Shown in pieces: positions 1 through 64,000 of a stretch of DNA of 64,000 nucleotides. Each line of letters opens with the position of its first letter. Positions within the stretch are counted from its first letter, which is position 1. Position numbers and translations under genes: made by a program. The stretch spans positions 1-64,000 of the forward strand of contig NZ_JNKU01000003.1 in assembly GCF_000702165.1 (NCBI RefSeq). Reading direction: 5' to 3'. The stretch comes from Sharpea azabuensis DSM 18934 (GTDB taxonomy: Bacteria; Bacillota_I; Bacilli_A; Erysipelotrichales; Coprobacillaceae). The notes below the pieces were generated by a model, which was not told the origin of the DNA, did no database searches, and saw nothing but the letters and a program-made list of their open reading frames with translations.

Positions 1-216
1 AAGGTATTTGCGGATGGCAAGAGAAGACACGGGCTGGACTATACGCTATATACAGGATTCGAAAGAGTGTATGATAATCTTATGTTGATATTCACAGGAA
101 TGAATCTCAAGAAGTTATGCACATACCTTGGAAGGATGCAGGAGGCGCATTGCGCCCAAAATTCCTGCTTTGAGCATCAAAATGAGGAAACGTTAAAGGC
201 GATGGGGATAGGATAG
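1..216 (+). pseudogene. C-terminal fragment of a DDE transposase (IS1182/IS5-like)
   Basis: An open frame runs from the window edge to a TAG at 214-216 (71 residues). It reads KVFADGKRRHGLDYT, then GFERVYDNLML and TGMNLKKL. This resembles the end of IS1182-type transposases, where a conserved E/K-R-G block is followed by a helix containing N-L-K-K. The 5' part lies outside the window, so I cannot tell whether the whole element is intact. It ends about 220 bp before an ABC transporter operon, where a substrate-binding lipoprotein gene would often sit. The family call is by recognition only. Confidence 0.6.
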
Positions 217-342
217 AAGAATCTAGACCCAATTTTTTTATTATCTGGAGAAATATATTCAGAAAAAAGAGGATGAATCATAAAATATATCAATCTATAA
301 AAAAAGACCGCCAACGATGTGGTTAATCGTCAACAGTCTGGA

Positions 343-368
343 GAGATGAGCTATGCTCATCTCTTTTT
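343..368 (+). terminator. Rho-independent terminator
   Basis: A perfect 9-bp stem (GAGATGAGC / GCTCATCTC) with loop TAT is followed by five T. It insulates the transporter operon from the transposase remnant. Confidence 0.8.
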
Positions 369-382
369 CAAAGAAAAAAGCA

Positions 383-411
383 TATCTTTTCACTAAACTT
401 TATAGTATAAT
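383..411 (+). promoter_or_regulatory. Candidate promoter for the ABC importer operon
   Basis: There is a perfect -10 TATAAT at 406-411, 23 bp before the likely start codon. The -35 (around 383-388, TATCTT) is poor. Confidence 0.45.
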
Positions 412-434
412 ACCGAAAGAAAGGGGTGGCGATA

Positions 435-1973
435 TTGGACGATTATGCAATCGAGATGCTTAATATCACAAAAGAGTTCCCAGGTATTAAAGCAAACGAC
501 AATATCACTCTTCAAGTAAAAAAAGGCGAAATTCATGCTCTGCTTGGAGAAAACGGAGCCGGTAAATCAACCTTGATGAGTATTCTCTTTGGCCTATATC
601 AGCCTGATGAAGGAGAGATTCGCATTAATGGTAAAGCTGTAAAGATCAATGACCCTAACGATGCAAATAAGTATCGTATCGGCATGGTTCATCAGCATTT
701 CAAACTGGTTCATAATTTCACAGTTCTTGAAAATATCATTCTAGGTATTGAAGAGACTGGATTTGGGGGAAAATTAGTAAAGGGAAACGCACGCAAGAAA
801 GTCATGGAGCTTTCTGAAAAATACAAGCTGAACGTTGACCCGGATGCACTTATTGAAAACATTACCGTTGGCATGCAGCAACGTGTAGAGATTTTGAAAA
901 TGTTATTTAGAGATAATGATATTTTAATCTTTGACGAACCTACAGCTGTATTAACACCACAGGAAATTGATGAATTAATGCTCATCATGAAAAACCTTAA
1001 GGCTGAAGGTAAATCCATTATCTTTATTACACATAAGCTTAATGAAATTAAGGCTGTTGCCGATCGTTGTACGATCTTGCGCAAAGGTAAGTATGTCGAT
1101 ACTGTCAACGTAGCCGATGTCAGCAAAGAACAGCTTTCTGAAAAGATGGTTGGTCATAAGGTACAGCTTGTTGTTGACAAAACACCAGCTAAACCTAAAG
1201 ATGTCATCTTAAAAGTCGAACATTTGACTTATCATCCAAAAGGTGCCAACAAAGCCTTAGTCAATGATGTCTCTTTTGAAGCAAGAGCTGGAGAAATTGT
1301 TTGTATTGCTGGTATTGATGGTAATGGTCAGACAGAACTTGTTTATAACTTGTCAGGCTTAGCACAGCCTACAAGTGGCAAGATCTACTTAAATGATATT
1401 GACATTACACACAAGTCTATTCGTGAAAGAATTGATGATGGCATGAAGCATATTCCTGAAGATAGACATAAGCATGGTTTAGTTCTTGATTACAACTTGT
1501 CTATGAATATCAATCTCAAGAATTATTACAAACCTGAATACCATAAAAAAGGCTTCTTGAATTTCGAAAAGATGGATCAATATGCAGATAAGCTTATTGA
1601 AGAATATGATGTACGAAGTGGGGAAGGCCGCAAATCCATTGTTCGTGGCATGTCCGGTGGTAACCAGCAGAAAGCCATCGTCGCAAGAGAAGTTGAAGCG
1701 AATGGTGATTTACTGATTGCCGTACAGCCAACACGTGGTCTTGATGTAGGAGCGATTTCATTCATCCATAAACAGATTGTCAAGCAACGTGATGAAGGCA
1801 AAGCTGTCCTTCTTGTCTCTCTTGAACTTGATGAAGTTATGGCTTTAAGTGACCGTATCCTTGTCATATATGAAGGGGAAATTGTTGGTGACTTAGATCC
1901 TAAGACAACTGATATTAAAGAATTAGGTCTTTATATGGCCGGAAGTAAGCGAGGCGCTCAATATGCTAAGTAA
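435..1973 (+). CDS. Nucleoside/BMP-type ABC transporter ATPase (NupA/YufO-like, two ABC domains)
   Basis: This is the energising subunit of a BmpA-type nucleoside (simple sugar family) importer on the inner face of the membrane. It has two ABC domains in tandem. The N-terminal domain has Walker A GENGAGKST near residue 40 and Walker B ILIFDEPTA. The C-terminal domain has the degenerate P-loop GIDGNGQTEL and signature SGGNQQK, as usual in this family. I prefer the TTG start at 435, because AGGGGTGG at 422-429 is then well spaced; an upstream GTG at 426 lies inside that Shine-Dalgarno. It overlaps the next gene by 11 bp. No BMP-family lipoprotein gene precedes it in the window. Confidence 0.9.
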   Translation: MDDYAIEMLNITKEFPGIKANDNITLQVKKGEIHALLGENGAGKSTLMSILFGLYQPDEGEIRINGKAVKINDPNDANKYRIGMVHQHFKLVHNFTVLENIILGIEETGFGGKLVKGNARKKVMELSEKYKLNVDPDALIENITVGMQQRVEILKMLFRDNDILIFDEPTAVLTPQEIDELMLIMKNLKAEGKSIIFITHKLNEIKAVADRCTILRKGKYVDTVNVADVSKEQLSEKMVGHKVQLVVDKTPAKPKDVILKVEHLTYHPKGANKALVNDVSFEARAGEIVCIAGIDGNGQTELVYNLSGLAQPTSGKIYLNDIDITHKSIRERIDDGMKHIPEDRHKHGLVLDYNLSMNINLKNYYKPEYHKKGFLNFEKMDQYADKLIEEYDVRSGEGRKSIVRGMSGGNQQKAIVAREVEANGDLLIAVQPTRGLDVGAISFIHKQIVKQRDEGKAVLLVSLELDEVMALSDRILVIYEGEIVGDLDPKTTDIKELGLYMAGSKRGAQYAK

Positions 1974-3069
1974 ATTATTCGCAAAAGATGGCACAAAATC
2001 TGTTATTGCCTCTCTCATTTCAATCTTCTTTGGTCTTGTTGTTGGATTTATCATTATTTTGATCTTTGCACCAAATGAAGCATTAGAAGGTTTCGGTATT
2101 CTCTTATCCGGTGGTTTCTATCGTGGAACTGAATCCTTCTCACAAATGATTTATCTTTCTATTCCAATCATGATGACTGGTCTTTGTGTTGCCTTTGCCT
2201 ACAAGACTGGTGAATTCAATATCGGTGTTCCTGGCCAGTACCTCATCGGTTCATTTGTTGCCATGTACATCTCTATTCGCTGGACATTTATTCCTGATAG
2301 CCTTGTTTGGATAGTAGCTGTAATATGTGCTGGCTTAGCTGGTGCCTTATGGGCTCTTATCCCTGGCTTCCTGAAGGCTTTTAAGAATGTCAATGTCGTT
2401 ATTTCCGGAATCATGTGTAACTATATTTGTTTACTTCTTGTCATCCAGGGCATTAAGTCAACAATTTATAACTCGACAGGTGCTGAATCTATGACAATTC
2501 CTGAATCGCGTTCATTGCCAAGAACACCTCTTGATGGCTTGCTTTCAACTGGTGATTCTAATTTACGTTTCGTTGTTGCTTTCTTGATTGCTGTAGGCTT
2601 ATGCATTCTTGCCTGGGTCATTATGAATAAGACACAGTTTGGCTATGAATTAAAAGCAGTCGGCTTCAATAAAGATGCTGCGAAATATGCAGGTATGAAT
2701 GAAAAGAAAACCCTCATTCTTGCCTTAGCTACTGCTGGCTTCTTTGCCGGTGTTGGTGGTGCATTACCATACTTATGCGGTTCTGGTAAGACATTACAGA
2801 TTACTGAAGTCCTTCCTGATGAAGGCTTTAATGGTATCCCAATTGCCTTACTTGGCTTCTCCAACCCAATTGGCTGTATCTTCGCTGCATTATTTATGGG
2901 TTATATTAATGTTGGCGGTAACTACCTCCAGTCACTTAATATCGCTGTTGAAGTTATTCAGATTATTACTGGTGTTATTATTTACTTTGCTTCTTTCACA
3001 TTGTTTATTAAGCATGTCTTTGCGAAACATGAAGCAAATAAGCGAAAGAAAGAGGAGGGTAAGGTATAA
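1963..3069 (+). CDS. ABC transporter permease (NupP/YufP-like)
   Basis: This is the first membrane subunit of the importer. It has 368 residues with about nine hydrophobic segments. The central EAA-like region contains GYELKAVGFNKDAAKYAGM, the coupling helix typical of branched-chain-amino-acid/ribose-type permeases in the YufP group. It starts inside the end of the ATPase gene with GAGG at a suitable distance, and its stop overlaps the ATG of the second permease, so the three genes are translationally coupled. Substrate is inferred from the family (nucleosides); the sequence alone does not prove it. Confidence 0.88.
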   Translation: MLSKLFAKDGTKSVIASLISIFFGLVVGFIIILIFAPNEALEGFGILLSGGFYRGTESFSQMIYLSIPIMMTGLCVAFAYKTGEFNIGVPGQYLIGSFVAMYISIRWTFIPDSLVWIVAVICAGLAGALWALIPGFLKAFKNVNVVISGIMCNYICLLLVIQGIKSTIYNSTGAESMTIPESRSLPRTPLDGLLSTGDSNLRFVVAFLIAVGLCILAWVIMNKTQFGYELKAVGFNKDAAKYAGMNEKKTLILALATAGFFAGVGGALPYLCGSGKTLQITEVLPDEGFNGIPIALLGFSNPIGCIFAALFMGYINVGGNYLQSLNIAVEVIQIITGVIIYFASFTLFIKHVFAKHEANKRKKEEGKV

Positions 3070-4031
3070 TGAGTATTGTTTATTTCTTATTTAATCAAAC
3101 ATTATTGTTTGCGATTCCTCTTATGATTGTTGCCCTTGGTGCAATGTTCTCAGAACGTGGTGGGGTAGTCAACTTGGCTCTTGAAGGTATCATGGTTATT
3201 GGTGCTTTCTCGGGTATCTTCTTTATGAACTGGGCACAGACGAATCAAGTATTAAGTGGCATGCCTTTGCTTTTTGCCTCAATGGCTATTGCTGCTCTTG
3301 CTGGATTCCTATTCTCAATGCTTCATGCCTTTGCCGCTATCAACTTAGCTGCTGACCAGACCATCTCTGGTACCGCACTTAATATCTTAGGTGCAGGTCT
3401 TGCAATCTTTATCGCAAAGACAGTTCAGGATGGCGCACAGAATATTTCCTTTACGAATGAATTCAGAATTGAATCCATTCCAGGTCTTGGATCCATCCCA
3501 GTTCTCGGTGACTTGCTCTTTAAGAATTGCTATATTACAACATTCCTAGGATTCCTATTATTGGCTTTCTCATGGTATCTCTTGATGAAGACAAAATTCG
3601 GTCTTCATTTAAGAAGCTGCGGTGAAAACCCTCAGGCAGCAGATGCTGCTGGTATTTCTGTCTATAAGACAAGATATGCTGGTGTTGCTCTTTCAGGTAT
3701 TCTTGCCGGTGTTGGTGGTTTGATTTATATCATCCCAATTTCTACTGAATTTACTGGTACTGTTGCTGGTTATGGTTTCTTGGCATTAGCTGTTATGATC
3801 TTTGGTAACTACTCACCACTTCGTATTGGTGGGGCTGCATTCTTCTTTGGTTTTACAAAGACCATCTCATTTGCTTATAGCTCCATTCCATTTATCGCAA
3901 AACTCTCTTTACCAGATACGTTCTATAAGCTCATTCCTTATGTAGCAACATTGATCTTACTGGCATTTACTTCTAAGAATAGCGCTGCCCCTCGTGCAGA
4001 TGGTATTCCATACGATAAATCAAGACGTTAG
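3069..4031 (+). CDS. ABC transporter permease (NupQ/YufQ-like)
   Basis: This is the second membrane subunit, 320 residues. The N-terminus has the family block SERGGVVNLALEGIM, and the coupling-helix region is FGLHLRSCGENPQAADAAGI. It overlaps the preceding permease by one base (TAATG) and is followed directly by a strong terminator, so it is the last gene of the operon. A three-gene importer without its own binding protein must use one encoded elsewhere, or has lost it. Confidence 0.9.
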   Translation: MSIVYFLFNQTLLFAIPLMIVALGAMFSERGGVVNLALEGIMVIGAFSGIFFMNWAQTNQVLSGMPLLFASMAIAALAGFLFSMLHAFAAINLAADQTISGTALNILGAGLAIFIAKTVQDGAQNISFTNEFRIESIPGLGSIPVLGDLLFKNCYITTFLGFLLLAFSWYLLMKTKFGLHLRSCGENPQAADAAGISVYKTRYAGVALSGILAGVGGLIYIIPISTEFTGTVAGYGFLALAVMIFGNYSPLRIGGAAFFFGFTKTISFAYSSIPFIAKLSLPDTFYKLIPYVATLILLAFTSKNSAAPRADGIPYDKSRR

Positions 4032-4034
4032 TCT

Positions 4035-4057
4035 AAAGGCTCATCAAGAGCCTTTTT
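4035..4057 (+). terminator. Rho-independent terminator after the importer operon
   Basis: An 8-bp stem AAAGGCTC / GAGCCTTT with loop ATCAA runs into a T tract. It begins 4 bp after the stop codon of the last permease. Confidence 0.9.
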
Positions 4058-4059
4058 CT

Positions 4060-4087
4060 TTGTTTATAAAACAAATTCAGTTATAAT
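4060..4087 (+). promoter_or_regulatory. Promoter of the M16 peptidase pair
   Basis: -35 TTGTTT at 4060-4065 and -10 TATAAT at 4082-4087 with a 16-bp spacer, 22 bp ahead of the start codon. Confidence 0.65.
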
Positions 4088-4109
4088 AGGATTCATGGAG
4101 GAATGAACA

Positions 4110-5399
4110 ATGCAAAATGTATTTAAGATGGATGGTTACACCCTTCATATTATTCCATCAAAGAAATTTAAAGATATTACAATTCATATTAATTTTAAAG
4201 CACCCTTGACAAAAGAAAGTGCTGCTTTAAGAGCCGTTTTAGCTTTTGTCATGACCAGTGCAACAAAGAAATATCCAACTAATGCCTTACTTTCAAGTTA
4301 TCTTGACGACCTCTATGGAGCTAGTCTTGGTGCCAATGTCTCAACTAAAGGACAATCTCATATCATCTCCTTGCGAACAACAGCTGTGAACCAGGAATTC
4401 CTGCCTGTTAATGATGATCTTCTCGAAAAGCAGATTAACTTACTTAATGAAGTACTCTTTACACCATTAGTCAATCATCAAAGCTTTGATCAAGATCTTG
4501 TGGAAATCAAGAAGAAAGAAATCATTGCCCGTATCCAGCAAGGACTTGATGATAAAATGAATTATTCTATTGATCAGCTTTATCATTATATGGGTATGAA
4601 TACCCCTATTGATATCAGTGCGATTGGTGAAAAAGAAGATGTTGAAAAGATAAAAGGTGAAGATGTTTTTCAGGCCTATCTCTCAATGCTTCAAAATGAT
4701 GATAAGCATGTCTATATCGTTGGTGATATTGATGAACATGTTGTGGAAAGCTTTAAAGATAACTTGCACTTTGAAGCACATAATCAAGAGCATCCTGTGA
4801 TCTATGATTTTACAAGCGATAAAGATGAAGTCCTTGAGATCATTGAAAAGCAGGAAATCACTCAGGCTAAGCTTAATCTTGGCTATACCCTCAAAACAGA
4901 CTTCAAAGATGATGATACAGAAGCGATGAGTATTTTCGTTGATATGCTGGGTGGCTATTCACAAAGCAGGCTCTTCTTAAATGTCCGTGAAAAGAATAGT
5001 CTTTGCTATTATATTACTGCTAGCTATGATCCCTTCAACAGCATCATGGTCATCGCTAGCGGCATTGAAACAAAGCATTATCAAAAGGCGAGGGAACTCA
5101 TTGATGAAGAAATTGAAAACTTTAGAAATGGTCACTTTAGTGACGATGAACTCGTGATGGCTAAACAGATGGTTGTTTCTTCACTGACAAAAGCCTACGA
5201 TTCTTCAAGCTACCTGATTTCACTTGCCTATAACCGCGACCTTGTCCACAAAAAACAATCCATTCAGGACTACATTAACAAGATTAATGCCGTAAGTCGT
5301 GAAGACATTATCAGATGTGCTAAGCAGATTAAGCTCGATACAGTTTATCTCTTAACAGGAAAGGACCCTTATGGAAAAGATATATTATCAGACAATTAA
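4110..5399 (+). CDS. ymfF: M16-family peptidase-like protein YmfF (non-catalytic partner)
   Basis: 429 residues with the M16 two-domain fold, but the N-terminal zinc motif HxxEH is absent: the matching helix reads RAVLAFVMTSATKK. The C-terminal half keeps the M16 block LNVREKNSLCYYI. M16 heterodimers usually pair one such inactive subunit with an active one, and the active partner is the next gene, overlapping by 29 bp. In Bacillus this pair is ymfF-ymfH, named in databases as associated with EF-P 5-aminopentanol modification. The start has GGAGG 8 bp upstream. See the EF-P entry for why the pair is puzzling here. Confidence 0.85.
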   Translation: MQNVFKMDGYTLHIIPSKKFKDITIHINFKAPLTKESAALRAVLAFVMTSATKKYPTNALLSSYLDDLYGASLGANVSTKGQSHIISLRTTAVNQEFLPVNDDLLEKQINLLNEVLFTPLVNHQSFDQDLVEIKKKEIIARIQQGLDDKMNYSIDQLYHYMGMNTPIDISAIGEKEDVEKIKGEDVFQAYLSMLQNDDKHVYIVGDIDEHVVESFKDNLHFEAHNQEHPVIYDFTSDKDEVLEIIEKQEITQAKLNLGYTLKTDFKDDDTEAMSIFVDMLGGYSQSRLFLNVREKNSLCYYITASYDPFNSIMVIASGIETKHYQKARELIDEEIENFRNGHFSDDELVMAKQMVVSSLTKAYDSSSYLISLAYNRDLVHKKQSIQDYINKINAVSREDIIRCAKQIKLDTVYLLTGKDPYGKDILSDN

Positions 5400-6657
5400 A
5401 GAAACACTCTATCATGAAGTGATGGCAAACGGTCTTCAGGTTTATCTTATGCCTAAGCCTGATTTCACCAAAACATATGGTCTCTTTACGACAAACTTTG
5501 GTTCCATCGATACAACATTTGTGCCTATCAATGAAACAGAAATGATCACTGTCCCTGATGGCGTTGCCCATTATCTTGAACATAAGATGTTTGACATGGA
5601 TGATGGTGATGCATCCAATGAATTTGCGAAACTTGGAGCAAGCTCGAATGCCTTTACTTCCAATACAAGAACAGCCTACCTTTTTTCGACAACATCTCAT
5701 GAAAAAGCCTGTGTGAATCTCTTACTTGACTTTGTCCAGGAATGCAACGTGACACAGGAATCAGTGGAAAAAGAACGTGGCATTATCGGACAGGAAATAG
5801 GCATGTATGATGATAATCCTGACTGGCAAAGCTATTTTGGTGGCGTTCATAATCTCTATCACAATCATCCTGTCCGTATTGATATTGCTGGTACAGTTGA
5901 ATCGATTGCAAAAATTGATGCACCTTTGCTTCACCGCATCTACAATACGTTCTATCATCCAAGCAATATGATGCTTTTTGTAGCAGGGCACTTTGATGCT
6001 GATGAAATGATGGAAGAAATTAGAAATAATCAAGCGAGAAAGCATTTCTCACCAATGCCACCTATTATCCGTGGCACAATTAATGAACCTGCCCAGGTTG
6101 ATGTCAAGTCTGAAGTCAAGATGATGGATGTAACCGTCGATAAAGTAGCTGTCAATATTAAGATCAATGACACGCCAAAAGATCCTCATGCGAAACTTAA
6201 GCGTGAATTAGCCTTCACGCTTCTGACAGATATGCTTTTCTCTAAAAGCTCATCATTAAGAGAAGAGTGGAGTAATCAAGGCTTAATCAACGACTCTTTT
6301 TCAGCCGGCTTAACCCAGGAAAGAGATTATGCCTTCTACAGCATGTCCTGTGATAGTGATCATAGTGACATGCTTAGAAATAAGCTTCATGAGCTTATTA
6401 GAAATATGAAAGATTATCAGATTGATGAAGAAGTTCTTGAGCGCGTTAAGAAGAAGAATATTGGTATTCTTATTCAGGCTTTTAATTCATTAGAAACGGT
6501 TGCGAATATGTTTAGCCGTTATTATTTTGAAGGCATCAATGCCTTTACACTCATTGATGAAATCAATGCTATAACAGCTTCAGACATCGAGGCTATCTTA
6601 CCTCTTTTCAATGATGAATACAGTGCTGATTATACGATTGTGCCAATCAAGAAATAA
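5371..6657 (+). CDS. ymfH: M16-family zinc peptidase YmfH (catalytic partner)
   Basis: 428 residues. The inverted zinc motif HxxEH is present as HYLEH at residues 67-71, followed about 75 residues later by the third ligand region EKERGIIGQEIGMYDDNP. It is therefore the active subunit of an M16 heterodimer with the preceding YmfF. The gene starts within the end of ymfF behind AGGAAAGGA. No ymfI reductase homologue follows, unlike Bacillus; instead the next transcript is a structured RNA. The natural substrate of this pair is not known from sequence. Confidence 0.88.
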   Translation: MEKIYYQTIKETLYHEVMANGLQVYLMPKPDFTKTYGLFTTNFGSIDTTFVPINETEMITVPDGVAHYLEHKMFDMDDGDASNEFAKLGASSNAFTSNTRTAYLFSTTSHEKACVNLLLDFVQECNVTQESVEKERGIIGQEIGMYDDNPDWQSYFGGVHNLYHNHPVRIDIAGTVESIAKIDAPLLHRIYNTFYHPSNMMLFVAGHFDADEMMEEIRNNQARKHFSPMPPIIRGTINEPAQVDVKSEVKMMDVTVDKVAVNIKINDTPKDPHAKLKRELAFTLLTDMLFSKSSSLREEWSNQGLINDSFSAGLTQERDYAFYSMSCDSDHSDMLRNKLHELIRNMKDYQIDEEVLERVKKKNIGILIQAFNSLETVANMFSRYYFEGINAFTLIDEINAITASDIEAILPLFNDEYSADYTIVPIKK

Positions 6658-6661
6658 TCAA

Positions 6662-6689
6662 TTGACGAGTCAATAAGTTATGATATAAT
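6662..6689 (+). promoter_or_regulatory. Strong sigma-A promoter for the structured RNA
   Basis: -35 TTGACG at 6662-6667 and -10 TATAAT at 6684-6689 with a 16-bp spacer. The predicted start is about 6696, exactly where the RNA's closing stem begins. Confidence 0.85.
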
Positions 6690-6695
6690 GTGAGT

Positions 6696-6848
6696 GACCT
6701 AAGAGATATATGCATTTCCTACATTTATCATAAGGGAATCTGATTGTTATCTGCGGTGTTGAATACCTGCATTTATGTAGGGATCCTAAAGCGTGATACA
6801 AGATACCCACCTGTAATTACAACAGGGATAGACTAAAGCTCTTAGGTC
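6696..6848 (+). ncRNA. ssrS: Structured RNA, 6S RNA candidate (~153 nt)
   Basis: Directly after a strong promoter, GACCTAAGAG (6696-6705) pairs perfectly with CTCTTAGGTC (6839-6848), closing a ~153-nt unit. Inside it, TTCCTACA (6717-6724) pairs with TGTAGGGA (6775-6782), and CCTGT can pair with ACAGG (about 6811-6826). A long closed stem around a largely unpaired middle is the architecture of 6S RNA, the RNA polymerase decoy. No riboswitch or T-box core (no GGGTGGNACCGCG) is visible and no clear terminator follows, so it could instead be the leader of the downstream DUF896-tkt genes. I am fairly sure it is a functional RNA, less sure it is 6S. Confidence 0.5.
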
Positions 6849-6869
6849 CTTTAATTTGAGGTGAAATAC

Positions 6870-7094
6870 ATGTCAGATCAGATGGATGCACTCATAAAGG
6901 AGATTAATGCACTTGCCCATAAAAGCAAGACTGAAGAATTATCTCCCGAAGAAAAAGCAAGACAAAAAGAACTCAGAGCGCAATATATTAAAATCTTTAG
7001 AGAAGGGATGCGTCAGCAGCTAGAAGGCATTCGTGTTATCGATCCTAATGGCAATGACGTTACACCTGTACGTAGAAAGAAAAAAGTTCATTAA
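6870..7094 (+). CDS. DUF896 family protein (YnzC-like)
   Basis: 74 residues, charged and helical: KEINALAHKSKTEELSPEE is followed by the family block ARQKELRAQYIKIFREGM and then IRVIDPNGNDVTP. This matches the small cytoplasmic YnzC family, which Bacillus also encodes just before tkt. The start is the ATG at 6870, 6 bp after GAGGTG; a GTG at 6861 would lie inside that ribosome site. The molecular function of the family is not established. It begins only 21 bp after the 3' arm of the structured RNA. Confidence 0.85.
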   Translation: MSDQMDALIKEINALAHKSKTEELSPEEKARQKELRAQYIKIFREGMRQQLEGIRVIDPNGNDVTPVRRKKKVH

Positions 7095-7119
7095 AAGGTG
7101 TTCCAAAAACACCTTTTTT
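7093..7119 (+). terminator. Rho-independent terminator
   Basis: Stem AAAAGGTGTT / AACACCTTTT, loop CCAAA, then T. It overlaps the DUF896 stop codon. Confidence 0.9.
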
Positions 7120-7158
7120 ATGTTATTGTAAGTTGGAAAATAGGGGGATTATAAAAAA

Positions 7159-9129
7159 ATGGATTCTGAATTATCTATTGCAACCATTCGATCTCTTGGC
7201 ATTGATATGATCAATAAAGCTAAGTCAGGTCATCCAGGTATGGTATTAGATGCTGCACCTGCTTTATACACGCTCTTTACAAAAGAATTACGTGTTAATC
7301 CTAAGCAAGCAAAATGGGACAACCGTGATCGTTTTGTTCTCGCAAGCGGACATGCAAGTGCATTGCTTTATTCATTATTACACTTGTCAGGCTTTGATCT
7401 TTCTATCGAAGATCTTAAAGCATTCAGACAATGGGGAAGCAAGACGCCTGGTCATCCTGAATGTGATGTAACCGATGGTGTTGACGCTTCAAGCGGTCCT
7501 TTGGGGCAGGGTATTCCTATGGCTGTAGGTATGGCTATGGCAGAAAAATTCTTAGCCACAAAATACAATAAGCCAGATTTCAATATCGTTGATCATTATA
7601 CATATGTATTATGTGGTGATGGTGATATGGAAGAAGGTGTTTCTTATGAAGCGTCTTCATTAGCAGGTCATCTTGCTTTAGGCAAACTTATTGTGATTTA
7701 TGATAATAACGATGTTACACTAGATGGTCCTTTATCTTATTCATTTAGTGAGAATGTCAAGAAGCGTTATGAAGCGATGAACTGGCAGGTTATTGAAGTT
7801 GCTGATGGCAATGACACAACAGCCATGCTTAGAGCTATTCGTCGTGCTAAGAAGGAAAGCTTCAAGCCATCAATCATTATCATGAAGACAACAATTGGCT
7901 ATGGTTCAAAGAACCAGGGTACAAATAAGGTTCATGGCGCTCCATTAGGCGAAGAGGATGGCAAGAACGCTAAACTTTCTTACGGCTTTGATCATGAAAA
8001 TTTCTTTGTTCCAGAAGAAGTTTATGAGGATTTTAAAAAGAATGTCTTTAACCGTGGCAAACGTGCCTACAATAAATGGAATAAGGTTTTAAAAGCCTAC
8101 AAGGAAGCTTATCCTGAGGCTTATGAGGAATATATGAATGCTATGGCCGGTAAGTTCACATTGGACTATGAAGAACTTGCCAAGACATATCATTTCAATG
8201 ATAATGAAGCAACAAGAAACACAAGCTTAAAAGTTATTCAGGAAGTTGCTAAGCAGAATCCAACATTCCTCTCAGGTACTGCCGATCTTGCAAGCTCTAC
8301 GAAAACTACAATTGCTAATGAAGATCGCTTTGGTCCTGATCATTACAATGGCCGCAATCTCTATTTTGGTATTAGAGAATTCGCCATGGTTGCTATCATG
8401 AATGGTATGACATTACATCATGGTGTTAAGGTAGCTGCTGGTGGTTTCTTAGTCTTCTCTGACTATTTCAAGGCTGCTGCACGTATGGCATGTCTGATGA
8501 AATTACCAATCATTCTACCATTATCCCATGACTCAATTGCCGTTGGTGAAGACGGACCTACACATCAGCCAGTTGAACAGCTTGCCATGTTAAGAAGCAT
8601 GGTCAACATGCAGGTTTTAAGACCTGCAGATGCTTCTGAGATGATGGCTGCCTGGAAGATTGCAGTTGAAACAACTGATGCACCAACAGCTCTTATCCTG
8701 ACAAGACAGGATGTCCCAAATATCACTAATGCGACTTATGATGATGTGGCACGTGGTGCTTACATTGTTCGTAAGGAAGATCATGAACTTGATGGCATTA
8801 TCATTGCTACAGGTTCAGAAGTTGCACTTGCAATCGAAGCAAGCAATAAGCTTAATGCTGAAGGTATTGGTGTACGTGTTGTCTCTATGCCTAGCTGTGA
8901 ACGTTTTGATGCACAATCAGCAGAATACCAGGAATCAGTCTTACCAAAAGCTTGCCGCAAGCGTCTTTCTGTTGAAATGCAGACTGACTTCGGCTGGTAT
9001 AAATATGTTGGCTTAGATGGTAAAGCTATGTCAGTTTCTACATATGGCGCATCAGCACCAGCTAGCAAAGTGATTGCTGAATATGGCTTCACTGTAGATA
9101 ATGTCATTAAAAATTATCAGGAATTATAA
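7159..9129 (+). CDS. tkt: Transketolase
   Basis: 656 residues, the normal length. This is the ThDP-dependent ketol transferase of the non-oxidative pentose phosphate pathway, cytoplasmic. The thiamine diphosphate motif GDGDMEEG at 153-160 ends with DNN at 182-184; KSGHPG lies at 22-27 and the substrate histidine region SGHASALL at 63-70. The pyrimidine-binding domain has FGIREFAMVAIMNG, and the C-terminal domain has the typical ATGSEV. GGGGGA lies 10 bp before the start. Flanking ynzC and yneF genes match Bacillus, but terminators on each side suggest separate transcription. Confidence 0.97.
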   Translation: MDSELSIATIRSLGIDMINKAKSGHPGMVLDAAPALYTLFTKELRVNPKQAKWDNRDRFVLASGHASALLYSLLHLSGFDLSIEDLKAFRQWGSKTPGHPECDVTDGVDASSGPLGQGIPMAVGMAMAEKFLATKYNKPDFNIVDHYTYVLCGDGDMEEGVSYEASSLAGHLALGKLIVIYDNNDVTLDGPLSYSFSENVKKRYEAMNWQVIEVADGNDTTAMLRAIRRAKKESFKPSIIIMKTTIGYGSKNQGTNKVHGAPLGEEDGKNAKLSYGFDHENFFVPEEVYEDFKKNVFNRGKRAYNKWNKVLKAYKEAYPEAYEEYMNAMAGKFTLDYEELAKTYHFNDNEATRNTSLKVIQEVAKQNPTFLSGTADLASSTKTTIANEDRFGPDHYNGRNLYFGIREFAMVAIMNGMTLHHGVKVAAGGFLVFSDYFKAAARMACLMKLPIILPLSHDSIAVGEDGPTHQPVEQLAMLRSMVNMQVLRPADASEMMAAWKIAVETTDAPTALILTRQDVPNITNATYDDVARGAYIVRKEDHELDGIIIATGSEVALAIEASNKLNAEGIGVRVVSMPSCERFDAQSAEYQESVLPKACRKRLSVEMQTDFGWYKYVGLDGKAMSVSTYGASAPASKVIAEYGFTVDNVIKNYQEL

Positions 9130-9134
9130 TCATT

Positions 9135-9157
9135 GAAAGGGGTCATCCCTTTCTTTT
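9135..9157 (+). terminator. Rho-independent terminator after tkt
   Basis: Stem GAAAGGG / CCCTTTC, loop GTCAT, then TTTT. Confidence 0.85.
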
Positions 9158-9160
9158 GAT

Positions 9161-9189
9161 TTTACAAATGTTTAACTCTTTGTTATAAT
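9161..9189 (+). promoter_or_regulatory. Promoter of the yneF-like gene
   Basis: -35 TTTACA at 9161-9166, 17-bp spacer, -10 TATAAT at 9184-9189 preceded by TGT (extended -10). Confidence 0.8.
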
Positions 9190-9216
9190 ATAAAAGATTT
9201 ATTGGAGGCGAAAAGA

Positions 9217-9426
9217 ATGGCAAACTTTGCAACTGTTTTTATTTCAGTTATTATTGGTGCTTTAGTTGGTTTCTTCTTTGCTAGATGGATGTTCAAGAGA
9301 GAACTTAAGAAGAATCCACCTATCAATGAAAAGATGGTTCGTGCTATGTTCCAGGGAACTGGCCGCAAACCTAGCGAAGCACAAATTAGAAAAATCATGA
9401 AAAGTATAAATGATCAATACAAATAA
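9217..9426 (+). CDS. YneF family small membrane protein (UPF0154)
   Basis: 69 residues: one N-terminal transmembrane helix (ATVFISVIIGALVGFFFARWM), then a basic stretch and a cytoplasmic tail with PINEKMVRAMFQGTGRKPSE, the conserved core of the YneF family. GGAGG lies 8 bp before the ATG; an in-frame TTG upstream would overlap that site. Bacillus yneF also lies just downstream of tkt. The function of the family is unknown; a single-span anchor with a soluble tail is all the sequence shows. Confidence 0.88.
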   Translation: MANFATVFISVIIGALVGFFFARWMFKRELKKNPPINEKMVRAMFQGTGRKPSEAQIRKIMKSINDQYK

Positions 9427-9446
9427 GGGTGTAAGCCCTTATTTTC
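9421..9446 (+). terminator. Rho-independent terminator
   Basis: Stem AAATAAGGG / CCCTTATTT with a 6-nt loop. It overlaps the stop codon of the YneF-like gene. Confidence 0.8.
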
Positions 9447-9464
9447 TTTTTTGGGAGGATTATT

Positions 9465-10094
9465 ATGAAAATCTATATCACAAGACATGGTAAAACAGTT
9501 TGGAATCAGGAGCGAAGACTTCAAGGATGTCAGGATTCACCTCTTGTTGAACAAGGTATCGAAAACGCCTTAGCTTTGCGTAAAAAAGTAAGTGCAATGC
9601 ATTTTGATGCCATCTATGCTTCTCCAATCAAGCGTGCATATGATACAGCCAAACTTGTCTTTCCTAAAGAAAACATTATCAAGGATGAACGTATTCGGGA
9701 AATGAACTTTGGCTTAGCAGAAGGCAAGTATATTGACCATATGCCTGCTAATCTTAAAGATGCTTATACAAAATTATGGAATGAACCTGATGCTATTGAG
9801 GGGATGCCTGAAGGCGAAAGCTATACAAGCATTATTGAACGTGTGAATGATTTTTTAAATGACATTACTCATAAGAACTATGACAGTGTCTTTATTGTGA
9901 CACATGGTTTCTGCTTCACAGTATTCATGGCCTGTATGCTGCATTTAAGCCGTCATGATTTTGTGAAAGTCAATCGTCAGGTTGTTGATGGCTGTTCGCT
10001 AACGATTGTTGATTATGATGGAGATTATCATATTGAAACATTGGGAGAGAATGACTATCTGCCATATCAGTCTAATGAATCCTATACAAAGTAA
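9465..10094 (+). CDS. Histidine phosphatase family protein (phosphoglycerate mutase-like)
   Basis: 209 residues. The catalytic RHG motif is at residues 6-8 (ITRHGKTVWNQE), with downstream R-x-x-E in ERIREMNFGLAEG and the second histidine in VTHGFCFTVFMAC. This is the branch-1 histidine phosphatase superfamily. The protein is shorter than glycolytic dPGM (about 230-250), so a broad-specificity phosphatase is more likely than a glycolytic mutase. GGGAGG precedes the ATG. It converges on plsY with a shared terminator. Confidence 0.85.
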   Translation: MKIYITRHGKTVWNQERRLQGCQDSPLVEQGIENALALRKKVSAMHFDAIYASPIKRAYDTAKLVFPKENIIKDERIREMNFGLAEGKYIDHMPANLKDAYTKLWNEPDAIEGMPEGESYTSIIERVNDFLNDITHKNYDSVFIVTHGFCFTVFMACMLHLSRHDFVKVNRQVVDGCSLTIVDYDGDYHIETLGENDYLPYQSNESYTK

Positions 10095-10126
10095 AAGAGA
10101 ATGGCTTTTAAACCATTCTCTTTTAC
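10091..10126. terminator. Bidirectional terminator between convergent genes
   Basis: A perfect 14-bp stem, GTAAAAGAGAATGG / CCATTCTCTTTTAC with an 8-nt loop, is A-rich on the left and T-rich on the right. It can serve both the phosphatase gene and plsY, and overlaps both stop codons. Confidence 0.88.
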
Positions 10127-10734
10127 TTTAACCATTTGACTTTCGCTTCTTCACCATGAATGATACGTCCAATATTGGCATGATGTCGATAGATCACTAA
10201 TACTGTTATACAGACATTCGTAATACGTGCGACCATGCTGGGTTCAACAAAGAACATCCCAATACATACAGCAATACATCCAAGCATTGATGAAAGTGAA
10301 ACAAACTTACTAATCTTAAGTGTCACTAAGAATGTTGCAAGAGCAATGAAGAAGGAATAGATATTTGTCACAAGTGTATAAGCAATGGCGCTTGAAACAC
10401 CCTTGCCACCTTTGAACTGGGCAAAGCATGGATAACAATGACCAAAGATACAAAGAAAAGCACAAGGGTAGAATAACTCTGGCCAAAGCTGAAATGTGTG
10501 AATCATGAAACGGGCAAAGAGCACCGTAACAATACATTTTGTTGCATCTAGTGCAATAACCGCAGCGCCTGCCTTCTTCCCTAAGACGCGGCCAGCATTT
10601 GTACCTCCCAAATTATGTGAACCAGACTCCCTGACATCTGTATTATAGAAAACTTTCCCAATTACTAAGGCAAAAGGAATGGATCCATACAGATAGCTTG
10701 CTAGTAAACATAGCGTTGTTAGCAGCAATTTCAT
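10123..10734 (-). CDS. plsY: Glycerol-3-phosphate acyltransferase PlsY
   Basis: 203 residues with about five membrane segments. PlsY transfers the acyl group from acyl-phosphate to glycerol-3-phosphate, the first step of phospholipid synthesis in Gram-positives. The three conserved blocks are visible: YGSIPFALVIGK near the N-terminus, SGSHNLGGTNAGRVLG around residues 37-52, and FGHCYPCFAQFKGGKGVSSA near 97-116. It is divergent from parE, as in many Firmicutes. The ATG is preceded by GGTG on the minus strand. Confidence 0.95.
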   Translation of the reverse strand: MKLLLTTLCLLASYLYGSIPFALVIGKVFYNTDVRESGSHNLGGTNAGRVLGKKAGAAVIALDATKCIVTVLFARFMIHTFQLWPELFYPCAFLCIFGHCYPCFAQFKGGKGVSSAIAYTLVTNIYSFFIALATFLVTLKISKFVSLSSMLGCIAVCIGMFFVEPSMVARITNVCITVLVIYRHHANIGRIIHGEEAKVKWLK

Positions 10735-10855
10735 TATTTTTCACCTCGGTTGTATTATACATGGATTCGCTAAAAATACAATGAAACGAAGCGTAAAAAA
10801 CACGCATATATGCCCAAAATACAATTTTTATTGACTATCCATCAAGAGAAGATTA

Positions 10856-10864
10856 TGTTATAAT
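10856..10864 (+). promoter_or_regulatory. Extended -10 promoter of parE-parC and downstream genes
   Basis: TGTTATAAT at 10856-10864, 24 bp before the chosen parE start. No good -35 lies at 17 bp; TTGACT at 10831 is 22 bp away. An ATG at 10865 abuts the -10 and is probably not the start. Confidence 0.65.
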
Positions 10865-10888
10865 ATGTCGGTTTTAGGAGGTTATAGA

Positions 10889-12853
10889 ATGCCAAAGAGT
10901 CATTATGATGAATCGGATATTCAAATATTAAAAGGACTAGAAGCTGTTAGAAAGAGACCGGGGATGTATATCGGTTCAACAGATAACCGTGGATTACATC
11001 ATTTGGTATGGGAAATTGTCGATAACTCTATCGATGAAGCTCTTGCCGGTTATGGTAAGAAGATAACAGTTACCATCCATAAGGATAATAGTATAACGGT
11101 TGAAGATGAAGGTCGCGGTATGCCTACAGGGATTAATGCTGAAACAGGCAGACCTACAACTGAAGTCATTTTAACAGTATTGCATGCAGGTGGAAAATTC
11201 TCCAGCGATGGCGGATATAAAACAAGTGGTGGCTTGCATGGTGTTGGTTCTTCAGTCGTTAATGCCTTGAGTAGCTATCTTGACCTTACGGTTATGCGTG
11301 ATGGGAAGATCTTTACCCAGCACTTTGAAAAGGGCGGCAGTGTTATTGGAGAACTGAAAACTGTTGGTTCAACAAAGAAAACAGGAACCATTATTCATTT
11401 CATGCCTGATCATGAGATTTTCTCCAATATTAATTTCAACTTTTCAACAATCTCAGAAAGACTTAGAGAAGATGCCTTTCTCTTAAAAGGTATTGAAATG
11501 GTTCTTCATGATGAACGTACTGATCGCCACGAAAGCTATCATTATGAAAACGGATTGGTTGAATTTGTAAATTGGCTTAATTCCGGGAAAGATAAGCTCA
11601 TTTCAAAAATTGTTTCTTTTGATGATAATTCGAACGAAATAGAAGTCGAAGTCGCCTTGCAATTTAATGAAGGCTATCAGGAAAATATTGTTTCCTTTGT
11701 CAACCTCGTTCGTACAAGTGATGGTGGTACCCATGAAATGGGTTTTAAGAGTGGTCTTACAAAAGTTTTTAATGACTATGCAAGAAAATATGATCTTTTG
11801 AAGAAGAAAGATAAGAATCTTGAAGGTAATGATGTCCGCGAAGGCTTAACGGCCATCTTGTCCGTTAAGATTCCAGAAGAATACTTACAGTTTGAAGGAC
11901 AGACAAAAAGCAAGCTTGGTTCACCAATTGCTAAAAACATTCTTGAAAAGGTAACTATTGAACAGCTAACCTATTATCTTGAAGAAAACAAAGAAGAAGC
12001 TGATGAACTTGTCAACAAGATGATCAAAGCTGCAGCTGCTAGAAATGCTGCCAGAAAGGCAAGAGAAGCTTTACGTAATGGCAAGGCCAAAAAAGAAAAA
12101 GCCATACTTTCTGGTAAGCTGGCGCCTGCTCAGAGCCGCAATAAAAACAAGAATGAGCTTTATCTTGTCGAAGGGGATTCTGCCGGCGGTAGTGCAAAAC
12201 AAGGTCGTGACCGTAAATTTCAGGCCATTTTGCCTCTTCGTGGTAAAGTTGTCAATACAGAACGTGCCAGTTTAGCTGATGTCTTAAAAAATGAAGAAAT
12301 TGGCACAATGATTAATACAATTAATGCAGGCTATGGCAGTGATTTTAATGTAGATGATGCTGCCTATGATAAAGTCATCATCATGACCGATGCCGATACC
12401 GATGGTGCTCATATTCAGATATTATTACTGACATTCTTCTATCGCTATATGCGTGGTCTTATCCAAGCAGGCAAGGTTTATATTGCGATGCCACCACTCT
12501 ATAAAATTTCTAAAAAGAATGGCAAGAAAGATAATATTGTTTATGCCTGGGATGATAAAGAGCTAGAAGCAGCAAAAAAGAAAGTGGGCAAAGGTTATAA
12601 TGTGCAACGTTACAAAGGTCTTGGTGAAATGAACGCTGACCAGCTTTGGGAAACAACCATGAATCCTGAAACAAGAACACTCATCCAAGTCACCATCGAG
12701 GATGCTGCTTTAGTGGAACGTCGTGTTTCTGTTTTAATGGGTGACAAAGTTGAGCCACGTCGTGAATGGATTGAAGATAATGTTCAGTTCTCAATGGAAG
12801 ATGATTTTGATGCCTTTACAATGGATCAGAAAGAATTAGTAAAGAAACATTAG
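10889..12853 (+). CDS. parE: DNA topoisomerase IV subunit B
   Basis: 654 residues from the ATG at 10889, which has AGGAGG 8 bp upstream; an earlier in-frame ATG at 10865 adjoins the promoter -10 and lacks a ribosome site. The GHKL ATPase has EIVDNSIDEAL, DEGRGMP and GGLHGVGSSVVNAL. The TOPRIM domain has EGDSAGGSAKQG and the metal-binding DADTDGAHI. With ParC it decatenates daughter chromosomes. The plsY-parE-parC neighbourhood argues for ParE rather than GyrB, which sits near the replication origin in Firmicutes. parC follows 10 bp later. Confidence 0.95.
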   Translation: MPKSHYDESDIQILKGLEAVRKRPGMYIGSTDNRGLHHLVWEIVDNSIDEALAGYGKKITVTIHKDNSITVEDEGRGMPTGINAETGRPTTEVILTVLHAGGKFSSDGGYKTSGGLHGVGSSVVNALSSYLDLTVMRDGKIFTQHFEKGGSVIGELKTVGSTKKTGTIIHFMPDHEIFSNINFNFSTISERLREDAFLLKGIEMVLHDERTDRHESYHYENGLVEFVNWLNSGKDKLISKIVSFDDNSNEIEVEVALQFNEGYQENIVSFVNLVRTSDGGTHEMGFKSGLTKVFNDYARKYDLLKKKDKNLEGNDVREGLTAILSVKIPEEYLQFEGQTKSKLGSPIAKNILEKVTIEQLTYYLEENKEEADELVNKMIKAAAARNAARKAREALRNGKAKKEKAILSGKLAPAQSRNKNKNELYLVEGDSAGGSAKQGRDRKFQAILPLRGKVVNTERASLADVLKNEEIGTMINTINAGYGSDFNVDDAAYDKVIIMTDADTDGAHIQILLLTFFYRYMRGLIQAGKVYIAMPPLYKISKKNGKKDNIVYAWDDKELEAAKKKVGKGYNVQRYKGLGEMNADQLWETTMNPETRTLIQVTIEDAALVERRVSVLMGDKVEPRREWIEDNVQFSMEDDFDAFTMDQKELVKKH

Positions 12854-12863
12854 GAGGAAAAGG

Positions 12864-15479
12864 ATGGCTAAAGAAAAACAACCTGATACAAACATGTTAG
12901 TGATGTCTTTAGATGACATCATGGGCGACCGTTTTGGCCGCTATTCCAAATATATCATCCAGGACCGAGCTCTTCCTGATGTGCGTGATGGCCTTAAGCC
13001 GGTTCAACGCCGTATTCTCTATGCAATGTATAAAGAAGGCAATCTGCCTAATAAGCCTTATCGTAAATCTGCCAAAACTGTTGGTAATGTTATCGGTAAT
13101 TATCATCCACATGGGGATTCTTCAGTTTATGATGCAATGGTACGTCTTTCCCAGGAATGGAAAATGCGTATGCCGCTTGTCGACATGCAAGGTAATAATG
13201 GTTCCATCGATAATGATCCAGCTGCAGCCATGCGTTATACCGAAGCACGATTAGCGCCAATTGCCTTAGAATTACTAAAAGATATTGATAAAGATACTGT
13301 TGAGATGTCACTTAACTTCGATGATACGGAATATGAACCAACTGTCCTTCCAGCAAAATATCCAAATCTTCTTGTCAATGGAGCAACAGGAATTTCAGCC
13401 GGCTATGCGACAGACATTCCCCCTCACAATCTAGGTGAGGTCATTGATGCAACGATTTATAAGATCAAGCATCCTAATGCATCATTTGATGATCTCTATC
13501 AGTTTATCAAGGGACCAGATTTTCCTACTGGTGCGATTGTCGAAGGGAAGCAAGAGATTCAGAAAGCTCTTAAGAATGGACGTGGAAAAGTTATTGTGCG
13601 TTCACGTTGTAAAATTGAGGAAGCAAAGAATATCAATCAGATTGTAGTGACAGAAATCCCTTATGAGGTCAATAAGGCTGAACTGGTAAGAAAGATTGAT
13701 GAAATTCGTTTCAACAAAACCATTGATGGAATTATTGAAGTACGTGATGAATCTGATCGTTCTGGCTTAAGAATTGTCATTGACTTGAAGAAAGATGTTG
13801 ATGCCAACAATACCTTAAACTACTTCTATAAGAATACTGATCTACAAAAGAATTATTCCTATAATATGGTTGCCATTAAAGATAAACGTCCTGTCCAGAT
13901 GGGCATCTGTGACATAATTGATGGCTATATTAATCATGAAATTGATGTTGTAACAAGACGCTCGAAATATGATCTTCATAAAGCTATTGATCGAGAACAT
14001 ATCGTTGCTGGATTGATTAAAGCAGTTAGTATACTTGATGATGTTGTTAGAGTTATTCGTGGTTCAAAGGATAAGAGCGATGCAAAGATGAATCTGATGA
14101 CGACATTTGGCTTCTCTCAAAATCAAGCTGAAGCTATTGTTATGTTGCAGCTTTACCGCTTGACGAATACAGATATTGTAGCTTTAGAGAATGAACAAAT
14201 GGCTTTAAATGAAACAATCAATGAACTTAATGCCATTCTTGATAGTGATAAGGTTTTACGTAATGTCATTATTAACGAGCTAAAAGTTATCAAGAAGAAT
14301 TATCCTTCACCAAGACTCACTGAAATCAAGGATGAAATTAAAGATACTTCAGTCGATCAGCAAGCAATGATCATTCCTGAAGATTGTTATGTCTCACTTA
14401 CACGTGATGGCTATATCAAGAAAATCAGTGAACGTAGCTATAAAGCAAGCGAGAATACAGCTTTTGGCAAGAAAGATAATGATTATCTTGTTGCCCTGAC
14501 GAAAGCCAATACACTTGATACACTTTTAGCCTTTACGGATGCTGGTAATTATTGTTTTATTCCCGTCCATAAAATTGAAGACTTTAAGTGGAAAGAACTT
14601 GGTAAACATATCAGTTATCTTGTCAAAATGGGTAATGATGAAAAGATTATTTCTACACTCTTAGTCAAAGACTTCAATACACCGCTCTATGTCACTTTAG
14701 CAAGTGATAATGGCATGATTAAGCGTGTGCTTTTAAAAGACTTTGAAGTATCTCGCTATACTAAGACTTATAAGGCAATGAATATAAAAGCGCCGCATAA
14801 ACTTGTTGGAGTAGCTTATACAAATGGCCATGACGGCCTTGTATTAGGTTCAACAGCTGGTTATGCAACACTATTTAGCGAAAGCGAAGTATCCATCCTT
14901 TCACCAAAGGCAAGTGGTGTGAAGGCGATGAATTTAAAAAATGATACCTTGGCCTTCATGCAATCCTTTGATCCAGCTCACACTCAGTCCTTGTACATCT
15001 TCACTAAGCCAGCCGGAATAAAACGTCTGCATATAAGCGATATTCCTGCAACAAAACGTGGTGCAAAAGGAATTATCATTGCAAAAAAACCAAAGACAAA
15101 AGAGCAGGATGTCATTGCAGGATATGTTCTCAACAATGATGATAAGCTGACAATCTATAGTGAAAACAACATTATTGATCTTTCACCAACAGATTATAAT
15201 TATGCCAATACTACAAATCGCATGAGTGCAATAAAGAAACTAGAAGGGGATATCACCTTTATCTATGATCCTGCAGTCAAATCAACAAATACCATAGATC
15301 TTAATGAAGAAGGCAACGATATCATTAATATGGAAGTCGAACAAGAACCTCATCTCTTTGATCTTCCAGTAGAAGAATCCCATGAGAAGAAGCTTGTTAA
15401 GAAAACTAAAACAAAAAAAGAAGAACAACATTTTGAAACAATTTCCTTAGAAGATCTTCTTGACGACGACGCTTTCTAA
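12864..15479 (+). CDS. parC: DNA topoisomerase IV subunit A
   Basis: 871 residues, slightly long for ParC. The winged-helix breakage domain carries the catalytic tyrosine at about residue 125 (AAMRYTEARL). The quinolone-resistance region reads HPHGDSSVYDAM, with Ser86 and an acidic residue at position 90, so no classical resistance substitution is seen. The C-terminal beta-propeller is followed by a charged tail with many K and E (about the last 60 residues). AGGAGG precedes the ATG. It forms an operon with parE and probably continues into yqeH 47 bp later, since no terminator is visible. Confidence 0.95.
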   Translation: MAKEKQPDTNMLVMSLDDIMGDRFGRYSKYIIQDRALPDVRDGLKPVQRRILYAMYKEGNLPNKPYRKSAKTVGNVIGNYHPHGDSSVYDAMVRLSQEWKMRMPLVDMQGNNGSIDNDPAAAMRYTEARLAPIALELLKDIDKDTVEMSLNFDDTEYEPTVLPAKYPNLLVNGATGISAGYATDIPPHNLGEVIDATIYKIKHPNASFDDLYQFIKGPDFPTGAIVEGKQEIQKALKNGRGKVIVRSRCKIEEAKNINQIVVTEIPYEVNKAELVRKIDEIRFNKTIDGIIEVRDESDRSGLRIVIDLKKDVDANNTLNYFYKNTDLQKNYSYNMVAIKDKRPVQMGICDIIDGYINHEIDVVTRRSKYDLHKAIDREHIVAGLIKAVSILDDVVRVIRGSKDKSDAKMNLMTTFGFSQNQAEAIVMLQLYRLTNTDIVALENEQMALNETINELNAILDSDKVLRNVIINELKVIKKNYPSPRLTEIKDEIKDTSVDQQAMIIPEDCYVSLTRDGYIKKISERSYKASENTAFGKKDNDYLVALTKANTLDTLLAFTDAGNYCFIPVHKIEDFKWKELGKHISYLVKMGNDEKIISTLLVKDFNTPLYVTLASDNGMIKRVLLKDFEVSRYTKTYKAMNIKAPHKLVGVAYTNGHDGLVLGSTAGYATLFSESEVSILSPKASGVKAMNLKNDTLAFMQSFDPAHTQSLYIFTKPAGIKRLHISDIPATKRGAKGIIIAKKPKTKEQDVIAGYVLNNDDKLTIYSENNIIDLSPTDYNYANTTNRMSAIKKLEGDITFIYDPAVKSTNTIDLNEEGNDIINMEVEQEPHLFDLPVEESHEKKLVKKTKTKKEEQHFETISLEDLLDDDAF

Positions 15480-15526
15480 TTGAAATTTATGTTTATATGA
15501 GTAAAAATAAGTAAAGAGGTGAAAGA

Positions 15527-16612
15527 ATGGAAGAGAAAAGATGTTATGGCTGTGGGGCTGTCATTCAGTCAACAGACCCAAAGAAAATAGGCTATGTGCC
15601 ACAAAGTGCCAATCAAGGGGAACATGTCCTTTGTCAACGCTGTTTTAAATTGCAGCATTATCATCAGCAATTTGATGCAAGTTTAAGTGCTGAAGACTTC
15701 TTAAAAATGATATCCGTCATTGGAGATAAGAATTGTCTTGTTGTCTATATTGTCGACATTTTTGACTATGACGGCTCTGCCATACCAGGTCTAATGCGCC
15801 ATATTGGCTATAATGATGTCCTCTTGCTGGCAAATAAGCGTGATATTCTGCCTAAGAGTCTTAAAGACCATCATATTGAAATGTGGCTAAGAAGAAGACT
15901 CAAAGAAGAGGGAATCAAGCCACTTGATGTCATCTTAACTAGCTGCAAGAAGAATTATCATTTTGATGAAATCTATGATGCCATCGATAACTATCGCAAG
16001 GGCAGGGATGTCTTTGTCGTAGGAATGAGTAATGTTGGTAAATCAACATTCATCAATGGCTTACTTAAACATTATGGCCAAAGCGATGGCTTCATTACAA
16101 CAAGTGAATTCCCAGGAACAACCCTTGACCTCATCAAGATCCCACTTGATGAAAAAAGTGCAATCTATGATACACCTGGCATTATCAATAAGCATCAGTA
16201 TACGCAGGTCGTTGATGCGAAAACACTTAAACTGATCATGCCTCAGGGAGAAGTCAAACCAATGACCTACCAGCTTAATGGTGATCAGACATTATTTATA
16301 GGGGGATTAGCTCGCTTTGATTATTTAGGTGATACAAAAGCAAGCATCACAACCTTCTTTTCTAAGCGCCTTAAGATTCATCGTACAAAGACAAGCAAAG
16401 CTACTTCACTTTATGACAATCATAAAGAATTATCACCTTGTCTTGATCAAATTGCTAGAATGCAGGACATGGTCATGCGTGAATATTTCCTTAAAGATGG
16501 TCAGGAAGTTGTGATCAGTGGTTTAGGTTTCATCACCGTTAAGCCAGCAAATAAAGTAAGAATATATGTACCAAAAGATATCGATGTCTTCGTAAGAGAT
16601 GCATTAATTTAG
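15527..16612 (+). CDS. yqeH: Ribosome biogenesis GTPase YqeH
   Basis: 361 residues. An N-terminal zinc finger (CYGCG near residue 5 and CQRC near residue 36) is followed by a circularly permuted GTPase. G4 (ANKRD) and G5 (SCKK) come before G1 (GMSNVGKST) and G3 (DTPG). This order is diagnostic of YqeH, needed for 30S subunit assembly. The C-terminal region is probably an RNA-binding beta domain. In Bacillus it heads the same cluster (yqeH-yqeI-nadD-yqeK-yqeL-yqeM); aroE, which lies in that cluster there, is missing here. Confidence 0.95.
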   Translation: MEEKRCYGCGAVIQSTDPKKIGYVPQSANQGEHVLCQRCFKLQHYHQQFDASLSAEDFLKMISVIGDKNCLVVYIVDIFDYDGSAIPGLMRHIGYNDVLLLANKRDILPKSLKDHHIEMWLRRRLKEEGIKPLDVILTSCKKNYHFDEIYDAIDNYRKGRDVFVVGMSNVGKSTFINGLLKHYGQSDGFITTSEFPGTTLDLIKIPLDEKSAIYDTPGIINKHQYTQVVDAKTLKLIMPQGEVKPMTYQLNGDQTLFIGGLARFDYLGDTKASITTFFSKRLKIHRTKTSKATSLYDNHKELSPCLDQIARMQDMVMREYFLKDGQEVVISGLGFITVKPANKVRIYVPKDIDVFVRDALI

Positions 16613-16620
16613 GAGAAAAT

Positions 16621-16908
16621 ATGTTAACAGGTAAACAAAAAAGATATTTACGAGCACAGGCTCATCAATTAAAACCCATCTTCCAGATTGGTAAGGATGG
16701 TGTTAGTCATAAACAGGCCAGCAGCATTAATGATGCACTAAAAGCCAAAGAACTCATTAAAGTCAGGTTATTACAGACATGCCCTCAGACAGCTAACGAA
16801 GCAGCTTTAGAAATTGCTGCCCAGACAAAAGCAGATGTCATCCAGATTGTTGGCCGTGTCATCACATTATATAAGCGCAGTGACAAAGTCCTCTATAAGC
16901 TACCATGA
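16621..16908 (+). CDS. yqeI: YhbY/YqeI family RNA-binding protein (CRM domain)
   Basis: 95 residues, one CRM domain. It has the block LTGKQKRYLRAQAHQLKPI at the N-terminus and the GxxG-like IGKDGVS near residue 23. CRM proteins of this type bind pre-50S particles. Its stop overlaps the ATG of the next gene (ATGA), so translation is coupled. Confidence 0.93.
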   Translation: MLTGKQKRYLRAQAHQLKPIFQIGKDGVSHKQASSINDALKAKELIKVRLLQTCPQTANEAALEIAAQTKADVIQIVGRVITLYKRSDKVLYKLP

Positions 16909-18008
16909 AGATAGGCTTATTAGGCGGAAGCTTTGATCCTGTCCATTTAGGACATATCCAGATTGCCCAAGACGCAATCGCTTCATTACAGCTTGACAGC
17001 TTCTGGTTTATTCCAACAAAGCATAATCCCTGGAAAGAAAATGTCACTGCCAGTAACACTGATCGCATAAACATGCTTAAACTAGCGATAAGCAAACAGG
17101 AAAAGATGCAAGTGAGTACAATCGAAATCAATCAGGATTCAAACGAAAAGAATTATACGATTGATACATTGCATACCCTTACTTCATGCTATCCTGATGA
17201 TCAGTTTTATTTCTTAATGGGAATGGATCAAGCCTGTGCGTTTGAAAAATGGAAATCTGCCAAAGACATTTCCAAACTTGTACAACTTGTTGCCTTCAAT
17301 CGAGGCGGATATCCAGAAGATCATGAAAACTTAAAAAAGTATCATTTTCTTAAAATGGATAATCCAGCAATCACTGCTAGTTCAACAGAGATTAAGGATG
17401 GGGCAATCCAGATGCTTGATCCAAGCGTACTGCACTATATCTCATTACATGGTCTCTATCTTGATAGCATGATCAAGAATCGTATGCATAAGAAACGTTA
17501 TCTTCATTCTCTATCTGTTGCCAAGCTGACAGCTGAGTTTACGAAAAATAATGGACTTGATGAGAGAAAAGGCTATATTGCAGGTGTCATGCATGATGTC
17601 GCAAAAGAAATGCCTATTGAGAAAGCTTTGAAGCTGATGCAGGAATACTATCCTGAATATATTGATAAGCCCAAGCCAATCTGGCATCAATGGCTTTCAA
17701 GCTATGTCTGTGAGAAAGAATTTCTTATTGATGACAAGGAGATTCTTAAAGCCATTGAAGACCATACAACAGCATCTACGACGATTTCAAAACTTGGCAA
17801 ATGCTTATATTGTGCCGATAAGCTCGATCCACTAAGAGGTTACGATTCCTCATCGGATATAGCTTTATGCAACAAAGATATTGATGTTGGCTTTAGAAAA
17901 TCATTACAAAGCTTTTATGACTTTTCTAAGGCGAACAACCGTGAAATCGACCCCGTATTTTTTAAAATCTATCATAAATTCATAGGAGAAATGAAATGGA
18001 AAAATTAG
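16905..18008 (+). CDS. nadD: Fused nicotinate-nucleotide adenylyltransferase and YqeK-type HD hydrolase
   Basis: 367 residues, about twice the length of NadD. Residues 1-188 are NadD: GGSFDPVHLGH at 7-17 (nucleotidyl transferase motif) and ASSTEIK at 158-164. This part makes nicotinic acid adenine dinucleotide in NAD synthesis. Residues 190-367 are a YqeK domain with H201, H230 and D231 of the HD site (GVMHDVAKEMP); YqeK-type HD proteins hydrolyse diadenosine tetraphosphate. In Bacillus these are two adjacent genes. The fusion is known in some Mollicutes and relatives. It overlaps yqeI by 4 bp and rsfS by 13 bp. Confidence 0.95.
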   Translation: MKIGLLGGSFDPVHLGHIQIAQDAIASLQLDSFWFIPTKHNPWKENVTASNTDRINMLKLAISKQEKMQVSTIEINQDSNEKNYTIDTLHTLTSCYPDDQFYFLMGMDQACAFEKWKSAKDISKLVQLVAFNRGGYPEDHENLKKYHFLKMDNPAITASSTEIKDGAIQMLDPSVLHYISLHGLYLDSMIKNRMHKKRYLHSLSVAKLTAEFTKNNGLDERKGYIAGVMHDVAKEMPIEKALKLMQEYYPEYIDKPKPIWHQWLSSYVCEKEFLIDDKEILKAIEDHTTASTTISKLGKCLYCADKLDPLRGYDSSSDIALCNKDIDVGFRKSLQSFYDFSKANNREIDPVFFKIYHKFIGEMKWKN

Positions 18009-18340
18009 AATGTATCGTTCGTGCCATGAACGACAAGCTTGCCACAAATATCGTCGCTATTGATATGCGTGAAACAAGCCCTTTATTTGATTATTTTGTA
18101 CTTTGTACTGGCAGTAACCAACGTTTGCTGAATGCCATCAAAGACAATGTTGAAGAACAGTGTGAACTTAATGGATATGAAGTTAAGGCTATTGAAGGCC
18201 TTCGTAACAGCCAGTGGATTTTAATGGATTTAGGTGACATTGTTGTTCATATCTTTGAAGGCGAAGCAAGAGATAATTATAACTTAGAGAAACTTTGGGG
18301 CGATATGCCAAGAGTTGATATTAGCGAGTATTTAAAATAA
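17996..18340 (+). CDS. rsfS: Ribosome silencing factor RsfS (YqeL/Iojap)
   Basis: 114 residues. Recognisable blocks are DMRETSPLFDYFVLCTGSN and GDIVVHIFEGEARDNYNLEKLWGD, the C-terminal signature of the Iojap family. RsfS binds L14 on the 50S subunit and blocks subunit joining in stationary phase. It starts inside the nadD-yqeK 3' end behind GGAGA; another ATG at 17991 is in the upstream gene's frame. It overlaps yqeM by one base. Confidence 0.95.
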   Translation: MEKLECIVRAMNDKLATNIVAIDMRETSPLFDYFVLCTGSNQRLLNAIKDNVEEQCELNGYEVKAIEGLRNSQWILMDLGDIVVHIFEGEARDNYNLEKLWGDMPRVDISEYLK

Positions 18341-19050
18341 TGAGTTACGAGAATTTTAGTTATTACTATGATTCCTTAATGGATCCTGCTTTCTATAATG
18401 ACTATATTGATTTTATCAATAAGCATGCAAAATTCCAGTCCGTTCTTGAACTGGGCTGTGGGACAGGAGAAGTCGCTATTCGCTTAGCAAAACAAAACAA
18501 GTCTGTTGTCGCAACAGACTTGTCCGATGATATGCTTTATGTCGCAAAAGAGAAAGCCATGGCTGAAAATGCTGAGGTGAATTTTAAACGTGTCGATATG
18601 ACTAATTTTGAAAGCAATCAGCAAGCAGATTTAGTTTTATGTTTATGCGATTCATTAAACTATATATTGGATGAGAATGATGTTAAAAAAGTCTTGATGA
18701 ATGCTTATCAGGCTTTGAAGATGAATGGTACATTCATCTTTGATGTTGATAGCCTCTATAAATGCAATGTCATTCTTAATGACTATCATGAAGAATCCCA
18801 CGATGATGATTTTGATTTCTGCTGGGATGTCAAAAGTGATGGTGCAGGCAGCATTGAACATCATGTTGTCATCATCGACAGAGAAAATGATGATTGCGTC
18901 GATGAAATACATCATCAGAAGACATTACCTGTGCATGTGTATGGTGAGATGCTGAAAGAAGCAGGGTTTTCCTATACAGTCTTTAGTGATTTTGATTCAT
19001 ACAAAGAAGAATGTGAACGTCTGATTTTTGTATGTAAGAAGGAGATGTAA
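18340..19050 (+). CDS. yqeM: Class I SAM-dependent methyltransferase (YqeM-like)
   Basis: 236 residues. SAM-binding motif I is VLELGCGTGEVAIRLA (about 36-51), with the acidic motif II in VVATDLSDDML, and motif IV region DLVLCLCDSLNYI. The position after rsfS matches Bacillus yqeM. The methyl acceptor is unknown. A perfect 12-bp inverted repeat lies inside the coding sequence at motif II (separate entry). TAATG overlap with rsfS indicates coupling. Confidence 0.9.
   Translation: MSYENFSYYYDSLMDPAFYNDYIDFINKHAKFQSVLELGCGTGEVAIRLAKQNKSVVATDLSDDMLYVAKEKAMAENAEVNFKRVDMTNFESNQQADLVLCLCDSLNYILDENDVKKVLMNAYQALKMNGTFIFDVDSLYKCNVILNDYHEESHDDDFDFCWDVKSDGAGSIEHHVVIIDRENDDCVDEIHHQKTLPVHVYGEMLKEAGFSYTVFSDFDSYKEECERLIFVCKKEM
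18497..18523 (+). repeat. Perfect intragenic stem-loop in yqeM
   Basis: ACAAGTCTGTTG (18497-18508), loop TCG, CAACAGACTTGT (18512-18523). It is a 12-bp perfect hairpin within the codons for the SAM-binding motif II. No T tract follows. Confidence 0.75.
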
Positions 19051-19052
19051 TT

Positions 19053-19742
19053 ATGTTAGGTATTATTGGTGCCATGAAAGAAGAAGTGGATGAAGTTGTT
19101 GCCCTAATGAAGGTCATTGATGAAAAAGAAGATTGTGGTTATCATTTCTATCATGGCTTTTTAGGCAATAAAGAAACTGTTGTTGTACAAGGAGGAATTG
19201 GCAAGGTCAATGCAACTATCTCAACAACAATTCTCTTAAAAGATTATGATATTGATCATGTCATTAATGTAGGTTCAGCAGGTGGCTTGAATCTTGAAGA
19301 AGAAGTGGGGGATGTCGTTATTGGTGAACGCGTCTCACACCACGATTTTGACTTAACAAGCTTTGGCCGTGCAATGGGCGAAGTACCAGATATGCCAGTT
19401 AGCTTCTTAGCCGATCCAAAAATGGTCCAGCTTGCAAAAGAAATACTCGAGGAAAATGGTACGCATGCCTATGTTGGATTAATCGCATCCGGCGATCAGT
19501 TTGTCAGCACAAAAAAACAAGTTGAACGCATCAAAAAATACTTCCCTGATGCTATGTGCGCAGAAATGGAAGCTGCATCGATTGCTCAAGTATGTTATGT
19601 CTTCAAGAAGCCTTTCATTATTACAAGAGGGCTTTCTGATATCTTTGATAAAGGTGAAAATGCCATTCAATTCGATACATATCTCAAGAAAGCTGCCAAG
19701 ACATCTGCCAAAATGTGTTACCAGCTGGCTAATAAATTATAA
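19053..19742 (+). CDS. mtnN: 5'-methylthioadenosine/S-adenosylhomocysteine nucleosidase
   Basis: 229 residues, the usual length. It cleaves MTA and SAH to adenine plus the thiosugar, recycling products of SAM-using enzymes such as the preceding methyltransferase. Visible blocks are MLGIIGAMKEEV at the N-terminus, NVGSAGGLN near 75, SGDQFVS near 148 and the substrate glutamate and acid in AEMEAASIAQVC near 171. AAGGAGATG precedes the ATG. Its stop overlaps the next ATG (TAATG). Confidence 0.96.
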   Translation: MLGIIGAMKEEVDEVVALMKVIDEKEDCGYHFYHGFLGNKETVVVQGGIGKVNATISTTILLKDYDIDHVINVGSAGGLNLEEEVGDVVIGERVSHHDFDLTSFGRAMGEVPDMPVSFLADPKMVQLAKEILEENGTHAYVGLIASGDQFVSTKKQVERIKKYFPDAMCAEMEAASIAQVCYVFKKPFIITRGLSDIFDKGENAIQFDTYLKKAAKTSAKMCYQLANKL

Positions 19743-22048
19743 TGAATAGAATTGAAATACTTGCTCCAGCAGGAGATATGGAAAGCTTGAAAGCAGCCAT
19801 TGCGAATGGAGCTGATGCCATTTATCTTGGTCCAGACCTTTTCTCAGCACGTGCTTTCGCAAAAAACTTTTCCCTTCCTGAAATCAAGGAAGCTGTAGAA
19901 TATGCACATTTACATAATGTGCGTATTTTCATTACTGTTAATATTCTCTATCATGATGAAGAATTTGAAAAGCTATTCCATTATATCGATTGTTTTTATG
20001 AATATCAGGTTGATGCTTTGCTTATTCAGGATATCGGCTTACTGAAGGCAGTCAGAAGAAGATATCCGGATTTTGAGGTCCATGTATCGACCCAGATGAC
20101 ATTAAATTCTTTAGAAGCGGTTCGTTATTTTGAAGATCTTGGCGTGACTAGGATTGTTGTTTCAAGAGAGAATTCCATTGAAGAAATTCGTTATATAAAA
20201 GAACATTCTCCCCTTGAAGTCGAAGTCTTTGCCCATGGCGCTCTTTGTGTATCCTATAGCGGCCAATGCTTAATGAGCAGTATGATTGGTAAAAGAAGTG
20301 GTAATCGTGGTGCCTGTGCACAGCCTTGTCGTATGACTTACCAGCTCAAGGAAGATGGTCATGTGATTGAAGATGAGGCATTTCTCTTATCGCCTCGTGA
20401 TCTTTGCACAATTGATCATTTACAAGAATATATTGATGCCAATGTAACAAGCCTGAAGCTTGAAGGACGCATGAAGAAGCCTGAATATGTCGCAGCTATT
20501 ACCAAGGCTTATCGCAAAGCTGTTGATCATTGCTATGGGGCGAAAGAAAACTATACAAAAGATGATATCCACGATATGAAACAGATGTTTAATCGTCATT
20601 ATACTACTGGATTCCCATTTCATGATGCGCATATAGTTGATACTGATTTTTCTGGTAACAGAGGGATGCCTTTAGGCGTAGTTGTGGGCTATAATCGCAA
20701 GCGTAAAGTTGTGGCAATAAAACTTTCTGATGAACTTAAACAAGGTGACAGCATACTCTTCAAAAGTGTCGATGCCGGCCGTCCTGTCAATAAGATCTAC
20801 CTTAAGGGCAAGCTAGTCAATAAGGGAAGTCCTGGTGAAATTGTCGAAATTGAATTTGATACACCAGTATTCAAGGGTGAAGTCATGAAGACAGTATCAA
20901 TTGATACACTTAAAAAGCTCGATGAAACTTTTATGCATGAAAAGAAATATCGTTCAATAACCTTTATCTTACATGCCCACAAAGACTTGTATTTAACGCT
21001 AGAAGCAATAAGTGGAAATGAACATGTAACAATCACCTCTGAACATCTTATTGAAGAAGCACGCAATACACCTACTGATGCAGCGCGCATTACAAAACAA
21101 CTCAGTAAGCTTGGTTCAACCATTTATACAATTGATGATATTAATCTAGATTTGGATAAAAATATCAACATTCCTATTTCTCTTCTTAATAGCTTAAGAA
21201 GAGATGCTGTAGATGCCCTCAATGAACGCTTTGCGCATATGAAGCTCCATCATTTACAGCCACAAGCCCTTCCTTTACCTAAAGTGCGCACACCCCATAA
21301 AAGTAACTACATTGTTGTAAGAACAATTGAACAGCTACAAACAGTTATTCATGAAGACAATGTCTATATGTATTATGACGAAGAAACTGCCGAGGAGGCC
21401 TTTGAATTACTTACAGGGCATAATCAACCAGTTAACTTCTACATGCCTCGTATCAATACCGATGAAGATATTCAGCGCATATTAAGTAATCCAATAATCG
21501 ACAAAGTCAAATCATTGATTGTTAATGATTATGGACTTTATCGATTATTAAAAGATAAGCATGTAATCCTAGGAACAGGCTTTAATATCACAAATAGCCT
21601 TAGTGCATCCAGCTTTGATGAAAGCATCATTGCCTCTTATGAAACGAGTCGTTTAGAACTAGAGAAGATGAGTAAAGTGACAAACGAATTAATCGTTCAA
21701 ATTTATGGAAAAACGGAAAATATGATTACAGAACATTGTCTTGTTTCCCAGCACTATTTCCAAAAAAAGATCAAACATTGCCATCGCTGCAAAGGACATA
21801 CGTATACGCTTGTGGATCGCAAAGGCTATGAATTCACACTCTTTACAGATGAACGCTGCCGCAATCATATTCTGCATAATGTGCCATTATTGATTGAAAG
21901 CTATGGTTCACTTGATGTTTCTACATTACTCTTCTTCCTTGATGAAGAGCCAGAAACAATTAAAGAAGTACTAAAAGCTTACAAGACAAACAGCTTTCAT
22001 GAATATCGCAAACAAATCACTTCAACATCGGGATATTACAAAGCGTAA
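19742..22048 (+). CDS. U32 family protein with DUF3656-type C-terminus (RlhA-like)
   Basis: 768 residues. The N-terminal TIM-barrel U32 domain has the family signature EVFAHGALCVSYSGQCLMSS, followed by the cysteine-bearing SGNRGACAQPCR. The long C-terminal part fits the DUF3656/collagenase-like extension. Such U32 proteins include RlhA, which makes 5-hydroxycytidine in 23S rRNA, so an RNA hydroxylase is as likely as a peptidase. A late Cys cluster (CHRCKGHTY, near residue 680) may help bind a metal. It is the last gene of the long series starting at parE. Confidence 0.85.
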   Translation: MNRIEILAPAGDMESLKAAIANGADAIYLGPDLFSARAFAKNFSLPEIKEAVEYAHLHNVRIFITVNILYHDEEFEKLFHYIDCFYEYQVDALLIQDIGLLKAVRRRYPDFEVHVSTQMTLNSLEAVRYFEDLGVTRIVVSRENSIEEIRYIKEHSPLEVEVFAHGALCVSYSGQCLMSSMIGKRSGNRGACAQPCRMTYQLKEDGHVIEDEAFLLSPRDLCTIDHLQEYIDANVTSLKLEGRMKKPEYVAAITKAYRKAVDHCYGAKENYTKDDIHDMKQMFNRHYTTGFPFHDAHIVDTDFSGNRGMPLGVVVGYNRKRKVVAIKLSDELKQGDSILFKSVDAGRPVNKIYLKGKLVNKGSPGEIVEIEFDTPVFKGEVMKTVSIDTLKKLDETFMHEKKYRSITFILHAHKDLYLTLEAISGNEHVTITSEHLIEEARNTPTDAARITKQLSKLGSTIYTIDDINLDLDKNINIPISLLNSLRRDAVDALNERFAHMKLHHLQPQALPLPKVRTPHKSNYIVVRTIEQLQTVIHEDNVYMYYDEETAEEAFELLTGHNQPVNFYMPRINTDEDIQRILSNPIIDKVKSLIVNDYGLYRLLKDKHVILGTGFNITNSLSASSFDESIIASYETSRLELEKMSKVTNELIVQIYGKTENMITEHCLVSQHYFQKKIKHCHRCKGHTYTLVDRKGYEFTLFTDERCRNHILHNVPLLIESYGSLDVSTLLFFLDEEPETIKEVLKAYKTNSFHEYRKQITSTSGYYKA

Positions 22049-22075
22049 ATCGTGTAATTTTCTTATAATCCTAAA

Positions 22076-22104
22076 TTGTATTAATCACAACAATATGTTA
22101 TAAT
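22076..22104 (+). promoter_or_regulatory. Promoter of the XRE regulator gene
   Basis: -35 TTGTAT at 22076-22081, 17-bp spacer, extended -10 TGTTATAAT ending at 22104. Confidence 0.8.
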
Positions 22105-22127
22105 TAATGCAAAAGGAGGGTTGTCTC

Positions 22128-22463
22128 ATGTCCTTGGATTTAGATTTAGCCCAGCGACTAAAAGCATATCGCAACTTCAAGCATCTTACACAAAAAGAAG
22201 TGGCTGCACATTTAAATGTGCCTCACTCAGCTATCTCAGATATTGAAAATGGTAAACGTGATGTTACTGTTGGCGAATTAAAGATTCTCAGCCATCTATA
22301 TGGACGTTCTGTAGAAGAAATCATGAGCGGTAAAAAGTACGATTATTATAATATTGCTAATATCGCAAGACTTTTATCAGAACTCCCTGATGAAGACCTT
22401 AAAGAAGTCATGTTTATTATCGAATATAAACGTAAACGTCTTGAAGAAAACAAAAACAAATAA
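22128..22463 (+). CDS. XRE-family helix-turn-helix regulator
   Basis: 111 residues from the ATG at 22128, which has AGGAGGG 8 bp upstream; an ATG at 22107 precedes that site. Residues 8-60 are a Cro/CI-type HTH: LKAYRNFKHLTQKEVAAHLN, then VPHSAISDIENGKRDVTVGEL. The C-terminal ~45 residues are helical and charged, perhaps for dimerisation. It is a single-gene unit with its own promoter and terminator. Targets are not evident; the divergently placed neighbour is a phosphoesterase on the other strand. Confidence 0.88.
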   Translation: MSLDLDLAQRLKAYRNFKHLTQKEVAAHLNVPHSAISDIENGKRDVTVGELKILSHLYGRSVEEIMSGKKYDYYNIANIARLLSELPDEDLKEVMFIIEYKRKRLEENKNK

Positions 22464-22494
22464 GGGATAGGCTTATTAATGCCCATCCCTTTTT
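22463..22494 (+). terminator. Rho-independent terminator
   Basis: Stem AGGGATAGGC / GCCCATCCCT (one mismatch), 8-nt loop, then TTTT. Confidence 0.8.
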
Positions 22495-22504
22495 GCATGT
22501 CTTT

Positions 22505-23050
22505 CTATTTATTATATTTATGTATTAGCTGTTTGAATTCTTCCAATGTCGCAAGTCCTTCTTCTAGCACAACCTGATCAACCTCTTCAAATGTCGTATG
22601 ATGATAAAAATGTACATCAATTTTATCATCTTCAATAGAAGCTAAGGCAAATGTCCCAAAGCCATAAGAGCCACGATTCATCATTGTACTTCCAGGATTG
22701 ATAAAATGTATGCCTTCAATAATCTGGTACGTTGGAACATGCGTATGGCCATGGAAGCAATACTTGATATGATGCTGATGACAAAAATCCAGCAATTCCT
22801 GATAGCCATGATAGACATGAAAAAGGTGTCCATGCGTTATCAAAACATTGCCTAAAATAATCTTGTCAGGAAACTCAAGCGTATCATGATTCCCTCTAAC
22901 AACATGATAGCCTTTTAATAATGGATCATGACAAGGCAAAGATGAGTCACCACAATGAATCATTATATCCACATGTTCATAAAAATGCTTTGTTATATTC
23001 TCAAATATATCATTGTACATATGTGTATCACTTACAACTAAATATCTCAT
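22505..23050 (-). CDS. YfcE-type phosphodiesterase (calcineurin-like metallophosphoesterase)
   Basis: 181 residues from the ATG at 23050 (MRYLVVSDTHM); the open frame extends 16 codons further but the family begins at this motif. Metal ligands are visible: SDTH near residue 7, HCGDSS near 32, GNHD near 53, THGH near 72 and the pair HGHTHVP near 98. This is the YfcE/MJ0936 family of small phosphodiesterases; the natural substrate is unknown. The GGAAT ribosome site is weak. It faces the EIIB gene divergently. Confidence 0.88.
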   Translation of the reverse strand: MRYLVVSDTHMYNDIFENITKHFYEHVDIMIHCGDSSLPCHDPLLKGYHVVRGNHDTLEFPDKIILGNVLITHGHLFHVYHGYQELLDFCHQHHIKYCFHGHTHVPTYQIIEGIHFINPGSTMMNRGSYGFGTFALASIEDDKIDVHFYHHTTFEEVDQVVLEEGLATLEEFKQLIHKYNK

Positions 23051-23126
23051 AATAAACACCATTCCTACACTCATTATACCACCAAAATATACTACCACAA
23101 TACTACATTCAAGGTGTCAATTATTT

Positions 23127-23163
23127 CGAAAGTGTTTACAATCGTTATGAAAGCGTGTAAAAT
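23127..23163 (+). promoter_or_regulatory. Promoter with overlapping cre-like site for the EIIB gene
   Basis: -35 TTTACA at 23135-23140, 17-bp spacer, -10 TAAAAT at 23158-23163. CGAAAGTGTTTACA (23127-23140) overlaps the -35; read on the minus strand it matches the catabolite-responsive element TGNAANCGNTNNCA at most fixed positions. A second weaker one, TGAAAGCGTGTAAA, lies at 23148-23161. CcpA repression is therefore likely (inference). Confidence 0.6.
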
Positions 23164-23199
23164 ATATATAGAATTTAAAAACAAAGGAGTAATGATGAA

Positions 23200-23520
23200 A
23201 TGAGAACTATTTTATTAGTATGTTCTGCAGGTATGTCAACATCTTTATTAGTAACTAAGATGGAAGCTGCAGCTAAAGAACAGGGAGTTGAAACAAAGAT
23301 CTTTGCTTTACCATTCTCTGATGCACCAAGAGTATTGGAAGAAGTAGATTGTATCTTACTTGGCCCACAGGTTAGATTCCAGAAAGCTTCTATCGAAAAA
23401 TTAGCAGCTTCTAGAAAAGCTGGTCCAATTCCTGTTGATGTCATCGATATGAGAGATTATGGCACAATGAATGGTAAGGCTGTTTTAGATAAAGCTTTGA
23501 CAATGCTTGGTGACAAATAA
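23200..23520 (+). CDS. PTS lactose/cellobiose-family EIIB subunit (orphan)
   Basis: 106 residues, a stand-alone EIIB of the Lac family. The phosphorylated cysteine is Cys8 in the loop VCSAGMSTSLLV; GPQVRFQ and VDVIDMRDYGTMNGK are further family blocks. It would pass phosphate from an EIIA to a sugar on EIIC, but neither partner is adjacent. A terminator follows at once. Two ATG triplets at 23192 and 23195 lie nearer to AAAGGAG but run into TGA after three codons, overlapping the true start (ATGA). Confidence 0.92.
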   Translation: MRTILLVCSAGMSTSLLVTKMEAAAKEQGVETKIFALPFSDAPRVLEEVDCILLGPQVRFQKASIEKLAASRKAGPIPVDVIDMRDYGTMNGKAVLDKALTMLGDK

Positions 23521-23532
23521 TAGATTGATATG

Positions 23533-23558
23533 AAAAAGGGGCAAGTGCTCCTTTTTTT
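23533..23558 (+). terminator. Rho-independent terminator after the EIIB gene
   Basis: Stem AAAAAGGGGC / GCTCCTTTTT (one G-T pair), loop AAGT, then T. Confidence 0.88.
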
Positions 23559-23571
23559 ATATGTCGATGTT

Positions 23572-23580
23572 TGTTATAAT
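23572..23580 (+). promoter_or_regulatory. Extended -10 promoter of the ACT/UPF0210 pair
   Basis: TGTTATAAT at 23572-23580, directly behind the terminator, so the -35 position falls in its T tract. Confidence 0.65.
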
Positions 23581-23608
23581 CGATAAAAAGAAAAGGAGAA
23601 AGTGAATT

Positions 23609-23881
23609 ATGGAAAAAGGAATTATCACTGTTGTAGGTAAGGATGCGGTTGGTATAATCGCTAAAGTATGTACATATCTAGCTGAACATAACGTCAATAT
23701 TCTTGATATCTCACAAACTATTCTTGATGGATATTTCAATATGATGATGATTGTTGATGCAACAAATGCTTCTGAGCCTTTTAATACATTGACTGAAGAA
23801 ATGAAAAGCTTAGGTGAAGATATTGGTGTAAGAATCAAATTACAACATGAAAATATCTTTGATAAAATGCATCGATTATAA
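23609..23881 (+). CDS. ACT domain protein (UPF0237 family)
   Basis: 90 residues, one ACT domain: [20 protein letters not shown], then [20 protein letters not shown], a near-perfect match to the small ACT family. It probably binds an amino acid or other small ligand. It is paired with the next gene 11 bp away, an arrangement widely conserved in Firmicutes and some archaea, so it may be that protein's regulatory subunit (inference). Confidence 0.93.
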
Positions 23882-23892
23882 GGGGACATAAA

Positions 23893-25257
23893 ATGATCAA
23901 TATTTTTGAAGTTGCAGAAACAAATCGCATGATTGAAGAAGAGAATCTTGATGTACGAACTATTACGATTGGGATTTCTCTATTAGATTGCATGGACAGC
24001 AATGTCGATCAGCTTTGTAGCAATATTTATAAAAAGATTACAACCATTGCCAAGGATCTTGTGAAAACAGGTCAGGAGATTGAAAAGAAATATGGCATTC
24101 CTATTGTCAATAAGCGTATTTCTGTTACACCAATAGGAACAATTGGTGCACCTTGCTGTAAGAGCACGAGTGACTTCGTGAAAATCGCTAAGACTCTAGA
24201 TCGTTGTGCACATGAAGTTGGGGTAAACTTCATTGGGGGCTATAGTGCCATCGTATCTAAGAATATGACAGCCGCTGAAAGACTGCTTATTGAATCCATT
24301 CCTGAGGCTATGAAGGAAAGCGAGCTTGTCTGCGCAAGTGTCAATGTTGGTTCCACAAAAACAGGTATCAATATGGATGCTGTCAAGCTTGTAGGTGAAA
24401 TTGTCAAAGAAACTGCTGAACTGACAAAAGAAGACGATTCAATTGGTTGTGCTAAGCTGGTCATCTTCTGTAATGCACCAGATGACAATCCGTTCATGGC
24501 TGGGGCTTTCCATGGCATTACTGAGGGTGATGCTGTCATAAATGTCGGTGTATCGGGTCCAGGTGTTATGCATGAAGCCATCAGAAAGGCTAAAGGTCAG
24601 GACTTTGGAGAGCTTTGTGAAACAATCAAGAAGACAGCTTTCAAGATTACACGCGTAGGTCAGATGGTTGCCAATGAAGCAAGTGAAGCGCTTGGCATTC
24701 CTTTTGGCATTATTGACCTTTCTTTAGCACCAACACCAGCCATTGGTGATAGTATTGCTGATTGCTTACAGTCAATGGGCTTAGAAAGAGTAGGGGCACC
24801 AGGGACAACAGCTGCTTTAGCTATCTTAAATGACCAGGTTAAAAAAGGAGGCGTCATGGCAAGCAGTTATGTTGGCGGTCTATCAGGTGCTTTCATCCCC
24901 GTTTCTGAAGACCAGGGAATGATTGATGCAGTGGAAGCTGGTTCACTTAGCCTCGAAAAACTTGAGGCAATGACTTGTGTATGCTCAGTTGGTCTTGATA
25001 TGATTGCTATTCCAGGGAAGACAAGTGCCAAGACAATTTCAGGCATTATTGCTGATGAAATGGCCATTGGTATGATCAACCAGAAAACAACAGCTGTCAG
25101 AGTCATTCCTGTTATTGGTAAGGATGTTGGCGATAGCGTAGAATTTGGTGGCTTACTAGGCTATGCACCTATCATGCCAGTTAATACTTTTTGCTGTGAT
25201 GAATTTATTGATCGTGGCGGTCGTATTCCTGCTCCAATTCACAGTTTTAAGAACTAA
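23893..25257 (+). CDS. UPF0210/DUF711 (PFL-like) family protein
   Basis: 454 residues, full length for the family. Recognisable blocks include [12 protein letters not shown] near the N-terminus, [16 protein letters not shown] near 75, FIGGYSAIV near 115 and [15 protein letters not shown] near 218. The fold is related to pyruvate formate-lyase, but the glycyl-radical loop is not evident. Biochemical function is unassigned. It always travels with the small ACT protein, as here. Confidence 0.93.
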
Positions 25258-25259
25258 CG

Positions 25260-25287
25260 AATCAGAAGCATATGCTTCTGATTTTTT
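25260..25287 (+). terminator. Rho-independent terminator
   Basis: A 10-bp perfect stem AATCAGAAGC / GCTTCTGATT, loop ATAT, then TTTT. Confidence 0.92.
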
Positions 25288-25370
25288 CGTTGCACATAGA
25301 TTGATAATTCAACAAGAGAATCTATAATAATGTTGTAAAAAGAAGGGAGTTTAGACTTTTTGTCACATTT

Positions 25371-27077
25371 ATGCAACAATTACAATTAACCGATTTCGAG
25401 AAAATAAAACCCTATTTAGATGCCGCTAACTATGAAGGCTATAATTCTAATTTTGTCACAATGATGATGTGGAATCATGAATATCATGTTGAATATGAAA
25501 TCCATGATCATTTTCTAGTGATGGTTCATAACTACAAGGGAACACGATATTTTGCAATGCCTTATTGTTCTAAAGAATATCTTAAAGAAGCACTGGATTA
25601 TATGAAAGAGTATGCAAGAAAAGAAAAGTTTCCTTTTATGATTGAATTCGCAGTAAAAAGCTTCGTTGAAGACGTCAAAGAGATTTATGGTGACGAATTT
25701 ATTTTTCAGCGTGAAAGAGAGCAGGACGATTATGTCTATGAGAAAAACATGCTGATGAATCTAAGTGGAAAAAAGATGCAGAAGCGCCGCAATCACTACA
25801 ACAACTTCGTCAAGGAATATCCTCAGCATGAGTATCGAAGCCTTGATATCAATCGTGATTTTGATACAATTCTTTCCTGTTTAGAGCGTTGGGAAGGCAA
25901 TAAGGAAGCAAGCGAATCACTCGCTAGTGAAGTCTATGGTATCCTTTTCTTGCTTTCAAGTAATTATCTTCTTAACATCAAGCTTGGTGGAATTTATATT
26001 GATGATGAACTTAAGGCCTTTATTATTGCTTCTCCGCTCAATCATTCAACTATTCAAATTCATGTTGAAAAAGCTGATAAAGATATCCGTGGTCTTTATC
26101 CAGCTATTCAAAAAGAATTTCTTGAACATGAATATCCAGATTTTCAATATGTCAATCGTGAAGAAGATATGGGCATAGAAGGTTTGCGTAAAAGCAAAAT
26201 GCAATTGCATCCTTGCCACATGGTGGAAAAATGCCGTGTTTTCATCAACGATTCCTACATTCGCCAAGCTTGCAGCCAGGACAAAGAGGAAATCAAGAAA
26301 CTATGGCTTGATCGCTTTGAGGATGAGGATGAAAAAACAGCAGCATTCTACTTTGATAAGCTCTATCATGAGCAATATACCTATGTCACACGTTTTGATC
26401 ATCATGTTATCTGTGCTTTACAAATACATCCTTTCCAGGTTTCTGGATATGAGAATAGCAGTTTTATTCTTGGTGTCTCTACAGATATTAAATATGAACA
26501 TCAGGGTATTATGAAAAAACTCATGAAATATGTCTTAGATCATTATCAGGGACAGCGCATATACCTTCAAGCTTACCATCCTGAAATATATATTCCTTTT
26601 GGCTTCCAACCTTCACACAAACATCAAATCATTAAAGTCAACAAGCATTTTTATAAAGATGAGACAAGCAACATCTTCATTTCCAACAATAACTATGACT
26701 ATCAATCCATGTACAACAAATATACAGAACGTTTTGAAGAATATTTGATTAGAGATAAGTCATATTATTGTTACATTAATGAGCGTAATCAGGCTTTTGG
26801 CGATAAAATTCTAACCTTCCTCAATAATGGTCAGCCAGTAGGATATATGATTGCTCATGAAGATGAAGAAGAATTAAGAATTAATGAATTCATTTATGAC
26901 AAAGATCTATTAAAAGATATTGTCGTTGCATTATGCCAGAAATATGATAAGCGTATTATTATTGAAACGGATTTGCAGGCACAAATAGAGGGAAAAGTTC
27001 AGGAAGTCATCACAATGATGTGTAATCAACCATCTTCTAGTAATGAAGAGATAAGATTTATTAATGAAATTTATTAA
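25371..27077 (+). CDS. DUF2156 (MprF C-terminal-like) and GNAT acetyltransferase fusion protein
   Basis: 568 residues with two acyltransferase-like modules. Residues 1-290 match DUF2156, related to the aminoacyl-transfer domain of MprF: YEGYNSNFVTMMMWN near the start and LSGKKMQKRRNHYNNFVK around 130-147. Residues ~295-440 are a GNAT domain like Eis: FILGVSTDIKYEHQGIMKKL is the acetyl-CoA loop, then LQAYHPEIYIPFGF. Substrate is unknown. The only strong ribosome site (AAGGGAG) lies about 20 bp upstream of this ATG, and no alternative start is in frame nearby, so initiation here may be inefficient. Confidence 0.82.
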   Translation: MQQLQLTDFEKIKPYLDAANYEGYNSNFVTMMMWNHEYHVEYEIHDHFLVMVHNYKGTRYFAMPYCSKEYLKEALDYMKEYARKEKFPFMIEFAVKSFVEDVKEIYGDEFIFQREREQDDYVYEKNMLMNLSGKKMQKRRNHYNNFVKEYPQHEYRSLDINRDFDTILSCLERWEGNKEASESLASEVYGILFLLSSNYLLNIKLGGIYIDDELKAFIIASPLNHSTIQIHVEKADKDIRGLYPAIQKEFLEHEYPDFQYVNREEDMGIEGLRKSKMQLHPCHMVEKCRVFINDSYIRQACSQDKEEIKKLWLDRFEDEDEKTAAFYFDKLYHEQYTYVTRFDHHVICALQIHPFQVSGYENSSFILGVSTDIKYEHQGIMKKLMKYVLDHYQGQRIYLQAYHPEIYIPFGFQPSHKHQIIKVNKHFYKDETSNIFISNNNYDYQSMYNKYTERFEEYLIRDKSYYCYINERNQAFGDKILTFLNNGQPVGYMIAHEDEEELRINEFIYDKDLLKDIVVALCQKYDKRIIIETDLQAQIEGKVQEVITMMCNQPSSSNEEIRFINEIY

Positions 27078-27131
27078 CTTTTTATTGAATATCATGTATC
27101 ATAAATAGGGATTCAGGGGGTAAAGTCATAA

Positions 27132-28544
27132 ATGATTAATGATGATCGCGAATTACATGAAGAATGTGGTGTGTTTGGTGTTTATGAAGCTGAAGATGCA
27201 GCTCGTTTAACTTATTATGGTTTACATGCATTACAGCACAGAGGCCAAGAGGGGGCTGGTATCTGTGTCAGACACAACAAACTGCATCTACACAAAGGTG
27301 AAGGTCTTGTTACTGAAGTCTTTGATAAAGCTCGTTTAAAACAGTTACCAGGTAATGCAGCTATTGGTCATGTTCGTTATTCTACTGCCGGTGGTGGCGG
27401 AATTGCGAACGTCCAGCCTTTCTTATTTAGAACAATGAAAGGTTCATTAGGCGTGTGCCATAATGGTAATATTGTCAATGCTAATATTCTTAAAGCACAG
27501 CTTGAAGAAGAAGGGGCTATCTTCAATTCGACAAGTGATACAGAGATTCTAGGGCATCTTATTAAACGTCATACTGGTCGTTTTATTGACCGTATCTGTA
27601 AAAGCTTAAGAGAATTAGATGGTGCATTTGCATTCCTTATTTTATGTGAAAATGCTTTATATGCAGCAAGAGATAAATATGGATTAAGACCATTATCCAT
27701 CGGTCAGCTTCCTAATGGTGGCTATGTCTTTGCGAGTGAAACTTGTGCACTGGATATCGTAGGTGCACGTTATCTAAGAGACTTAATGCCAGGGGAAGTC
27801 GTCCGTGTCAAAGATGGTGAACTTAAGTCAAAGTTCTACCTTCCAACAGACCAGATTGTTGATAAGATCTGTGCAATGGAATATATCTACTTCTCAAGAC
27901 CAGATAGCACAATAGAAGGCATCAATGTACATACTGCAAGAAAGAATGCAGGAAGAATGCTTTATCATGAGTCACCAGTTGAAGCTGATCTTGTCATTGG
28001 TGTACCTGACTCATCAATATCTGCTGCCATTGGCTATGCAGAAGAATCAGGCATTCCATATGAAATGGGCTTAGTGAAAAACAAATATGTAGGCCGTACA
28101 TTTATTCAGCCAACGCAGGCGCTTAGAGAGCAAGGTGTAAGAATGAAGCTCTCTGCCGTTAGTTCCATTGTCAGAGACAAAAGAGTTATCATGATTGATG
28201 ATTCGATTGTGCGTGGTACGACAAGTAAACGTATTGTACGTCTCTTAAAAGAAGCTGGTGCAAAGGAAGTACATGTCAGAATCGCTTCACCAGCTATTAA
28301 GTATCCATGTTTCTATGGTGTAGATACTTCAACAATCGAAGAACTTATTTCAAATAGAATGGATGTCGAAGAACTTAGAGATTATATTGAAGCTGATTCG
28401 TTAGCATTTTTATCTGAAGAAGGTTTACAGAAAACAACATCTGTAACTGATACATGCTCAGGCTTATGCTTGTCTTGTTTCAGTGGGCATTATGTAACAC
28501 CACTATACGATTCCTACAAGAATGCAAATAAGGATGAGAAATAG
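27132..28544 (+). CDS. purF: Amidophosphoribosyltransferase
   Basis: 470 residues. It makes phosphoribosylamine, the first committed step of purine synthesis. Cys12 follows an 11-residue propeptide and should become the N-terminal nucleophile of the glutaminase domain (CGVFGVYE). The PRPP loop is VIMIDDSIVRGTTS near 355-368. C-terminal cysteines (CSGLCLSC) fit the 4Fe-4S cluster of the Bacillus type. It stands alone with its own terminator; no other pur gene is in the window, and no riboswitch fits in the 54-bp leader. GGGGG lies before the ATG. Confidence 0.96.
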   Translation: MINDDRELHEECGVFGVYEAEDAARLTYYGLHALQHRGQEGAGICVRHNKLHLHKGEGLVTEVFDKARLKQLPGNAAIGHVRYSTAGGGGIANVQPFLFRTMKGSLGVCHNGNIVNANILKAQLEEEGAIFNSTSDTEILGHLIKRHTGRFIDRICKSLRELDGAFAFLILCENALYAARDKYGLRPLSIGQLPNGGYVFASETCALDIVGARYLRDLMPGEVVRVKDGELKSKFYLPTDQIVDKICAMEYIYFSRPDSTIEGINVHTARKNAGRMLYHESPVEADLVIGVPDSSISAAIGYAEESGIPYEMGLVKNKYVGRTFIQPTQALREQGVRMKLSAVSSIVRDKRVIMIDDSIVRGTTSKRIVRLLKEAGAKEVHVRIASPAIKYPCFYGVDTSTIEELISNRMDVEELRDYIEADSLAFLSEEGLQKTTSVTDTCSGLCLSCFSGHYVTPLYDSYKNANKDEK

Positions 28545-28550
28545 AAGACT

Positions 28551-28580
28551 AAGAGGGTGATATGAAAACCCTCTTTTCTT
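28551..28580 (+). terminator. Rho-independent terminator after purF
   Basis: Stem AAGAGGGT / ACCCTCTT, 9-nt loop, then TTCTTT. Confidence 0.82.
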
Positions 28581-28597
28581 TATATGACATAATATAC

Positions 28598-28609
28598 TAC
28601 TTCGCATAA
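28598..28609 (+). repeat. Left arm of a 12-bp inverted repeat bounding an IS remnant
   Basis: TACTTCGCATAA here is the exact reverse complement of TTATGCGAAGTA at 29318-29329. Both arms are preceded by the same direct 12-mer ATGACATAATAT (28584-28595 and 29303-29314). The paired arms enclose ~720 bp of degenerate DNA. Confidence 0.7.
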
Positions 28610-28631
28610 AGTGAGTTGATACTCACTTTTT
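28608..28631 (+). terminator. Second terminator-like hairpin
   Basis: Stem AAAGTGAG / CTCACTTT, loop TTGATA, then T. It may be a back-up terminator for purF or part of the repeat end. Confidence 0.65.
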
Positions 28632-28744
28632 ATTTATGCTCAATAATGCTTGTATGACGGATTTATTGGAGGCTATTGATTACTAATGACGGAGAATTCT
28701 TGCTTTCTATAGAATTTTAATAGAAGGAGAAAGGGGACTATGAC

Positions 28745-28936
28745 ATGATGGAAGGGAGTTTTCTGTCTATACAAAATGACTCTGATGAAACAGAGTGGAA
28801 GTTTTATGCCAAATTTTATATAACTTCTTATCTTGTTAAGTGTTATACATATTTGTTGAGAAGGCCTGTGAAAATTATGAGATATCAAGAGAACTTTAAA
28901 AATATTAAACAATTTACTGATTATAAATTCAAATAG
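28745..28936 (+). CDS. Small hypothetical protein
   Basis: 63 residues with a possible ribosome site (GGAGAAAGGGG) upstream. An ATG at 28740 ends at once. Composition is ordinary, with a central hydrophobic patch (FYITSYLVKCYTYLL) followed by a basic stretch. I do not recognise it. It lies between the inverted-repeat arms in degenerate DNA and may be a fragment or chance ORF. Confidence 0.3.
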   Translation: MMEGSFLSIQNDSDETEWKFYAKFYITSYLVKCYTYLLRRPVKIMRYQENFKNIKQFTDYKFK

Positions 28937-29095
28937 AATAAAGTCAAATTATGTTTTAAAAACATAGTGTAAAATATTTTGTGTAAATTCTATTCATTGC
29001 ATTTCTTGTTTATTTCAAACGGTGTTTAATAGACAAAAAAGGCATACCCCTTGTAAAGTGATTTCTGCAAGAAAACCCATCAAAGGAGTATACCC

Positions 29096-29294
29096 ATGAA
29101 TCACTCTACATCATTGCTTGTCAGAAATCTATTAAATAACGATCACAAATAGTGAGATTGCCGAGGCCGTTGACAGGATGTATGGCACAAAGGTATCGAG
29201 AAGCACTGTTTCCAACAATGTTTTAAATAAATTGAAGCTGTTCGCAATAGTGTTTTCACTTTACATTAAGCAATTGAGTTTGACGATATTTTAG
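29096..29294 (+). pseudogene. IS256-family (mutator type) transposase N-terminal remnant
   Basis: An ATG at 29096 with AAAGGAG upstream opens MNHSTSLLVRNLLNN and stops at 29152. The next frame then reads SEIAEAVDRMYGTKVSRSTVS. The pattern of EIA, then RMYG, then S-x-S-T-V-S is the DNA-binding segment of IS256-type transposases. A frameshift separates the two parts and the catalytic domain is absent. A GGCATACCCC block upstream (29041-29050) may belong to the old left end. Confidence 0.6.
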
Positions 29295-29317
29295 CTCTAA
29301 AAATGACATAATATGCA

Positions 29318-29329
29318 TTATGCGAAGTA
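29318..29329 (+). repeat. Right arm of the 12-bp inverted repeat
   Basis: TTATGCGAAGTA, complementary to 28598-28609. Two copies of CCCCTCT (29346-29389) follow and may be part of an IS21-type left end. Confidence 0.7.
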
Positions 29330-29429
29330 ATCCCAGTCTAAAAACATCCCCTCTGAAATATAAATAAATAGTACCCCTCTATATAAGGATATTTAATTAT
29401 TACGTATGTTTATGTATAAAAAATACTAA

Positions 29430-29464
29430 GGGGACGATTTCAATTCAAAAATTACTGTCGCCCC
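29430..29464 (-). terminator. Weak terminator or transposon-end hairpin
   Basis: GGGG-A-CGA (29430-29437) can pair with TCGCCCC (29458-29464) around an A/T-rich loop. On the minus strand a T6 run follows some bases later. Confidence 0.35.
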
Positions 29465-29478
29465 GGATAGTTGTTTAT

Positions 29479-29955
29479 TCAATTTGCTAAATTTCGATAT
29501 GCAATAACCTTATTTAATCTCTCAATTTCTTTATGTAATTTAGAAATTTCCTTATTTTTTTCTTCAAGCGCAATCTTTGTTAATTCGTAAGCAGTATCTC
29601 TATCTTTAAGAAGTTTATTTTGTCGTTTTACTTCAGTAATGTTTGTAGCCTTCTGGTTTACAAATGTATGAAGCATTTGGGTATATTCCTTATTTTTAAA
29701 ATCTATATACTTCGCAATGCATCTATGTCTAGTAGCTGTATTCTTACCAAGCTCTAGCTCCTTTAACACTTTTGTCGTTGATACACCTTGAAAAGATACA
29801 TCATGTAGAACACGTTTTAAGTCAGTTAGCTTGTCATTAAAATAACTATCAATTTTCAGAATGCAATCCGCTTCATAATTTGATAAATCCACTCTAGAGA
29901 TATTTAATTTAGTTAAATTATCATCTAGATTTTCTATATTGTCATGCTTACCCAT
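29479..29955 (-). CDS. TnpC-like transposon helper protein (coiled coil)
   Basis: 158 residues. The N-terminal half has VSFQGVSTTKVLKELELGKN near residue 55-75, resembling a small HTH-like unit. Residues ~100-155 are a heptad-rich coiled coil (QNKLLKDRDTAYEL to KEIERLNKVIAY). Length and position after TnpB match Tn554 TnpC, which influences insertion orientation and efficiency. It overlaps the end of the 620-aa recombinase by 22 bp. Confidence 0.7.
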   Translation of the reverse strand: MGKHDNIENLDDNLTKLNISRVDLSNYEADCILKIDSYFNDKLTDLKRVLHDVSFQGVSTTKVLKELELGKNTATRHRCIAKYIDFKNKEYTQMLHTFVNQKATNITEVKRQNKLLKDRDTAYELTKIALEEKNKEISKLHKEIERLNKVIAYRNLAN

Positions 29956-31796
29956 TTATTCATTTCTCCTATGACCTTATCATAATTTTCAACAAAATAT
30001 TCCAAATCTGGAAATTTATCTAATAGGATATCAACTTTATTATTATAAATCTTTTCTTTTAATTCCTTCATTTCTGGAGTCAACTTTGCTTTAATGATAT
30101 TTTGTAATTTCTTAAGTTCATGTTCTGCAAAGTTTGTTCTTGGCAATTCCAAGTTTAAATTATAATCAATTATCGTTAAGAGGTTTTCACATTTCTCATA
30201 ATAGTATGGAATATTAAAGATAAAATGATGTTGATTAGGACATCTGCCATAAGCACATTTACTTATGTCTGTTACATCGTCATAAGTGCATTCCATCCCT
30301 TTTGAACTCTTTATACAACATCCACCTTCCATCATTCTTATTGGTACGTCTTCTACTGCGAGTTTTGCTGCTTCTATATAATCACTCGCAGTCTTAACTG
30401 GTCTTTTGAGGGCTCTTTTAATCTGACGAGTTCTCTCTTTTGCTTTTGGACCATGGATTTTGTATTCATCAGCAAGAATATCTGCACTTAACTTTATAGT
30501 TACTTCTTTTTCTTGTTCCTGGATTTCAATATCATGAATACGAACATAATATCCCCACATTTTTTCGTCAGATTGATTCATCATTTTTGCTATGATTGGA
30601 TCAGGCACACCTTGATCATGTAATTCAGTAGCAAAATAAACTCGAAATTGATAAAGCTTAGGTATTGAAATATATTTATCTCTAGGAATTTCTGGATGTT
30701 TTTTTAATAATTTTGAAACAGCGCTTTTATGATTTGTTGAGCCATAATTCATAAATTCAGTAGCGGTTTTTGTTACATGGAAACTTGAAGATTCTGATGA
30801 TTTCAATAGTCCTAAATCTTTGCAATGTTGTATGCATATAAGTTTTAACTTTAGCGATAAATGTTTTGATGTACGATTTCTTATATCAAACAAGTATTCT
30901 TCATCATTTGATACTTCCAATACTCTATCTATTACAGATTTAAGTTTCGCACTTCCTCGTGTTTTACAATAAACATATTTATCAGAATTCTTTTTTGTGC
31001 TTTTATAGTTGAGATAACATATTGCTTTATTTTCATCAATGTAATCAATCTCAATACAATCTCTTGGTAGTATTATAGATTCCATAGGTCTCAGACCGCA
31101 TTGAGTCAAAATATACAACTGTACATATTCATATAAGTCTTGTTTATTATCAGTCTGCATAGTCATAATTTGATTATATAGAAAATCTTTAAACTTATTC
31201 ATGAAAGCAAATGGTAATAATTTTGTTCTATTATTTAAATTATGTGCTTTAACAGCATCAGTATTTCTTTCTAATAGATAATCTTCCAAATCTTTATCCA
31301 TATTGGTATTATTCAAGCCAGCCCAAAAATTTAGAAAACTATGAACTGCATATTTATATCTATTTTGTGTTTCTGGTGAGTATGCTTCAGTTCCTTGATA
31401 TTCTTCAAAATCCAAATAATCAAGATAACCAATATCAGTTAAATTTGAGTAATAGTTCTCAGATAAGAAATTAATAAATTTAATAATAATATTGTGATAG
31501 AACAGATTCACTGTTTGTAGAGGACCTGTGCTGAAAAATCTAAACATATCATAAGCTTTTAATAATTGTTTGTATTCGTTTCTTTTAATTCTATTAAAGC
31601 AAAAACGATATCTTTCTGGATTTTTTCCCTCAGGAGCTAAGGATGACAGATCCCATTTATCATCTGCAATACTGATATTGATATCATTAATTGTAAACGA
31701 TTCTTGATCCATAAATAAATCTTTATATGGTTCAAAATAGTCATTATCTTTAATAATATCATCTATATTATGAATGCCATCGATAGATATAAACAT
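29934..31796 (-). CDS. Tyrosine recombinase, TnpB-like (Tn554 family)
   Basis: 620 residues, close to Tn554 TnpB (630). The catalytic core lies in the second half: first Arg in TQCGLRPMESI near 235, box II in LYQFRVYFATEL (Q where His is usual) and the likely nucleophile Tyr in MWGYYVRIHD near 420. A cysteine-rich segment follows (GCCIKSSKGMECTY, CAYGRCPNQHHF), perhaps a zinc knuckle. The ATG immediately follows the stop of the upstream recombinase (TAAATG), so synthesis is coupled. The substituted box II residue may reduce or change activity. Confidence 0.85.
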   Translation of the reverse strand: MFISIDGIHNIDDIIKDNDYFEPYKDLFMDQESFTINDINISIADDKWDLSSLAPEGKNPERYRFCFNRIKRNEYKQLLKAYDMFRFFSTGPLQTVNLFYHNIIIKFINFLSENYYSNLTDIGYLDYLDFEEYQGTEAYSPETQNRYKYAVHSFLNFWAGLNNTNMDKDLEDYLLERNTDAVKAHNLNNRTKLLPFAFMNKFKDFLYNQIMTMQTDNKQDLYEYVQLYILTQCGLRPMESIILPRDCIEIDYIDENKAICYLNYKSTKKNSDKYVYCKTRGSAKLKSVIDRVLEVSNDEEYLFDIRNRTSKHLSLKLKLICIQHCKDLGLLKSSESSSFHVTKTATEFMNYGSTNHKSAVSKLLKKHPEIPRDKYISIPKLYQFRVYFATELHDQGVPDPIIAKMMNQSDEKMWGYYVRIHDIEIQEQEKEVTIKLSADILADEYKIHGPKAKERTRQIKRALKRPVKTASDYIEAAKLAVEDVPIRMMEGGCCIKSSKGMECTYDDVTDISKCAYGRCPNQHHFIFNIPYYYEKCENLLTIIDYNLNLELPRTNFAEHELKKLQNIIKAKLTPEMKELKEKIYNNKVDILLDKFPDLEYFVENYDKVIGEMNKWVSMTI

Positions 31797-33551
31797 TTAG
31801 CATGCCTCCTTTAGTGATTTCTTTAATAGCATCAATTCACTAAGATATCTAACCAATAATGCTTTTTTATATGTAAGAAATTCTCTTTCATGGTCTGATT
31901 TTTGATTAATGATTTCATTTGTGATTTTCTCAATCTTTGATTCAAAGTATGGAATATTATCTATCGTCGCTACAAAGTCTTTACAGGATTGGCATTCATC
32001 TGAATGAGAATTTAAACAGTGTTCCTTGCAACAAAATCCACATCCATCTTCCACTACCCTATTATTATCTAAATCCACTTTTGACATTATTTTTCCTTTT
32101 AAATCAATTTCACCAATCTCCACATTATAATAATCTCCACACACTGTTAAATAATCTTCAACAACTGAGTAATGTTTTATATGTACAGCCATTGAATGCT
32201 TTGATACAGCACTTACTATTGTTCCATTAGCCTTTCCCTCAAAATCAAATTGGTTTAATTTTCTATCGAAATGATTTCTAATACCTTTTGTACCAAGCTG
32301 AGGAATACATAATTCTTTAGCAGTGTTATTAATAGCTCTACATAATTCAGTTCTTGTAAGTTTATTAATTGTTTGTTTATTATCTGCCTCATATAAGAAT
32401 ATGTATTTCTTTTTGCTATTTGGTGCTTGTTCTCTAGCATCTTGAGTTATTGTAATTAATTTTTGAATTAGTTTTCCGGTATAAATATCAATCGGATCAT
32501 AATCATCTGGATTTGTTTTAGTAGAATCTTTTACTTTAAATCCATCAGTTCCTTGAGAAATTAAACAATCTATTTCCAAGTTACAAATAGTTTCTGGACG
32601 CATTGCTGATCTTCTTTGAATTTCTATGCAGCAACCGACTAAATAATTCTTTAAACCTGAAATCTCATTTAACTTTATAATCATCTCATCAAGTTGTTTT
32701 TTGTTATATGCTCTCGTATCACCAACACTTTTAACATTTGTACTGGTAACTTGATTTCTTGCAAAACTACTAATTTTAATATTATTTCTACCTTGCTCGT
32801 AATCAATAAATTGACGCACTCTACTTAATGCTACTCCACGAGAACTATCTTCCATATCCTTTAAAGTGTTTTTATAAGTTGTAATATCTGTACCAGTGAT
32901 TTCTAAAGGTAATTCTAATGATTCTTCTTTTGAATCTAACGACTTCAAAAAACGTAATAACCAATAATCTTTTGCTGGTTTCCCTGTGTAATCTTCCTGA
33001 TAATTCCAAAAGAAATCAAGATATAATACTCTCAACGTTTCATGTATTAATTCTGAAGAATCAAATAATATTACTGATTTTGATTTACTGTTTCTTTGAG
33101 CCTTTGTAATATCCACAAGCATTTTTGTATAAGTTGGAGTCGTTAGATATGGTGAATAGATAACAGGTCTAAATCCATTTAGTAATAGTTTTACTATATC
33201 CTTATTCTCTAACATTTCTAAAGTAAAATAATTAAATGTACCAAAGTTGTTTTCTAACAGATATCGGTAAAAGTTTATGAATCCGTTTAAAGATCGTCCA
33301 TTAACTTCACCTTTTTTTGTTAAGCATGCGGTATTTAGATATTCTAATTGCTCAATTAATAGCTGGTCATTAAATTCTGATATATGCTCTATTGTGTGCT
33401 TATCAAACATTTTTTCTACGAATAGTTTATAGCCAACTTTTACACCTTTATAATTATTTAGGAAATCTTCAATTATATTTGTTATCTTATCAGGATAATC
33501 TGTTTTTATTTTAGAAGTTTTACCATTGTTTTCGTATACGATAATTCTCAT
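31797..33551 (-). CDS. Tyrosine recombinase, middle member of the trio
   Basis: 584 residues. The catalytic Arg lies in EIQRRSAMRPETICNL near 310, box II in KGIRNHFDRKL near 422, then SKHSMAVHIKHYSV with the probable Tyr near 456. A cysteine-rich C-terminal segment (GCGFCCKEHC, DECQSC) may bind zinc. It overlaps the first recombinase by 4 bp and abuts the third. Tn554 lacks a clear counterpart, so this gene makes the set resemble recombinase-in-trio elements. Confidence 0.82.
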   Translation of the reverse strand: MRIIVYENNGKTSKIKTDYPDKITNIIEDFLNNYKGVKVGYKLFVEKMFDKHTIEHISEFNDQLLIEQLEYLNTACLTKKGEVNGRSLNGFINFYRYLLENNFGTFNYFTLEMLENKDIVKLLLNGFRPVIYSPYLTTPTYTKMLVDITKAQRNSKSKSVILFDSSELIHETLRVLYLDFFWNYQEDYTGKPAKDYWLLRFLKSLDSKEESLELPLEITGTDITTYKNTLKDMEDSSRGVALSRVRQFIDYEQGRNNIKISSFARNQVTSTNVKSVGDTRAYNKKQLDEMIIKLNEISGLKNYLVGCCIEIQRRSAMRPETICNLEIDCLISQGTDGFKVKDSTKTNPDDYDPIDIYTGKLIQKLITITQDAREQAPNSKKKYIFLYEADNKQTINKLTRTELCRAINNTAKELCIPQLGTKGIRNHFDRKLNQFDFEGKANGTIVSAVSKHSMAVHIKHYSVVEDYLTVCGDYYNVEIGEIDLKGKIMSKVDLDNNRVVEDGCGFCCKEHCLNSHSDECQSCKDFVATIDNIPYFESKIEKITNEIINQKSDHEREFLTYKKALLVRYLSELMLLKKSLKEAC

Positions 33552-34855
33552 AGCAAAATATCTCCATTATTCTTTTCGTTGAATTCTTTTAATTTTCGTA
33601 CAAGATATTCATCAGTTGGATTATTATATGGCTCTAATCCAGCAACCGATGTATGTCTTGTATACTGAATAACTAGATTTGCTGGCATATTATCTATATA
33701 AAGAAGTTTCATTACAAATCCATGACGAAATCTATGATTAAGATTGTTTGTTTTAACATCCATATCAGTGTCAATTCCACAGTTTTCAAATATATAACGT
33801 ACCCGTTGCCTTAAAAGTTCATAGTTTTGGTGTGAACCTACATTATCATTTAGAAAGATGTATCTATTATCTTCAAATCTTCCTGTCACACTATCTGCAC
33901 TATTGTTTTTAAAAGATTTGTAATACTTCATTCGCTCATATGATAAATCTACATATTCCTGTATATCATGATACAACTCTTCATTAATATTTACTGTTTG
34001 GTATCCATATCCTTTAGTGTTTTTATAATCGGGATTAAAATAATCTCTATTTGAATGTACATTCATGCATGTTTTTGCGTTTTGATGCCTGTCATCACTA
34101 ACTCTATTTCTTAGAATAACAACTGGAACACCTACACCAGATGTTAATGATGGAATTAAATCTTCTAATGTTAAGCCTAATACTTCACCAATTCTCAATC
34201 CGAAATTAAACATCAGACTAAACATGGATGTATACTTTAATTGCTGTTCTTCTGTAAATGATTCTGAGTCATATATAAAACCAATTATCTTGTCATATTC
34301 GTCTGGTGTAATAAATCGAGGAACTATTTTGTTATAATTTTTAGATGCTGCTTTAGTGGCTTTTGAACAAACAAATAATTCATGATTTTTCCATCTTTGT
34401 GCTTTTATATAGTTCTTACAGTTATTCATGATCTTACTAATAGAAGTTTGAGTTCTTTTACTAGTTAATAGAATGTGCTTGTCCATCGATGTTGTATCAC
34501 TTTGTCCAGAAAGGAAATATTCAAATGCAGTAATATTTTCTTCTTTCATTTCTTTGATATCTAATTCAAAAATATCGCAAAAGGCATATAATAGCGCAAT
34601 TGAATAAACGTATTGGAGTTTTGAATTAAGTGATTGTCTTTTCATTTTTGGATTAAAGTTTATGTATTTAAAAACTCTTTCCATAATGTTCATATCATAA
34701 TCGTATAGTGTAAAGAATGTATTTTCGTCAATTGTTGTCGTATGTGTACTATACATAACCTTTTTTACTAATGTTTTATGATTATCTATTACCCGAGATA
34801 TTTCATACATACTTGTTCCACCGTATTGTTTCTCCTCTATTTCCATATAAAACAT
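33548..34855 (-). CDS. Tyrosine recombinase, TnpA-like (Tn554/RIT family)
   Basis: 435 residues. Residues ~80-190 are a core-binding SAM-like domain. The catalytic domain has Arg in NFGLRIGEVLGL near 220, box II in LNHRFRHGFVMKLL near 372 and QYTRHTSVAGLEPYNNPT near 400, where Y is the probable nucleophile. It is the first gene of the transposon operon. The start at 34855 has AGGTGGTG 8 bp upstream; a later ATG (codon 16) with GGTGG is possible. The gene reads outward-in from the istA junction. Confidence 0.85.
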   Translation of the reverse strand: MFYMEIEEKQYGGTSMYEISRVIDNHKTLVKKVMYSTHTTTIDENTFFTLYDYDMNIMERVFKYINFNPKMKRQSLNSKLQYVYSIALLYAFCDIFELDIKEMKEENITAFEYFLSGQSDTTSMDKHILLTSKRTQTSISKIMNNCKNYIKAQRWKNHELFVCSKATKAASKNYNKIVPRFITPDEYDKIIGFIYDSESFTEEQQLKYTSMFSLMFNFGLRIGEVLGLTLEDLIPSLTSGVGVPVVILRNRVSDDRHQNAKTCMNVHSNRDYFNPDYKNTKGYGYQTVNINEELYHDIQEYVDLSYERMKYYKSFKNNSADSVTGRFEDNRYIFLNDNVGSHQNYELLRQRVRYIFENCGIDTDMDVKTNNLNHRFRHGFVMKLLYIDNMPANLVIQYTRHTSVAGLEPYNNPTDEYLVRKLKEFNEKNNGDILL

Positions 34856-34931
34856 GTTACATACACCACCTTTTATAATTGCTTTTTACAGTTTTATTAT
34901 AGTTGATATATGTATATGTTTCTATATTGTT

Positions 34932-35963
34932 CAACATTTCAGTCAGCGAAAGATAGCTGAAGCACTTAAGGTATCAAGAGATACAGTAAGAAAAGTGTCT
35001 AAAGCAGCTGATGAAAATAATATTTGCTGGTCCATGATCCAGAATCAGAATGAAATGGAAGTACAGAAACTATTATTTGGAAAGGAGACTAAACTTAATC
35101 TAATCATTAAACAACCTGATTATCAGTATATTCATAAAGAACTGTTAAGACCAGGGACAAACATCAGATTATTATGGGAAGAATATGCAGAAGATTGCAG
35201 AAACAGTAACTTCCCATTCTATCAGTACAGTTACTTCTGCGAAAAGTATCGTGATTATGTAAAGAAAAACAATCTTACAATGCATATCACACATAAACCA
35301 GGAGATAAGCTAATGGTAGATTGGAATGGGACAACCATGTGTGTATTTGATCGTTATACTGGTGAAAGTATTAAAGCGTATCTATTTGAAGCAACACTTC
35401 CATTCAGCATGCTTTGTTATGTTCAGGCTTGTCCTACTATGAAAATTGCAGACTGGATTGATTGCCATATCAATGCCTACAGATACTTTGAAGGCGTAAC
35501 TAGACTGCTGGTTCCTGATAACCTTAAGACAGGTGTCATATCAAATAAGAAGTATGAGGATCCTGTTCTCAATAAGTCTTACCAGGAAATGGCTGATCAC
35601 TATGATACAACTATTATTCCTACAAGAGTCAGAAAACCGAGAGATAAAGCGGCTGTCGAAGGGGCTGTTGGTGATTGTACAATCGCAATTGTTGGTAAAC
35701 TAAGAAACAGAAAGTTCTTTTCTTTTAACGATTTAAATACAGCTATATTAAAGGAACTGGATGTTTTCAATAATAAACCATTCCAGAAAAGAGAAGGCTC
35801 AAGAAGATAAGTTTATCTGGATGAGGAAAAAGATTATATGCTCCCTCTTCCTGAAACTCCATTTGAACTGAGTTCCTGGAAGCGTGCAAAGGTTCAACTC
35901 AATTATCATATTTCAGTTGATAAGATGAATTATTCTGTACCGCATGAATTACTTGTTCTATAA
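34932..35963 (+). pseudogene. istA: Broken IS21-family transposase istA
   Basis: IstA homology begins in mid-domain at QHFSQRKIAEALKVSRDTVRKV (HTH), with the true N-terminus missing at the transposon junction. The DDE core is present: D in LMVDWNGTTM, D in LLVPDNLKTGV and E in DKAAVEGAVG. An in-frame TAA at 35808-35810 interrupts REGSRR-VYLDEEKDYM. The same frame then continues to NYHISVDKMNYSVPHELL and stops at 35963, short of the normal C-terminus. It therefore has three lesions: 5' truncation, nonsense codon and 3' truncation. Confidence 0.85.
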
Positions 35964-36014
35964 TAATATTGAAGAAGTTTTAAAATATAAAATAAATAAG
36001 AGGAGGAAATAAAA

Positions 36015-36437
36015 ATGACAAAAATTTTATTAGGTAATACAAAATGTGGTTGGTCAGTAGATGATGAAAATAAAGAAATTATTATTTATCATCCACAAAG
36101 TCTTGTGGATAAAATGAAAAAAAAATCAAATACCACTCAAATAAAATTTCTAGATATAGAATATATAGAAGTAGGTTGGAATAATGTCCCTTTAGCAGTA
36201 GGACAAAATCAACATTTTGTGATTTTTATTATAGAATTAAAAAACAAAGAGAAGATACAATTTGATGGAACTTCTAATGGTATTACAAGAGATACTTTTA
36301 AAGAAGCTATTCTAGTTCTGCAAAAGAACAATATTGTCTTTAAAGATGAATATCATATTATGGATGACATAATAAATACAGATAATTCAATTTGGAATAT
36401 TTTGAATAAGGCTGAACTAAAAAGGAGAAATAAGTAA
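36015..36437 (+). CDS. Hypothetical protein with strong ribosome site
   Basis: 140 residues, behind AGAGGAGG at ideal spacing. Beta-rich N-terminal half (ILLGNTKCGWSVDDENKEIIIYHP, IKFLDIEYIEVGWNN, FVIFIIELKNKEKIQFDGTS) followed by a helix (RDTFKEAILVLQKNN): this alternation resembles a PH-like or bPH fold, but I do not recognise a family. No signal peptide or membrane segment. It is the only intact non-transposon gene between istA and istB debris, placed just before IS21-like end repeats. It may be a passenger or a remnant's neighbour. Confidence 0.65.
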   Translation: MTKILLGNTKCGWSVDDENKEIIIYHPQSLVDKMKKKSNTTQIKFLDIEYIEVGWNNVPLAVGQNQHFVIFIIELKNKEKIQFDGTSNGITRDTFKEAILVLQKNNIVFKDEYHIMDDIINTDNSIWNILNKAELKRRNK

Positions 36438-36442
36438 TTATA

Positions 36443-36505
36443 GTGGTGATTTAAAAATCTGGCGTGGTCGATTATAAAAGTATAAATATTTACACGTGGT
36501 GATTA
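36443..36505 (+). repeat. Three GTGGTSRATT-like repeats (IS21-type end)
   Basis: GTGGTGATT (36443), GTGGTCGATT (36464) and GTGGTGATTA (36496) are spaced 21 and 32 bp. Multiple short repeats at element ends are typical of IS21-family IstA binding sites. Confidence 0.5.
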
Positions 36506-36541
36506 TGAAAAACTTTAAGGTAATTATGTGATGTGATGAAA

Positions 36542-36596
36542 GAAGCTGTAACGAAATAATTTTTTATGAAGTTATTATTCGTTTAGCTTCTTTTTT
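36542..36596 (+). terminator. Long terminator hairpin
   Basis: GAAGCT and ACGAAATAA pair with TTATTATTCGT and AGCTTC, with small bulges, then six T. Confidence 0.7.
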
Positions 36597-36631
36597 GGTG
36601 CTTACCAAAGCGTAAGGAGAAAAATGACTAA

Positions 36632-36751
36632 ATGGAATTTGAATTTATGACTGCAAACACCGTTCTGCCGTCCGGAAACACTTTGCGCTGTAAGCTGTTC
36701 TCATTCAGCAAGTTTAACACAGAGTCAATCATACAATCACAAAATATATAA
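36632..36751 (+). CDS. Very short hypothetical ORF (39 aa)
   Basis: ATG at 36632 reads MEFEFMTANTVLPSGNTLR, then KLFSFSKFNTESI, to TAA at 36749-36751. AAGGAG lies 12 bp upstream, but an ATG at 36624 is closer and reads only seven codons. Its GC content is higher than the flanks, suggesting a fragment of another element. It ends exactly where istB homology begins. Confidence 0.3.
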   Translation: MEFEFMTANTVLPSGNTLRCKLFSFSKFNTESIIQSQNI

Positions 36752-37314
36752 AAGATGCCCATTTTTATGATTCTACAGCGAGCATAGAAGATATCAACTA
36801 TAATCCAGATAGAAAACTTAATCGTTCTCAAATGGAAGAACTGGCTACAAACAACTACATACAAAGAGGTCTCAATATTATATTTGTAGGTGCTTCAGGC
36901 TGTGGAAAGACATGGCTATCTAATACATTAGGCGTACATGCCTGTCGTAATAGAAAGACAGTGCTGTATATCAGACTGCCTGAATTATTTTCAAAATTTG
37001 AAGAAAAGAGAATTCAAGGAAAATACAATGAATACTTAAAGAGATTGGGGAAGTATGATCTGTTGATCATCGATGAATTTTTATTGAAACCAACAAACGA
37101 ATCTGAAAGAAGCGACCTTCTAGAGTTGATGGAAATTCGTTGTAATAAAAAATCAACCATTTTCTGTAGTCAATACTCATTCGATGGATGGCATCATTTA
37201 TTAGATGGAGGACCTATTGCAGACGCTATTTTAGATAGAATCATTAATAGTTCCTATCTAATTACTTTACACGGAAAATCATTACGCGAAGAATACTCAA
37301 GAATAAAACAATAA
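36751..37314 (+). pseudogene. istB: 5'-truncated IS21-family helper ATPase istB
   Basis: IstB homology starts at KDAHFYDSTASIEDINY in mid-domain without a start codon; the N-terminal ~60 residues are missing. The remainder is well preserved: Walker A GASGCGKTWL, Walker B DLLIIDEF, and the terminal segment GPIADAILDRIINSSYLITL. An internal ATG at 36832 would give a 160-aa product, but with no ribosome site. IstB is the AAA+ protein that loads and disassembles IstA. A terminator follows. Confidence 0.85.
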
Positions 37315-37321
37315 AGCTAGG

Positions 37322-37359
37322 AAAGGCATAACAATGATAAAAAATTGTCATGCCTTTTT
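37322..37359 (+). terminator. Rho-independent terminator after istB
   Basis: 14-bp stem AAAGGCATAACAAT / ATTGTCATGCCTTT with one A-C mismatch, 8-nt loop, then T. Confidence 0.82.
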
Positions 37360-37368
37360 CAAATCCAT

Positions 37369-37451
37369 AGTGGACTTTTGAGCGTATTCAATTTTTGAGT
37401 GGGGTGGGCTTGGTCAGCGTACTGAGTGGACTTCTCTACCGTAACGAGTGG
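37369..37451 (+). repeat. Four AGTGG repeats at an IS21-type right end
   Basis: AGTGG occurs at 37369, 37398, 37425 and 37447, three of them as GAGTGG. It is interleaved with two GCGTA motifs (37382, 37417). These fit multiple IstA binding sites just downstream of istB. Confidence 0.55.
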
Positions 37452-37485
37452 TCTTCAATTAGCGGAATACTCATCTCACTTTTGA

Positions 37486-37809
37486 TTATTTCTTACTTAA
37501 ATATTCAGTTAATGCTCTTGTAACAATCTCAGTCTTTGTTAATCCTGTTTTTTTGATTGCTTTATCTAGTTTATTTATAATTTTTTGATTAAGTACAAAG
37601 TTCACTGCTCGCCCTATTTTTTTGCCTTCTGGAGCCTTTTCGCTATCTGGAGGTGTTATTCCCTCTTTTTCAAATTCGTTGTTCAGAATGCGTTCTACAG
37701 CCATTGTTTTCGTCAGCCCAGTAATCTTGCAGTATTCTTCGAGACAAAGATGTGTACTTGTTGCTAGATTCATGTTTAACGGCTTCGAATCTTTCTTTGC
37801 TCTAGGCAT
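37486..37809 (-). CDS. Protein with two tandem ribbon-helix-helix domains
   Basis: 107 residues. Two similar units are visible: residues ~11-47 (strand LNMNLATS, helix HLCLEEYCKITG, then LTKTMAVERILNNEF) and ~68-105 (strand VNFVLNQK, helix IINKLDKAIKKTG, then LTKTEIVTRALTEYL). TGLTKT occurs in both, at 30-35 and 88-93. Most RHH proteins need a dimer to form the DNA-binding sheet; this chain could make it by itself. It is translationally coupled (TAATG) to the upstream GmrSD-type remnant. It may be a plasmid- or restriction-linked repressor; no toxin partner is seen. Confidence 0.7.
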   Translation of the reverse strand: MPRAKKDSKPLNMNLATSTHLCLEEYCKITGLTKTMAVERILNNEFEKEGITPPDSEKAPEGKKIGRAVNFVLNQKIINKLDKAIKKTGLTKTEIVTRALTEYLSKK

Positions 37810-38422
37810 TAAATCACCCCCGAAAGTTTATCGAATGCTTTCCTGATTGTTTCAGTCATAAGTTTTCTTCTTTCTTTTAGGAACTTTGTATATTCCATTT
37901 CCCAGAAGTTATCAATTAGAGATGAGGATTGGTGGAATATAAAAATATTAAAAGAACAATACGAACGAATAGTGATAAAGGTAGCGCATTTTGATTACAT
38001 GAAGTTATAAATGTTTCTTCACCAAGTATTTCCTTGTATTTTAAAGCATAAACATCTGGTGCTTCTTTTCCAATATCAATGTTGGTGTTGTAATCAAGAT
38101 GTGTGAAGTTAGCAATCTGGTTTCTAAGTCTGTCATTCTCAATACCTATATCAGCAAGATAATCCTTTGGGAAGATATGATGCTTATCAATAGCATTTTT
38201 CGTCCAACTATAACCAATTGTCAAGTACTGAGCAAGTGTACTATTACTGAACAACATTGGCGTTCCTAGCACATTAATTGATGCTAAATATGCATTCCAT
38301 ACTGGTGATGTTGCTGAAGAAGTAACCATTGATTCAGGTAAAATTACATTAAAGTAATCTTCAATGTGATACCCCTTGTGAATATTCGTTTGAGTCTGAG
38401 GATTGTCTTGCATGTAGACCAA
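37809..38422 (-). pseudogene. GmrSD/DUF262-DUF1524 restriction protein, 3' remnant with frameshift
   Basis: The 168-residue frame from 38422 carries the DUF1524 HNH-type nuclease motif DKHHIFPKDYL and NFTHLDYNTNIDIGKEAP. It then drifts off-family after SCNQNALP. The correct C-terminus continues in another frame: LIDNFWEMEYTKFLKERRKL and TETIRKAFDKL, ending at 37809. So there is one frameshift near 37960, and the DUF262 N-terminal part is missing upstream of 38422. GmrSD enzymes cleave modified phage DNA; this copy is almost certainly dead. Confidence 0.75.
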
Positions 38423-38523
38423 CTCTCATTAGGTATTGGCGTATTAATAATGAACAAGGTGAAGCACTTGGAACGTTGAAGCCAAAATTATCCTTAGAAG
38501 ATATGAGAAAACTCTATTCATAG
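38419..38523 (+). pseudogene. Unidentified plus-strand C-terminal gene fragment
   Basis: A 34-codon frame, PTLIRYWRINNEQGEAL then TLKPKLSLEDMRKLYS, ends at TAG 38521. It looks like real protein (charged amphipathic helix at the end) but has no start and abuts the GmrSD remnant on the opposite strand, marking a recombination junction. I do not recognise it. Confidence 0.35.
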
Positions 38524-38577
38524 ATCATTTAAATTAGTTACTTTTATGTTATCTTACTTTCCTATTTAATTATTGTT

Positions 38578-38913
38578 TTAGAATAAAACTAAATAGGTAA
38601 ATCGTGAAGACGAGGGATATAAATGAAGTGGTAATACTGCGAAATGGTTATTAACCATATAGAATGTCAGTAAAGCCATAAATAATACATTTACAAGCAT
38701 CAAATAGCGAAATATTTTATGGCTTTGTATTTTATTGTTGTTATAAAGAGCAAGGACACTGATCAACATCAATACAATTGATAGAATATAATAAACTAAA
38801 TCTAATAGAATATTGCCTTTTGATATCGTTCTACCAAATATAAAGAACAATATTGCAAGAAGTGTCGATGCAAGGGAAAGAACAACAACCTTTCTCATTT
38901 TATGTTCATCCAT
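38578..38913 (-). CDS. Small multi-pass membrane protein, unknown
   Basis: 111 residues with three clear transmembrane segments (VVVLSLASTLLAILFFIFG, LVYYILSIVLMLISVLAL, YLMLVNVLFMALLTFYMV). The short C-terminal tail ends in a hydrophobic patch. It starts in the stop codon of deoB (TAATG), so it is the last gene of a xerD-deoB operon and probably co-translated. No family recognised. An imperfect palindrome (CCTATTTA / TAAATAGG) overlaps its 3' end without a T tract. Confidence 0.7.
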   Translation of the reverse strand: MDEHKMRKVVVLSLASTLLAILFFIFGRTISKGNILLDLVYYILSIVLMLISVLALYNNNKIQSHKIFRYLMLVNVLFMALLTFYMVNNHFAVLPLHLYPSSSRFTYLVLF

Positions 38914-40112
38914 TATCGAGTACGAACCACCTTATCTAATAAAGAATAACCAATGCCTGGGTTCTCGACATTGAAATTATCAGCAATTGTTGCACCGATA
39001 ACAGCATAGCTATCAAGTATGCCCAGTTTTTCTGGATGAGCTAATGATTTGCTATACATAAGGAGTGGGACATGTTCACGTGTGTGATCTGTTCCCTTCC
39101 ATGTTGGATCATTGCCATGATCAGCTGTAATCATCAATAAATCATCATCATGCATATTACGCATTAATTCATCAAGCTGTTTATCAAACAATTCGATTGC
39201 ATCCCCATAGCCAATCGCATTACGACGATGTCCATAAACCGCATCAAAATCAACAAGATTTACGAAGATAAGACCTTCTTGTTCTTTCTTTGCAAGTTCA
39301 ATCGTTTTCATCATACCATCTGTATTATCATCAGTATGAATACCTTCAGTAATTCCTTCATTTACAAAGATATCAGGAATCTTTCCAACTCCAACAACAT
39401 CTAATCCATTATCCTTTAGACTGTTTAAAACAGTGCGGCCAAATGGCTTAAGGGCATAGTCATGACGATGTGGAGTACGCTTGAATTCCCCTTTCTTATG
39501 TCCTACAAAAGGGCGAGCAATGACACGGCCGACTTTCCATTCATCCTTCATTAATAATTCTCGAGCAATCTCACAAGCTTTGTAAAGCTCATCAAGAGGT
39601 ATGATTTCTTCATTAGCAGCAATCTGGAATACAGAATCTGCTGATGTATAAACAATCCAATCACCTGTTTCAAGCTGATGTTCCCCAAACTTATCAAGAA
39701 TAACCGTGCCACTCTCTGCATAATTGCCAACACATTTACGACCAGTTTTTTCTTCGAATAGTTTTATAAATTCATCAGGAAAGCCAGTATCTGTAAATGT
39801 CTGGAAAGGCTTATCGATCTTTAAGCCCATCATTTCCCAATGGCCAGTCATAGTATCTTTCCCATTTGAAACTTCACGTAAGGCAGCTGTTGTCCCTAGC
39901 TGATGAGGAACTTTATGAATACCCATAAAATCACCTAAATTACCAAGTCCAAGTCCTTCCATGTTTTCGACGTAAAGACCATTTTTAGCCTGTGCAATAT
40001 GACCAATGGTATTTGCTCCTTCATCGCCAAATTTTGCTGCATCTTCGGCATTTCCAATGCCCATTGAATCACAGACAATCAGAAAAACACGCTTATACTC
40101 TTTATAACTCAT
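38913..40112 (-). CDS. deoB: Phosphopentomutase
   Basis: 399 residues from the ATG at 40112 (MSYKEYKRVFLIVCDSMGIG), which has AAGGATG upstream; the open frame extends further but only into the xerD end. It interconverts ribose-1- and ribose-5-phosphate (and the deoxy forms) in nucleoside salvage. Alkaline-phosphatase superfamily metal sites are visible: CDSMGIGNAEDA, then DTGFP, and TADHGNDPTWKGTDHTREHVPLL near the C-terminus. The neighbourhood xerD-deoB matches Bacillus. It fits functionally with the nucleoside importer at the start of the window. Confidence 0.96.
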   Translation of the reverse strand: MSYKEYKRVFLIVCDSMGIGNAEDAAKFGDEGANTIGHIAQAKNGLYVENMEGLGLGNLGDFMGIHKVPHQLGTTAALREVSNGKDTMTGHWEMMGLKIDKPFQTFTDTGFPDEFIKLFEEKTGRKCVGNYAESGTVILDKFGEHQLETGDWIVYTSADSVFQIAANEEIIPLDELYKACEIARELLMKDEWKVGRVIARPFVGHKKGEFKRTPHRHDYALKPFGRTVLNSLKDNGLDVVGVGKIPDIFVNEGITEGIHTDDNTDGMMKTIELAKKEQEGLIFVNLVDFDAVYGHRRNAIGYGDAIELFDKQLDELMRNMHDDDLLMITADHGNDPTWKGTDHTREHVPLLMYSKSLAHPEKLGILDSYAVIGATIADNFNVENPGIGYSLLDKVVRTR

Positions 40113-40116
40113 TTTT

Positions 40117-41004
40117 TCATCCTTCTTCCTTGTTTCTATGAAAGAAACGTTTATAATCTTCAACAATCTTTTCATTTGCTACATGCGTATAGATTGTTGT
40201 TGTTGCTATATCGCTATGCCCAAGCAATTCTTGAATGCTTCTTAAATCTGCTTCGCCATCAAGTAAAGTTGTGGCAAAAGTATGTCTTAATGTGTGTGGG
40301 CTAAAATGTTCTTTAATACCTGCTTTATGCGCATATTTTTGCAGAATATTATAGAAATTCTCACGACTGACCATCTTGCCTGAATGATTTAAGAAAATCA
40401 ATGTGCTATCTAGCTTATCAAGTTTATGACGATCATGCCTAATAAAGTCTTCAAGCATTTCACTCGTCTTATCATCTAATGGTATTAAGCGTTCCTTATT
40501 CCCTTTACCAATCACGCGAATACGTTTAGCCTTAAAATTAAAATCATTGGTTGTAAGATGGACAAGCTCACTGACTCTAACACCACTTGTTAAACAAAGT
40601 AAAATCATTAAGTAATCTCGTTTACCTTCAGGTGAAGTGAAATCGATTGCTTGTAAAACCTGCGTTATAGTTTCAAGACTGATAATACGGGGTAGATGTT
40701 CATGACTTCGAGGCATATCAATATTGTCCATGATATTATGACTGACAAGATGATTTCTTGTTAAGTAAAGAAAAAACTGTCTTAGCGTCACGAGCTTTCG
40801 CGTAATTGATGATGAGGCATAATGTTCATTAAGATAGCTTAGATATTGCTCTACATCATGCTCATTTATTGCTTGGACATCTTTATTTATATAAGAGAGA
40901 AACTGCCTGAGATCACGAAGATAATTTGTTGTTGTATTCTCACTCAAACCTTTCTCTAGAAGCAAATAAGTTTCAAACTCTTTTAAGTAATCACTCTGTC
41001 GCAT
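40117..41004 (-). CDS. xerD: Site-specific tyrosine recombinase XerD
   Basis: 295 residues, standard length. All catalytic residues are present: R143 (TSGVRVSEL), K167 (GKGNKERL), H237 and R240 (SPHTLRHTFATTLL), H263 (LLGHSDI) and Y272 (TIYTHV). With XerC/CodV it resolves chromosome dimers at dif during division. It is distinct from the transposon recombinases at 30-35 kb. Its stop lies 4 bp before the deoB start. Confidence 0.95.
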   Translation of the reverse strand: MRQSDYLKEFETYLLLEKGLSENTTTNYLRDLRQFLSYINKDVQAINEHDVEQYLSYLNEHYASSSITRKLVTLRQFFLYLTRNHLVSHNIMDNIDMPRSHEHLPRIISLETITQVLQAIDFTSPEGKRDYLMILLCLTSGVRVSELVHLTTNDFNFKAKRIRVIGKGNKERLIPLDDKTSEMLEDFIRHDRHKLDKLDSTLIFLNHSGKMVSRENFYNILQKYAHKAGIKEHFSPHTLRHTFATTLLDGEADLRSIQELLGHSDIATTTIYTHVANEKIVEDYKRFFHRNKEEG

Positions 41005-41019
41005 AATATCACCATCAAT

Positions 41020-41049
41020 ATTATATCAATATTACATATTAAATACCAA
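41020..41049 (-). promoter_or_regulatory. Promoter of the xerD-deoB operon
   Basis: On the minus strand: -35 TTGGTA (41044-41049), 18-bp spacer, -10 TATAAT (41020-41025). Confidence 0.65.
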
Positions 41050-41056
41050 GAAGGTA

Positions 41057-42229
41057 CTAAGAATTCTTTTGCAGTAAATCACTAGCTTTCATAAGGCCCA
41101 AGTTCTCCTTATTAAAGAACTTAATGAGCTGCTCAACATTATCTTCTTGCGGTGCTTCAATACGATCAAATAGAGATATTTGTTCTTTGACTTCATTTTG
41201 TGGTTTGACATCATTCAAACTGATACCAATCAGCCTTACTCTTTCACCATTATAAACATTTCTAAGAAGCATCAAGGCATAGGAATATATGTCTTCAGAA
41301 TTGTTTGTATAATGCTCCAAAGGTATTTGTCTCGTGATTGCATGCACAAGATCAAACTTTAATGTGATTGCAATATTATTCGTTACCATCGCACTCTTTT
41401 TCGCCCTTTTAGATACACAATCGGCAATATTTTTAAAAGCTTCAGCTATTTCATCAATACCCTCTAAATCATTTTCAAATGTTTCTGAATTACTAATAGA
41501 TTTAGCTTGTCTTTCTTCATAATGCACTTTTCGATCATCACGACCATTAGCTTCATGAAAGAAGATCAAAGCATTATTACCCATGACCTGCTTCAACAGT
41601 GTATAGTTATCACGATTAGCCACATCTCCAATCGTCATAATACCCACTTCTTTTAATTTTGCAGCTGTCTTCTTACCAATCCCAAACATTTCACCAACAT
41701 CCATTGGCCACAATATTTGTCTAATATTACTTTGTGTAAGAATAGTAATACCCATTGGTTTCTTCATATCACTTGCCATCTTGGAAAGAAATTTATTGGG
41801 TGAAATGCCTATTGAACAAGACAATCCTAATGTTTCATAGACTTCTTTTTGGATGGCTAAAGCTATACCATAGGGTTGTTCATGTGTCTTGGTAATACGT
41901 TCCGATAAATCCAGATAACCCTCATCTATCGAAGCAATCTCTAAATAGGGGCTATATTTTTTAATAATGGTAAAAAACTTATGTGATAGTTCATGATAAT
42001 AATCAAAATGTGGCTCTATAATAACAAGGTTCTGACATTTACTTTTGGCCATATAAAGGGGCATGGCTGAATGAATTCCAAGTTTTCTTGCTTCATAGCT
42101 AGCTGTTGAAACAACAGAACGCTTTGAATCATGAGCAATGACAACAGGCATCCCTTTGAGTTCTGGATGCTTTATAAGTTCACATGATACATAGAAAGCA
42201 TTTAAATCAATATGAAATATCACACGCAT
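41057..42229 (-). CDS. dinB: DNA polymerase IV (Y-family translesion polymerase)
   Basis: 390 residues from the ATG at 42229 (MRVIFHIDLNAFYVSCE), which has GGGGGAT upstream; the longer frame adds 29 unrelated residues. Catalytic acids are visible: D in HIDLNAFYVSCE and the SIDEGYLDLS motif near 100. IGKKTAAKLKEVGI is the helix-hairpin-helix of the thumb region. The C-terminal end is short, QISLFDRIEA being the likely sliding-clamp motif (QxxLF). It copies damaged templates with low fidelity. No LexA box is obvious in the leader. Confidence 0.94.
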   Translation of the reverse strand: MRVIFHIDLNAFYVSCELIKHPELKGMPVVIAHDSKRSVVSTASYEARKLGIHSAMPLYMAKSKCQNLVIIEPHFDYYHELSHKFFTIIKKYSPYLEIASIDEGYLDLSERITKTHEQPYGIALAIQKEVYETLGLSCSIGISPNKFLSKMASDMKKPMGITILTQSNIRQILWPMDVGEMFGIGKKTAAKLKEVGIMTIGDVANRDNYTLLKQVMGNNALIFFHEANGRDDRKVHYEERQAKSISNSETFENDLEGIDEIAEAFKNIADCVSKRAKKSAMVTNNIAITLKFDLVHAITRQIPLEHYTNNSEDIYSYALMLLRNVYNGERVRLIGISLNDVKPQNEVKEQISLFDRIEAPQEDNVEQLIKFFNKENLGLMKASDLLQKNS

Positions 42230-42313
42230 AATAATCCCCCTTGTTTCTATCACTTGATCTAAGCCAAATACTTTAAAATAATCGGCATTAAATATCTTGC
42301 AATATAGTGACGC

Positions 42314-42349
42314 CATTCATCCCATAGCCTAAGGGCCATGGGATGAATG
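42314..42349. other. Perfect 12-bp palindromic hairpin between recN and dinB
   Basis: CATTCATCCCAT (42314-42325) and ATGGGATGAATG (42338-42349) surround AGCCTAAGGGCC, which can extend the stem. No T tract on either strand, so it is not a standard intrinsic terminator. It could be an mRNA 3'-end stabiliser or protein site. Confidence 0.65.
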
Positions 42350-42389
42350 CAGATAATATGTAATCTTTAATTTCCTCAACAATGCACTT

Positions 42390-44036
42390 CTAATTATGAA
42401 CTAATAAGCTACGTGCATTATTGAGTGCTTCTTCTGTAATACTATCACCAGATAGCAATTTAGCAATCTCTTTAATACGATTTTCACCAATCACTTGCTG
42501 GATGCTTGTATATGTTTCATTATCCTCGCTCTCTTTATTGAGGACATAATGATTCAATGCATGAACTGCAACTTGTGGCAAATGCGTAATACAAATGACC
42601 TGCTTGTTTTTGGAAAGCTCCTCCATCTTGCGCCCAATCGCATCAGCGACTTTCCCACTAACTCCAGTATCAACTTCATCAAAGATAACCGTATCAACAA
42701 ATGCCTGATTCAAGGTAATAATCTTAATTGCTAGCATCACACGTGATATTTCACCACCGGATGCTGATTCATTAAGAGGTGTAAAAGCCTGGCCGGCATT
42801 CATGGAAACCTTAAAGACAACCTTATCAATGCCTTCTTTACTTAACTCTGTTTCTTCAAAATCAACCTTGAACTGCGCTTTATCCAAATAGAGATCAACT
42901 AATTGCTGTTGAATAAGACTTTCAAATTCTAAGGCATATTCCATTCTTTGCTGATGCCATTGCTTGGCCTTGTTCAAAGCAAGATTATAGTAATGATCTT
43001 TTTGTTCTTCTAGTTCTTCAAGAACCTCATCACGATGCAGACTAGCATCAATTTTTTCTTTAAGCTCATCACGAGCTTCATAAATAGCTTTCATGCTATA
43101 GCCATATTTACGCTGCAATCTTTGAATCTTGAATAATTCTTCATTGATTTCATTAAAACGATATTCATCAAAATCAATATCATCATAACTATTCATCAAT
43201 GAAGAGATAATATCGGACAACGTATAGTATTCATTATAGAGCTTATTATAATCATCTTTAAAATCATCATAATCTTTAACACTTTCCAATTCATCAATCG
43301 CATTCTGTAACTGTTCTAGAACTCCATGGCTGTCATTGACAAGATGATCAAATGTGCGCATATGCGTATTCAATTTCTCATAGTTCTTCATCATTTCAGC
43401 TTCATGTTCAAGATTTTCAATATCATCATCAGTATATTCTAAATCCTTCAGTTCTTCATATTGTGATTGGTAATATTCAATACGTTCATCACTCATATCT
43501 ACTTCATTAATATCTCTAATCTTTTTTACAAGATCACGATAGTGTCGATAGTAATCAAGATAGTCATTTCTGAATGTATCATCATCAATAAAACGATCTA
43601 ATATTGTGATGTGGTTTTTAATAGAAAAAATTGTTTGTGTCTCAAATTGTGAATGAATATGAATAAGATAGGGCGCTATAATCTTTAATGCAGCATTTGT
43701 GACCGGACGATAATTCACTTTAATCGTAGATTTCCCATTCGCATGTATCTCTTTGTGAATAATAATGTCGTTATCAAAGTCTATACCTATTTCTTCAAAA
43801 GCTTTTACTGCCTCCTGATTTTCATCAATCTCAAAGAAACCTTCAATAATAGCTTTTTCCTTGCCATGTCTGACAAGCTGAGCACTTGATCGATTACCAC
43901 ACAGCTGACCAATTGCATCAATAATAATGGATTTACCAGCACCAGTTTCCCCGGTTAGGACACTCATGCCTTCATGAAAATCCACCTGCATCTCATCAAT
44001 AATAACAAATGAAGAAATATAAAGACTTTTAAGCAT
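42390..44036 (-). CDS. recN: DNA repair protein RecN
   Basis: 548 residues, SMC-like. Walker A GETGAGKSIIID lies near residue 30. Long coiled coils occupy ~150-370 (many D/E/Y/K). The ABC signature SASGGEISRVMLAIKI and Walker B VIFDEVDTGVSG lie near 445-480. It helps bring broken ends to RecA-mediated repair. It is the last gene of the nusB-to-recN series; ahrC/argR, usually between tlyA and recN in Bacillus, is missing, and only 3 bp separate tlyA from recN. Confidence 0.95.
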   Translation of the reverse strand: MLKSLYISSFVIIDEMQVDFHEGMSVLTGETGAGKSIIIDAIGQLCGNRSSAQLVRHGKEKAIIEGFFEIDENQEAVKAFEEIGIDFDNDIIIHKEIHANGKSTIKVNYRPVTNAALKIIAPYLIHIHSQFETQTIFSIKNHITILDRFIDDDTFRNDYLDYYRHYRDLVKKIRDINEVDMSDERIEYYQSQYEELKDLEYTDDDIENLEHEAEMMKNYEKLNTHMRTFDHLVNDSHGVLEQLQNAIDELESVKDYDDFKDDYNKLYNEYYTLSDIISSLMNSYDDIDFDEYRFNEINEELFKIQRLQRKYGYSMKAIYEARDELKEKIDASLHRDEVLEELEEQKDHYYNLALNKAKQWHQQRMEYALEFESLIQQQLVDLYLDKAQFKVDFEETELSKEGIDKVVFKVSMNAGQAFTPLNESASGGEISRVMLAIKIITLNQAFVDTVIFDEVDTGVSGKVADAIGRKMEELSKNKQVICITHLPQVAVHALNHYVLNKESEDNETYTSIQQVIGENRIKEIAKLLSGDSITEEALNNARSLLVHN

Positions 44037-44039
44037 ATG

Positions 44040-44849
44040 TTACTCACCTCTTTCAAAATGATAATGTGCTTCTTTAACGACACTTTCAATATCAATTGGC
44101 ATATCTTTTCCTTTTTCAAGAACAAAGTGTCCTAAAAATTCGATATTGCCTTCCCCACCTGTTATAGGTGAATATGTTAAACCTTGAATAGAGAAACCAT
44201 TCTCTATAGCATAACCAATAACTTTTTTAATCACTTCAGTATGCACTTTACTATCTTTGACAATGCCATGTTTGCCAACTTGTTCACGTCCCGCCTCAAA
44301 TTGCGGTTTGATCAAAGCAGCAACATGACCACCAGGTACAAGAATGTTTTTCAAGGCTGCAAAAATATGAGAAAGGGAGATAAATGAAACATCAATAGAA
44401 GCTACCTCCGGCTGACCTTCTTTAAAATCATCAAGCGTGCAATAACGAAAGTTTGTTTGTTCCATAACAATAACACGCTCATCATTACGCAATTTCCAGA
44501 CTAGCTGATTTGTACCAACGTCAAGCGCATAGACTCTCACTGCTCCATTTTGTAAAGCACAATCCGTAAAGCCACCAGTAGATGAGCCTATATCAAGCAT
44601 TATTTTTCCTTTCAGATCCAAATCAAATGATGAAATAGCTTTTTCTAGCTTAAGTCCTCCTCGAGAGACATATTTAAGCTTTTCACCTTTGATAGCTAGA
44701 ATTGTGTCAGTAGGAATTTTCATACCAGGTTTGTCTAATTTCTGATGATCATCGTGAACCAGGCCGGCCATAATAGCTCGTTTTGCTTTTTCTCTTGATT
44801 CAAAAAGTCCTTGCTCAACACACAAAACATCTACTCGTTCCTTAGCCAT
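44040..44849 (-). CDS. tlyA: TlyA-family rRNA 2'-O-methyltransferase (YqxC)
   Basis: 269 residues. N-terminal S4 RNA-binding domain (MAKERVDVLCVEQGLFESREKAKRAIM) followed by an RrmJ-like methyltransferase with SAM motif MLDIGSSTGGFTDC near 83-97. The catalytic K-D-K-E-like set is present: K in SRGGLKLEKA, D in ASIDVSFISL, K in LIKPQFEAGRE and E. TlyA proteins methylate 16S and 23S rRNA. It overlaps dxs by 8 bp. Confidence 0.94.
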   Translation of the reverse strand: MAKERVDVLCVEQGLFESREKAKRAIMAGLVHDDHQKLDKPGMKIPTDTILAIKGEKLKYVSRGGLKLEKAISSFDLDLKGKIMLDIGSSTGGFTDCALQNGAVRVYALDVGTNQLVWKLRNDERVIVMEQTNFRYCTLDDFKEGQPEVASIDVSFISLSHIFAALKNILVPGGHVAALIKPQFEAGREQVGKHGIVKDSKVHTEVIKKVIGYAIENGFSIQGLTYSPITGGEGNIEFLGHFVLEKGKDMPIDIESVVKEAHYHFERGE

Positions 44850-46701
44850 TTTGACACTCCTTAATCTTTTTCAGAAGATCATCGATGGATAATCCTTCAA
44901 CCTTTAATAACTGTCTAACATCACCATGTGTTACATAATGATCACCAATGCCCATTGCATGCAATTCAATAGAATAGTTATGTTGTGTATAGAAGAAACT
45001 CATTGCTTCACCTAAGCCCCCCATCAACATATCCGTTTCATAAACAATAATCTTTGTCTGGGCAATTTTCATAAGCATCTTTTCATCCATCGGCTTAAGA
45101 AAACATGCATTGATCAGATTGACTGGTAAATCATTTTCTCTAATTAGCTTCGCTACTTCTTTGAGATGATCACCATATGTAACAACACTTATCTTATTAT
45201 TTTCATCAAAATATTTTTCTTTCCATGTTCCTACTTCAATAACATCATCTTGATGTTCAGAATGCTTGTGAATCATATTCTTGCTATAACGAATAATATA
45301 AGGGTGATCATGATGATAGTAAGCTGTATTAATCATCAGTTCCGCTTCTTTCTGATTATGAGGTGCCATGATTATTAGATTAGGAATAGGCATCATATAG
45401 CTGATATCAAAGACACCATGATGCGTTGGGCCATCTTCACCCACTAATCCCGCACGATCAATGCCAATTAAACAAGGCAAGTTCATCCGTGCAATGTCAT
45501 GATTAAGTTGATCATAGGCACGTTGGGAAAATGAAGAATAGATGGATAGGAAAGGAAACTTATGACTAATAGCAAGTCCAGCAGCAAAAGTCATCGCATG
45601 TTCTTCCGCAATACCAACATCAAAACTACGATCAGGATAATGCTTGAAGATTTTATTTAGCGCACTGCCGGTTATCATTGCTGGTGTTATCACACATATA
45701 TCATCATGCTTGCCCATTAGGTATTCCACATGATTGGCAATTGCTTCACTCCAGCTTTGATGTTTGTTATGAATGACTGGCACAATACCTTTTTCTAGAT
45801 TAAATGGCTTAACACCATGATATAGTCCAATCTTGTCATTTTCAGCTTTTTCATAGCCTTTACCTTTTATTGTTTCAACATGGACTATAACACTATGGTC
45901 ATAATCTTTTGCCGTATTCAGTGTTGAAATCAATTCTTCTATGTTATGGCCATCAATAGGTCCTAAATAATCTAAACCAAGCTTTGTAAAAACAGACTCA
46001 TCAAGTATATGATCCTTGACAGCATCTTTCATCTTCTTAGTTACTTCATAGACACGTTCACCAGTCTTGCTTTTCTTCATAAATGTCACATAGTTATTAC
46101 GGGCATTTTTATATTTCTCTGATACCCTGATTTCGGAAAGCATATTGGAAAGGCCGCCAACATTCTTAGTGATTGACATATTGTTATCATTAAGAATAAC
46201 AATCACTTTATGCTTACATGTTCCAAGATAGTTTAAAGCTTCAAATGACTCACCAGACATCATTGCGGCATCGCCGACAACAGCGATGACCTGATAATCT
46301 TCTTTGTTCAAGTCTCTTGCCGTAGCAATTCCGATTGAACCAGAAATGGCTGTTGAAGAATGACCTGCTTCCCAGCAATCATATGCACTCTCTTTGCGTT
46401 TCTGAAAGCCAGAAATACCGCCAAACTTTCTTAAATCAGGAAAATCCTTTGCCCGGCCTGAAAGAATCTTATGGACATAGGATTGATGGCCTACGTCAAA
46501 AGCTATTTTATCTTTTGGAAAATCAAATACATAATGCAAGGCAACAGTCAGTTCTACAATTCCTAAATTACTAGAAAAGTGTCCTCCTGTTTTTGCAACA
46601 GAATTCATGATAAATGAGCGAATATCCTGAGATAGATCACTCAGTTCTTCTGTTGTCATTGATTTTAAAAATTTTGAATTTTCTATCTCTTCAATTTTCA
46701 A
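44842..46701 (-). CDS. dxs: 1-deoxy-D-xylulose-5-phosphate synthase
   Basis: 619 residues. ThDP enzyme starting the MEP isoprenoid pathway from pyruvate and glyceraldehyde-3-phosphate. The ThDP motif is VVGDAAMMSGESFEALN ending ILNDNNMSI; DVGHQSYVHKIL lies near 68-79; the C-terminal part has the conserved GLVGEDGPTHHGVFD and DVGIAEEHAMTFAAG. It starts 1 bp after the ispA stop. Next to ispA it suggests one transcript for prenyl precursor synthesis. Confidence 0.96.
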   Translation of the reverse strand: MKIEEIENSKFLKSMTTEELSDLSQDIRSFIMNSVAKTGGHFSSNLGIVELTVALHYVFDFPKDKIAFDVGHQSYVHKILSGRAKDFPDLRKFGGISGFQKRKESAYDCWEAGHSSTAISGSIGIATARDLNKEDYQVIAVVGDAAMMSGESFEALNYLGTCKHKVIVILNDNNMSITKNVGGLSNMLSEIRVSEKYKNARNNYVTFMKKSKTGERVYEVTKKMKDAVKDHILDESVFTKLGLDYLGPIDGHNIEELISTLNTAKDYDHSVIVHVETIKGKGYEKAENDKIGLYHGVKPFNLEKGIVPVIHNKHQSWSEAIANHVEYLMGKHDDICVITPAMITGSALNKIFKHYPDRSFDVGIAEEHAMTFAAGLAISHKFPFLSIYSSFSQRAYDQLNHDIARMNLPCLIGIDRAGLVGEDGPTHHGVFDISYMMPIPNLIIMAPHNQKEAELMINTAYYHHDHPYIIRYSKNMIHKHSEHQDDVIEVGTWKEKYFDENNKISVVTYGDHLKEVAKLIRENDLPVNLINACFLKPMDEKMLMKIAQTKIIVYETDMLMGGLGEAMSFFYTQHNYSIELHAMGIGDHYVTHGDVRQLLKVEGLSIDDLLKKIKECQNG

Positions 46702-46702
46702 G

Positions 46703-47548
46703 TTAGTTCACCCTTTTTATTACCTTTTCCAGCAAATCAATCATTATGCCGTGGTTACAAGTCATTCCATAAATATCCTCTAAGCATTGCTTAAATAATT
46801 CATTTGCATATTCTCTAGATTTTTCTAGACCTAGCAGTGAGACATAGGTTGATTTCCCGTTTTCTATATCGCTGCCTGCTGTTTTTCCTAAAGTAGCACT
46901 GTCGCTTGTGACGTCAAGGATATCATCCTGAATTTGAAAAGCTAATCCTAAATGAAAGCCCAACGTACGAAGTGCTTCCTGCTCCTTACCCACAACTATA
47001 CCTGCCATTTCTAGTGGTGCAGCAATCAGACATCCAGTTTTATAGTGATGAATATCTTCTAATTCTTTTAGACTAGCCTGATGATTTTCATAATACATAT
47101 CCTGCTGTTGACCATAGATCATGCCAGAAGCGCCTGAAGATTTAAATAAAAGTGAGGCAAGCTGAACTTTTAAATGGTCTTCAATAGATGACTGCATAAT
47201 GACATTCATTGCCTCATTTAATAAGCCATCACCAGCAAGAATTGCTGTTGCTTCATCAAACTGCTTGTGACAAGTAGGACGCCCTCTTCTTAGATCATCA
47301 TTGTCCATGGCTGGTAAATCATCATGAATGAGTGAATAAGTATGAATCATCTCGATTGCACAGGCAACATCCAGATATTCTTGGTAAGGGTAGCCATATG
47401 CCTTAAGAGCACTTAATAATAATACTGGTCTCAAGCGTTTGCCACCAGCCATGACAGAATATTTCATAGCTTCTTTAACAGCACCATCTTTTGGCTTGTT
47501 CAGCAATATTTCAAGATGGCTATTGATTTCCTCTATCATTTGTTTCAT
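46703..47548 (-). CDS. ispA: Farnesyl diphosphate synthase (polyprenyl synthetase)
   Basis: 281 residues from the ATG at 47548, which has AAGGTGAT upstream; longer forms would run far into xseB. The two aspartate-rich motifs are visible: first HDDLPAMDNDDLRRGRPT near 82-99, second LAFQIQDDILDVTSD near 210-224. GGKRLRP is at about 44-50. It condenses IPP with DMAPP/GPP to farnesyl diphosphate for undecaprenyl and quinone tails. It overlaps xseB by 29 bp. Confidence 0.95.
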   Translation of the reverse strand: MKQMIEEINSHLEILLNKPKDGAVKEAMKYSVMAGGKRLRPVLLLSALKAYGYPYQEYLDVACAIEMIHTYSLIHDDLPAMDNDDLRRGRPTCHKQFDEATAILAGDGLLNEAMNVIMQSSIEDHLKVQLASLLFKSSGASGMIYGQQQDMYYENHQASLKELEDIHHYKTGCLIAAPLEMAGIVVGKEQEALRTLGFHLGLAFQIQDDILDVTSDSATLGKTAGSDIENGKSTYVSLLGLEKSREYANELFKQCLEDIYGMTCNHGIMIDLLEKVIKRVN

Positions 47549-47765
47549 TAGAATCACCTTCATATGTCTGCATGCCACCATTTTCATAAATCTTGACAAC
47601 ACGATCTTCAATACTCTTCAACTTGCTGTCACATAGCTTAGCTAGCTCTATTCCCTCTTCATAGAGAGTTATGCTTTCATCAAGTGTTGCTTTATTTTCT
47701 TCAAGAATCTTAATGATCTCATCAAGTCGATTCATTGCTTGTTCATATGTCATATTTTTATCCAT
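47520..47765 (-). CDS. xseB: Exodeoxyribonuclease VII small subunit
   Basis: 81 residues, helical: MTYEQAMNRLDEIIKILEEN, then LDESITLYEEGIELAKLCDSK, the diagnostic pattern of XseB. Several copies bind one XseA to form the ssDNA-specific exonuclease. It lies 8 bp downstream of xseA; its acidic tail overlaps ispA. Confidence 0.96.
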   Translation of the reverse strand: MDKNMTYEQAMNRLDEIIKILEENKATLDESITLYEEGIELAKLCDSKLKSIEDRVVKIYENGGMQTYEGDSNETNDRGNQ

Positions 47766-47773
47766 AATAACCT

Positions 47774-49150
47774 CTATCCAATAATAGCTTTTTTTCGGCC
47801 ATCCGCAAATTCAATAGCAACATGATCGCCACTTGACAATTGACTTGCATGCTCTATAACCTGATTGTTTTTTAAAACAATGCTGTAACCACGATTAAGA
47901 ATTTTTAAAGGACTAACAAGATCTAACTTGGTAACTGAAGCTAGATAATGGTGTCTTTCTTCTTTCAAATAGTCTTGAATGAATGTCTGGAGATTATCAC
48001 TATTTCTAGCTAAGCGATATTCCTCATTCTTTGTGTAGCGTGTCATCTGCAGTTGTAATGCTGCCTTCTTGTTCTGAATGATACTATTATTGTTATTTAT
48101 AAAATCATGAGAAAGCTGTATAAGCTTTTGTTTATTTCTTTGTAAGCTATCTTGTCTATCAGTTATGAGCTTTTCTCCTAAATGCCCTAAAGCATCACGG
48201 TTATGGGCAAGATGAAGCAATTCATTTTCATAGAGATAGCCAGGATTCTTAAAAACATAGGAGTTCAAGACATGCTGTAAAATCGTTTTTTTATTTTCTA
48301 ACTGATAACTCATTAGGGCGTGCAGACGTTTCTTTTTCATTAGAACATTATTACTTAGTTCTTTGGCATCGGGAACCGATGCCACTGCTGCTGCCGTAGG
48401 TGTTGCTGCACGCAAATCACTTACAAAATCAACAAGTGTTGTATCTGTCTCATGTCCGACGCCAGTAATAATAGGAGTCTGAAGCTGATAAATGCAGCGA
48501 ACAAGTTCTTCCTCATTAAAGTTCCATAAATCCTCGATGGAACCGCCGCCCCGACAAAGCAAGATTGTAGATGGTCTAGCCTTATCGACTGCTTTAAGCA
48601 TTGCAATAATATGCTTATAAGCATCCTTACCTTGTACAGGAATAGGAAAGATATAAATTGGGACGCTTGGAAATCGCTGCTTAATAGTTCTTAAAACATC
48701 CTGCAAAGCTGCTGACTGTTTTGCTGAAAGTACAGCAATGTTTTTAGGAAAGCGTGGTATGGGCTTTTTATGTGCTTCATCAAACAGTCCTTCCTTAAGC
48801 AACTTTAACTTAAGCTCCTCATATTTTACAGCCAGATCACCAAGGCCATCTTCCTGCATTGCATCAATATAGAGCTGATATACGCCAGTTTTTTCATAAA
48901 CCGAAACATGGCAATGGGCAATCACTTTCATGCCATTTTCAGCACGAAAAGGTAACTTTTTTGCATAGGAAGCAAACATAATCGCATTGACTGCCGCTTT
49001 CTCATCTTTCAAAGTAAAATACATATGCCCACTTGGATGTGGCCGGTAGTTTGATATTTCTCCTCGGACAGTTATGTCCTGTAAACGAAAATCACGATCA
49101 AACAATGCCTTCACATAGCCATTAAGAGCATGAACACTAATGGGTTTCAT
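47774..49150 (-). CDS. xseA: Exodeoxyribonuclease VII large subunit
   Basis: 458 residues. The N-terminal OB domain has VRGEISNYRPHPSGHMYFTLKD. The catalytic core contains CRGGGSIEDLWNFNEEELVRCI and GVGHETDTTLVDFVSDLRAATPTAAA. A long coiled-coil region (270-400) binds XseB. The C-terminal beta segment reads LKILNRGYSIV. The ATG overlaps the nusB stop by 1 base. folD, between nusB and xseA in Bacillus, is missing here. Confidence 0.96.
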   Translation of the reverse strand: MKPISVHALNGYVKALFDRDFRLQDITVRGEISNYRPHPSGHMYFTLKDEKAAVNAIMFASYAKKLPFRAENGMKVIAHCHVSVYEKTGVYQLYIDAMQEDGLGDLAVKYEELKLKLLKEGLFDEAHKKPIPRFPKNIAVLSAKQSAALQDVLRTIKQRFPSVPIYIFPIPVQGKDAYKHIIAMLKAVDKARPSTILLCRGGGSIEDLWNFNEEELVRCIYQLQTPIITGVGHETDTTLVDFVSDLRAATPTAAAVASVPDAKELSNNVLMKKKRLHALMSYQLENKKTILQHVLNSYVFKNPGYLYENELLHLAHNRDALGHLGEKLITDRQDSLQRNKQKLIQLSHDFINNNNSIIQNKKAALQLQMTRYTKNEEYRLARNSDNLQTFIQDYLKEERHHYLASVTKLDLVSPLKILNRGYSIVLKNNQVIEHASQLSSGDHVAIEFADGRKKAIIG

Positions 49151-49554
49151 TAGATAACCTCGTTGAGTACCCCATTAATAAACTTATAGGAATCTTCATC
49201 ACAGAATTCCTTAGCATTAATAACAGCTTCATTAATAATAATACGCTTATCAAGCTCACTATCTGCAAGTTCACATGTTGCAACAAGCAAAATAGCCTGT
49301 TCCATATAAGAAAGACGATTAAAAGTCCAGCCTTTCTTTAATTCTTTGCTAATGAGAACAATATAATTCTCTTTATTCTCTAATACCGTTTTGACAAGTC
49401 GCACAGCAAATTTCTTTGCTGAATATCCATCTTTTAACTCTGGATCCAAATCAATAAAATGCAATAAATCCTCTAATGAAGCATCAATCAATAAATTCTG
49501 ATAAACACAGAAAATTGCTTTCTGTCTAGCATATTGTCTGATCGTTTTTTCCAT
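49150..49554 (-). CDS. nusB: Transcription antitermination factor NusB
   Basis: 134 residues from the ATG at 49554, with GGAGG 9 bp upstream; a TTG two codons earlier is less likely. Helical NusB fold: RQYARQKAIFCVYQNL at the N-terminus; WTFNRLSYMEQAILLVATCEL and IINEAVINAKEFCDEDSYKFINGVLN near the end. It acts with NusE on rRNA leader boxA. It is the first gene of the series down to recN. Confidence 0.93.
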   Translation of the reverse strand: MEKTIRQYARQKAIFCVYQNLLIDASLEDLLHFIDLDPELKDGYSAKKFAVRLVKTVLENKENYIVLISKELKKGWTFNRLSYMEQAILLVATCELADSELDKRIIINEAVINAKEFCDEDSYKFINGVLNEVI

Positions 49555-49622
49555 TTTCAAAAACCTCCAAATTTCTATTCATTATAATACCATATTAATG
49601 CATAAAAGTCATATCAATACAC

Positions 49623-49655
49623 AAAAAGAAAAGCAAGATAAACTGTCTTGCTTTT
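49623..49655 (-). terminator. Terminator of the Asp23-family gene
   Basis: Minus-strand stem AAAAGCAAGA / TCTTGCTTTT, 7-nt loop, then CTTTTTG. It overlaps the stop codon. Confidence 0.85.
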
Positions 49656-49998
49656 AGAACTCAATACTTTCTACATTAATATCAATAGATTTCACATCAA
49701 CATTACACATATCTTTTACTGCAGCAGCAATAGCTTTCTGTAGATCTTTTACTTTACGTGTAACTTTTACACCATATTTCACTTTAATGTGTAAAGTTAT
49801 TGTTACGTTATTATCATCAATACGTGCATTTACAAGACGTTTAGATCCATTGATTGAAAAACCTTTTGAAGTATCTAGGCTTACATCTTTGTCTTCATTG
49901 ATGACTTCTTTTGCAATGATATCAAAGACCTGGACACTCATCATGATATCGCCATTAATTGGACTTTCTTTGTATGTATAGTATTCATTATGTGCCAT
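49654..49998 (-). CDS. Asp23/Gls24 family envelope-stress protein (YqhY-like)
   Basis: 114 residues. The Asp23 core is visible: VFDIIAKEVINE near 25, NVTITLHIKVKYGVKV near 65-80 and KDLQKAIAAAVKDMCNVDVKSIDINVESI at the end. In Bacillus YqhY lies beside accBC and nusB and is linked to acetyl-CoA carboxylase control. Here accB/accC are not adjacent, but nusB follows. It has its own terminator. GAGGTAAAG lies before the ATG. Confidence 0.9.
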   Translation of the reverse strand: MAHNEYYTYKESPINGDIMMSVQVFDIIAKEVINEDKDVSLDTSKGFSINGSKRLVNARIDDNNVTITLHIKVKYGVKVTRKVKDLQKAIAAAVKDMCNVDVKSIDINVESIEF

Positions 49999-50057
49999 AA
50001 CTTTACCTCTTCCTTCTACCTTTATATTGTATAAGAAAAATTGTCACAATACAAGGC

Positions 50058-50087
50058 AAAAAAGAATCAGCCTCAATGACTGATTCT
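50058..50087 (-). terminator. Terminator of efp
   Basis: Minus-strand stem AGAATCAG / CTGATTCT, 9-nt loop, then T tract. Confidence 0.85.
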
Positions 50088-50092
50088 ACAAA

Positions 50093-50650
50093 TTAAGCTC
50101 TTCCGCCGTAAGTACCATCAACTGTATTGACAATAACTGTTTCGCCTTCTTCAATAAACAAAGGTACTTTGATTTCGAAACCTGTTTCAATCTTGGCAAA
50201 CTTAGTTGCCCCCTGTGCAGTATCGCCTCTAACAGCAGGTTCAGTTTCAATTACTTTAAATGGAACATTTACAGGCAATGCAACACCTAAAACTTCACCT
50301 TCGAAAGAAGTAACTTCAACTTCGTCACTTGCTTTCATGAAATTCTGTTCCCATTTCAAGCGGTCAGCAGGAATTTCAATCTGGTCATATGTTTCATTAT
50401 CCATGAATACGAGCATGCCGCCATTATCATAAAGATATTGCATTTTACGCTTTTCAACAGTTGCTCTTTCGACCTTAGCATTTCCGCCAAATGTAATTTC
50501 AGTTGTCGAACCTGTTCTTAAGTTCTTCATTTTTACACGGATATTAGCAGCTGCACGAGCAGTCTTATTATGTGAATAGTCTAAAACAATATAAAGATTT
50601 CCATCATACTGGAAAGTAGTTCCTGGTCTTAAATCACCAACACTAATCAT
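50093..50650 (-). CDS. efp: Elongation factor P with Arg32 in the modification loop
   Basis: 185 residues, three OB-like domains; it relieves ribosome stalling at polyproline. The tip loop of domain I reads HNKTARAAANIRVKMKNLR. By count and by alignment with Bacillus EF-P (HVKPGKGAAFVRSKLRNLR), residue 32 is Arg, not the Lys that Bacillus modifies with 5-aminopentanol. The C-terminal signature VNTVDGTYGGRA is intact. Arg32 is the rhamnosylated residue in EarP-type proteobacteria; no earP is in the window. AGGAG lies 8 bp before the ATG. Confidence 0.95.
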   Translation of the reverse strand: MISVGDLRPGTTFQYDGNLYIVLDYSHNKTARAAANIRVKMKNLRTGSTTEITFGGNAKVERATVEKRKMQYLYDNGGMLVFMDNETYDQIEIPADRLKWEQNFMKASDEVEVTSFEGEVLGVALPVNVPFKVIETEPAVRGDTAQGATKFAKIETGFEIKVPLFIEEGETVIVNTVDGTYGGRA

Positions 50651-50680
50651 TTTATAGCTCCTTTCTAAAAAACCGAATAA

Positions 50681-50709
50681 ATTATAACAAAACTGCTTAC
50701 ACTTGTAAA
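50681..50709 (-). promoter_or_regulatory. Promoter of efp
   Basis: Minus strand: -35 TTTACA (50704-50709), 17-bp spacer, -10 TATAAT (50681-50686) preceded by TGT. A near-consensus sigma-A promoter. Confidence 0.85.
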
Positions 50710-50741
50710 ATAGAAATCCTCTTGTAATTTGAGATATTCTT

Positions 50742-51137
50742 CTATGAAAGATACTTAAATTCTATCACTGATAAATCTTTTGTGCTGATATGCATTTCAA
50801 ATCGATATCTATTTTGATTATCGGATATGTCACAATCAATCAAATAGTACGACCACATATCATCAACAGTATAATGAATACGCGTATTGTTTACTGTAAA
50901 ATCATCACTCAGCAATAAATTAGTATCCATTGTTTCACGAAAATAGCGCTTTAAATAAATCTGTATTTGCCTTTGTTCATTAAGTTTTACTTCATCCTTA
51001 TGAAAAGCAAATAAATCCGCATAAATACGGCTTGTCATTAAGAGACTCATAACAACAATGATAAAAATCATTAATGTAACATTTAGAACACTACCTTGTT
51101 GATTGCTCAGTTTGACCTTCCTGCTTTTCTTCTTCAT
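50742..51137 (-). CDS. comGG: ComGG-like minor pseudopilin
   Basis: 131 residues from the ATG at 51137 (AAAGGA upstream), inside the end of comGF. A basic N-terminus (KKKSRKVKLSNQQG) precedes a hydrophobic helix (SVLNVTLMIFIIVVMSLL): prepilin-like, cleavage predicted after the G of NQQG, without the usual Glu at +5. The C-terminal part is beta-rich. Identification rests on being last in the comG order. Last gene of the operon; the efp promoter follows. Confidence 0.7.
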   Translation of the reverse strand: MKKKSRKVKLSNQQGSVLNVTLMIFIIVVMSLLMTSRIYADLFAFHKDEVKLNEQRQIQIYLKRYFRETMDTNLLLSDDFTVNNTRIHYTVDDMWSYYLIDCDISDNQNRYRFEMHISTKDLSVIEFKYLS

Positions 51138-51546
51138 TTTCCTTTTCACTCTTTTCATACAGATCAGCAATAAGATAACGGTATTCTCGTTTGCCACGAC
51201 GCACCTTCATGAGAAGAAAACGATTGTTTTCAAAAAAAGCTACGTCATCAACATCATAGAGCAGTGTTTCATAGCCCGGCGTTTTAACAAGCCGATGATC
51301 ACTCAATTCAATATGGAATTCCTTTCCATCTTTGTCTTTATAGACAATTCCATTGTGGTAGCTTTCAATCTTAGCCGTCATGAGATAGTCGGAAAGTTGT
51401 TTTGTTCCAATGGAAAGATCACTATCAATTTTTACTTCAGGCATCTTTAAAGACCTTATCATGCCATAAGCAGTCGAAGTGATCAGAATCGTAATTGAAA
51501 GTGCTAATAACATTTCTACGAGCGTAAAACCTTTTCGATTATATAT
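51091..51546 (-). CDS. comGF: ComGF-like minor pseudopilin with probable AUA start
   Basis: The prepilin leader and helix NRKGFTLVEMLLALSITILI are encoded in a frame that is closed by TGA at 51553-51555. Between that stop and the cleavage Gly the codons are CCT, CCC, ATA, TAT, AAT, CGA, AAA, GGT, with no ATG, GTG or TTG. ATA at 51544-51546 sits 6 bp after a perfect GGAGGTGA. A start at the first ATG (51513) would delete the leader and cleavage site. So the product is probably 151 residues, initiated at AUA. The C-terminal tail is acidic (KSEKENEEEKQEGQTEQ). Confidence 0.72.
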   Translation of the reverse strand: MYNRKGFTLVEMLLALSITILITSTAYGMIRSLKMPEVKIDSDLSIGTKQLSDYLMTAKIESYHNGIVYKDKDGKEFHIELSDHRLVKTPGYETLLYDVDDVAFFENNRFLLMKVRRGKREYRYLIADLYEKSEKENEEEKQEGQTEQSTR

Positions 51547-51725
51547 GGGAGGTCACCTCCATACTGCTTCGTTATTTCTTCTTCCACCTGATGACTATTG
51601 GCATGCAATACTCTTTGGTAAGAACGATTTAGGCTAGCTTGTAAAGAAATCATTCCAACGAGTACAGAGCAGAAAATCATAAAGGCGAAAAGCGCTTCAA
51701 TCATAGTACTTCCCTTACTTGACAT
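51516..51725 (-). CDS. comGE: ComGE-like minor pseudopilin
   Basis: 69 residues from the ATG at 51725 (GGAAGTGG upstream). The prepilin leader is very short: MSSKG, then STMIEALFAFMIFCSVLVGM, with the +5 Glu present. A hydrophilic C-terminus follows. Its reading frame covers the comGF ribosome site and initiation codon, ending 30 bp inside comGF, so ribosomes finishing comGE would unfold the comGF hairpin. Confidence 0.75.
   Translation of the reverse strand: MSSKGSTMIEALFAFMIFCSVLVGMISLQASLNRSYQRVLHANSHQVEEEITKQYGGDLPYIIEKVLRS
51548..51560 (-). promoter_or_regulatory. Shine-Dalgarno of comGF inside a hairpin
   Basis: GGAGGTGACCTCC: GGAGG pairs with CCTCC around TGA. The ribosome site of comGF is thus self-sequestered unless ribosomes translating comGE open it. 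Confidence 0.65.
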
Positions 51726-52116
51726 AAAACGCACCACTTCCTAACTGAAAAACAAATTCATAGATTTTTCCCGGCGAGCTAAGTCTGATTGTTTTAGCAA
51801 TCTTGATATGTCCGGAAGCATTAAATGTAAACTGGTAATGATTGAGGAATTGATAATCATTCGCTAAAACGACTTCTTTCTCGAACTGATTACTGCTGAT
51901 TTCAACACAATTGCTGTCGCAAACAACTTTAACAGTCTCATGCTTGACCATGGCTTGACTTCTTGCTAATTGAAAGGCGTGTGTAACCAACGCTATTTGT
52001 GCCTGTGCACTCGCCTTAGGCTTTCTGAAAGTCAATGTAATTGATGAAATGATTACTGTAATAGCTAAAACAAAGATCATTTCAACAAGTGTAAATCCCT
52101 TTCTATTTGCTAACAT
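51715..52116 (-). CDS. comGD: ComGD-like pseudopilin
   Basis: 133 residues from the ATG at 52116, inside the end of comGC. Class leader MLANRKG, then FTLVEMIFVLAITVIISSI with the +5 Glu. The globular part has two cysteines (VVCDSNCVEIS) that could form a disulfide. The earlier in-frame ATG at 52128 is possible. Confidence 0.82.
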   Translation of the reverse strand: MLANRKGFTLVEMIFVLAITVIISSITLTFRKPKASAQAQIALVTHAFQLARSQAMVKHETVKVVCDSNCVEISSNQFEKEVVLANDYQFLNHYQFTFNASGHIKIAKTIRLSSPGKIYEFVFQLGSGAFYVK

Positions 52117-52411
52117 AGGCCTGACCATCACTGATATAGATGCTTTTGCCATTTGGGCATACAGCCTGCTTCTCTGTCAGGTAAGGTGTCGAACCGCTTG
52201 TAAGCTGGGAAATGCTTGTTGGAAGCTGTTCATGTTCAATTTCATAAAGGATAATTTGTGAATTCACGACTTCTATTTGTGCTTGGCAGCCCTTGTCCTT
52301 GACTATTCTATTTTTATTAGTCACATAAGGGATAACAAGCAACAGTATCACAAGAATAACAGAAATACAGAAAATCATTTCAATGAGTGTAAACCCCTTG
52401 TTTTTCATCAT
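52103..52411 (-). CDS. comGC: ComGC major competence pseudopilin
   Basis: 102 residues from the ATG at 52411 (AGAGG 6 bp upstream); the longer open frame lies in the preceding gene. Leader MMKNKG is followed by FTLIEMIFCISVILVILLLVIP, the classic type IV prepilin helix with Glu at +5. A small C-terminal domain has TNKNRIVKDKGCQAQIE. This is the main subunit of the pseudopilus that captures external DNA. The prepilin peptidase ComC is not in the window. Confidence 0.92.
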   Translation of the reverse strand: MMKNKGFTLIEMIFCISVILVILLLVIPYVTNKNRIVKDKGCQAQIEVVNSQIILYEIEHEQLPTSISQLTSGSTPYLTEKQAVCPNGKSIYISDGQAYVSK

Positions 52412-52850
52412 CTTTAACCTCTTCTTTCTTTGCATAATGATGCATGAGATAACTTTGTGCAATACAAGTTTGTATTTCCGATAAGCCTGTCGCAATAATA
52501 CTTGCACAAGCAATCGTCAGGAAGCTTTCTTGCTGAGTGTGATTTAGATAGCCCTTTAAGGCAATCTTATTGCCATCATAAATAACTTCCATCTCCCCTT
52601 CTGTCATTTCTATGATGCCATTTTTAAACAAGTAATGTCTTTGACAGTCACAATGGTCCCTTAACCAGCGTCCTAATGAAAATGCATTCATCAGCACATC
52701 CACATATGCCTGATCCTCGCTCTTTTTTAGCAAATGTTCGACTGATAAGACAGTCATCTTGACGGGATTTAGGTCATCCCAGTCTGGATTCTTACCAACA
52801 CAAACACTGTCTTGATCCATGCTAACATAAATCAGCGATTTCATGCTCAT
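52380..52850 (-). CDS. Unknown com-operon protein, family member 3 (between comGB and comGC)
   Basis: About 156 residues; start uncertain (ATG at 52850 or 52844, GGAG just upstream). No membrane anchor. Central block WLRDHCDCQRHYLFKN, then beta-rich GEMEVIYDGNKIALKGYL, then helices ESFLTIACASIIATGLSEIQ and AQSYLMHHYAKK. Shape and several residues parallel the protein encoded at 55236-55694 (YLRYHDSFEGCYLFEE, then AVIIYAIVIAKSLSAKNQQ). The gene overlaps both neighbours, so it is a real part of the operon. I know no such gene in the Bacillus or streptococcal comG operons. Confidence 0.75.
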   Translation of the reverse strand: MSMKSLIYVSMDQDSVCVGKNPDWDDLNPVKMTVLSVEHLLKKSEDQAYVDVLMNAFSLGRWLRDHCDCQRHYLFKNGIIEMTEGEMEVIYDGNKIALKGYLNHTQQESFLTIACASIIATGLSEIQTCIAQSYLMHHYAKKEEVKDDEKQGVYTH

Positions 52851-53265
52851 CACGCTCCAGATTCTTACTCATTACATCCACATAATAAGAATGTAGCTCA
52901 AAAACAATAGCATTTTGAACATCGACAGGCATCGCCCCAAGCAGAAGCCCGCCCAAAAAGAAGATTTGTTCTTCATCAAGATCAGATAATGCATCCTCAT
53001 TCATCAAATCCACAAACACAACATCATCACCAAGAAAAATTCCTTTGAAATCTATAAGCTTTCCCTCATTACGATAGACTTCAGCATAGAGCATCATTTT
53101 AAACAAATGCCTAAAAAGCACTGCATATTGTCCCATATCATCAATAAGCCAAACAAGCTTTTTATACTGACGTAAAAAACAATCCTTTAATATTTCATCA
53201 TTCTGAATATCGGAAATACAAAAACCTCCAACATCATCAGCTATAACTTTTACTACTTCTATCAT
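52822..53265 (-). CDS. Unknown com-operon protein, family member 2 (after comGB)
   Basis: 147 residues, soluble, acidic. The ATG follows the comGB stop directly and has AGGAGA 9 bp upstream. N-terminal beta (IEVVKVIADDVGGFCISDI), helix HLFKMMLYAEVYRNEG, strand KGIFLGDDVVFVDL, and a C-terminal helical pair EEQIFFLGGLLLGAMPVDVQ and ELHSYYVDVMSK. The last part resembles the ends of the other two unknown proteins of this operon. It overlaps the next gene by 29 bp. No recognised family. Confidence 0.75.
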   Translation of the reverse strand: MIEVVKVIADDVGGFCISDIQNDEILKDCFLRQYKKLVWLIDDMGQYAVLFRHLFKMMLYAEVYRNEGKLIDFKGIFLGDDVVFVDLMNEDALSDLDEEQIFFLGGLLLGAMPVDVQNAIVFELHSYYVDVMSKNLERDEHEIADLC

Positions 53266-54264
53266 TTAAATTTCTCCTATCACATTCATCATTGGTAAAA
53301 TGATTGCAATATAAACAACAATCACAAAAAACGCAACAAAGGAGTATACCGTTGGAATCAAATATCTAATAAACTTACTTATTGCCATATCCATTTCTCG
53401 TCTTACTACATCGATATATCCCGAGAGATCTTTGATCTCTTTTGGTGACTGCAAATACATCTTATACATAATCACAAAGAGTCGATCAAAATATTCAAAG
53501 TCTTCAATAATATCCTCAAACGCTTCACCTTCATCAATTCGACTATAAATCTCATAAATCATAATTTTAATATCACTTCTTACCATTGTTTCATTTAACA
53601 AGTAGATAATTGTATTGGCATCCATGCGATCTTTCATAATCTCATTAAAGTAAATCGCAAATTTCAAAGTAAAATATTTCTGAATAAAACGCCTTAATAG
53701 CTTTGTATGTAAGTATCGTTCAATAATACGATAATTCTTGTGCTTCAAGGCTCTCACAAACCGTAGAAAAAACGCAACAATAATAATAACCAGCAAGATA
53801 AACAATAGAGGAATCAGCTGCATTAAGCCTATTAATACTCTAAAGAGAATACTTTTTTGAATCGAAAACGAGGCAAATAAGGCATTGACCTGCGGAAAAA
53901 GCACAAACGTAGAAAAGAGGCAAAACATGACAAGAAAGCTCATCAGGATAAGTGGATAAGTCATCTTGGCAATTAAATCCTTCTTCGTCTTTTCAAGTGT
54001 CTGTGTTATTGCTAAGGCATTACGAATAGCGGCACTAATTGTCAGACGCATGGCAAAGAACTCAAAGAACTCCAGAAATTGTTTTGGAAAATCACATTCA
54101 AGAATAGCATCCTTAAAATCAATTCCTTCCTTAAGCTTAATATTAATTGCATCAGCATTATGATGATGTGTAATTTCCTTACACAAAAGCAGAGTCTCCT
54201 CAATGCCATATCCTTGTTCAAGAAGCTGATAAAGATTTTCTAAAAAGAGATAATCATTGTTCAT
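53266..54264 (-). CDS. comGB: ComGB, polytopic membrane platform protein of the competence pseudopilus
   Basis: 332 residues from the ATG at 54264 (AAAGG upstream). GspF/PilC family: cytoplasmic domain with LLEQGYGIEETLLLCKEI, FFAMRLTISAAIRNALAITQ and DLIAKMTYPLILMSFLVMF leading into the first membrane span. Another span pair lies near 145-170, and a final hydrophobic segment AFFVIVVYIAIILPMMNVI at the C-terminus. It couples the ComGA ATPase to pseudopilin assembly. It overlaps comGA by 11 bp. Confidence 0.88.
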   Translation of the reverse strand: MNNDYLFLENLYQLLEQGYGIEETLLLCKEITHHHNADAINIKLKEGIDFKDAILECDFPKQFLEFFEFFAMRLTISAAIRNALAITQTLEKTKKDLIAKMTYPLILMSFLVMFCLFSTFVLFPQVNALFASFSIQKSILFRVLIGLMQLIPLLFILLVIIIVAFFLRFVRALKHKNYRIIERYLHTKLLRRFIQKYFTLKFAIYFNEIMKDRMDANTIIYLLNETMVRSDIKIMIYEIYSRIDEGEAFEDIIEDFEYFDRLFVIMYKMYLQSPKEIKDLSGYIDVVRREMDMAISKFIRYLIPTVYSFVAFFVIVVYIAIILPMMNVIGEI

Positions 54265-55243
54265 TAAGCTCATCCTTTAAAATATATGAATCACATTTCT
54301 TCTCTGCGATTAAACTTAATGCTGACTGCTTAAATGTCTGATAGCTAAAATCATCATGATGTAAATATTGCATGATAGCTTTACGGCTCATCATTTCTGG
54401 CAAAATGATGACACGCTTTCTTTTCAAGTCATATTTAATCTTCTGCGAGACAATCCCAATCAGGACATCTTCAAGATCTGTTTCACTCACGCCAAGATTC
54501 AGCATACGTTTAATGACAAGCAAAGCTGTTGAGGCATGAATTGTACTCAAAACAAGATGTCCTGTAAGTGCACATGTAATAGCCAAAGAAGCCGTCTTCT
54601 CATCACGGATTTCTCCAATCATTATCACATCAGGATCATGCCGAAGAATCTGTTTGAGTGAGTCATGATAATTGATGCCAAGATCTTCGTTCATCTCGAT
54701 TTGTAAGCAATGTTCCTTAACCATTTCAATTGGGTCTTCAAGCGTCACTATATTCTTGCCTCCCATTTCAATCAGACGATCAAGCATTGCATAAAGCGTT
54801 GTGCTCTTGCCACTTCCCGTTGCTCCTGAGACAAGGAAAAGTCCTGATGTCTGGCGACATATTGATGCGAGGAAGCCACTGAACTCCTTGACAAGCGACA
54901 ATTCATTAATAGTCAGTTTCTCATGATTATTGAGAATACGAATAACAATCGACTCAAAATGTTCCCCTGGTAAAAAGGAAACGCGCAGGAAATAGATATG
55001 GTTGTCAATAAAATAATGAAATGCACCTGTCTGAGGGAAAAGCTTGTAGTTAACATTAATAAATGACTTATATTTGATATAATTCATAATTTTATGGCCA
55101 ATATCTATTTCATAGCTGGCATAGTGTTCAAGCTTGCCAAGCACCCTGAACTCTATATCAAGCTGCTGATCAATTTTCATATGAACATCTGTTGCATGTC
55201 GTTTTAGGGCATGAAAGATGATTTTTTCAAAGAGTTCATCCAT
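54254..55243 (-). CDS. comGA: ComGA, secretion ATPase of the competence pseudopilus
   Basis: 329 residues from the ATG at 55243 (AAGGTGG 8 bp upstream); an ATG two codons earlier is too close to it. GspE/PilB family. Walker A SGATGSGKSTTLYAML near 145-160, Asp box VTLEDPIE, Walker B/Glu IGEIRDEKTA near 217 and His box TGHLVLSTIHAS near 230. It powers pseudopilus assembly from the cytoplasm. As in other ComGA proteins the zinc tetracysteine of PilB is missing. It overlaps the unknown first gene by 8 bp. Confidence 0.93.
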   Translation of the reverse strand: MDELFEKIIFHALKRHATDVHMKIDQQLDIEFRVLGKLEHYASYEIDIGHKIMNYIKYKSFINVNYKLFPQTGAFHYFIDNHIYFLRVSFLPGEHFESIVIRILNNHEKLTINELSLVKEFSGFLASICRQTSGLFLVSGATGSGKSTTLYAMLDRLIEMGGKNIVTLEDPIEMVKEHCLQIEMNEDLGINYHDSLKQILRHDPDVIMIGEIRDEKTASLAITCALTGHLVLSTIHASTALLVIKRMLNLGVSETDLEDVLIGIVSQKIKYDLKRKRVIILPEMMSRKAIMQYLHHDDFSYQTFKQSALSLIAEKKCDSYILKDELNEQ

Positions 55244-55694
55244 TTTCATCGCCACCTTGTTCAAAAAATAAGCAATAAAGTGAAAAAAGCAATAATTGCT
55301 GATTCTTAGCTGACAAACTTTTTGCAATAACAATTGCATAAATAATAACTGCTAATTTGACATCTGTTTCATCATTGTTGACCTTCACTTTGTAGAAACC
55401 ATTTTCTTCATAAAGAAGAATATCCACCGCCTGATATTCAAGATCATATTCTTCAAATAAATAGCATCCCTCAAAGCTATCATGATAACGTAAATAGCAT
55501 GCCAAGGCTCCTATTGCCTCTATTTTGCGATATTGCCTTATGACGCTATCCACATCTTCGATATCGACTTGCTGATCCACAAGCAAATTCGTAATACCTA
55601 ATGCAATACTTTGCATCATTTTCTGTTCATCAAGCTGTTTCTTTTCTTTAACAATGATATTTTCATTCCATTCAATTTTTAAGAGCTGTTTCAT
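55236..55694 (-). CDS. Unknown first gene of the comG operon, family member 1
   Basis: 152 residues from the ATG at 55694 (AAGGAAGG 6 bp upstream). Helical N-terminus with VIRQYRKIEAIGALACYLR, then YHDSFEGCYLFEE, a beta segment AVDILLYEENGFYKVKVNND and helices VKLAVIIYAIVIAKSLSAKN and LLFSLYCLFFEQ. No signal peptide. It opens the operon directly behind the CIN-box-like promoter, ahead of comGA, which normally comes first. Its C-terminal half parallels the two unknown genes between comGB and comGC. Function unknown; a pseudopilus assembly or regulatory role is inference from position. Confidence 0.75.
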   Translation of the reverse strand: MKQLLKIEWNENIIVKEKKQLDEQKMMQSIALGITNLLVDQQVDIEDVDSVIRQYRKIEAIGALACYLRYHDSFEGCYLFEEYDLEYQAVDILLYEENGFYKVKVNNDETDVKLAVIIYAIVIAKSLSAKNQQLLLFSLYCLFFEQGGDENG

Positions 55695-55725
55695 GAGCAT
55701 CCTTCCTTTCTACCCTCTATATATT

Positions 55726-55733
55726 TATTCGCA
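55726..55733 (-). promoter_or_regulatory. CIN-box-like competence promoter element
   Basis: Minus strand TGCGAATA, 7 of 8 bases of the SigX/ComX box TACGAATA. It lies in the -10 position 32 bp before the first gene's start, immediately behind a terminator and preceded by a T-rich tract (CTTTTTTT). No sigma-A -10/-35 pair is evident here. Confidence 0.55.
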
Positions 55734-55780
55734 AAAAAAGTAGATTTTTCTCACCTAAATTTAACTTTTTTCAAAAAACG

Positions 55781-55810
55781 AAAAAAGGCATGGAGTTTTC
55801 TCCATACCTT
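55781..55810 (-). terminator. Terminator of the symporter gene
   Basis: Minus strand stem AAGGTATGGAG / CTCCATGCCTT (one T-G pair), loop AAAA, then T6. Confidence 0.88.
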
Positions 55811-55835
55811 GTGAAATCAATATTATTGAATTGTA

Positions 55836-57131
55836 TTACTTATTTGGTATCGCCTTATTGTAAACCTCTTTATCAACTGCATCATTCTGATATGCAACAA
55901 TAGTTGTACAAACAGCATCACCAGTAATATTTACTGCAGTTCTTGCCATATCAAGAATTCTATCAATACCCATAATTAATGTGATACCTGCTGCAGGAAG
56001 ACCTACTGAATTGAATACCATTGTCAGCGTAATCAATCCAACTGAAGGCACACCAGCCGTACCGATTGATGCCAATGTAGCTGTCGCTATAACTGTCAGC
56101 ATATTCATTGGTGTTAAAGTAATGCCATAAGCCTGCGCAACAAAGACTACAGCAACACCCTGCATAATGGAAGTTCCATCCATATTGACCGTTGCTCCTA
56201 GTGGAATAGTGAATGATGAAATCTTACGACTTACACCAATTTTCTCTTCTAGTGTTTCGATTGATAATGGGATTGTTGCATTAGAAGTAGCTGTTGAGAA
56301 GGCAAATGCCATGACGGGGAAGAACTTTTTAATGAACTTGAATGGATTCAGTCTTGTAAAGATGAACAAGAGAATCTGATAAACCCCAAAGCCTTGCAAT
56401 AACAATGCTATCAAAACAGCTATAACATATTTCAGCATATAGATAATAACAGAGAAGCCCATTGATGAGAATGTTCTTGCGATAAGACAATATACAGCAA
56501 TTGGTGCAACTTTCATTACCATCATTGTCATTTCCATCATAATATCATTCCCTTGTGAGAAGAAGTTCGTCATCAGCTGAACTCTCTCTCCAAGTTTTGC
56601 AAGAATAATACCGATAAGTAATGCGAAGAAAATAATGGCTAGCATATCCCCATTAGCAAGTGCCTGAATAGGATTTGTAGGAATAATATTTAAAATAGTA
56701 TCAACAGCACTTGTTGAAGTTGTTGTCTTGCCCACAGTCGATCCCGCCGCCTTTGCAGCAGTCATCATTTTAGCAAGATTAGCACCCTTTCCAGGATTAA
56801 TAACATTGGCTACGCCTAAAGCTAATGTCACTGCCAGGACTGTTGTTGCCATATAGAACATAACTGTCTTCAAGCCGACTTTACCAAGTGTCTTTGTATC
56901 ACCAATTGCAGCAGCACCACATACTATTGAGCAAAAAACAAGTGGTACAACGAGCATCTGCATGCCACGAATAAAGCCTTGTCCGACAATATAGAAAGCC
57001 CCATTAACAACATAGTCCATCACGAACTTACTTGAAGACAAAGTAAGATTGATAATAACACCTGTTACAGCACCAAGTATCAGGGCAATGAAAATCATTG
57101 TTGTTAAACCTATTTTCTTTTCTTTTTTCAT
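55836..57131 (-). CDS. Dicarboxylate/amino acid:cation symporter (DAACS family)
   Basis: 431 residues with about eight membrane segments plus two re-entrant loops. The family signature for substrate binding is FAFSTATSNATIPLSIETLEE (first hairpin), then the cation motif NMDGTSIMQ and the terminal MGIDRILDMARTAVNITGDA. It takes up glutamate/aspartate, C4-dicarboxylates or cystine with Na+ or H+; specificity cannot be told. The insert rich in A, T and S near 125-145 lies in an extracellular loop. It is coupled (ATGA) to the reductase gene. Confidence 0.92.
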   Translation of the reverse strand: MKKEKKIGLTTMIFIALILGAVTGVIINLTLSSSKFVMDYVVNGAFYIVGQGFIRGMQMLVVPLVFCSIVCGAAAIGDTKTLGKVGLKTVMFYMATTVLAVTLALGVANVINPGKGANLAKMMTAAKAAGSTVGKTTTSTSAVDTILNIIPTNPIQALANGDMLAIIFFALLIGIILAKLGERVQLMTNFFSQGNDIMMEMTMMVMKVAPIAVYCLIARTFSSMGFSVIIYMLKYVIAVLIALLLQGFGVYQILLFIFTRLNPFKFIKKFFPVMAFAFSTATSNATIPLSIETLEEKIGVSRKISSFTIPLGATVNMDGTSIMQGVAVVFVAQAYGITLTPMNMLTVIATATLASIGTAGVPSVGLITLTMVFNSVGLPAAGITLIMGIDRILDMARTAVNITGDAVCTTIVAYQNDAVDKEVYNKAIPNK

Positions 57132-57979
57132 AGGACACCTCTATCTCTTAAACGTTCAAGATATGCATCAAGATCATCTTCCCATTCAGGCATTGCATAA
57201 ATACCAGTAATTCTAAGCATCATGTTATCAAGCACAGAATAAGCAGGTCTTGCCTCCTGATCTTTAGCTACTTTTACCTTAGCGTCTAAGTTTGCCTTCT
57301 TTAAAACTGTTTCAAAGAACTCCTTTCGTGAACAGCTTCCACGATCAGAAGCATGGAATAATCCATATTCATGTAAACCTATTAAAGTCGTTATAAAATT
57401 GACCAGACTTCTAGTTGAAGTAGGTGTCGAATATTCCTGTTTAGGAATAATAATATTTTCATGACGTTTTGCTTTAAGAATGGCTTGTTCAACCAAATCA
57501 TAATTCTTGCCATAAAGCCAGCTGCTTCTGACAATGACATGCTTATCCGTTAATCGTTCAACAAGCGTTTCACCAGCAAGCTTACTTTTACCATAGACAG
57601 TAACAGGATTTGGTATTTCAAACTCATTATGTGCTTCTTCATTAACGCCATTAAAGACATCATCTGTAGAAATATGAATAAGCTTTGCATTAATCATACG
57701 GGCTGCTACAGCCACATTTCTTGCTCCAATTGCATTAATTTTATAGGCTTCATCAGGATTCTTTTCACAATATTCAACATCCGATAATGCCGCACAATTG
57801 ATAATGACATCTGGGTGATTGAGATTTGCAAAGCGAATAACCTGCTTTTCATCTTCTACAGGGACATCCGTATCGCTCATAAGAATTTCATAATCAGTAT
57901 TGTGATCAAAATGTTTCACTAAAGCTGACCCCAAGCGTCCTCCTGCTCCAGTAATCCAAATTCGTGTTTGTAAACTCAT
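57128..57979 (-). CDS. RmlD-like NAD(P)-dependent sugar-nucleotide reductase
   Basis: 283 residues, extended SDR. The N-terminal nucleotide motif GAGGRLGSAL is at 11-20, the catalytic YGKSK near 129, and HISTDDVFNG near 100 is the block typical of dTDP-4-dehydrorhamnose reductases. No rmlA, B or C gene is nearby, so the substrate is uncertain; RmlD-fold proteins also include MAT2B-like factors. AGGAGG precedes the ATG. It shares an operon with the symporter, which gives no clue to function. Confidence 0.8.
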   Translation of the reverse strand: MSLQTRIWITGAGGRLGSALVKHFDHNTDYEILMSDTDVPVEDEKQVIRFANLNHPDVIINCAALSDVEYCEKNPDEAYKINAIGARNVAVAARMINAKLIHISTDDVFNGVNEEAHNEFEIPNPVTVYGKSKLAGETLVERLTDKHVIVRSSWLYGKNYDLVEQAILKAKRHENIIIPKQEYSTPTSTRSLVNFITTLIGLHEYGLFHASDRGSCSRKEFFETVLKKANLDAKVKVAKDQEARPAYSVLDNMMLRITGIYAMPEWEDDLDAYLERLRDRGVL

Positions 57980-58053
57980 AGACTACCTCCTTTATTCTTT
58001 GGTAGTGTAGCATAAAACATGCTAATAATAAAGTAAAATAGGATGCAAGCATC

Positions 58054-58656
58054 CTATTGAAAGTAGGGATTGTACTTTTGTTCTTCCTGTAGTGTTGTTG
58101 AATCACCATGTCCTGGTGCTACTGTACAATTAAAATCAAGACTCTTAAGCAAGGCAATCGACTTACGCATATCCTCTACTGATGAGCCAGGAAAATCAAC
58201 ACGGCCAACACTTCCAGCAAACAGCATATCACCACTAAACATGATCTTCTCTTTTTCAAAAAGATAGCAACAGCTACCAGTGACATGACCAGGTGTATGA
58301 TATACATGTAATTTTTCATTATTGATAACTATATCATCATCAACAATGTCAATCTCTGATTGTAATATAAGAGGCTGATGTCTAAAAGACAAATTCAAAA
58401 CCTCATCTTTTACAACACGCATTGTATCCTTTGTAGCATGAACAATCGCACCATAAGCCTCAACAAGAGCATCAACACCACCAATATGATCATAATGCCC
58501 ATGGGTCAATAAAATATCCGTAACATGTAATTGTTTTTCTCTGCAATAGTGAAGAACATCATTGGTTCCTGGATCAACAATGATACAGCCATCATCAAGA
58601 TAAATGATATAGCAGTTTTCTTCTATTGCCCCTAATACTAAACGTTCAATTTTCAT
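58054..58656 (-). CDS. MBL-fold metallo-hydrolase (glyoxalase II-like)
   Basis: 200 residues from the ATG at 58656. The zinc-binding motif is THGHYDHIGG near 53-62; further ligands are HTPGHVTGS near 120, FSGDMLFAGSVGR near 143 and APGHGDSTT near 184. This is the YcbL/GloB-like branch of small MBL hydrolases, which hydrolyse glutathione or other thioesters; in a low-GC Gram-positive the thiol may be bacillithiol or coenzyme A. The ribosome site is weak (GTGGA). It lies just after the rpmG terminator. Confidence 0.85.
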   Translation of the reverse strand: MKIERLVLGAIEENCYIIYLDDGCIIVDPGTNDVLHYCREKQLHVTDILLTHGHYDHIGGVDALVEAYGAIVHATKDTMRVVKDEVLNLSFRHQPLILQSEIDIVDDDIVINNEKLHVYHTPGHVTGSCCYLFEKEKIMFSGDMLFAGSVGRVDFPGSSVEDMRKSIALLKSLDFNCTVAPGHGDSTTLQEEQKYNPYFQ

Positions 58657-58662
58657 AATCCA

Positions 58663-58690
58663 CAAAAAAATAAGCCTGATATGGCTTATT
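58663..58690 (-). terminator. Terminator of rpmG
   Basis: Minus strand stem AATAAGCC / GGCTTATT, loop ATATCA, then T6. It overlaps the rpmG stop codon. Confidence 0.88.
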
Positions 58691-58835
58691 TCTTTTCTCT
58701 ATGAACTGTTTTCTTATTACATCTTGGGCAGTATTTCTTGATTTCAACTCTACCAGGATGAGTTCTTTTGTTTTTAGTACCAATGTAGTTTTCTTCACCA
58801 CATTCAGTACATTTATAAATGATATTTTCTCTCAT
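58686..58835 (-). CDS. rpmG: 50S ribosomal protein L33
   Basis: 49 residues, too short for most ORF finders. It reads [19 protein letters not shown] and ends [14 protein letters not shown]. The two CxxC pairs make it the zinc-binding (C+) form; many Firmicutes also have a C- paralogue induced by zinc starvation. GGAGG lies 9 bp before the ATG. Single-gene unit between two terminators. Confidence 0.96.
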
Positions 58836-58884
58836 TAGATTGTACCTCCATAAGTTTGCTTACCTATAATAGCATAGTGAATAC

Positions 58885-58929
58885 AAAAAAGCTAGCATTA
58901 TTTCAACACTATTGAAATATACTAGCTTT
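58885..58929 (-). terminator. Terminator of the PBP gene
   Basis: Minus strand stem AAAGCTAG with TATTTCAA pairing to TTGAAATA and CTAGCTTT, then T. About 40 bp downstream of the stop codon. Confidence 0.85.
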
Positions 58930-58971
58930 AAATTCTAACCCTAAGCCATACAAAAGAACTTAAATTCACAA

Positions 58972-61041
58972 TTAATCGACTTTTGCATTTGCGCCATAGC
59001 CATATTTCTTGAAATATTCATCAACTGCATAACGTGCCAGGCCAGGAGCTGAGTTATTGTTATCCTGCTGCTCAACGATGACCGTGCAGACAATCTGTGG
59101 ATCGGCTGTAGGACCATAAGCAATAATCATATGGTTTGGTACGGAACGTGTTTTTGTGACAAAGACCTGAGCTGTACCAGATTTACCAGCCATCTCATAA
59201 GGCAAGCCACTAAAGACGCTCTTCATCGTTCCCCAGCTTGTTACCGCCTGCATACCTTTTTTTATCTGTTCAAAAGCAATCTTCTCACTCGAGACATCAT
59301 CAATCACCTTTGTCTTGAACTTACTTTGCGTCACATTATTTCCTTCACTATCAACTGTATATGTTGATTTAAGCAAATGTGGACGTATCTTCACACCCAT
59401 ATTGGCAAGCGTAGATGTATAGGTTGCTAATTGCATATTTGTATATGTATCATACTGACCAATTGAGAAGTCAAGAATTTTACCTACGTTTAATGGTTTA
59501 CCACGATAACCCAACGATTCATTAGGAATATCGATGCCACTCTTGACACCAAGTCCTAATTCACTAGCACCATTTCTTAATAGCTTATAAGCATCCTTCT
59601 TTAGTCTCAAAGGACCATTATAAACATAGTTACCACCGCCAAGTTTAATGATGATCTTCATCATATAGACGTTTGAAGAATAAGCTAAGGCCGTCACTTC
59701 ATTGATACTTCCCCAGCCAACTTTGTTGTGAGAATATTTGGTAGGTGTTCCCTTTACTTTTAAACCGCTTGCATCATCAACTTCATAATGGTTTGCATTA
59801 ATGACATGATTTTTAAAGCATGTATATAGAGTTGCTGGCTTAAATGAAGAACCAACAGCATAGGCATTCAAGTAGTTACCGGCAGCATAATCAACAATCT
59901 GGCCATCCTTCTGTCTTTCTTTACCAGCCATAGCAATCACTTCACCAGTCTTTGGTCGCATTAGAATACAGTAAATATGATTATTCCACTTCTCTCCTGT
60001 ATGGGATTTCAGTTCGTTCTCAATATACTGACCAACCTTCTCCTGCAGTTCACTATCAATCGTAAGCTGCAAATTCAAGCCATTGGATCCTGGTGTTTTC
60101 TTCTTAATAACTGGCGAACCATCCTTATTGTAAGTCAGCTGATAAGTTGAAGAATCGCCTGACAGAATATTCTCATATTCTGTCTCAAGCCCTGATGTAC
60201 CAACACGCGAATCATTGTTATAGTCCAAAGCAAGAAGTTCAGTCTTAGTTGTTGCTGGAAGACCTTGTTTCTTGGTTGTGACATTACCCAAAACTTGTTT
60301 AAAATTGGAACCAAATGTATAGTTTCTCTTCCAGTCACTTGTCACACGTACTCCACGCAATAAATCAGAATTCTCACCAATAATACTTGCTTCCTCAACA
60401 CTTATGCCTTCAAGCAAGATGGTTGAACCAGATGTACAACGCTTGATAGCATAATAAAGCTTGTAATATTTGACATCATTATCAGAAAGATGCTTATTGA
60501 CAATATCATCGGTCATACGTTTAATCTGTAAGTTATAGATCTTACGATCACCATTTTCATCCTTAGCAAGAGCTTTACGTTCCTGCTCTGTAACAAGAGA
60601 TGTTGCGAATTTCTTATCTTTCATAATCAGATAATCCTTCTTCTCTCGCTTTGTGACATCAGAGATATCAACATTAACATGCTCCATTAAGAATTTGACA
60701 ATGGCATCAATTTCCTTATCTTTCATATTGTTGACAGCATAATATGTTGCACATACAACATTTTCATTGTAAGCAAGCTTAGTATAATTACGATCGACAA
60801 TCTCACCACGCAATGCATCAACCTGGAATGTATTGGTCTGATATTGTTCTAATTTAGCATTATAAAAATCTTTTTTAGAAATCTGCAAGACAAATAAGCG
60901 CAAGGCAAAGATAACAGCAACCGTCAGTACAAAGCCAATGACAATATAGTATCTTCGCTTGATAACATTACCTAAAACATTACCTACTTCCTGATTTGCC
61001 TCTTTCTGACCCCTAAATCGAATTCTCGGTCTTTTAGGCAT
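58972..61041 (-). CDS. Class B penicillin-binding protein (peptidoglycan transpeptidase)
   Basis: 689 residues. A single N-terminal anchor (YYIVIGFVLTVAVIFALRLF, ~30-50) is followed by the dimerisation domain starting with ALRGEIVDRN. The transpeptidase domain has SxxK in GSSFKPA near 395, SxN in YSSNVYM near 450 and KSG in AGKSGTAQ near 615. It cross-links peptidoglycan outside the membrane. It is closer to PBP2/elongation types than to division PBP3, as no PASTA domain is present. It is not in a dcw or rod cluster. Confidence 0.9.
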   Translation of the reverse strand: MPKRPRIRFRGQKEANQEVGNVLGNVIKRRYYIVIGFVLTVAVIFALRLFVLQISKKDFYNAKLEQYQTNTFQVDALRGEIVDRNYTKLAYNENVVCATYYAVNNMKDKEIDAIVKFLMEHVNVDISDVTKREKKDYLIMKDKKFATSLVTEQERKALAKDENGDRKIYNLQIKRMTDDIVNKHLSDNDVKYYKLYYAIKRCTSGSTILLEGISVEEASIIGENSDLLRGVRVTSDWKRNYTFGSNFKQVLGNVTTKKQGLPATTKTELLALDYNNDSRVGTSGLETEYENILSGDSSTYQLTYNKDGSPVIKKKTPGSNGLNLQLTIDSELQEKVGQYIENELKSHTGEKWNNHIYCILMRPKTGEVIAMAGKERQKDGQIVDYAAGNYLNAYAVGSSFKPATLYTCFKNHVINANHYEVDDASGLKVKGTPTKYSHNKVGWGSINEVTALAYSSNVYMMKIIIKLGGGNYVYNGPLRLKKDAYKLLRNGASELGLGVKSGIDIPNESLGYRGKPLNVGKILDFSIGQYDTYTNMQLATYTSTLANMGVKIRPHLLKSTYTVDSEGNNVTQSKFKTKVIDDVSSEKIAFEQIKKGMQAVTSWGTMKSVFSGLPYEMAGKSGTAQVFVTKTRSVPNHMIIAYGPTADPQIVCTVIVEQQDNNNSAPGLARYAVDEYFKKYGYGANAKVD

Positions 61042-61130
61042 ACACTCACCTCGCTAATGTATTATATATGAAATATTTCTTAAAGTAAATTAAGACTACT
61101 TTTTCACATAATTTCACCTTTCTTAAAAAT

Positions 61131-61160
61131 AGAAAAAGATGAATGAGTCATCATTCATCT
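61131..61160 (-). terminator. Terminator of lepA
   Basis: Minus strand stem AGATGAATGA / TCATTCATCT, loop TGAC, then T5. It includes the lepA stop codon. Confidence 0.88.
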
Positions 61161-62962
61161 ACTGAAAGGATGGCCATAAAGGCTTCCTGTGGGATTTCAA
61201 CAGAGCCAACTGCTTTCATGCGTTTCTTACCTTCTTTTTGCTTTTCAAGCAGCTTTTTCTTACGTGATATATCGCCACCATAACATTTAGCGAGGACATT
61301 CTTACGAACTGCTTTAATATTCGTACGGGCAATGATTTTACCCTGAAGAGCCGCTTGAACAGGAATTTCAAACTGCTGTTTTGGAATAAGCTCTTTAAGC
61401 TTTACGCAAATCGCATTGCCTCTTGTTCTCGCAAACTGACGATAAACAATAGTCGACAAGGCATCTACAACCTCACCATTTAAAAGAATATCCATCTTTG
61501 TTAAATCGCTTTCACGATAGCCAATAAGTTCATAGTCATAAGAAGCATAGCCCTTGGTACTTGATTTCAATTTGTCAAAGAAATCAAAAATAATTTCTGA
61601 TAAAGGCATATTATAGATAACCTCACGTCTTGAATCATCCAAATATTCAATATCAACATATTCCCCACGCTTATTCTGACATAAGTCCATGATTGCTCCA
61701 ATATAGTCATCAGGCGTCATGATGGATACTTTGACATATGGTTCTTCAATATGGTCAAATGTTCCTGGATCAGGCATGCTTGCTGGGTTATCAATGGATG
61801 TATATGATCCATCACGCTTTACAATACGATAGATTACTGATGGTGCTGTCGCAATCAAATCAAGATCGAATTCACGTTCTAGTCTTTCCTGAATAACATC
61901 CATATGTAATAAGCCTAAGAAGCCACATCTAAAACCAAAGCCTAAAGCCTGAGATGTTTCTGGTTCATAGGTAAGTGCTGAATCAGAAAGTGAAATCTTC
62001 TCCAGGGCATCTCGCAAATCCTTATAGCGCGCATTATCAACAGGATAGAGACCGCAATAGACCATTGGATTCATACGACGATATCCTGGCAAAGCTGTCT
62101 TCGATTGATTTTCTAATGTTGTGATCGTATCACCGACATGCACATCCTTGATATCCTTGACACTTGCCGCAATCCAGCCAACCTCACCTGTAACAAGCTC
62201 ATCTTTCGTTATTTCACGAGGTGTACGCACTCCTACCTCAGTTACTTCATATGTGGCATCTGTCGCTATAAAGTGAATATGATCGCCAACCTTAATTGAA
62301 CCATCTTTAACAGCTACAATGACAATAACACCACGATAACTATCATAGTAACTATCAAAAATTAAAGCTTGCGTAGGGTTATTGATTGATCCAGTTGGTG
62401 CTGGTATATTCTTCACAATATCTTCAAGCACTTCATCGACATTTAATCCCGTCTTTGCAGATATGCATGGGGCATTTTGAGCATCCAAGCCAATGACATC
62501 TTCAATTTCTTCTTTAACGCGTTCCACATCCGCACTAGGCAAGTCCACCTTGTTGATAACAGGAAGGATTTCCAGATTATTATCAAGTGCAAGATAAACA
62601 TTAGCCAATGTTTGCGCTTCGACACCCTGTGTTGCATCAACGACAAGTACTGCTCCATCGCAAGCGGCAAGCGAACGCGAAACTTCATAGGAAAAATCGA
62701 CATGGCCAGGCGTATCAATCAAATGTAAAAGATATGTTTTACCATCCTTCGCTTTATAAGTAAGCTGAACAGCATTCAGCTTAATTGTAATTCCTCTTTC
62801 TCTCTCAAGATCCATATCGTCTAAAATCTGGTTTTTCATATCACGATCAGCGACCGTACCTGTTAACTGCAAGATACGATCGGCAAGCGTAGATTTACCA
62901 TGGTCAATATGGGCAATGATCGAGAAATTTCTTATGAGTGACTGATCAATCAAATAACTCAC
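61151..62962 (-). CDS. lepA: Elongation factor 4 (LepA GTPase)
   Basis: 603 residues. G1 [15 protein letters not shown] near 17-31, G2 ERGITIK near 54, G3 DTPGHVDF near 83 and G4 NKVD near 137. The LepA-specific C-terminal domain has [24 protein letters not shown] near 560-583, a mRNA/tRNA-contacting segment absent from EF-G. It acts on ribosomes during initiation and back-translocation. It is followed upstream on the minus strand by the SSB-like gene 10 bp away. Confidence 0.96.
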
Positions 62963-62972
62963 ACCTTTCTCT

Positions 62973-63284
62973 TTATTCTAATTTTTCATATTCATGTGCA
63001 CGTACAATCATGACATGATAATGTTCATAGAGTGGCTGTTTCTCAACATTCAGTAAACGTCCAGTAATCTTAATACGATCACCTATCTCAAAACGATCAC
63101 GAATTTCACAGCCAATACCATTCCACATCGTTACCGGAATTAAATCATATTCTCTTCTTCCTGGGACATCGTCAAATGGACGTCTTACTCTAATATGCAT
63201 AAGTGCATCATCATGAATAGAATGAAGCACTTCAAAATCTGGCATTGTTGCCACTTCTCCTTCAATAAATACAAATGATGACAT
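62973..63284 (-). CDS. Single-stranded DNA-binding (OB-fold) protein, small SSB-like
   Basis: 103 residues from the ATG at 63284 (AGGAGG 8 bp upstream). OB-fold elements: [10 protein letters not shown], then [24 protein letters not shown] and the SSB-like [13 protein letters not shown]. It lacks the long glycine-rich linker and acidic C-terminal tip of replicative SSB, so it is probably an accessory ssDNA-binding protein. It is coupled in order with lepA. Confidence 0.75.
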
Positions 63285-63390
63285 CGTTATTTCCTCCTTA
63301 AAAAACACAGGACAACTTTATCATAACAATCTCTCTTCATTTCATATTTTCTTGAAGGAAGGCAAAAACATCCTATTTTTTTATTAAATA

Positions 63391-63714
63391 CTATTCTATC
63401 ACGACAAAAGCAATGACATAGTCTTTCTCATGAGAAATAGAAATCTTGGCCTTGGGATCATTGAGGTAAGGCGCCCCGCTCTCACTATTGAGCACCTCTA
63501 TTTCATTAAAACGCATGCCGCCAAGTCCTAAGCCATTAGCTTTAAGATATGCTTCTTTTGCTGCAAAGCGTCCACCAAGATATTCTCTTTTTCTTAAATC
63601 ATTCATTTTGGAAAAACAAGCATATTCTTTCTCTGAAAGAACATGCTTAATAAATGTCTCATTTTCAAGATCTAGTCGATTTAAATCAACTAAATCCACA
63701 CCTATCCCCTTCAT
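63391..63714 (-). CDS. acpS: Holo-[acyl-carrier-protein] synthase
   Basis: 107 residues. It transfers 4'-phosphopantetheine from CoA to ACP. MKGIGVDLVDLNRL at the start carries the Mg ligand Asp7; GGRFAAKEAYLKA near 47-59 holds the second acid; ISISHEKDYVIAFV is the C-terminal block. The ATG overlaps the stop of the upstream gene (TAATG), so the two are coupled. Confidence 0.96.
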   Translation of the reverse strand: MKGIGVDLVDLNRLDLENETFIKHVLSEKEYACFSKMNDLRKREYLGGRFAAKEAYLKANGLGLGGMRFNEIEVLNSESGAPYLNDPKAKISISHEKDYVIAFVVIE

Positions 63715-64000
63715 TAGTCCTTAAACTTCTTTTCGTAAAGATTCATAAGTTCATCAAGAGACATATTATCATCGATTTCATCAATAAGTGAATCATCTTT
63801 CTTTTTGAAATCAAGCTTGAACTTACCTGTTCTCTCTTCAACAATCTTCAAATCATCATCACTTTGCTCTGTTAAGCTTGCAATATTACGCAATCTATTT
63901 TCCACAGAATCAATGACCTGAGCACTGTCAATCTCTCTTGCTGCCTTTTTTTCAGGTGCTTTTTCTTTTTTTATTTCTTCTTGCTTGACTTCTTCTTGCT
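63714..64000 (-). CDS. Charged coiled-coil-like protein, partial (5' end outside window)
   Basis: The open frame continues past the window edge, so this is the C-terminal ~94 residues only. A K/E/Q-rich low-complexity stretch (KQEEIKKEKAPEKKAARE) leads to IDSAQVIDSVENRLRNI. It ends with a charged segment IDEIDDNMSLDELMNLYEKKF. No family recognised. It is coupled to acpS. A GTG at 63903-63905 is an internal codon, not a likely start. Confidence 0.6.
   Translation of the reverse strand, partial: QEEVKQEEIKKEKAPEKKAAREIDSAQVIDSVENRLRNIASLTEQSDDDLKIVEERTGKFKLDFKKKDDSLIDEIDDNMSLDELMNLYEKKFKD

Follow-up and report, generated by a model that had tools for sequence, protein, structure and literature searches.

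The Com pilus has been described as a minimal type 4 filament, and in Streptococcus sanguinis eight core components were found to be both necessary and sufficient for its assembly (PMC10790768). The Com box of this species is TTnCGAATA (PMC10790768). The late competence genes of pneumococcus include comG, dprA and radC, with a site of the form TMCGAATA that follows a T-rich stretch (PMC6560143). In the open-access literature no paper was found that joins Erysipelotrichaceae, natural competence and comG, and none on competence in Sharpea. The present analysis suggests that the DNA-uptake operons of Sharpea encode five related small cytoplasmic proteins of a previously undescribed family, which would form an extra, lineage-specific layer.

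The comG operon of Sharpea azabuensis

The 2.41 Mb genome of S. azabuensis DSM 18934 (G000) carries its comG operon on the minus strand, running from 55.7 to 50.7 kb of the window, i.e. the whole stretch of 64,000 nucleotides that was analysed. The full set from comGA to comGG is present in the usual order, as judged from profile matches (weak for comGE) and, for comGG, from its position and the profile of the same gene from relatives (table 1).

Table 1. Features of the comG region of S. azabuensis, in the order of transcription (positions in the window).
Feature	Position	Strand	Length or basis of assignment
Terminator-like hairpin, end of upstream gltP-like gene	55785..55810	-	
Competence-type promoter-like element, GAGAAAAAT-N11-GCGAATA	55726..55752	-	ahead of X1
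X1	55236..55694	-	152 aa; opens the comG operon
comGA, assembly ATPase	54254..55249 (start 55249 or 55243)	-	NCBIfam NF041000, E 3e-81; Pfam T2SSE
comGB, platform protein	53266..54273	-	NCBIfam NF041012, E 1e-41
X2	52822..53265	-	147 aa
X3	52380..52850	-	154-156 aa
comGC, major pilin	52103..52411	-	NCBIfam NF040999, E 1.4e-21
comGD, minor pilin	51715..52125	-	NCBIfam NF040982, E 1.1e-19
comGE, minor pilin	51516..51737	-	position; weak profile match, E 0.004
comGF, minor pilin	51091..51513	-	NCBIfam NF041002, E 2e-9; Pfam ComGF
comGG, minor pilin	50742..51140	-	position and profile of the same gene from relatives

X1 is cut off from the upstream gltP-like gene by the terminator-like hairpin, and its stop overlaps the start of comGA by 8-14 nt. 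The stop of comGB is followed without a gap by the ATG of X2, which overlaps X3, as does X3 comGC. The three genes keep their order in Sharpea porci (G031), where the products of X1, X2 and X3 are 58, 67 and 63% identical to those of S. azabuensis. The NG86 dN/dS values of the same comparison are approximately 0.16, 0.18 and 0.07, respectively, rough figures with dS near saturation, and the substitutions cluster at third codon positions. Because of the preserved order, the low dN/dS and the third-position changes, X1, X2 and X3 are, by these comparisons, genuine genes under purifying selection. They diverge at about the rate of the minor pilins ComGD-GG (60-72% identity between the two Sharpea species), and ComGA (91%) and ComGC (98%) do so much more slowly.

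No credible match to the X1-X3 products was found in Pfam or NCBIfam at E values up to 1, or in PHROGs. A match of X2 to a phage sequence (MT836723, E 0.1) falls within a sigma factor-like gene and is due to chance. A transmembrane segment is absent from X1-X3 and from their counterparts Y1 and Y2 described below, the maximal hydropathy over 19 residues being 1.2-1.64 as compared with 3.1 for ComGB, and most members of the family are acidic (X4 and Y1 not clearly so). ComGG proteins headed the control list of X1; a derivation of X1 from ComGG was, however, ruled out by the comparison of the ComGG profile with that of X1, X3 and Y2 (hhalign E 0.25), and an N-terminal hydrophobic helix is absent. 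Thus, the preliminary description of three open reading frames embedded in the comG operon and encoding cytoplasmic proteins devoid of a membrane anchor, was correct in its positions and in these respects.

Distribution in comG and dprA loci

The survey covered 76 further comG loci within the order, 36 belonging to the family and 40 to a second one, and extra genes were found in S. porci and in G011, a genome of the sister genus of Sharpea, only; in the few loci that are incomplete, one junction was not judged. In G011, Y1 (145 aa) precedes comGA and Y2 (138 aa) lies between comGB and comGC, i.e. at the same junctions that are occupied by the X genes in Sharpea, and neither is detected when X1-X3 serve as BLAST queries. 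Elsewhere in the family the comGB-comGC spacing is at most 65 nt wherever both genes were found; in two loci of the second family the two genes stand 125 and 293 nt apart, with no open reading frame of 60 aa in the gap. A class-wide profile search gave, beyond Sharpea and G011, weak partial or interrupted matches only. The expectation that the genes are lineage-specific was therefore borne out, since they are confined to a small clade around Sharpea, and that of a linkage conserved in the comG operons of close relatives failed, the extra genes being absent there from all surveyed genera but one.

A second site was located by searching genomes with the comG promoter element. The dprA operon of Sharpea starts with X4 (159 aa), followed by X5 (150 aa) and dprA, all overlapping, and S. 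porci is arranged likewise (identity 55 and 57%, dN/dS approximately 0.16 and 0.12 for X4 and X5, respectively). Neither protein matched a family in the profile databases searched. Sharpea has, by similarity and context, at least five members of the family, with X1-X3 in the comG operon and X4-X5 heading the dprA operon. The dprA locus was read in six more genomes: in G019 a pair, Z4 and Z5, stands before dprA, and the comG operon is complete and devoid of X genes; G027 has a single open reading frame of uncertain status (L176, 119 aa) at this place; and the loci of G011, G010, G030 and G002 have no such genes. Genes of the X family are also missing from the comEA-comEC operon, in Sharpea as well as in G011. 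Thus, the family is found with comG only in G011, with dprA only in G019 and with both in Sharpea, which ties it to the competence regulon rather than to the pilus.

These arrangements bear on the initial proposal that the three proteins take the place of PilM/N/O-like scaffold factors of the pilus. PilM is an actin-like protein of about 350 aa, larger than the X proteins, and PilN and PilO have an N-terminal transmembrane helix and an extracytoplasmic domain. The X genes do adjoin comGA, comGB and comGC, and their products are soluble, as would suit a cytoplasmic scaffold specific to the pilus. However, they are 147-159 aa long, Pfam and NCBIfam searches with E values up to 1 gave nothing credible, and X1-X3, Y1 and Y2 have no transmembrane helix, so that in these respects they resemble neither PilM nor PilN/PilO, and members are found before dprA, in G019 only there. 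Eight com genes are, moreover, sufficient in S. sanguinis (PMC10790768). The proposal was thus not upheld: PilM/N/O-like scaffolding is unlikely, and replacement of PilM/N/O by a scaffold dedicated to the pilus is given little credence.

In a tree of ParC and ParE, Sharpea and G011 are grouped with 100% ultrafast bootstrap and are joined by G019 and G027 at 96%; a tree of Com proteins and EF-P alone leaves the genera unresolved. A pair of genes may have arisen before dprA in the common ancestor of Sharpea, G011, G019 and G027, copies of which would have spread into the comG operon before Sharpea and G011 separated, with losses in G011 and perhaps G027. One gain before dprA followed by spread to comG appears to be the most parsimonious history, with G011 and G019 represented by one genome each.

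Relatedness and predicted fold

The homology of X1 and X3 extends from one end of the proteins to the other (hhalign E 8e-4). Their profile alignment has a z value of 7.2, a score that is reached by none of 1000 shuffled sequences and that exceeds those of all 278 control proteins. Comparison with the X1+X3 profile brings in Y2 (z 5.4), and once Y2 has been added to this profile Y1 follows (z 4.2), in both cases with 0 of 1000 shuffles reaching the score and above the 278 controls. Further pairs with their z values are X1-Z4 (4.8; hhalign E 7e-4), X5-Z5 (4.2), X1-X4 (4.0), X4-Y1 (3.8) and X1-X5 (3.2). X2 is not significantly similar to any member in single pairs, and its mean similarity over eight relatives is above that of 500 shuffles and 110 control proteins; its membership is probable, if weaker. 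By mean similarity, all nine candidates (X1-X5, Y1-Y2 and Z4-Z5) lie above each of the 110 controls, and it is in this way that X2, X4, X5, Z4 and Z5 join the family, the evidence being strong for X1, X3 and Y2 and moderate for Y1. L176 resembles the others in layout by eye, and was rejected with a mean z of 0.90, below the control maximum of 0.97.

The same data may be read as due to unrelated small alpha/beta genes that are alike in composition and secondary structure. Many pairs, such as X3-X4 and X4-X5, show no similarity, and significance of the profile-profile type is limited to the X1/X3 and X1/Z4 pairs. A chance likeness of this kind is nevertheless improbable, as it leaves unexplained why every candidate outscores every control in mean similarity and why Y1 and Y2 are recovered by the profile test. 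Of the original idea of one family, the homology of X1 and X3 is established, and X2 is linked by average similarity only.

An AlphaFold model of X1, obtained with four sequences, shows a bbaa-(short helix)-bbaa arrangement at low confidence (mean pLDDT 66.5, pTM 0.55), one of five models being above a pLDDT of 60 and the other four much worse. For X2, with two sequences only, the pLDDT was 41. A bbaa-bbaa fold of the X family is thus hypothetical. The low-confidence model of X1 gave no credible match with Foldseek (best E 0.09), which does not show a new fold, and unrelated chains with Z at most 6.5 with VIA. HMMER searches of PDB sequences returned nothing credible. That the family is a novel one, with a duplicated bbaa fold, providing dedicated adaptors that link the uptake pilus and DprA-dependent recombination in one lineage, is proposed tentatively.

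The promoter element and the competence regulon

In its strict form, AGAAAA(A/T)T-N11-G(C/G)G(A/T)ATA, the element ahead of X1 was found 11 times on searching both strands of comG loci totalling 600 kb, in no case more than 75 nt upstream of the gene that opens the operon: before X1 in both Sharpea species, before Y1 in G011 and directly before comGA in eight others. The pattern was built from these same loci, so that the informative part is its placement, i.e. that there are no matches elsewhere. Thus, comGA is separated from the comG promoter by X1 in Sharpea and by Y1 in G011. Genome searches with the element identified sites before dprA in G002 and before X4 in Sharpea. With one mismatch it is not clearly enriched genome-wide over a reversed control. 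The longer bipartite element was used alone because the simple com-box pattern TTTTTNCGAATA is genome-wide no commoner than its reversed control.

The Sharpea form, TGAGAAAWWT-N11-GCGAATANATATA, was scanned in 907 kb, mostly of Sharpea and covering about one-third of the Sharpea genome, so that more family members may be present. With 0-2 mismatches it was found before X1 (both species), X4, a gene for a 52-aa double-glycine peptide with radC behind it, a peptidase-containing ABC exporter of the C39 type, and at one site without an open reading frame; the names radC and C39-type exporter were taken from reading the translations. The X4 site of S. porci matches at four mismatches, and the next, unrelated matches are at five. 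By comparison with the sites of pneumococcus and S. sanguinis, the element is most likely a promoter for a ComX/SigH-like sigma factor, and the assignment of the X family to the late-competence regulon is well supported by sequence.

The presence of this promoter type before the double-glycine peptide gene and the C39-type exporter, together with the rapid evolution of the X genes, would suit immunity or anti-invader proteins linked to competence, whether for self-protection from competence bacteriocins or for screening incoming DNA. Such proteins are hardly to be expected here, as the X proteins have no membrane segments, their genes do not lie beside those of the peptide or exporter, and three of them are in the pilus operon.

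The X proteins may also regulate the competence state, for example as adaptors for shut-off or proteolysis that target the sigma factor or early regulators, in which case the genes would be placed in late operons only for the timing of their expression and the neighbouring gene would be irrelevant. The family tracks the promoter type and not a single machine, being found with comG in G011, with dprA in G019 and with the two of them in Sharpea, and DprA mediates competence shut-off in pneumococcus (PMC6560143). However, regulation of this kind requires neither several copies, nor tight start-stop overlaps with particular genes, nor the use of two identical comG junctions by Sharpea and G011. 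It is considered less likely than a role with the neighbouring proteins, and a serious alternative, as the same data fit control through a regulator instead of a neighbouring protein.

Proposed role of the X proteins

The reading that we prefer, at a probability of about 45%, is that the X proteins are fast-diverging, lineage-specific cytosolic partners or adaptors of late competence. It draws on the overlapping translation, the occurrence of the genes in sets of two or three, the solubility of the products, and purifying selection, found for all five Sharpea members in the comparison with S. porci, along with fast divergence. Each X protein would be co-produced with the competence protein whose gene lies beside its own, and the family would bind the ComGA-ComGB motor/platform and DprA in the cytosol, as an adaptor, an assembly or stability factor, or a shut-off factor. 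The X proteins would probably act as hetero-oligomers, because the genes occur in sets of two or three. ComG and DprA cannot universally need X proteins, since those of some relatives work without such genes.

If so, Sharpea adds five paralogous cytosolic proteins to competence operons under the promoter type of comG, dprA and radC, which would either provide a further level at which control or assembly takes place, or exemplify the entry of new parts into a minimal machine. G011 (comG only), G019 (dprA only) and Sharpea (combined) provide a natural comparison series.

Comparison with known systems

The Sharpea locus agrees with the Com pilus operon comGA-GG of Bacillus and Streptococcus in the order of the seven genes and in the competence-type promoter at the front, and differs from it in three added genes for cytoplasmic proteins, of which X1 stands before comGA, and X2 and X3 part comGB from comGC. 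As with PilM, PilN and PilO of type 4a pili and type 2 secretion systems, the X genes are close to those of the pilus motor and platform, but their products are of about 150 aa, soluble, and also encoded with dprA. In the DprA-mediated shut-off of pneumococcus, regulation is acted on by a protein of late competence that is cytosolic; X4 and X5 are encoded with dprA and show no homology. The streptococcal ComX (sigma X) regulon and Sharpea have in common a T-rich stretch and NCGAATA ahead of comG, dprA and radC, to which the Sharpea element adds an upstream half, TGAGAAA, at a fixed spacing.

Genes preceded by the competence-type element

In the genome of S. azabuensis, the bipartite competence-type promoter-like element is also found, with one mismatch from its Sharpea form, upstream of a gene whose 52-aa product carries a leader of the double-glycine type (MYELTEMEMQSINGGS...); this peptide may be a bacteriocin or pheromone under competence control, and a radC-like gene comes next. 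With two mismatches, it precedes the gene of a 680-aa ABC exporter, the N-terminus of which contains a C39-peptidase-like region, and which, from its translation, is a likely route for export of double-glycine peptides under competence control. The element is also upstream of a 173-aa gene in genome G002 and in the congener S. porci; behind the element this gene is kept across the two genera, with the S. porci copy being broken across two frames.

Features discussed in this section, by locus

Feature	Locus	Contig	Position	Strand
52-aa peptide gene, then radC-like gene	L192	C16	~2.7 kb into locus	minus
ABC exporter, 680 aa	L199	C24	~8445-10540	plus
173-aa gene, S. porci copy	L156 (G002 counterpart, L166)	C1	~956-1529	minus
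94-aa ORF	L087		1525-1809	

Short ORFs and pilus ATPases in other genomes

In genome G027 (L176), a 119-aa ORF, by eye a candidate shortened member of the X family of small soluble proteins, lies between a promoter-like element, directly upstream, and dprA; its mean similarity to the family (z 0.90) stays below the highest control value (0.97). A 94-aa ORF adjoins comGA in G072, one genome of a second family of the same order.

Whereas ComGA is the only pilus ATPase above the threshold used in the S. azabuensis genome, a second pilus ATPase pair, of the PilB/PilT type, is present in S. porci.

Follow-up and report, generated by a model that had tools for sequence, protein, structure and literature searches.

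The window analyzed here is a stretch of 64,000 nucleotides from Sharpea azabuensis DSM 18934 (contig NZ_JNKU01000003.1, positions 1 to 64,000), whose minus strand carries competence pilus genes in the order comGB (T2SSF match), comGC, comGD, comGE, comGF and comGG. comGE (51516..51737, minus strand) ends with the stop codon TAG at 51518-51516, and its last 31 bases overlap comGF in the +1 phase. comGF, identified by its frame and a Pfam match, encodes a minor pilin of the competence pilus, 151 residues long when read from the ATA at 51546-51544 to the TAG at 51093-51091 (51091..51546, minus strand). Upstream, the frame is limited by a TGA (51553..51555, minus strand), after which it reads stop-PP-IYNRKGFTLVEMLLALS and continues to the same TAG. 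Reading this TGA as Trp was considered and rejected, given that 5 of the 39 long open reading frames in the window end in TGA and 68 TGG codons lie within them; as TGA is a stop here, the comGF frame does not simply run through it. On the minus strand the junction reads GGAGGTGA CCTCCC ATA TAT AAT CGA AAA GGT TTT ACG CTC GTA GAA ATG, translated in the comGF frame as stop-P-P-I-Y-N-R-K-G-F-T-L-V-E-M. This includes a prepilin leader with the cleavage motif R-K-G/F-T-L-V-E-M (51511..51537, minus strand; the slash marks the cleavage site), of class III by its KG/FTLVE core with G/F plus Glu5. Read from ATA, the protein matched the Pfam ComGF family (PF15980; 34.7 bits against a cutoff of 27; E = 2.3 × 10−8) as well as N_methyl (E = 7 × 10−6), and these two matches indicate that the comGF leader is real. 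In Sharpea and its relatives, the comGE stop sits within the comGF leader codons (CTC GTA GAA supplies TAG, ATT GAA supplies TGA).

The first-pass annotation had proposed that comGF starts at AUA, on the grounds that its frame is open only from the TGA at 51553-51555 and contains no canonical start codon ahead of the leader. Both the reading and its coordinates proved correct: no ATG, GTG or TTG (together NTG) was found between that TGA and the leader, ahead of the cleavage site. The ATA (51544..51546, minus strand), assigned as start codon from the frame and from the conservation described below, follows an extended Shine-Dalgarno (SD) site, GGAGGTGA (51553..51560, minus strand), which lies within comGE and includes the TGA; the six bases between SD and ATA, a distance that had been noted already, are CCTCCC. 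The last two bases of the ATA are shared with a comGE Tyr codon, TAT (51545-51543). The comGF SD of Sharpea and its relatives is encoded by a comGE motif, E/G-G-D/E. Frame, SD and lack of NTG are all direct readings of the DNA. Further downstream, an ATG that encodes the M of VEM in the leader motif (51511..51513, minus strand), 2 nt past the comGE stop, opens the reading frame in the mechanical ORF list, a start that would delete the leader.

comGF was located in 28 genomes of the family Coprobacillaceae by Pfam and in 39 by alignment, and start codons were classed as NTG (canonical) or ATH/AUH (ATA, ATT or ATC). NTG was absent in 18 of the 39 genomes (9 of 17 genera), all of which had ATH at one fixed distance from the SD (ATA in 12, ATT in 3, ATC in 3); the other 21, from 8 genera, had a canonical ATG or GTG. 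Within the Pfam set, 17 of 28 genomes lacked NTG from the in-frame stop up to the leader (ATA in 12, ATC in 3, ATT in 2), and ATH lay, by aligned spacing, 8-10 nt past the end of the GGAGG core. Among the genomes found by alignment only, one (G021) had ATT behind GGAGGTGATGA and the other ten had ATG. The nearest relative and sole other genome found in the genus, Sharpea porci (ComGF 64% identical), had the same ATA, and the next nearest, Kandleria vitulina DSM 20405, had ATC. Other genera showed the canonical state at the same spot, for example GGAGATGAAATCAA-ATG in G031. The neighboring comGC and comGD genes of these loci begin with ATG or TTG. ATG was also the start of most comGF genes in the sibling family, and in a wider sample of Bacilli 69 of 85 classed comGF genes had a canonical start with SD, 11 a canonical start lacking an SD match, and 5 neither; of these last, one represents AUC in Bacillus and another seems to be a misplaced leader. 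In three genes from Bacilli (L168, L170 and L164), the stretch from the comGF in-frame stop to the leader held neither NTG nor SD-linked ATH. The comGF of two genomes from another family (L051 and L059, f12) apparently begins at CTG behind an SD.

The first-pass annotation had also allowed that the missing NTG might be a sequencing error. ATA and ATG differ by a single base (A for G), so a misread or lost ATG, or a decayed gene, is conceivable in one genome; however, ATA, ATC or ATT stands at the same spot in the sister species and in many other genomes, the comGF frame is otherwise intact, and the ATG or GTG of relatives represents an alternative state found in other genera. The chance of an error or of decay is in our judgment negligible. 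The infC gene of the same family indicates that starts of this kind are within the repertoire of these bacteria: in 30 of 30 genomes it begins with ATT (27) or ATC (3), never ATG, behind GGAGGTG at a similar spacing, so the family very probably does initiate at AUH codons that follow a long SD.

Aligning the junction across related genomes, as the first-pass annotation had suggested, showed that ATA, AUU or AUC is kept together with the leader, and the proposal of AUA initiation in comGF gains strong support from this joint conservation of SD, ATH and leader, including the ATA of S. porci. In 9 of 9 genera lacking NTG the triplet at the start position was ATH, compared with a background of 5.9% among upstream triplets of the same phase nearby and 9.2% among the codons of comGF; the probability of this by chance is ∼5 × 10−10 or less, for genera that are not fully independent. 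In the +1 overlap phase, ATH opens with the third base of the comGE codon before it, where most changes are silent. That base was A in 17 of 17 aligned genomes, although the encoded residue varied (P, T, I, S, Q, K or E), and it was the only invariant comGE third position within the aligned stretch (probability from local codon usage of 4 × 10−6 with all rows, and 0.005 with one row per genus). The T of ATH was likewise invariant even though the comGE residue was Y, F, S or L. Both the conservation of A-T-(A/C/T) at fixed spacing and the constraint on comGE silent sites are direct observations. A tree of ComGC plus leaderless ComGF placed the AUH genomes in two groups (g2, g12, g16 and g19; and g1, g7, g8, g11 and g15, with the ATG genome g18 inside the latter), requiring 3 changes of state in total, a number as low as which was reached in 0 of 500 label shuffles. 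The AUH groups of the family may have a single shared origin, so independent events are few.

The same alignment bears on two other ways of making ComGF. Reinitiation after the comGE stop at the ATG at 51513-51511 would draw on a sequence, TAGAAATG, typical of stop-start coupling, and this ATG does open the mechanically listed ORF. The product would, however, have no leader and no Glu5, yet every relative retains the leader motif, and the upstream SD and ATH are conserved at comGE silent sites. Most AUH relatives encode V or L rather than M at that place and so have no ATG to reinitiate from; on this count the candidate was rejected, and we consider it very unlikely. A programmed −1 frameshift yielding a ComGE-ComGF fusion, with the SD-like site as stimulator, was a further case anticipated by the first-pass annotation, and it would fit an SD-like site lying within an overlap that has no NTG start. 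Against it, the alignment conserves the SD and AT(A/C/T) only: ATH at a fixed spacing is retained and a slippery heptamer after the SD is not. Relatives also carry ATG or GTG at the same place instead of ATH, and a second prepilin leader would end up buried inside the fusion. A frameshift fusion finds no support here, and we regard it as most improbable. A noncanonical start of comGF is well supported by comparison, and the gene very likely begins at the AUH codon, AUA in S. azabuensis.

Why the codon should be AUH is a separate question, and the overlap with comGE offers one answer. In the +1 phase any NTG start of comGF makes the comGE codon TGN, that is Cys, Trp or stop, while ATA gives Tyr, ATT Phe or Leu, and ATC Ser in ComGE. 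Correspondingly, all 11 canonical genomes of the 28-genome set have Trp or Cys in ComGE at this position, as the phase forces, and the AUH genomes have Tyr (12), Ser (3), Phe (1) or Leu (1). The residue is always Tyr or Phe in the first AUH group; in the group of Sharpea it is variable (Y, S or L, with W in the ATG genome), which speaks against the overlap as cause. Most likely, the codon stays AUH because its second and third bases double as positions one and two of a comGE codon, and with the overlap explaining the avoidance of NTG, regulation need not be invoked. We lean slightly toward the overlap as the cause of the AUH state, as it is simpler than regulation. The account that we favor as a whole, and consider probable, is that comGF would be translated from its own ribosome-binding site, wholly within the 3′ end of comGE, where the long SD GGAGGTGA would set the ribosome on the AUH codon and AUA would be read by initiator tRNA. 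The product, M-YNRKG/FTLVEM..., would be a prepilin fit for processing by prepilin peptidase. The C terminus of ComGE would keep the comGF start codon from becoming NTG, with the long SD making up for the weak AUH codon and, as a side effect, translation of comGF would fall short of that from an AUG and respond to initiation factor IF3. Ribosome initiation at AUH, and its strength, are inferred from the conserved sequence.

An alternative is that AUH is retained because low, IF3-sensitive translation of ComGF is itself useful, for minor-pilin stoichiometry or feedback as with infC, with the overlap incidental. The first-pass annotation had supposed tight stoichiometric coupling to comGE and a weak start suited to a low-copy minor pilin. 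Consistent with this, the AUH state persists in two groups that lie far apart and differ in the phase of the comGE overlap, and three AUA/AUU starts of Staphylococcus aureus tested by reporter gave ∼10-30% of the activity of AUG (PMC13009471). Nearly half of the family genera, however, use ATG or GTG with nothing else visibly changed, each of these canonical starts coincides with a ComGE Trp or Cys forced by phase, and AUH sites often carry a long SD, which would raise initiation instead of lowering it. RNA folding has a bearing here too. A palindrome, TATGGAGGTGACCTCCCATA (51544..51563, minus strand), can pair both SD and start codon, and the first-pass annotation had suggested a hairpin that sequesters the ribosome site. 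The palindrome does exist, and its fold pairs the SD (−8.3 kcal/mol, z = −1.3), while a 101-nt context folded no better than shuffled sequences (z = 0.47). As a conserved element, the hairpin did not hold up: in the family alignment a related stem was present in the two Sharpea genomes only, its shape was lost beyond that genus, and several family AUH sites had little or no structure. Mean folding z relative to shuffled sequences in the family comGF sites was −0.71 for AUH (L002-L027) and +0.56 for canonical starts, somewhat more folding at AUH sites as a regulatory weak start would have it, though this is weak evidence for stronger folding among related genomes. Selection for a weak start appears rather unlikely to us as the main reason for the AUH codon.

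A second, independent occurrence came from Bacillus. A search of the class of Sharpea with B. subtilis ComGF returned nothing, and the survey of this group was therefore begun from a Bacillus genome, covering 44 species of one Bacillus genus. AUC or AUU stood at an aligned spacing of 9 behind GGAGGAGG-like sites in 16 of the 44 species. Eleven had no NTG between the comGF in-frame stop and the leader; AUC behind GGAGGAGG with no NTG before the leader was seen in species near B. subtilis, namely L231, L230, L233-L235, L237, L239-L241, L248 and L134. The 5 further AUH species had an NTG only inside the SD (too close for use) or one lacking an SD match. Across 17 aligned Bacillus genomes (the 16 with AUH plus a close relative that has an additional ATG), all three comGE codons spanning the SD core invariably ended in G, one of them being the Trp codon TGG, which leaves no choice, and the T of AUC/AUU, a comGE third codon base, was T in 17 of 17. 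Here comGE overlaps comGF in the +2 phase, in which AUG would only change a ComGE Gln to Glu or a Tyr to Asp. The Cys/Trp argument accordingly does not extend to Bacillus, leaving room there for selection for a weak start. The L231 protein was 99.2% identical over 127 residues to what we take to be B. subtilis ComGF (UniProt P25958, 127 amino acids from MLISGSL), the annotated start of which is presumably a Met within the membrane helix. The open frame encodes a leader motif, GYTLLNVLF, upstream of that presumed start, and the B. subtilis ComGF annotation would lack the whole prepilin leader.

That AUH starts of comGF in several Bacillota, including the B. subtilis group, are useful, with the level of a tip pilin set by IF3 and by comGE translation, is a tentative proposal that we think unlikely. 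If it held, transformation could be tuned through a start-codon checkpoint, and the earlier B. subtilis ComGF annotation would be one without its prepilin leader. Gene callers usually accept ATG, GTG and TTG only, and because of this limit they will tend to trim ComGF to a leaderless protein in the AUH genera, with the B. subtilis group a probable further case. That group serves as a model for competence, and ComGF-type pilins have lately been linked to DNA binding. The junction also offers a rare example of overlapping genes in which the protein sequence encoded by one apparently keeps the start codon of its partner from being AUG.

As far as the literature searched extends, comGF is a new addition to the genes with an AUH start behind a long SD (infC, ccpN, cvfC1); a search within which most subscription papers were out of reach found no published report of an AUH start for comGF. 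Relative to known AUH starts, the novelty lies in a start that is nested in, and apparently constrained by, comGE. Autoregulation of infC by IF3 is established in Escherichia coli. Like comGF, infC has an AUH start (AUU, AUC or AUA) behind a long SD; unlike infC, comGF encodes a structural part of the pilus, begins inside another gene and has no known feedback. AUA/AUU starts of infC, ccpN, cvfC1 and citZ were mapped in S. aureus by a 2026 study, which found extended SD motifs at the conserved noncanonical starts (PMC13009471). ccpN (AUA), cvfC1 (AUU) and citZ (AUA) thus resemble comGF in combining AUA/AUU with an extended SD, and in ccpN and cvfC1, as in comGF, the noncanonical start is conserved among species (PMC13009471). 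The S. aureus starts differ in being backed by ribosome profiling and reporter data, where that of comGF is known from sequence, and cvfC1 is the first gene of its own operon, whereas comGF begins within comGE (PMC13009471). E. coli pcnB, as cited in that study, is a chromosomal gene limited by its AUU start; on that secondhand description it has an AUH start in common with comGF, in a distant bacterium. In Streptococcus sanguinis, where the two are reported as separate products, ComGE needs ComGF to be stable and vice versa (PMC10790768). The pilin genes of Streptococcus pneumoniae comG overlap as well, comGC to comGG resembling Sharpea in their overlapping pilin genes with prepilin leaders (PMC8727766). 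What sets Sharpea apart is the AUH start of its comGF, as against the canonical start with SD of most comGF genes in the wider Bacilli.

Follow-up and report, generated by a model that had tools for sequence, protein, structure and literature searches.

In streptococci, the late competence regulon under ComX/SigX, with its CIN box, also joins DNA uptake genes with bacteriocins. In non-sporulating Firmicutes such as Lactobacillus sakei, Staphylococcus aureus and Listeria, comG is under the control of SigH. The L. sakei protein shares only 24 per cent identity with B. subtilis SigH and is encoded in the cysS–nusG locus, as given in the passages of PMC3364868 used here. Loss of sigH in S. aureus abolished the expression of comG, not that of ssb or comC (excerpts of PMC3364868, PMC4754846 and PMC10182052), and the published sigma-H consensus is (A/G)(A/C)AGG(A/G)(A/T)3-N11-12-(A/G)(A/G)(A/C)GAA(A/T) (extract of PMC4754846). 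Type I toxin units of the par/Fst layout are reviewed in PMC7472228 and also treated in PMC3543317, both cited from excerpts. Two links between competence and toxin–antitoxin genes have been described: the toxTA pair of Haemophilus influenzae is under competence control (PMC6957337, in part), and several putative toxin–antitoxin genes depend on SigH, ComK1 or ComK2 in the S. aureus competence transcriptome (PMC10182052, in part).

Little seems to have been published, in the open-licence literature, on competence in the branch of gut and rumen Firmicutes to which Sharpea azabuensis belongs. Here, we analyse the comG locus of strain DSM 18934 in a stretch of 64 000 nucleotides (the window), together with the whole genome (G000), a congener matching Sharpea porci (G001) and other genomes of the family. 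The promoter element, its fixed spacing, its targets, the sigma gene and the par-like anatomy described below were established by sequence.

The promoter of the comG operon

The coordinates of the locus are reported in table 1. The 8-mer TGCGAATA lies upstream of the comG operon, where a previous sequence-only reading had placed it. The end of the -10 is 31 nt from the ATG (55694) of the first gene, compared with 32 in that reading, and its two other observations hold: T-rich DNA precedes the box, and no sigma-A promoter is predicted at the site on the comG strand. Between 55650 and 55850, there is one weak sigma-A consensus match, which runs from 55682 down to 55654 on the minus strand, inside the first gene. 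Transcription of the upstream symporter gene is predicted to stop at an intrinsic terminator, so that the most likely place for the comG promoter is the approximately 80 nt that follow.

Table 1. Features of the comG locus and targets of the SigH-type element in S. azabuensis.
Feature	Position	Strand	Remarks
Intrinsic terminator of the upstream symporter gene	55785..55810	-	separates the symporter from the comG promoter
Putative SigH-type promoter, comG operon	55717..55752	-	exact match to the extended pattern; same element in the congener (L036/L173)
-35 GAGAAA	55752-55747	-	part of the comG SigH-type promoter
T-rich spacer, 14 nt	between -35 and -10	-	part of the comG SigH-type promoter
-10 GCGAATA	55732-55726	-	overlaps TGCGAATA (55726-55733)
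Conserved ATATATAG	55724-55717	-	downstream of the comG -10
First operon gene, uncharacterised, 152 aa	55236..55694	-	no family; 58% identity to the congener
comGA, competence pilus ATPase	54254..55339	-	NF041000, E 4e-81; ORF as listed, 5' end overlaps the first gene
comGB	53266..54273	-	NF041012, E 1e-41
Uncharacterised, 147 aa	52822..53265	-	no family
Uncharacterised, 157 aa	52380..52853	-	no family above cut-off
comGC, major pilin	52103..52513	-	NF040999, over cut-off
comGD, minor pilin	51715..52152	-	NF040982, over cut-off
Target: comG operon			SigH-type site shared with the congener
Target: operon of two unknown ORFs and DprA			SigH-type site; congener counterpart degenerate
Target: 52-aa GG-leader peptide, then RadC			SigH-type site; radC site shared with the congener
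Target: C39-peptidase ABC exporter			SigH-type site shared with the congener
Target: recA			site with variant -10 GACTATA, shared with the congener
Target: 178-aa unknown protein			SigH-type site shared with the congener
Target: 79-aa unknown protein			SigH-type site shared with the congener
Target: three small-peptide units			SigH-type sites; U3/U8 site shared with the congener
mnmL/ytqA antisense site	L282:2042-2077 (G000:C15:8541); congener L300:949-984	- (L282)	pattern match

Taken alone, the 8-mer occurs at chance frequency: the window has three copies, whereas shuffled sequences average 2.38 and 45 of 100 of them contain at least three. Genome-wide, the heptamer GCGAATA shows no excess either, with 268 occurrences where its reversed control has 291. 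The congener and Eggerthia (L038) gave the first indication of a larger block, GAGAAA-N14-G[CG]GAATA. The computed evidence supports reading TGCGAATA as the predicted -10 of a longer promoter of sigma-H/ComX type. The earlier proposal of a sigma-factor promoter was right on the kind of promoter and on the sigma factor, and wrong to rest on the 8-mer.

Compared with the published sigma-H consensus, the extended element departs by a single base in the core of the -35 and by another at the -10 edge. Written as TGAGAAAAA-N11-TGCGAAT, the comG element has the exact N11 spacing and a core one base off AGG. This core is AGA in the genus and AGG at the comG locus of G003. Most sites satisfy the -10 (A/G)(A/G)(A/C)GAA(A/T), in the forms AACGAAT, GACGAAT, AGCGAAT and GGCGAAT; TGCGAAT at comG in the window violates its first position, whereas AGCGAAT of the congener conforms.

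The AlphaFold model of the first protein of the comG operon (mean pLDDT 42) is too poor for use. This protein is one of five uncharacterised proteins of about 150 aa encoded in the comG operon (table 1) and the dprA operon (L225:2150-3078). Only two of them show any similarity, which is weak (best hhalign E 9e-4 at 24% probability), and the others none; a single family was rejected on these values. A small SSB-like protein with weak matches is encoded about 7 kb from comG (62973-63308, minus strand), and SSB-like genes are also found near comG in several relatives.

Distribution of the element in the two Sharpea genomes

The pattern GAGAAA-N14-RCGAATA-N-ATATATAG, allowing at most three mismatches and scored against a reversed control, has 11 sites in S. 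azabuensis, where the control has one, and 16 in the congener, where the control has none. Over both genomes, this amounts to 27 sites versus one in a control that is only partly independent, because the last eight bases of the pattern were picked after viewing the matches of a shorter pattern in these same genomes. The shorter pattern, GAGAAA-N14-GCGAATA with at most two mismatches, is unenriched (99 versus 118 in S. azabuensis and 97 versus 116 in the congener), and its best matches have in common T-rich spacers followed by ATATATAG. Orthologous sites in both species and in other genera are firmer support than the control counts. The comG site is among the exact matches to the extended pattern, and comG of the congener likewise carries the element.

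Ten of the 11 sites in S. azabuensis lie 20–59 nt ahead of a start codon, and four of these ten head the comG, dprA, recA or radC units (hypergeometric p of about 1e-6 to 1e-7 with assumed transcription-unit counts). The complete list of targets is given in table 1. The 52-aa GG-leader peptide matches TIGR03949, the class IIb bacteriocins, with an E-value of 2e-4 and 21.1 bits, slightly under the cut-off of 21.5. In the congener, a target could be assigned to 14 of the 16 sites, while C3:4038 and C19:39785 resemble chance matches. Within the 64-kb window, a weight matrix (36 positions, 19 sites) picks out the comG site and no other, and it gives no match at comEC, comF, ssb or sigH; having been trained on its own matches, it is excluded as independent evidence.

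A conserved site at the 3' end of mnmL/ytqA reads antisense into this gene in both species (table 1). In the congener, a protein of the MG284/MPN403 family (L306:1605-1985, minus strand) stands behind the variant SigH-type promoter and immediately before an acyl-carrier-protein-like ORF.

The sequence-only reading had also expected the box near late competence genes in general. This holds for comG and the dprA operon, and the element is also present at recA and radC. No site was found before comEA–comEC, the last genes behind ruvA–ruvB, before comFA–comFC, or before ssb, in a scan that covered the SSB-like gene of the window and the small SSB-like gene of the congener and left out two longer SSB genes of S. 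azabuensis. For coiA there is no match over the cut-off in any of 16 family genomes. The expectation of a box at all late competence genes thus fails. No site was found before sigH itself.

The element in other genera

Among 14 comG loci, the element is clear at the right spacing in five (G000, G001, G003, G007 and G009), suggestive in G006 (GCGTATA) and G008, and absent from the others, where G014 and G015 were covered by pattern scan only. The G003 locus carries GAGGAAAA, which has the AGG core itself, at the same spacing. Among 17 loci of dprA type, a convincing match is found at G000 and G009 alone. Beyond the genus, the element precedes comG in some genomes only.

A SigH-like sigma factor

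A search of the S. azabuensis genome with PF04542 gives five matches: a presumed RpoD (424 aa, assigned by length and score), an ECF-type factor, a SigH-like protein, a SigI-like/transposase fusion and one match below the cut-off. None of the five is a sporulation sigma factor E, F, G or K. The fusion is an ORF joining a SigI-like sigma domain to a C-terminal transposase HTH (L034:1-1371, minus strand). An ECF sigma gene (L032:1480-1943, plus strand), apparently split over two frames, is followed by an anti-sigma-like ORF.

The SigH-like gene lies on contig C13 between rlmB and secE, outside the window, as had been predicted for a dedicated sigma gene. The locus is the canonical one for sigH: the gene order, with names read from translations, is cysS-mrnC-rlmB-[sigH]-secE-nusG. 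The part rlmB-[sigH]-secE-nusG is the same in the congener (two of two genomes examined), and cysS was seen only in S. azabuensis. The protein is divergent: SigH models rank first among NCBIfam, with scores well below every curated SigH cut-off (50.5 bits versus 212 for NF006147 and 47.1 versus 294.8 for TIGR02859). Such low scores are unsurprising given the limited identity between the L. sakei and B. subtilis proteins. Some relative, whether or not orthologous outside the genus, is present in all 16 family genomes searched. The comG box most probably serves as the -10 for this SigH-like factor, encoded elsewhere in the genome.

Par-like small-peptide units

The element also heads genes for hydrophobic, cationic peptides of about 40 aa. 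The peptide profile has three matches in S. azabuensis and seven in the congener, and the 41 other genomes of the family gave no match (two of 43 positive). Eight units were aligned, one of which (U7) has lost part of its ORF. The order is constant: SigH-type promoter, predicted 5' hairpin, ORF of about 38–43 codons, strong terminator hairpin, a repeat of the start region and a convergent promoter. In the predicted fold, the 5' hairpin pairs the Shine–Dalgarno sequence. A convergent promoter of sigma-A type, TTGA[CT][AT]-N17-TA[TC]A[CT]T, and the shared terminator are predicted in all eight.

The start-codon repeats agree within a locus and vary between loci. The predicted antisense RNA, 63–69 nt long, would bind the start of its cognate mRNA with an energy of -18 to -28 kcal/mol, and in seven of the eight units the own antisense tail pairs best, if ties between identical copies are counted. 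Only the damaged U7 deviates, being better paired with the tail of U6. Locus-specific repeats of this sort illustrate a way in which cross-talk among par-like units would be avoided.

The congener has a ninth unit (L295:310 to L317), in which an IS607-type element parts the ORF from the promoter/leader while the antisense promoter is retained. It also has another, partial copy that lacks a promoter.

The peptides have no match to Fst or to any toxin family in Pfam or NCBIfam at E up to 1; their sole weak match in these collections is ribosomal L23. The PXXXG motif of Fst is absent, and no relatives were found in phage, plasmid and viral collections. As the layout is that of par/Fst and no Fst model matches, the units are called par-like as a working term and not classed as Fst. 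From their anatomy we infer that the peptides are toxic; taken by itself, this toxin part of the proposal is somewhat more likely than not.

Proposed mechanism and alternative explanations

When active, the SigH-like factor would switch on the operons of the comG pilus and of dprA and raise the expression of recA. It would also turn on the GG-leader (bacteriocin-like) peptide with radC and the C39-peptidase exporter, by which a peptide of this kind could be processed and secreted. In addition, the factor would transcribe several short mRNAs for hydrophobic peptides, with the Shine–Dalgarno sequence held in a 5' hairpin. Each would be opposed at its start-codon region by a constitutive, sigma-A-driven antisense RNA, as in par/Fst. 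In a burst of SigH, peptide mRNA would outrun the antisense RNA, leading to arrest or lysis of all or some of the competent cells, perhaps as a means of releasing DNA or pausing division.

The presence of the same promoter at uptake, repair, bacteriocin-like and peptide genes suggests that DNA uptake may be tied to the slowing or killing of cells. In its full form the proposal is tentative, and we put it at somewhat under an even chance: a competence sigma factor would directly transcribe genus-specific par-like type I toxins, constitutive antisense RNAs would set a threshold, and some cells of the population would stop growing or lyse themselves on entry into competence. With the co-regulated bacteriocin-like peptide and exporter, this would be a type I counterpart to streptococcal fratricide.

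The alternative that survives best, though unlikely, is that a comG-type promoter was once captured by the peptide units as multi-copy repeats, and that their control by SigH serves no function. They are indeed paralogous and confined to this genus (two of the 43 genomes), and one is cut by the IS607-type element, one has a part-lost ORF and one copy is partial. However, the promoter is retained in all three copies of S. azabuensis and stands directly before five of seven in the congener, where the IS607-type element has come between it and a sixth. It has been kept while the peptide and pairing sequences diverged, and the non-repeat genes have the promoter alone in common.

The par anatomy (Shine–Dalgarno hairpin, bidirectional-type terminator, start-codon repeats and convergent promoter) and the lack of a GG leader argue against a second view, distinctly unlikely in our estimate, in which the peptides are leaderless bacteriocins or other secreted peptides rather than type I toxins. 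Their size of about 40 aa, their cationic and hydrophobic character and their co-regulation with a peptide exporter and a GG-leader peptide would fit it.

The conserved element might instead be bound by an activator protein, such as one resembling ComK, at a position overlapping sigma-A promoters. An element recognised by a sigma factor alone would not usually include a conserved block like ATATATAG beyond its -10, and the variant GACTATACATATATAG, present at recA and U3/U8, includes a TATACA hexamer that could be used by sigma-A. This variant -10 (GACTATA), at recA and one toxin family, is off the sigma-H consensus and could be read by sigma-A. The comG site, on the other hand, is without a predicted sigma-A promoter, the spacing and -10 agree with the sigma-H consensus, and the genome does contain a SigH-like gene, so we consider an activator site quite improbable.

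That the comG box is a chance 8-mer, as the chance frequencies of TGCGAATA and GCGAATA might suggest, can practically be set aside, since the congener keeps the whole element without any change in spacing, other genera have a drifted form of it at comG, it is also present at other competence genes, and the extended-pattern counts already disfavour a chance match.

A SigH-type promoter read by the SigH-like factor would define a regulon that opens a direct test of transformability by SigH expression. If the toxin link is true, a competence sigma factor would have a type I toxin–antitoxin family under its control, and the rationale would be clear: DNA release, division arrest or a population split. 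The open-licence literature searched on type I toxins combined with competence, ComX or alternative sigma factors gave no example of such a toxin controlled by a competence sigma factor.

Comparison with known systems

The closest parallel is SigH of L. sakei, S. aureus and Listeria, with which the Sharpea system has in common the predicted control of comG and the promoter architecture and, with L. sakei, the gene locus. The set of competence genes is partial, similarly to that of S. aureus. The Sharpea -35 core differs, being GAGAAA and not of AGGA type, and the predicted regulon adds recA, radC, dprA, the GG peptide with its exporter and the par-like units. comEC, included under SigH in Listeria, lies outside the set.

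With the streptococcal ComX/SigX system, the resemblance is in the -10, as RCGAATA is one or two bases from TACGAATA. In Sharpea, the -35 is conserved, the sigma gene is at the sigH locus and has no ComX assignment, and the promoter does not show the exact TACGAATA before most late com operons that marks a CIN box. For the comG box, the label of a SigH-type promoter whose -35 is conserved is therefore preferable to that of a streptococcal CIN box.

The peptide units share with the par/Fst-Ldr loci (pAD1, S. mutans fst-Sm) convergent promoters, a bidirectional terminator, start-codon repeats and a 5' stem–loop sequestering the Shine–Dalgarno sequence. They differ in their peptides, of about 38–43 aa without PXXXG or a toxin-family match, and in the SigH-type promoter. 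The cited part of the S. aureus competence transcriptome does not state a link to type I units at the promoter level. The toxTA genes of H. influenzae form a type II protein pair under CRP/Sxy, whereas in Sharpea the antitoxin would be an RNA and the control that of a sigma factor.
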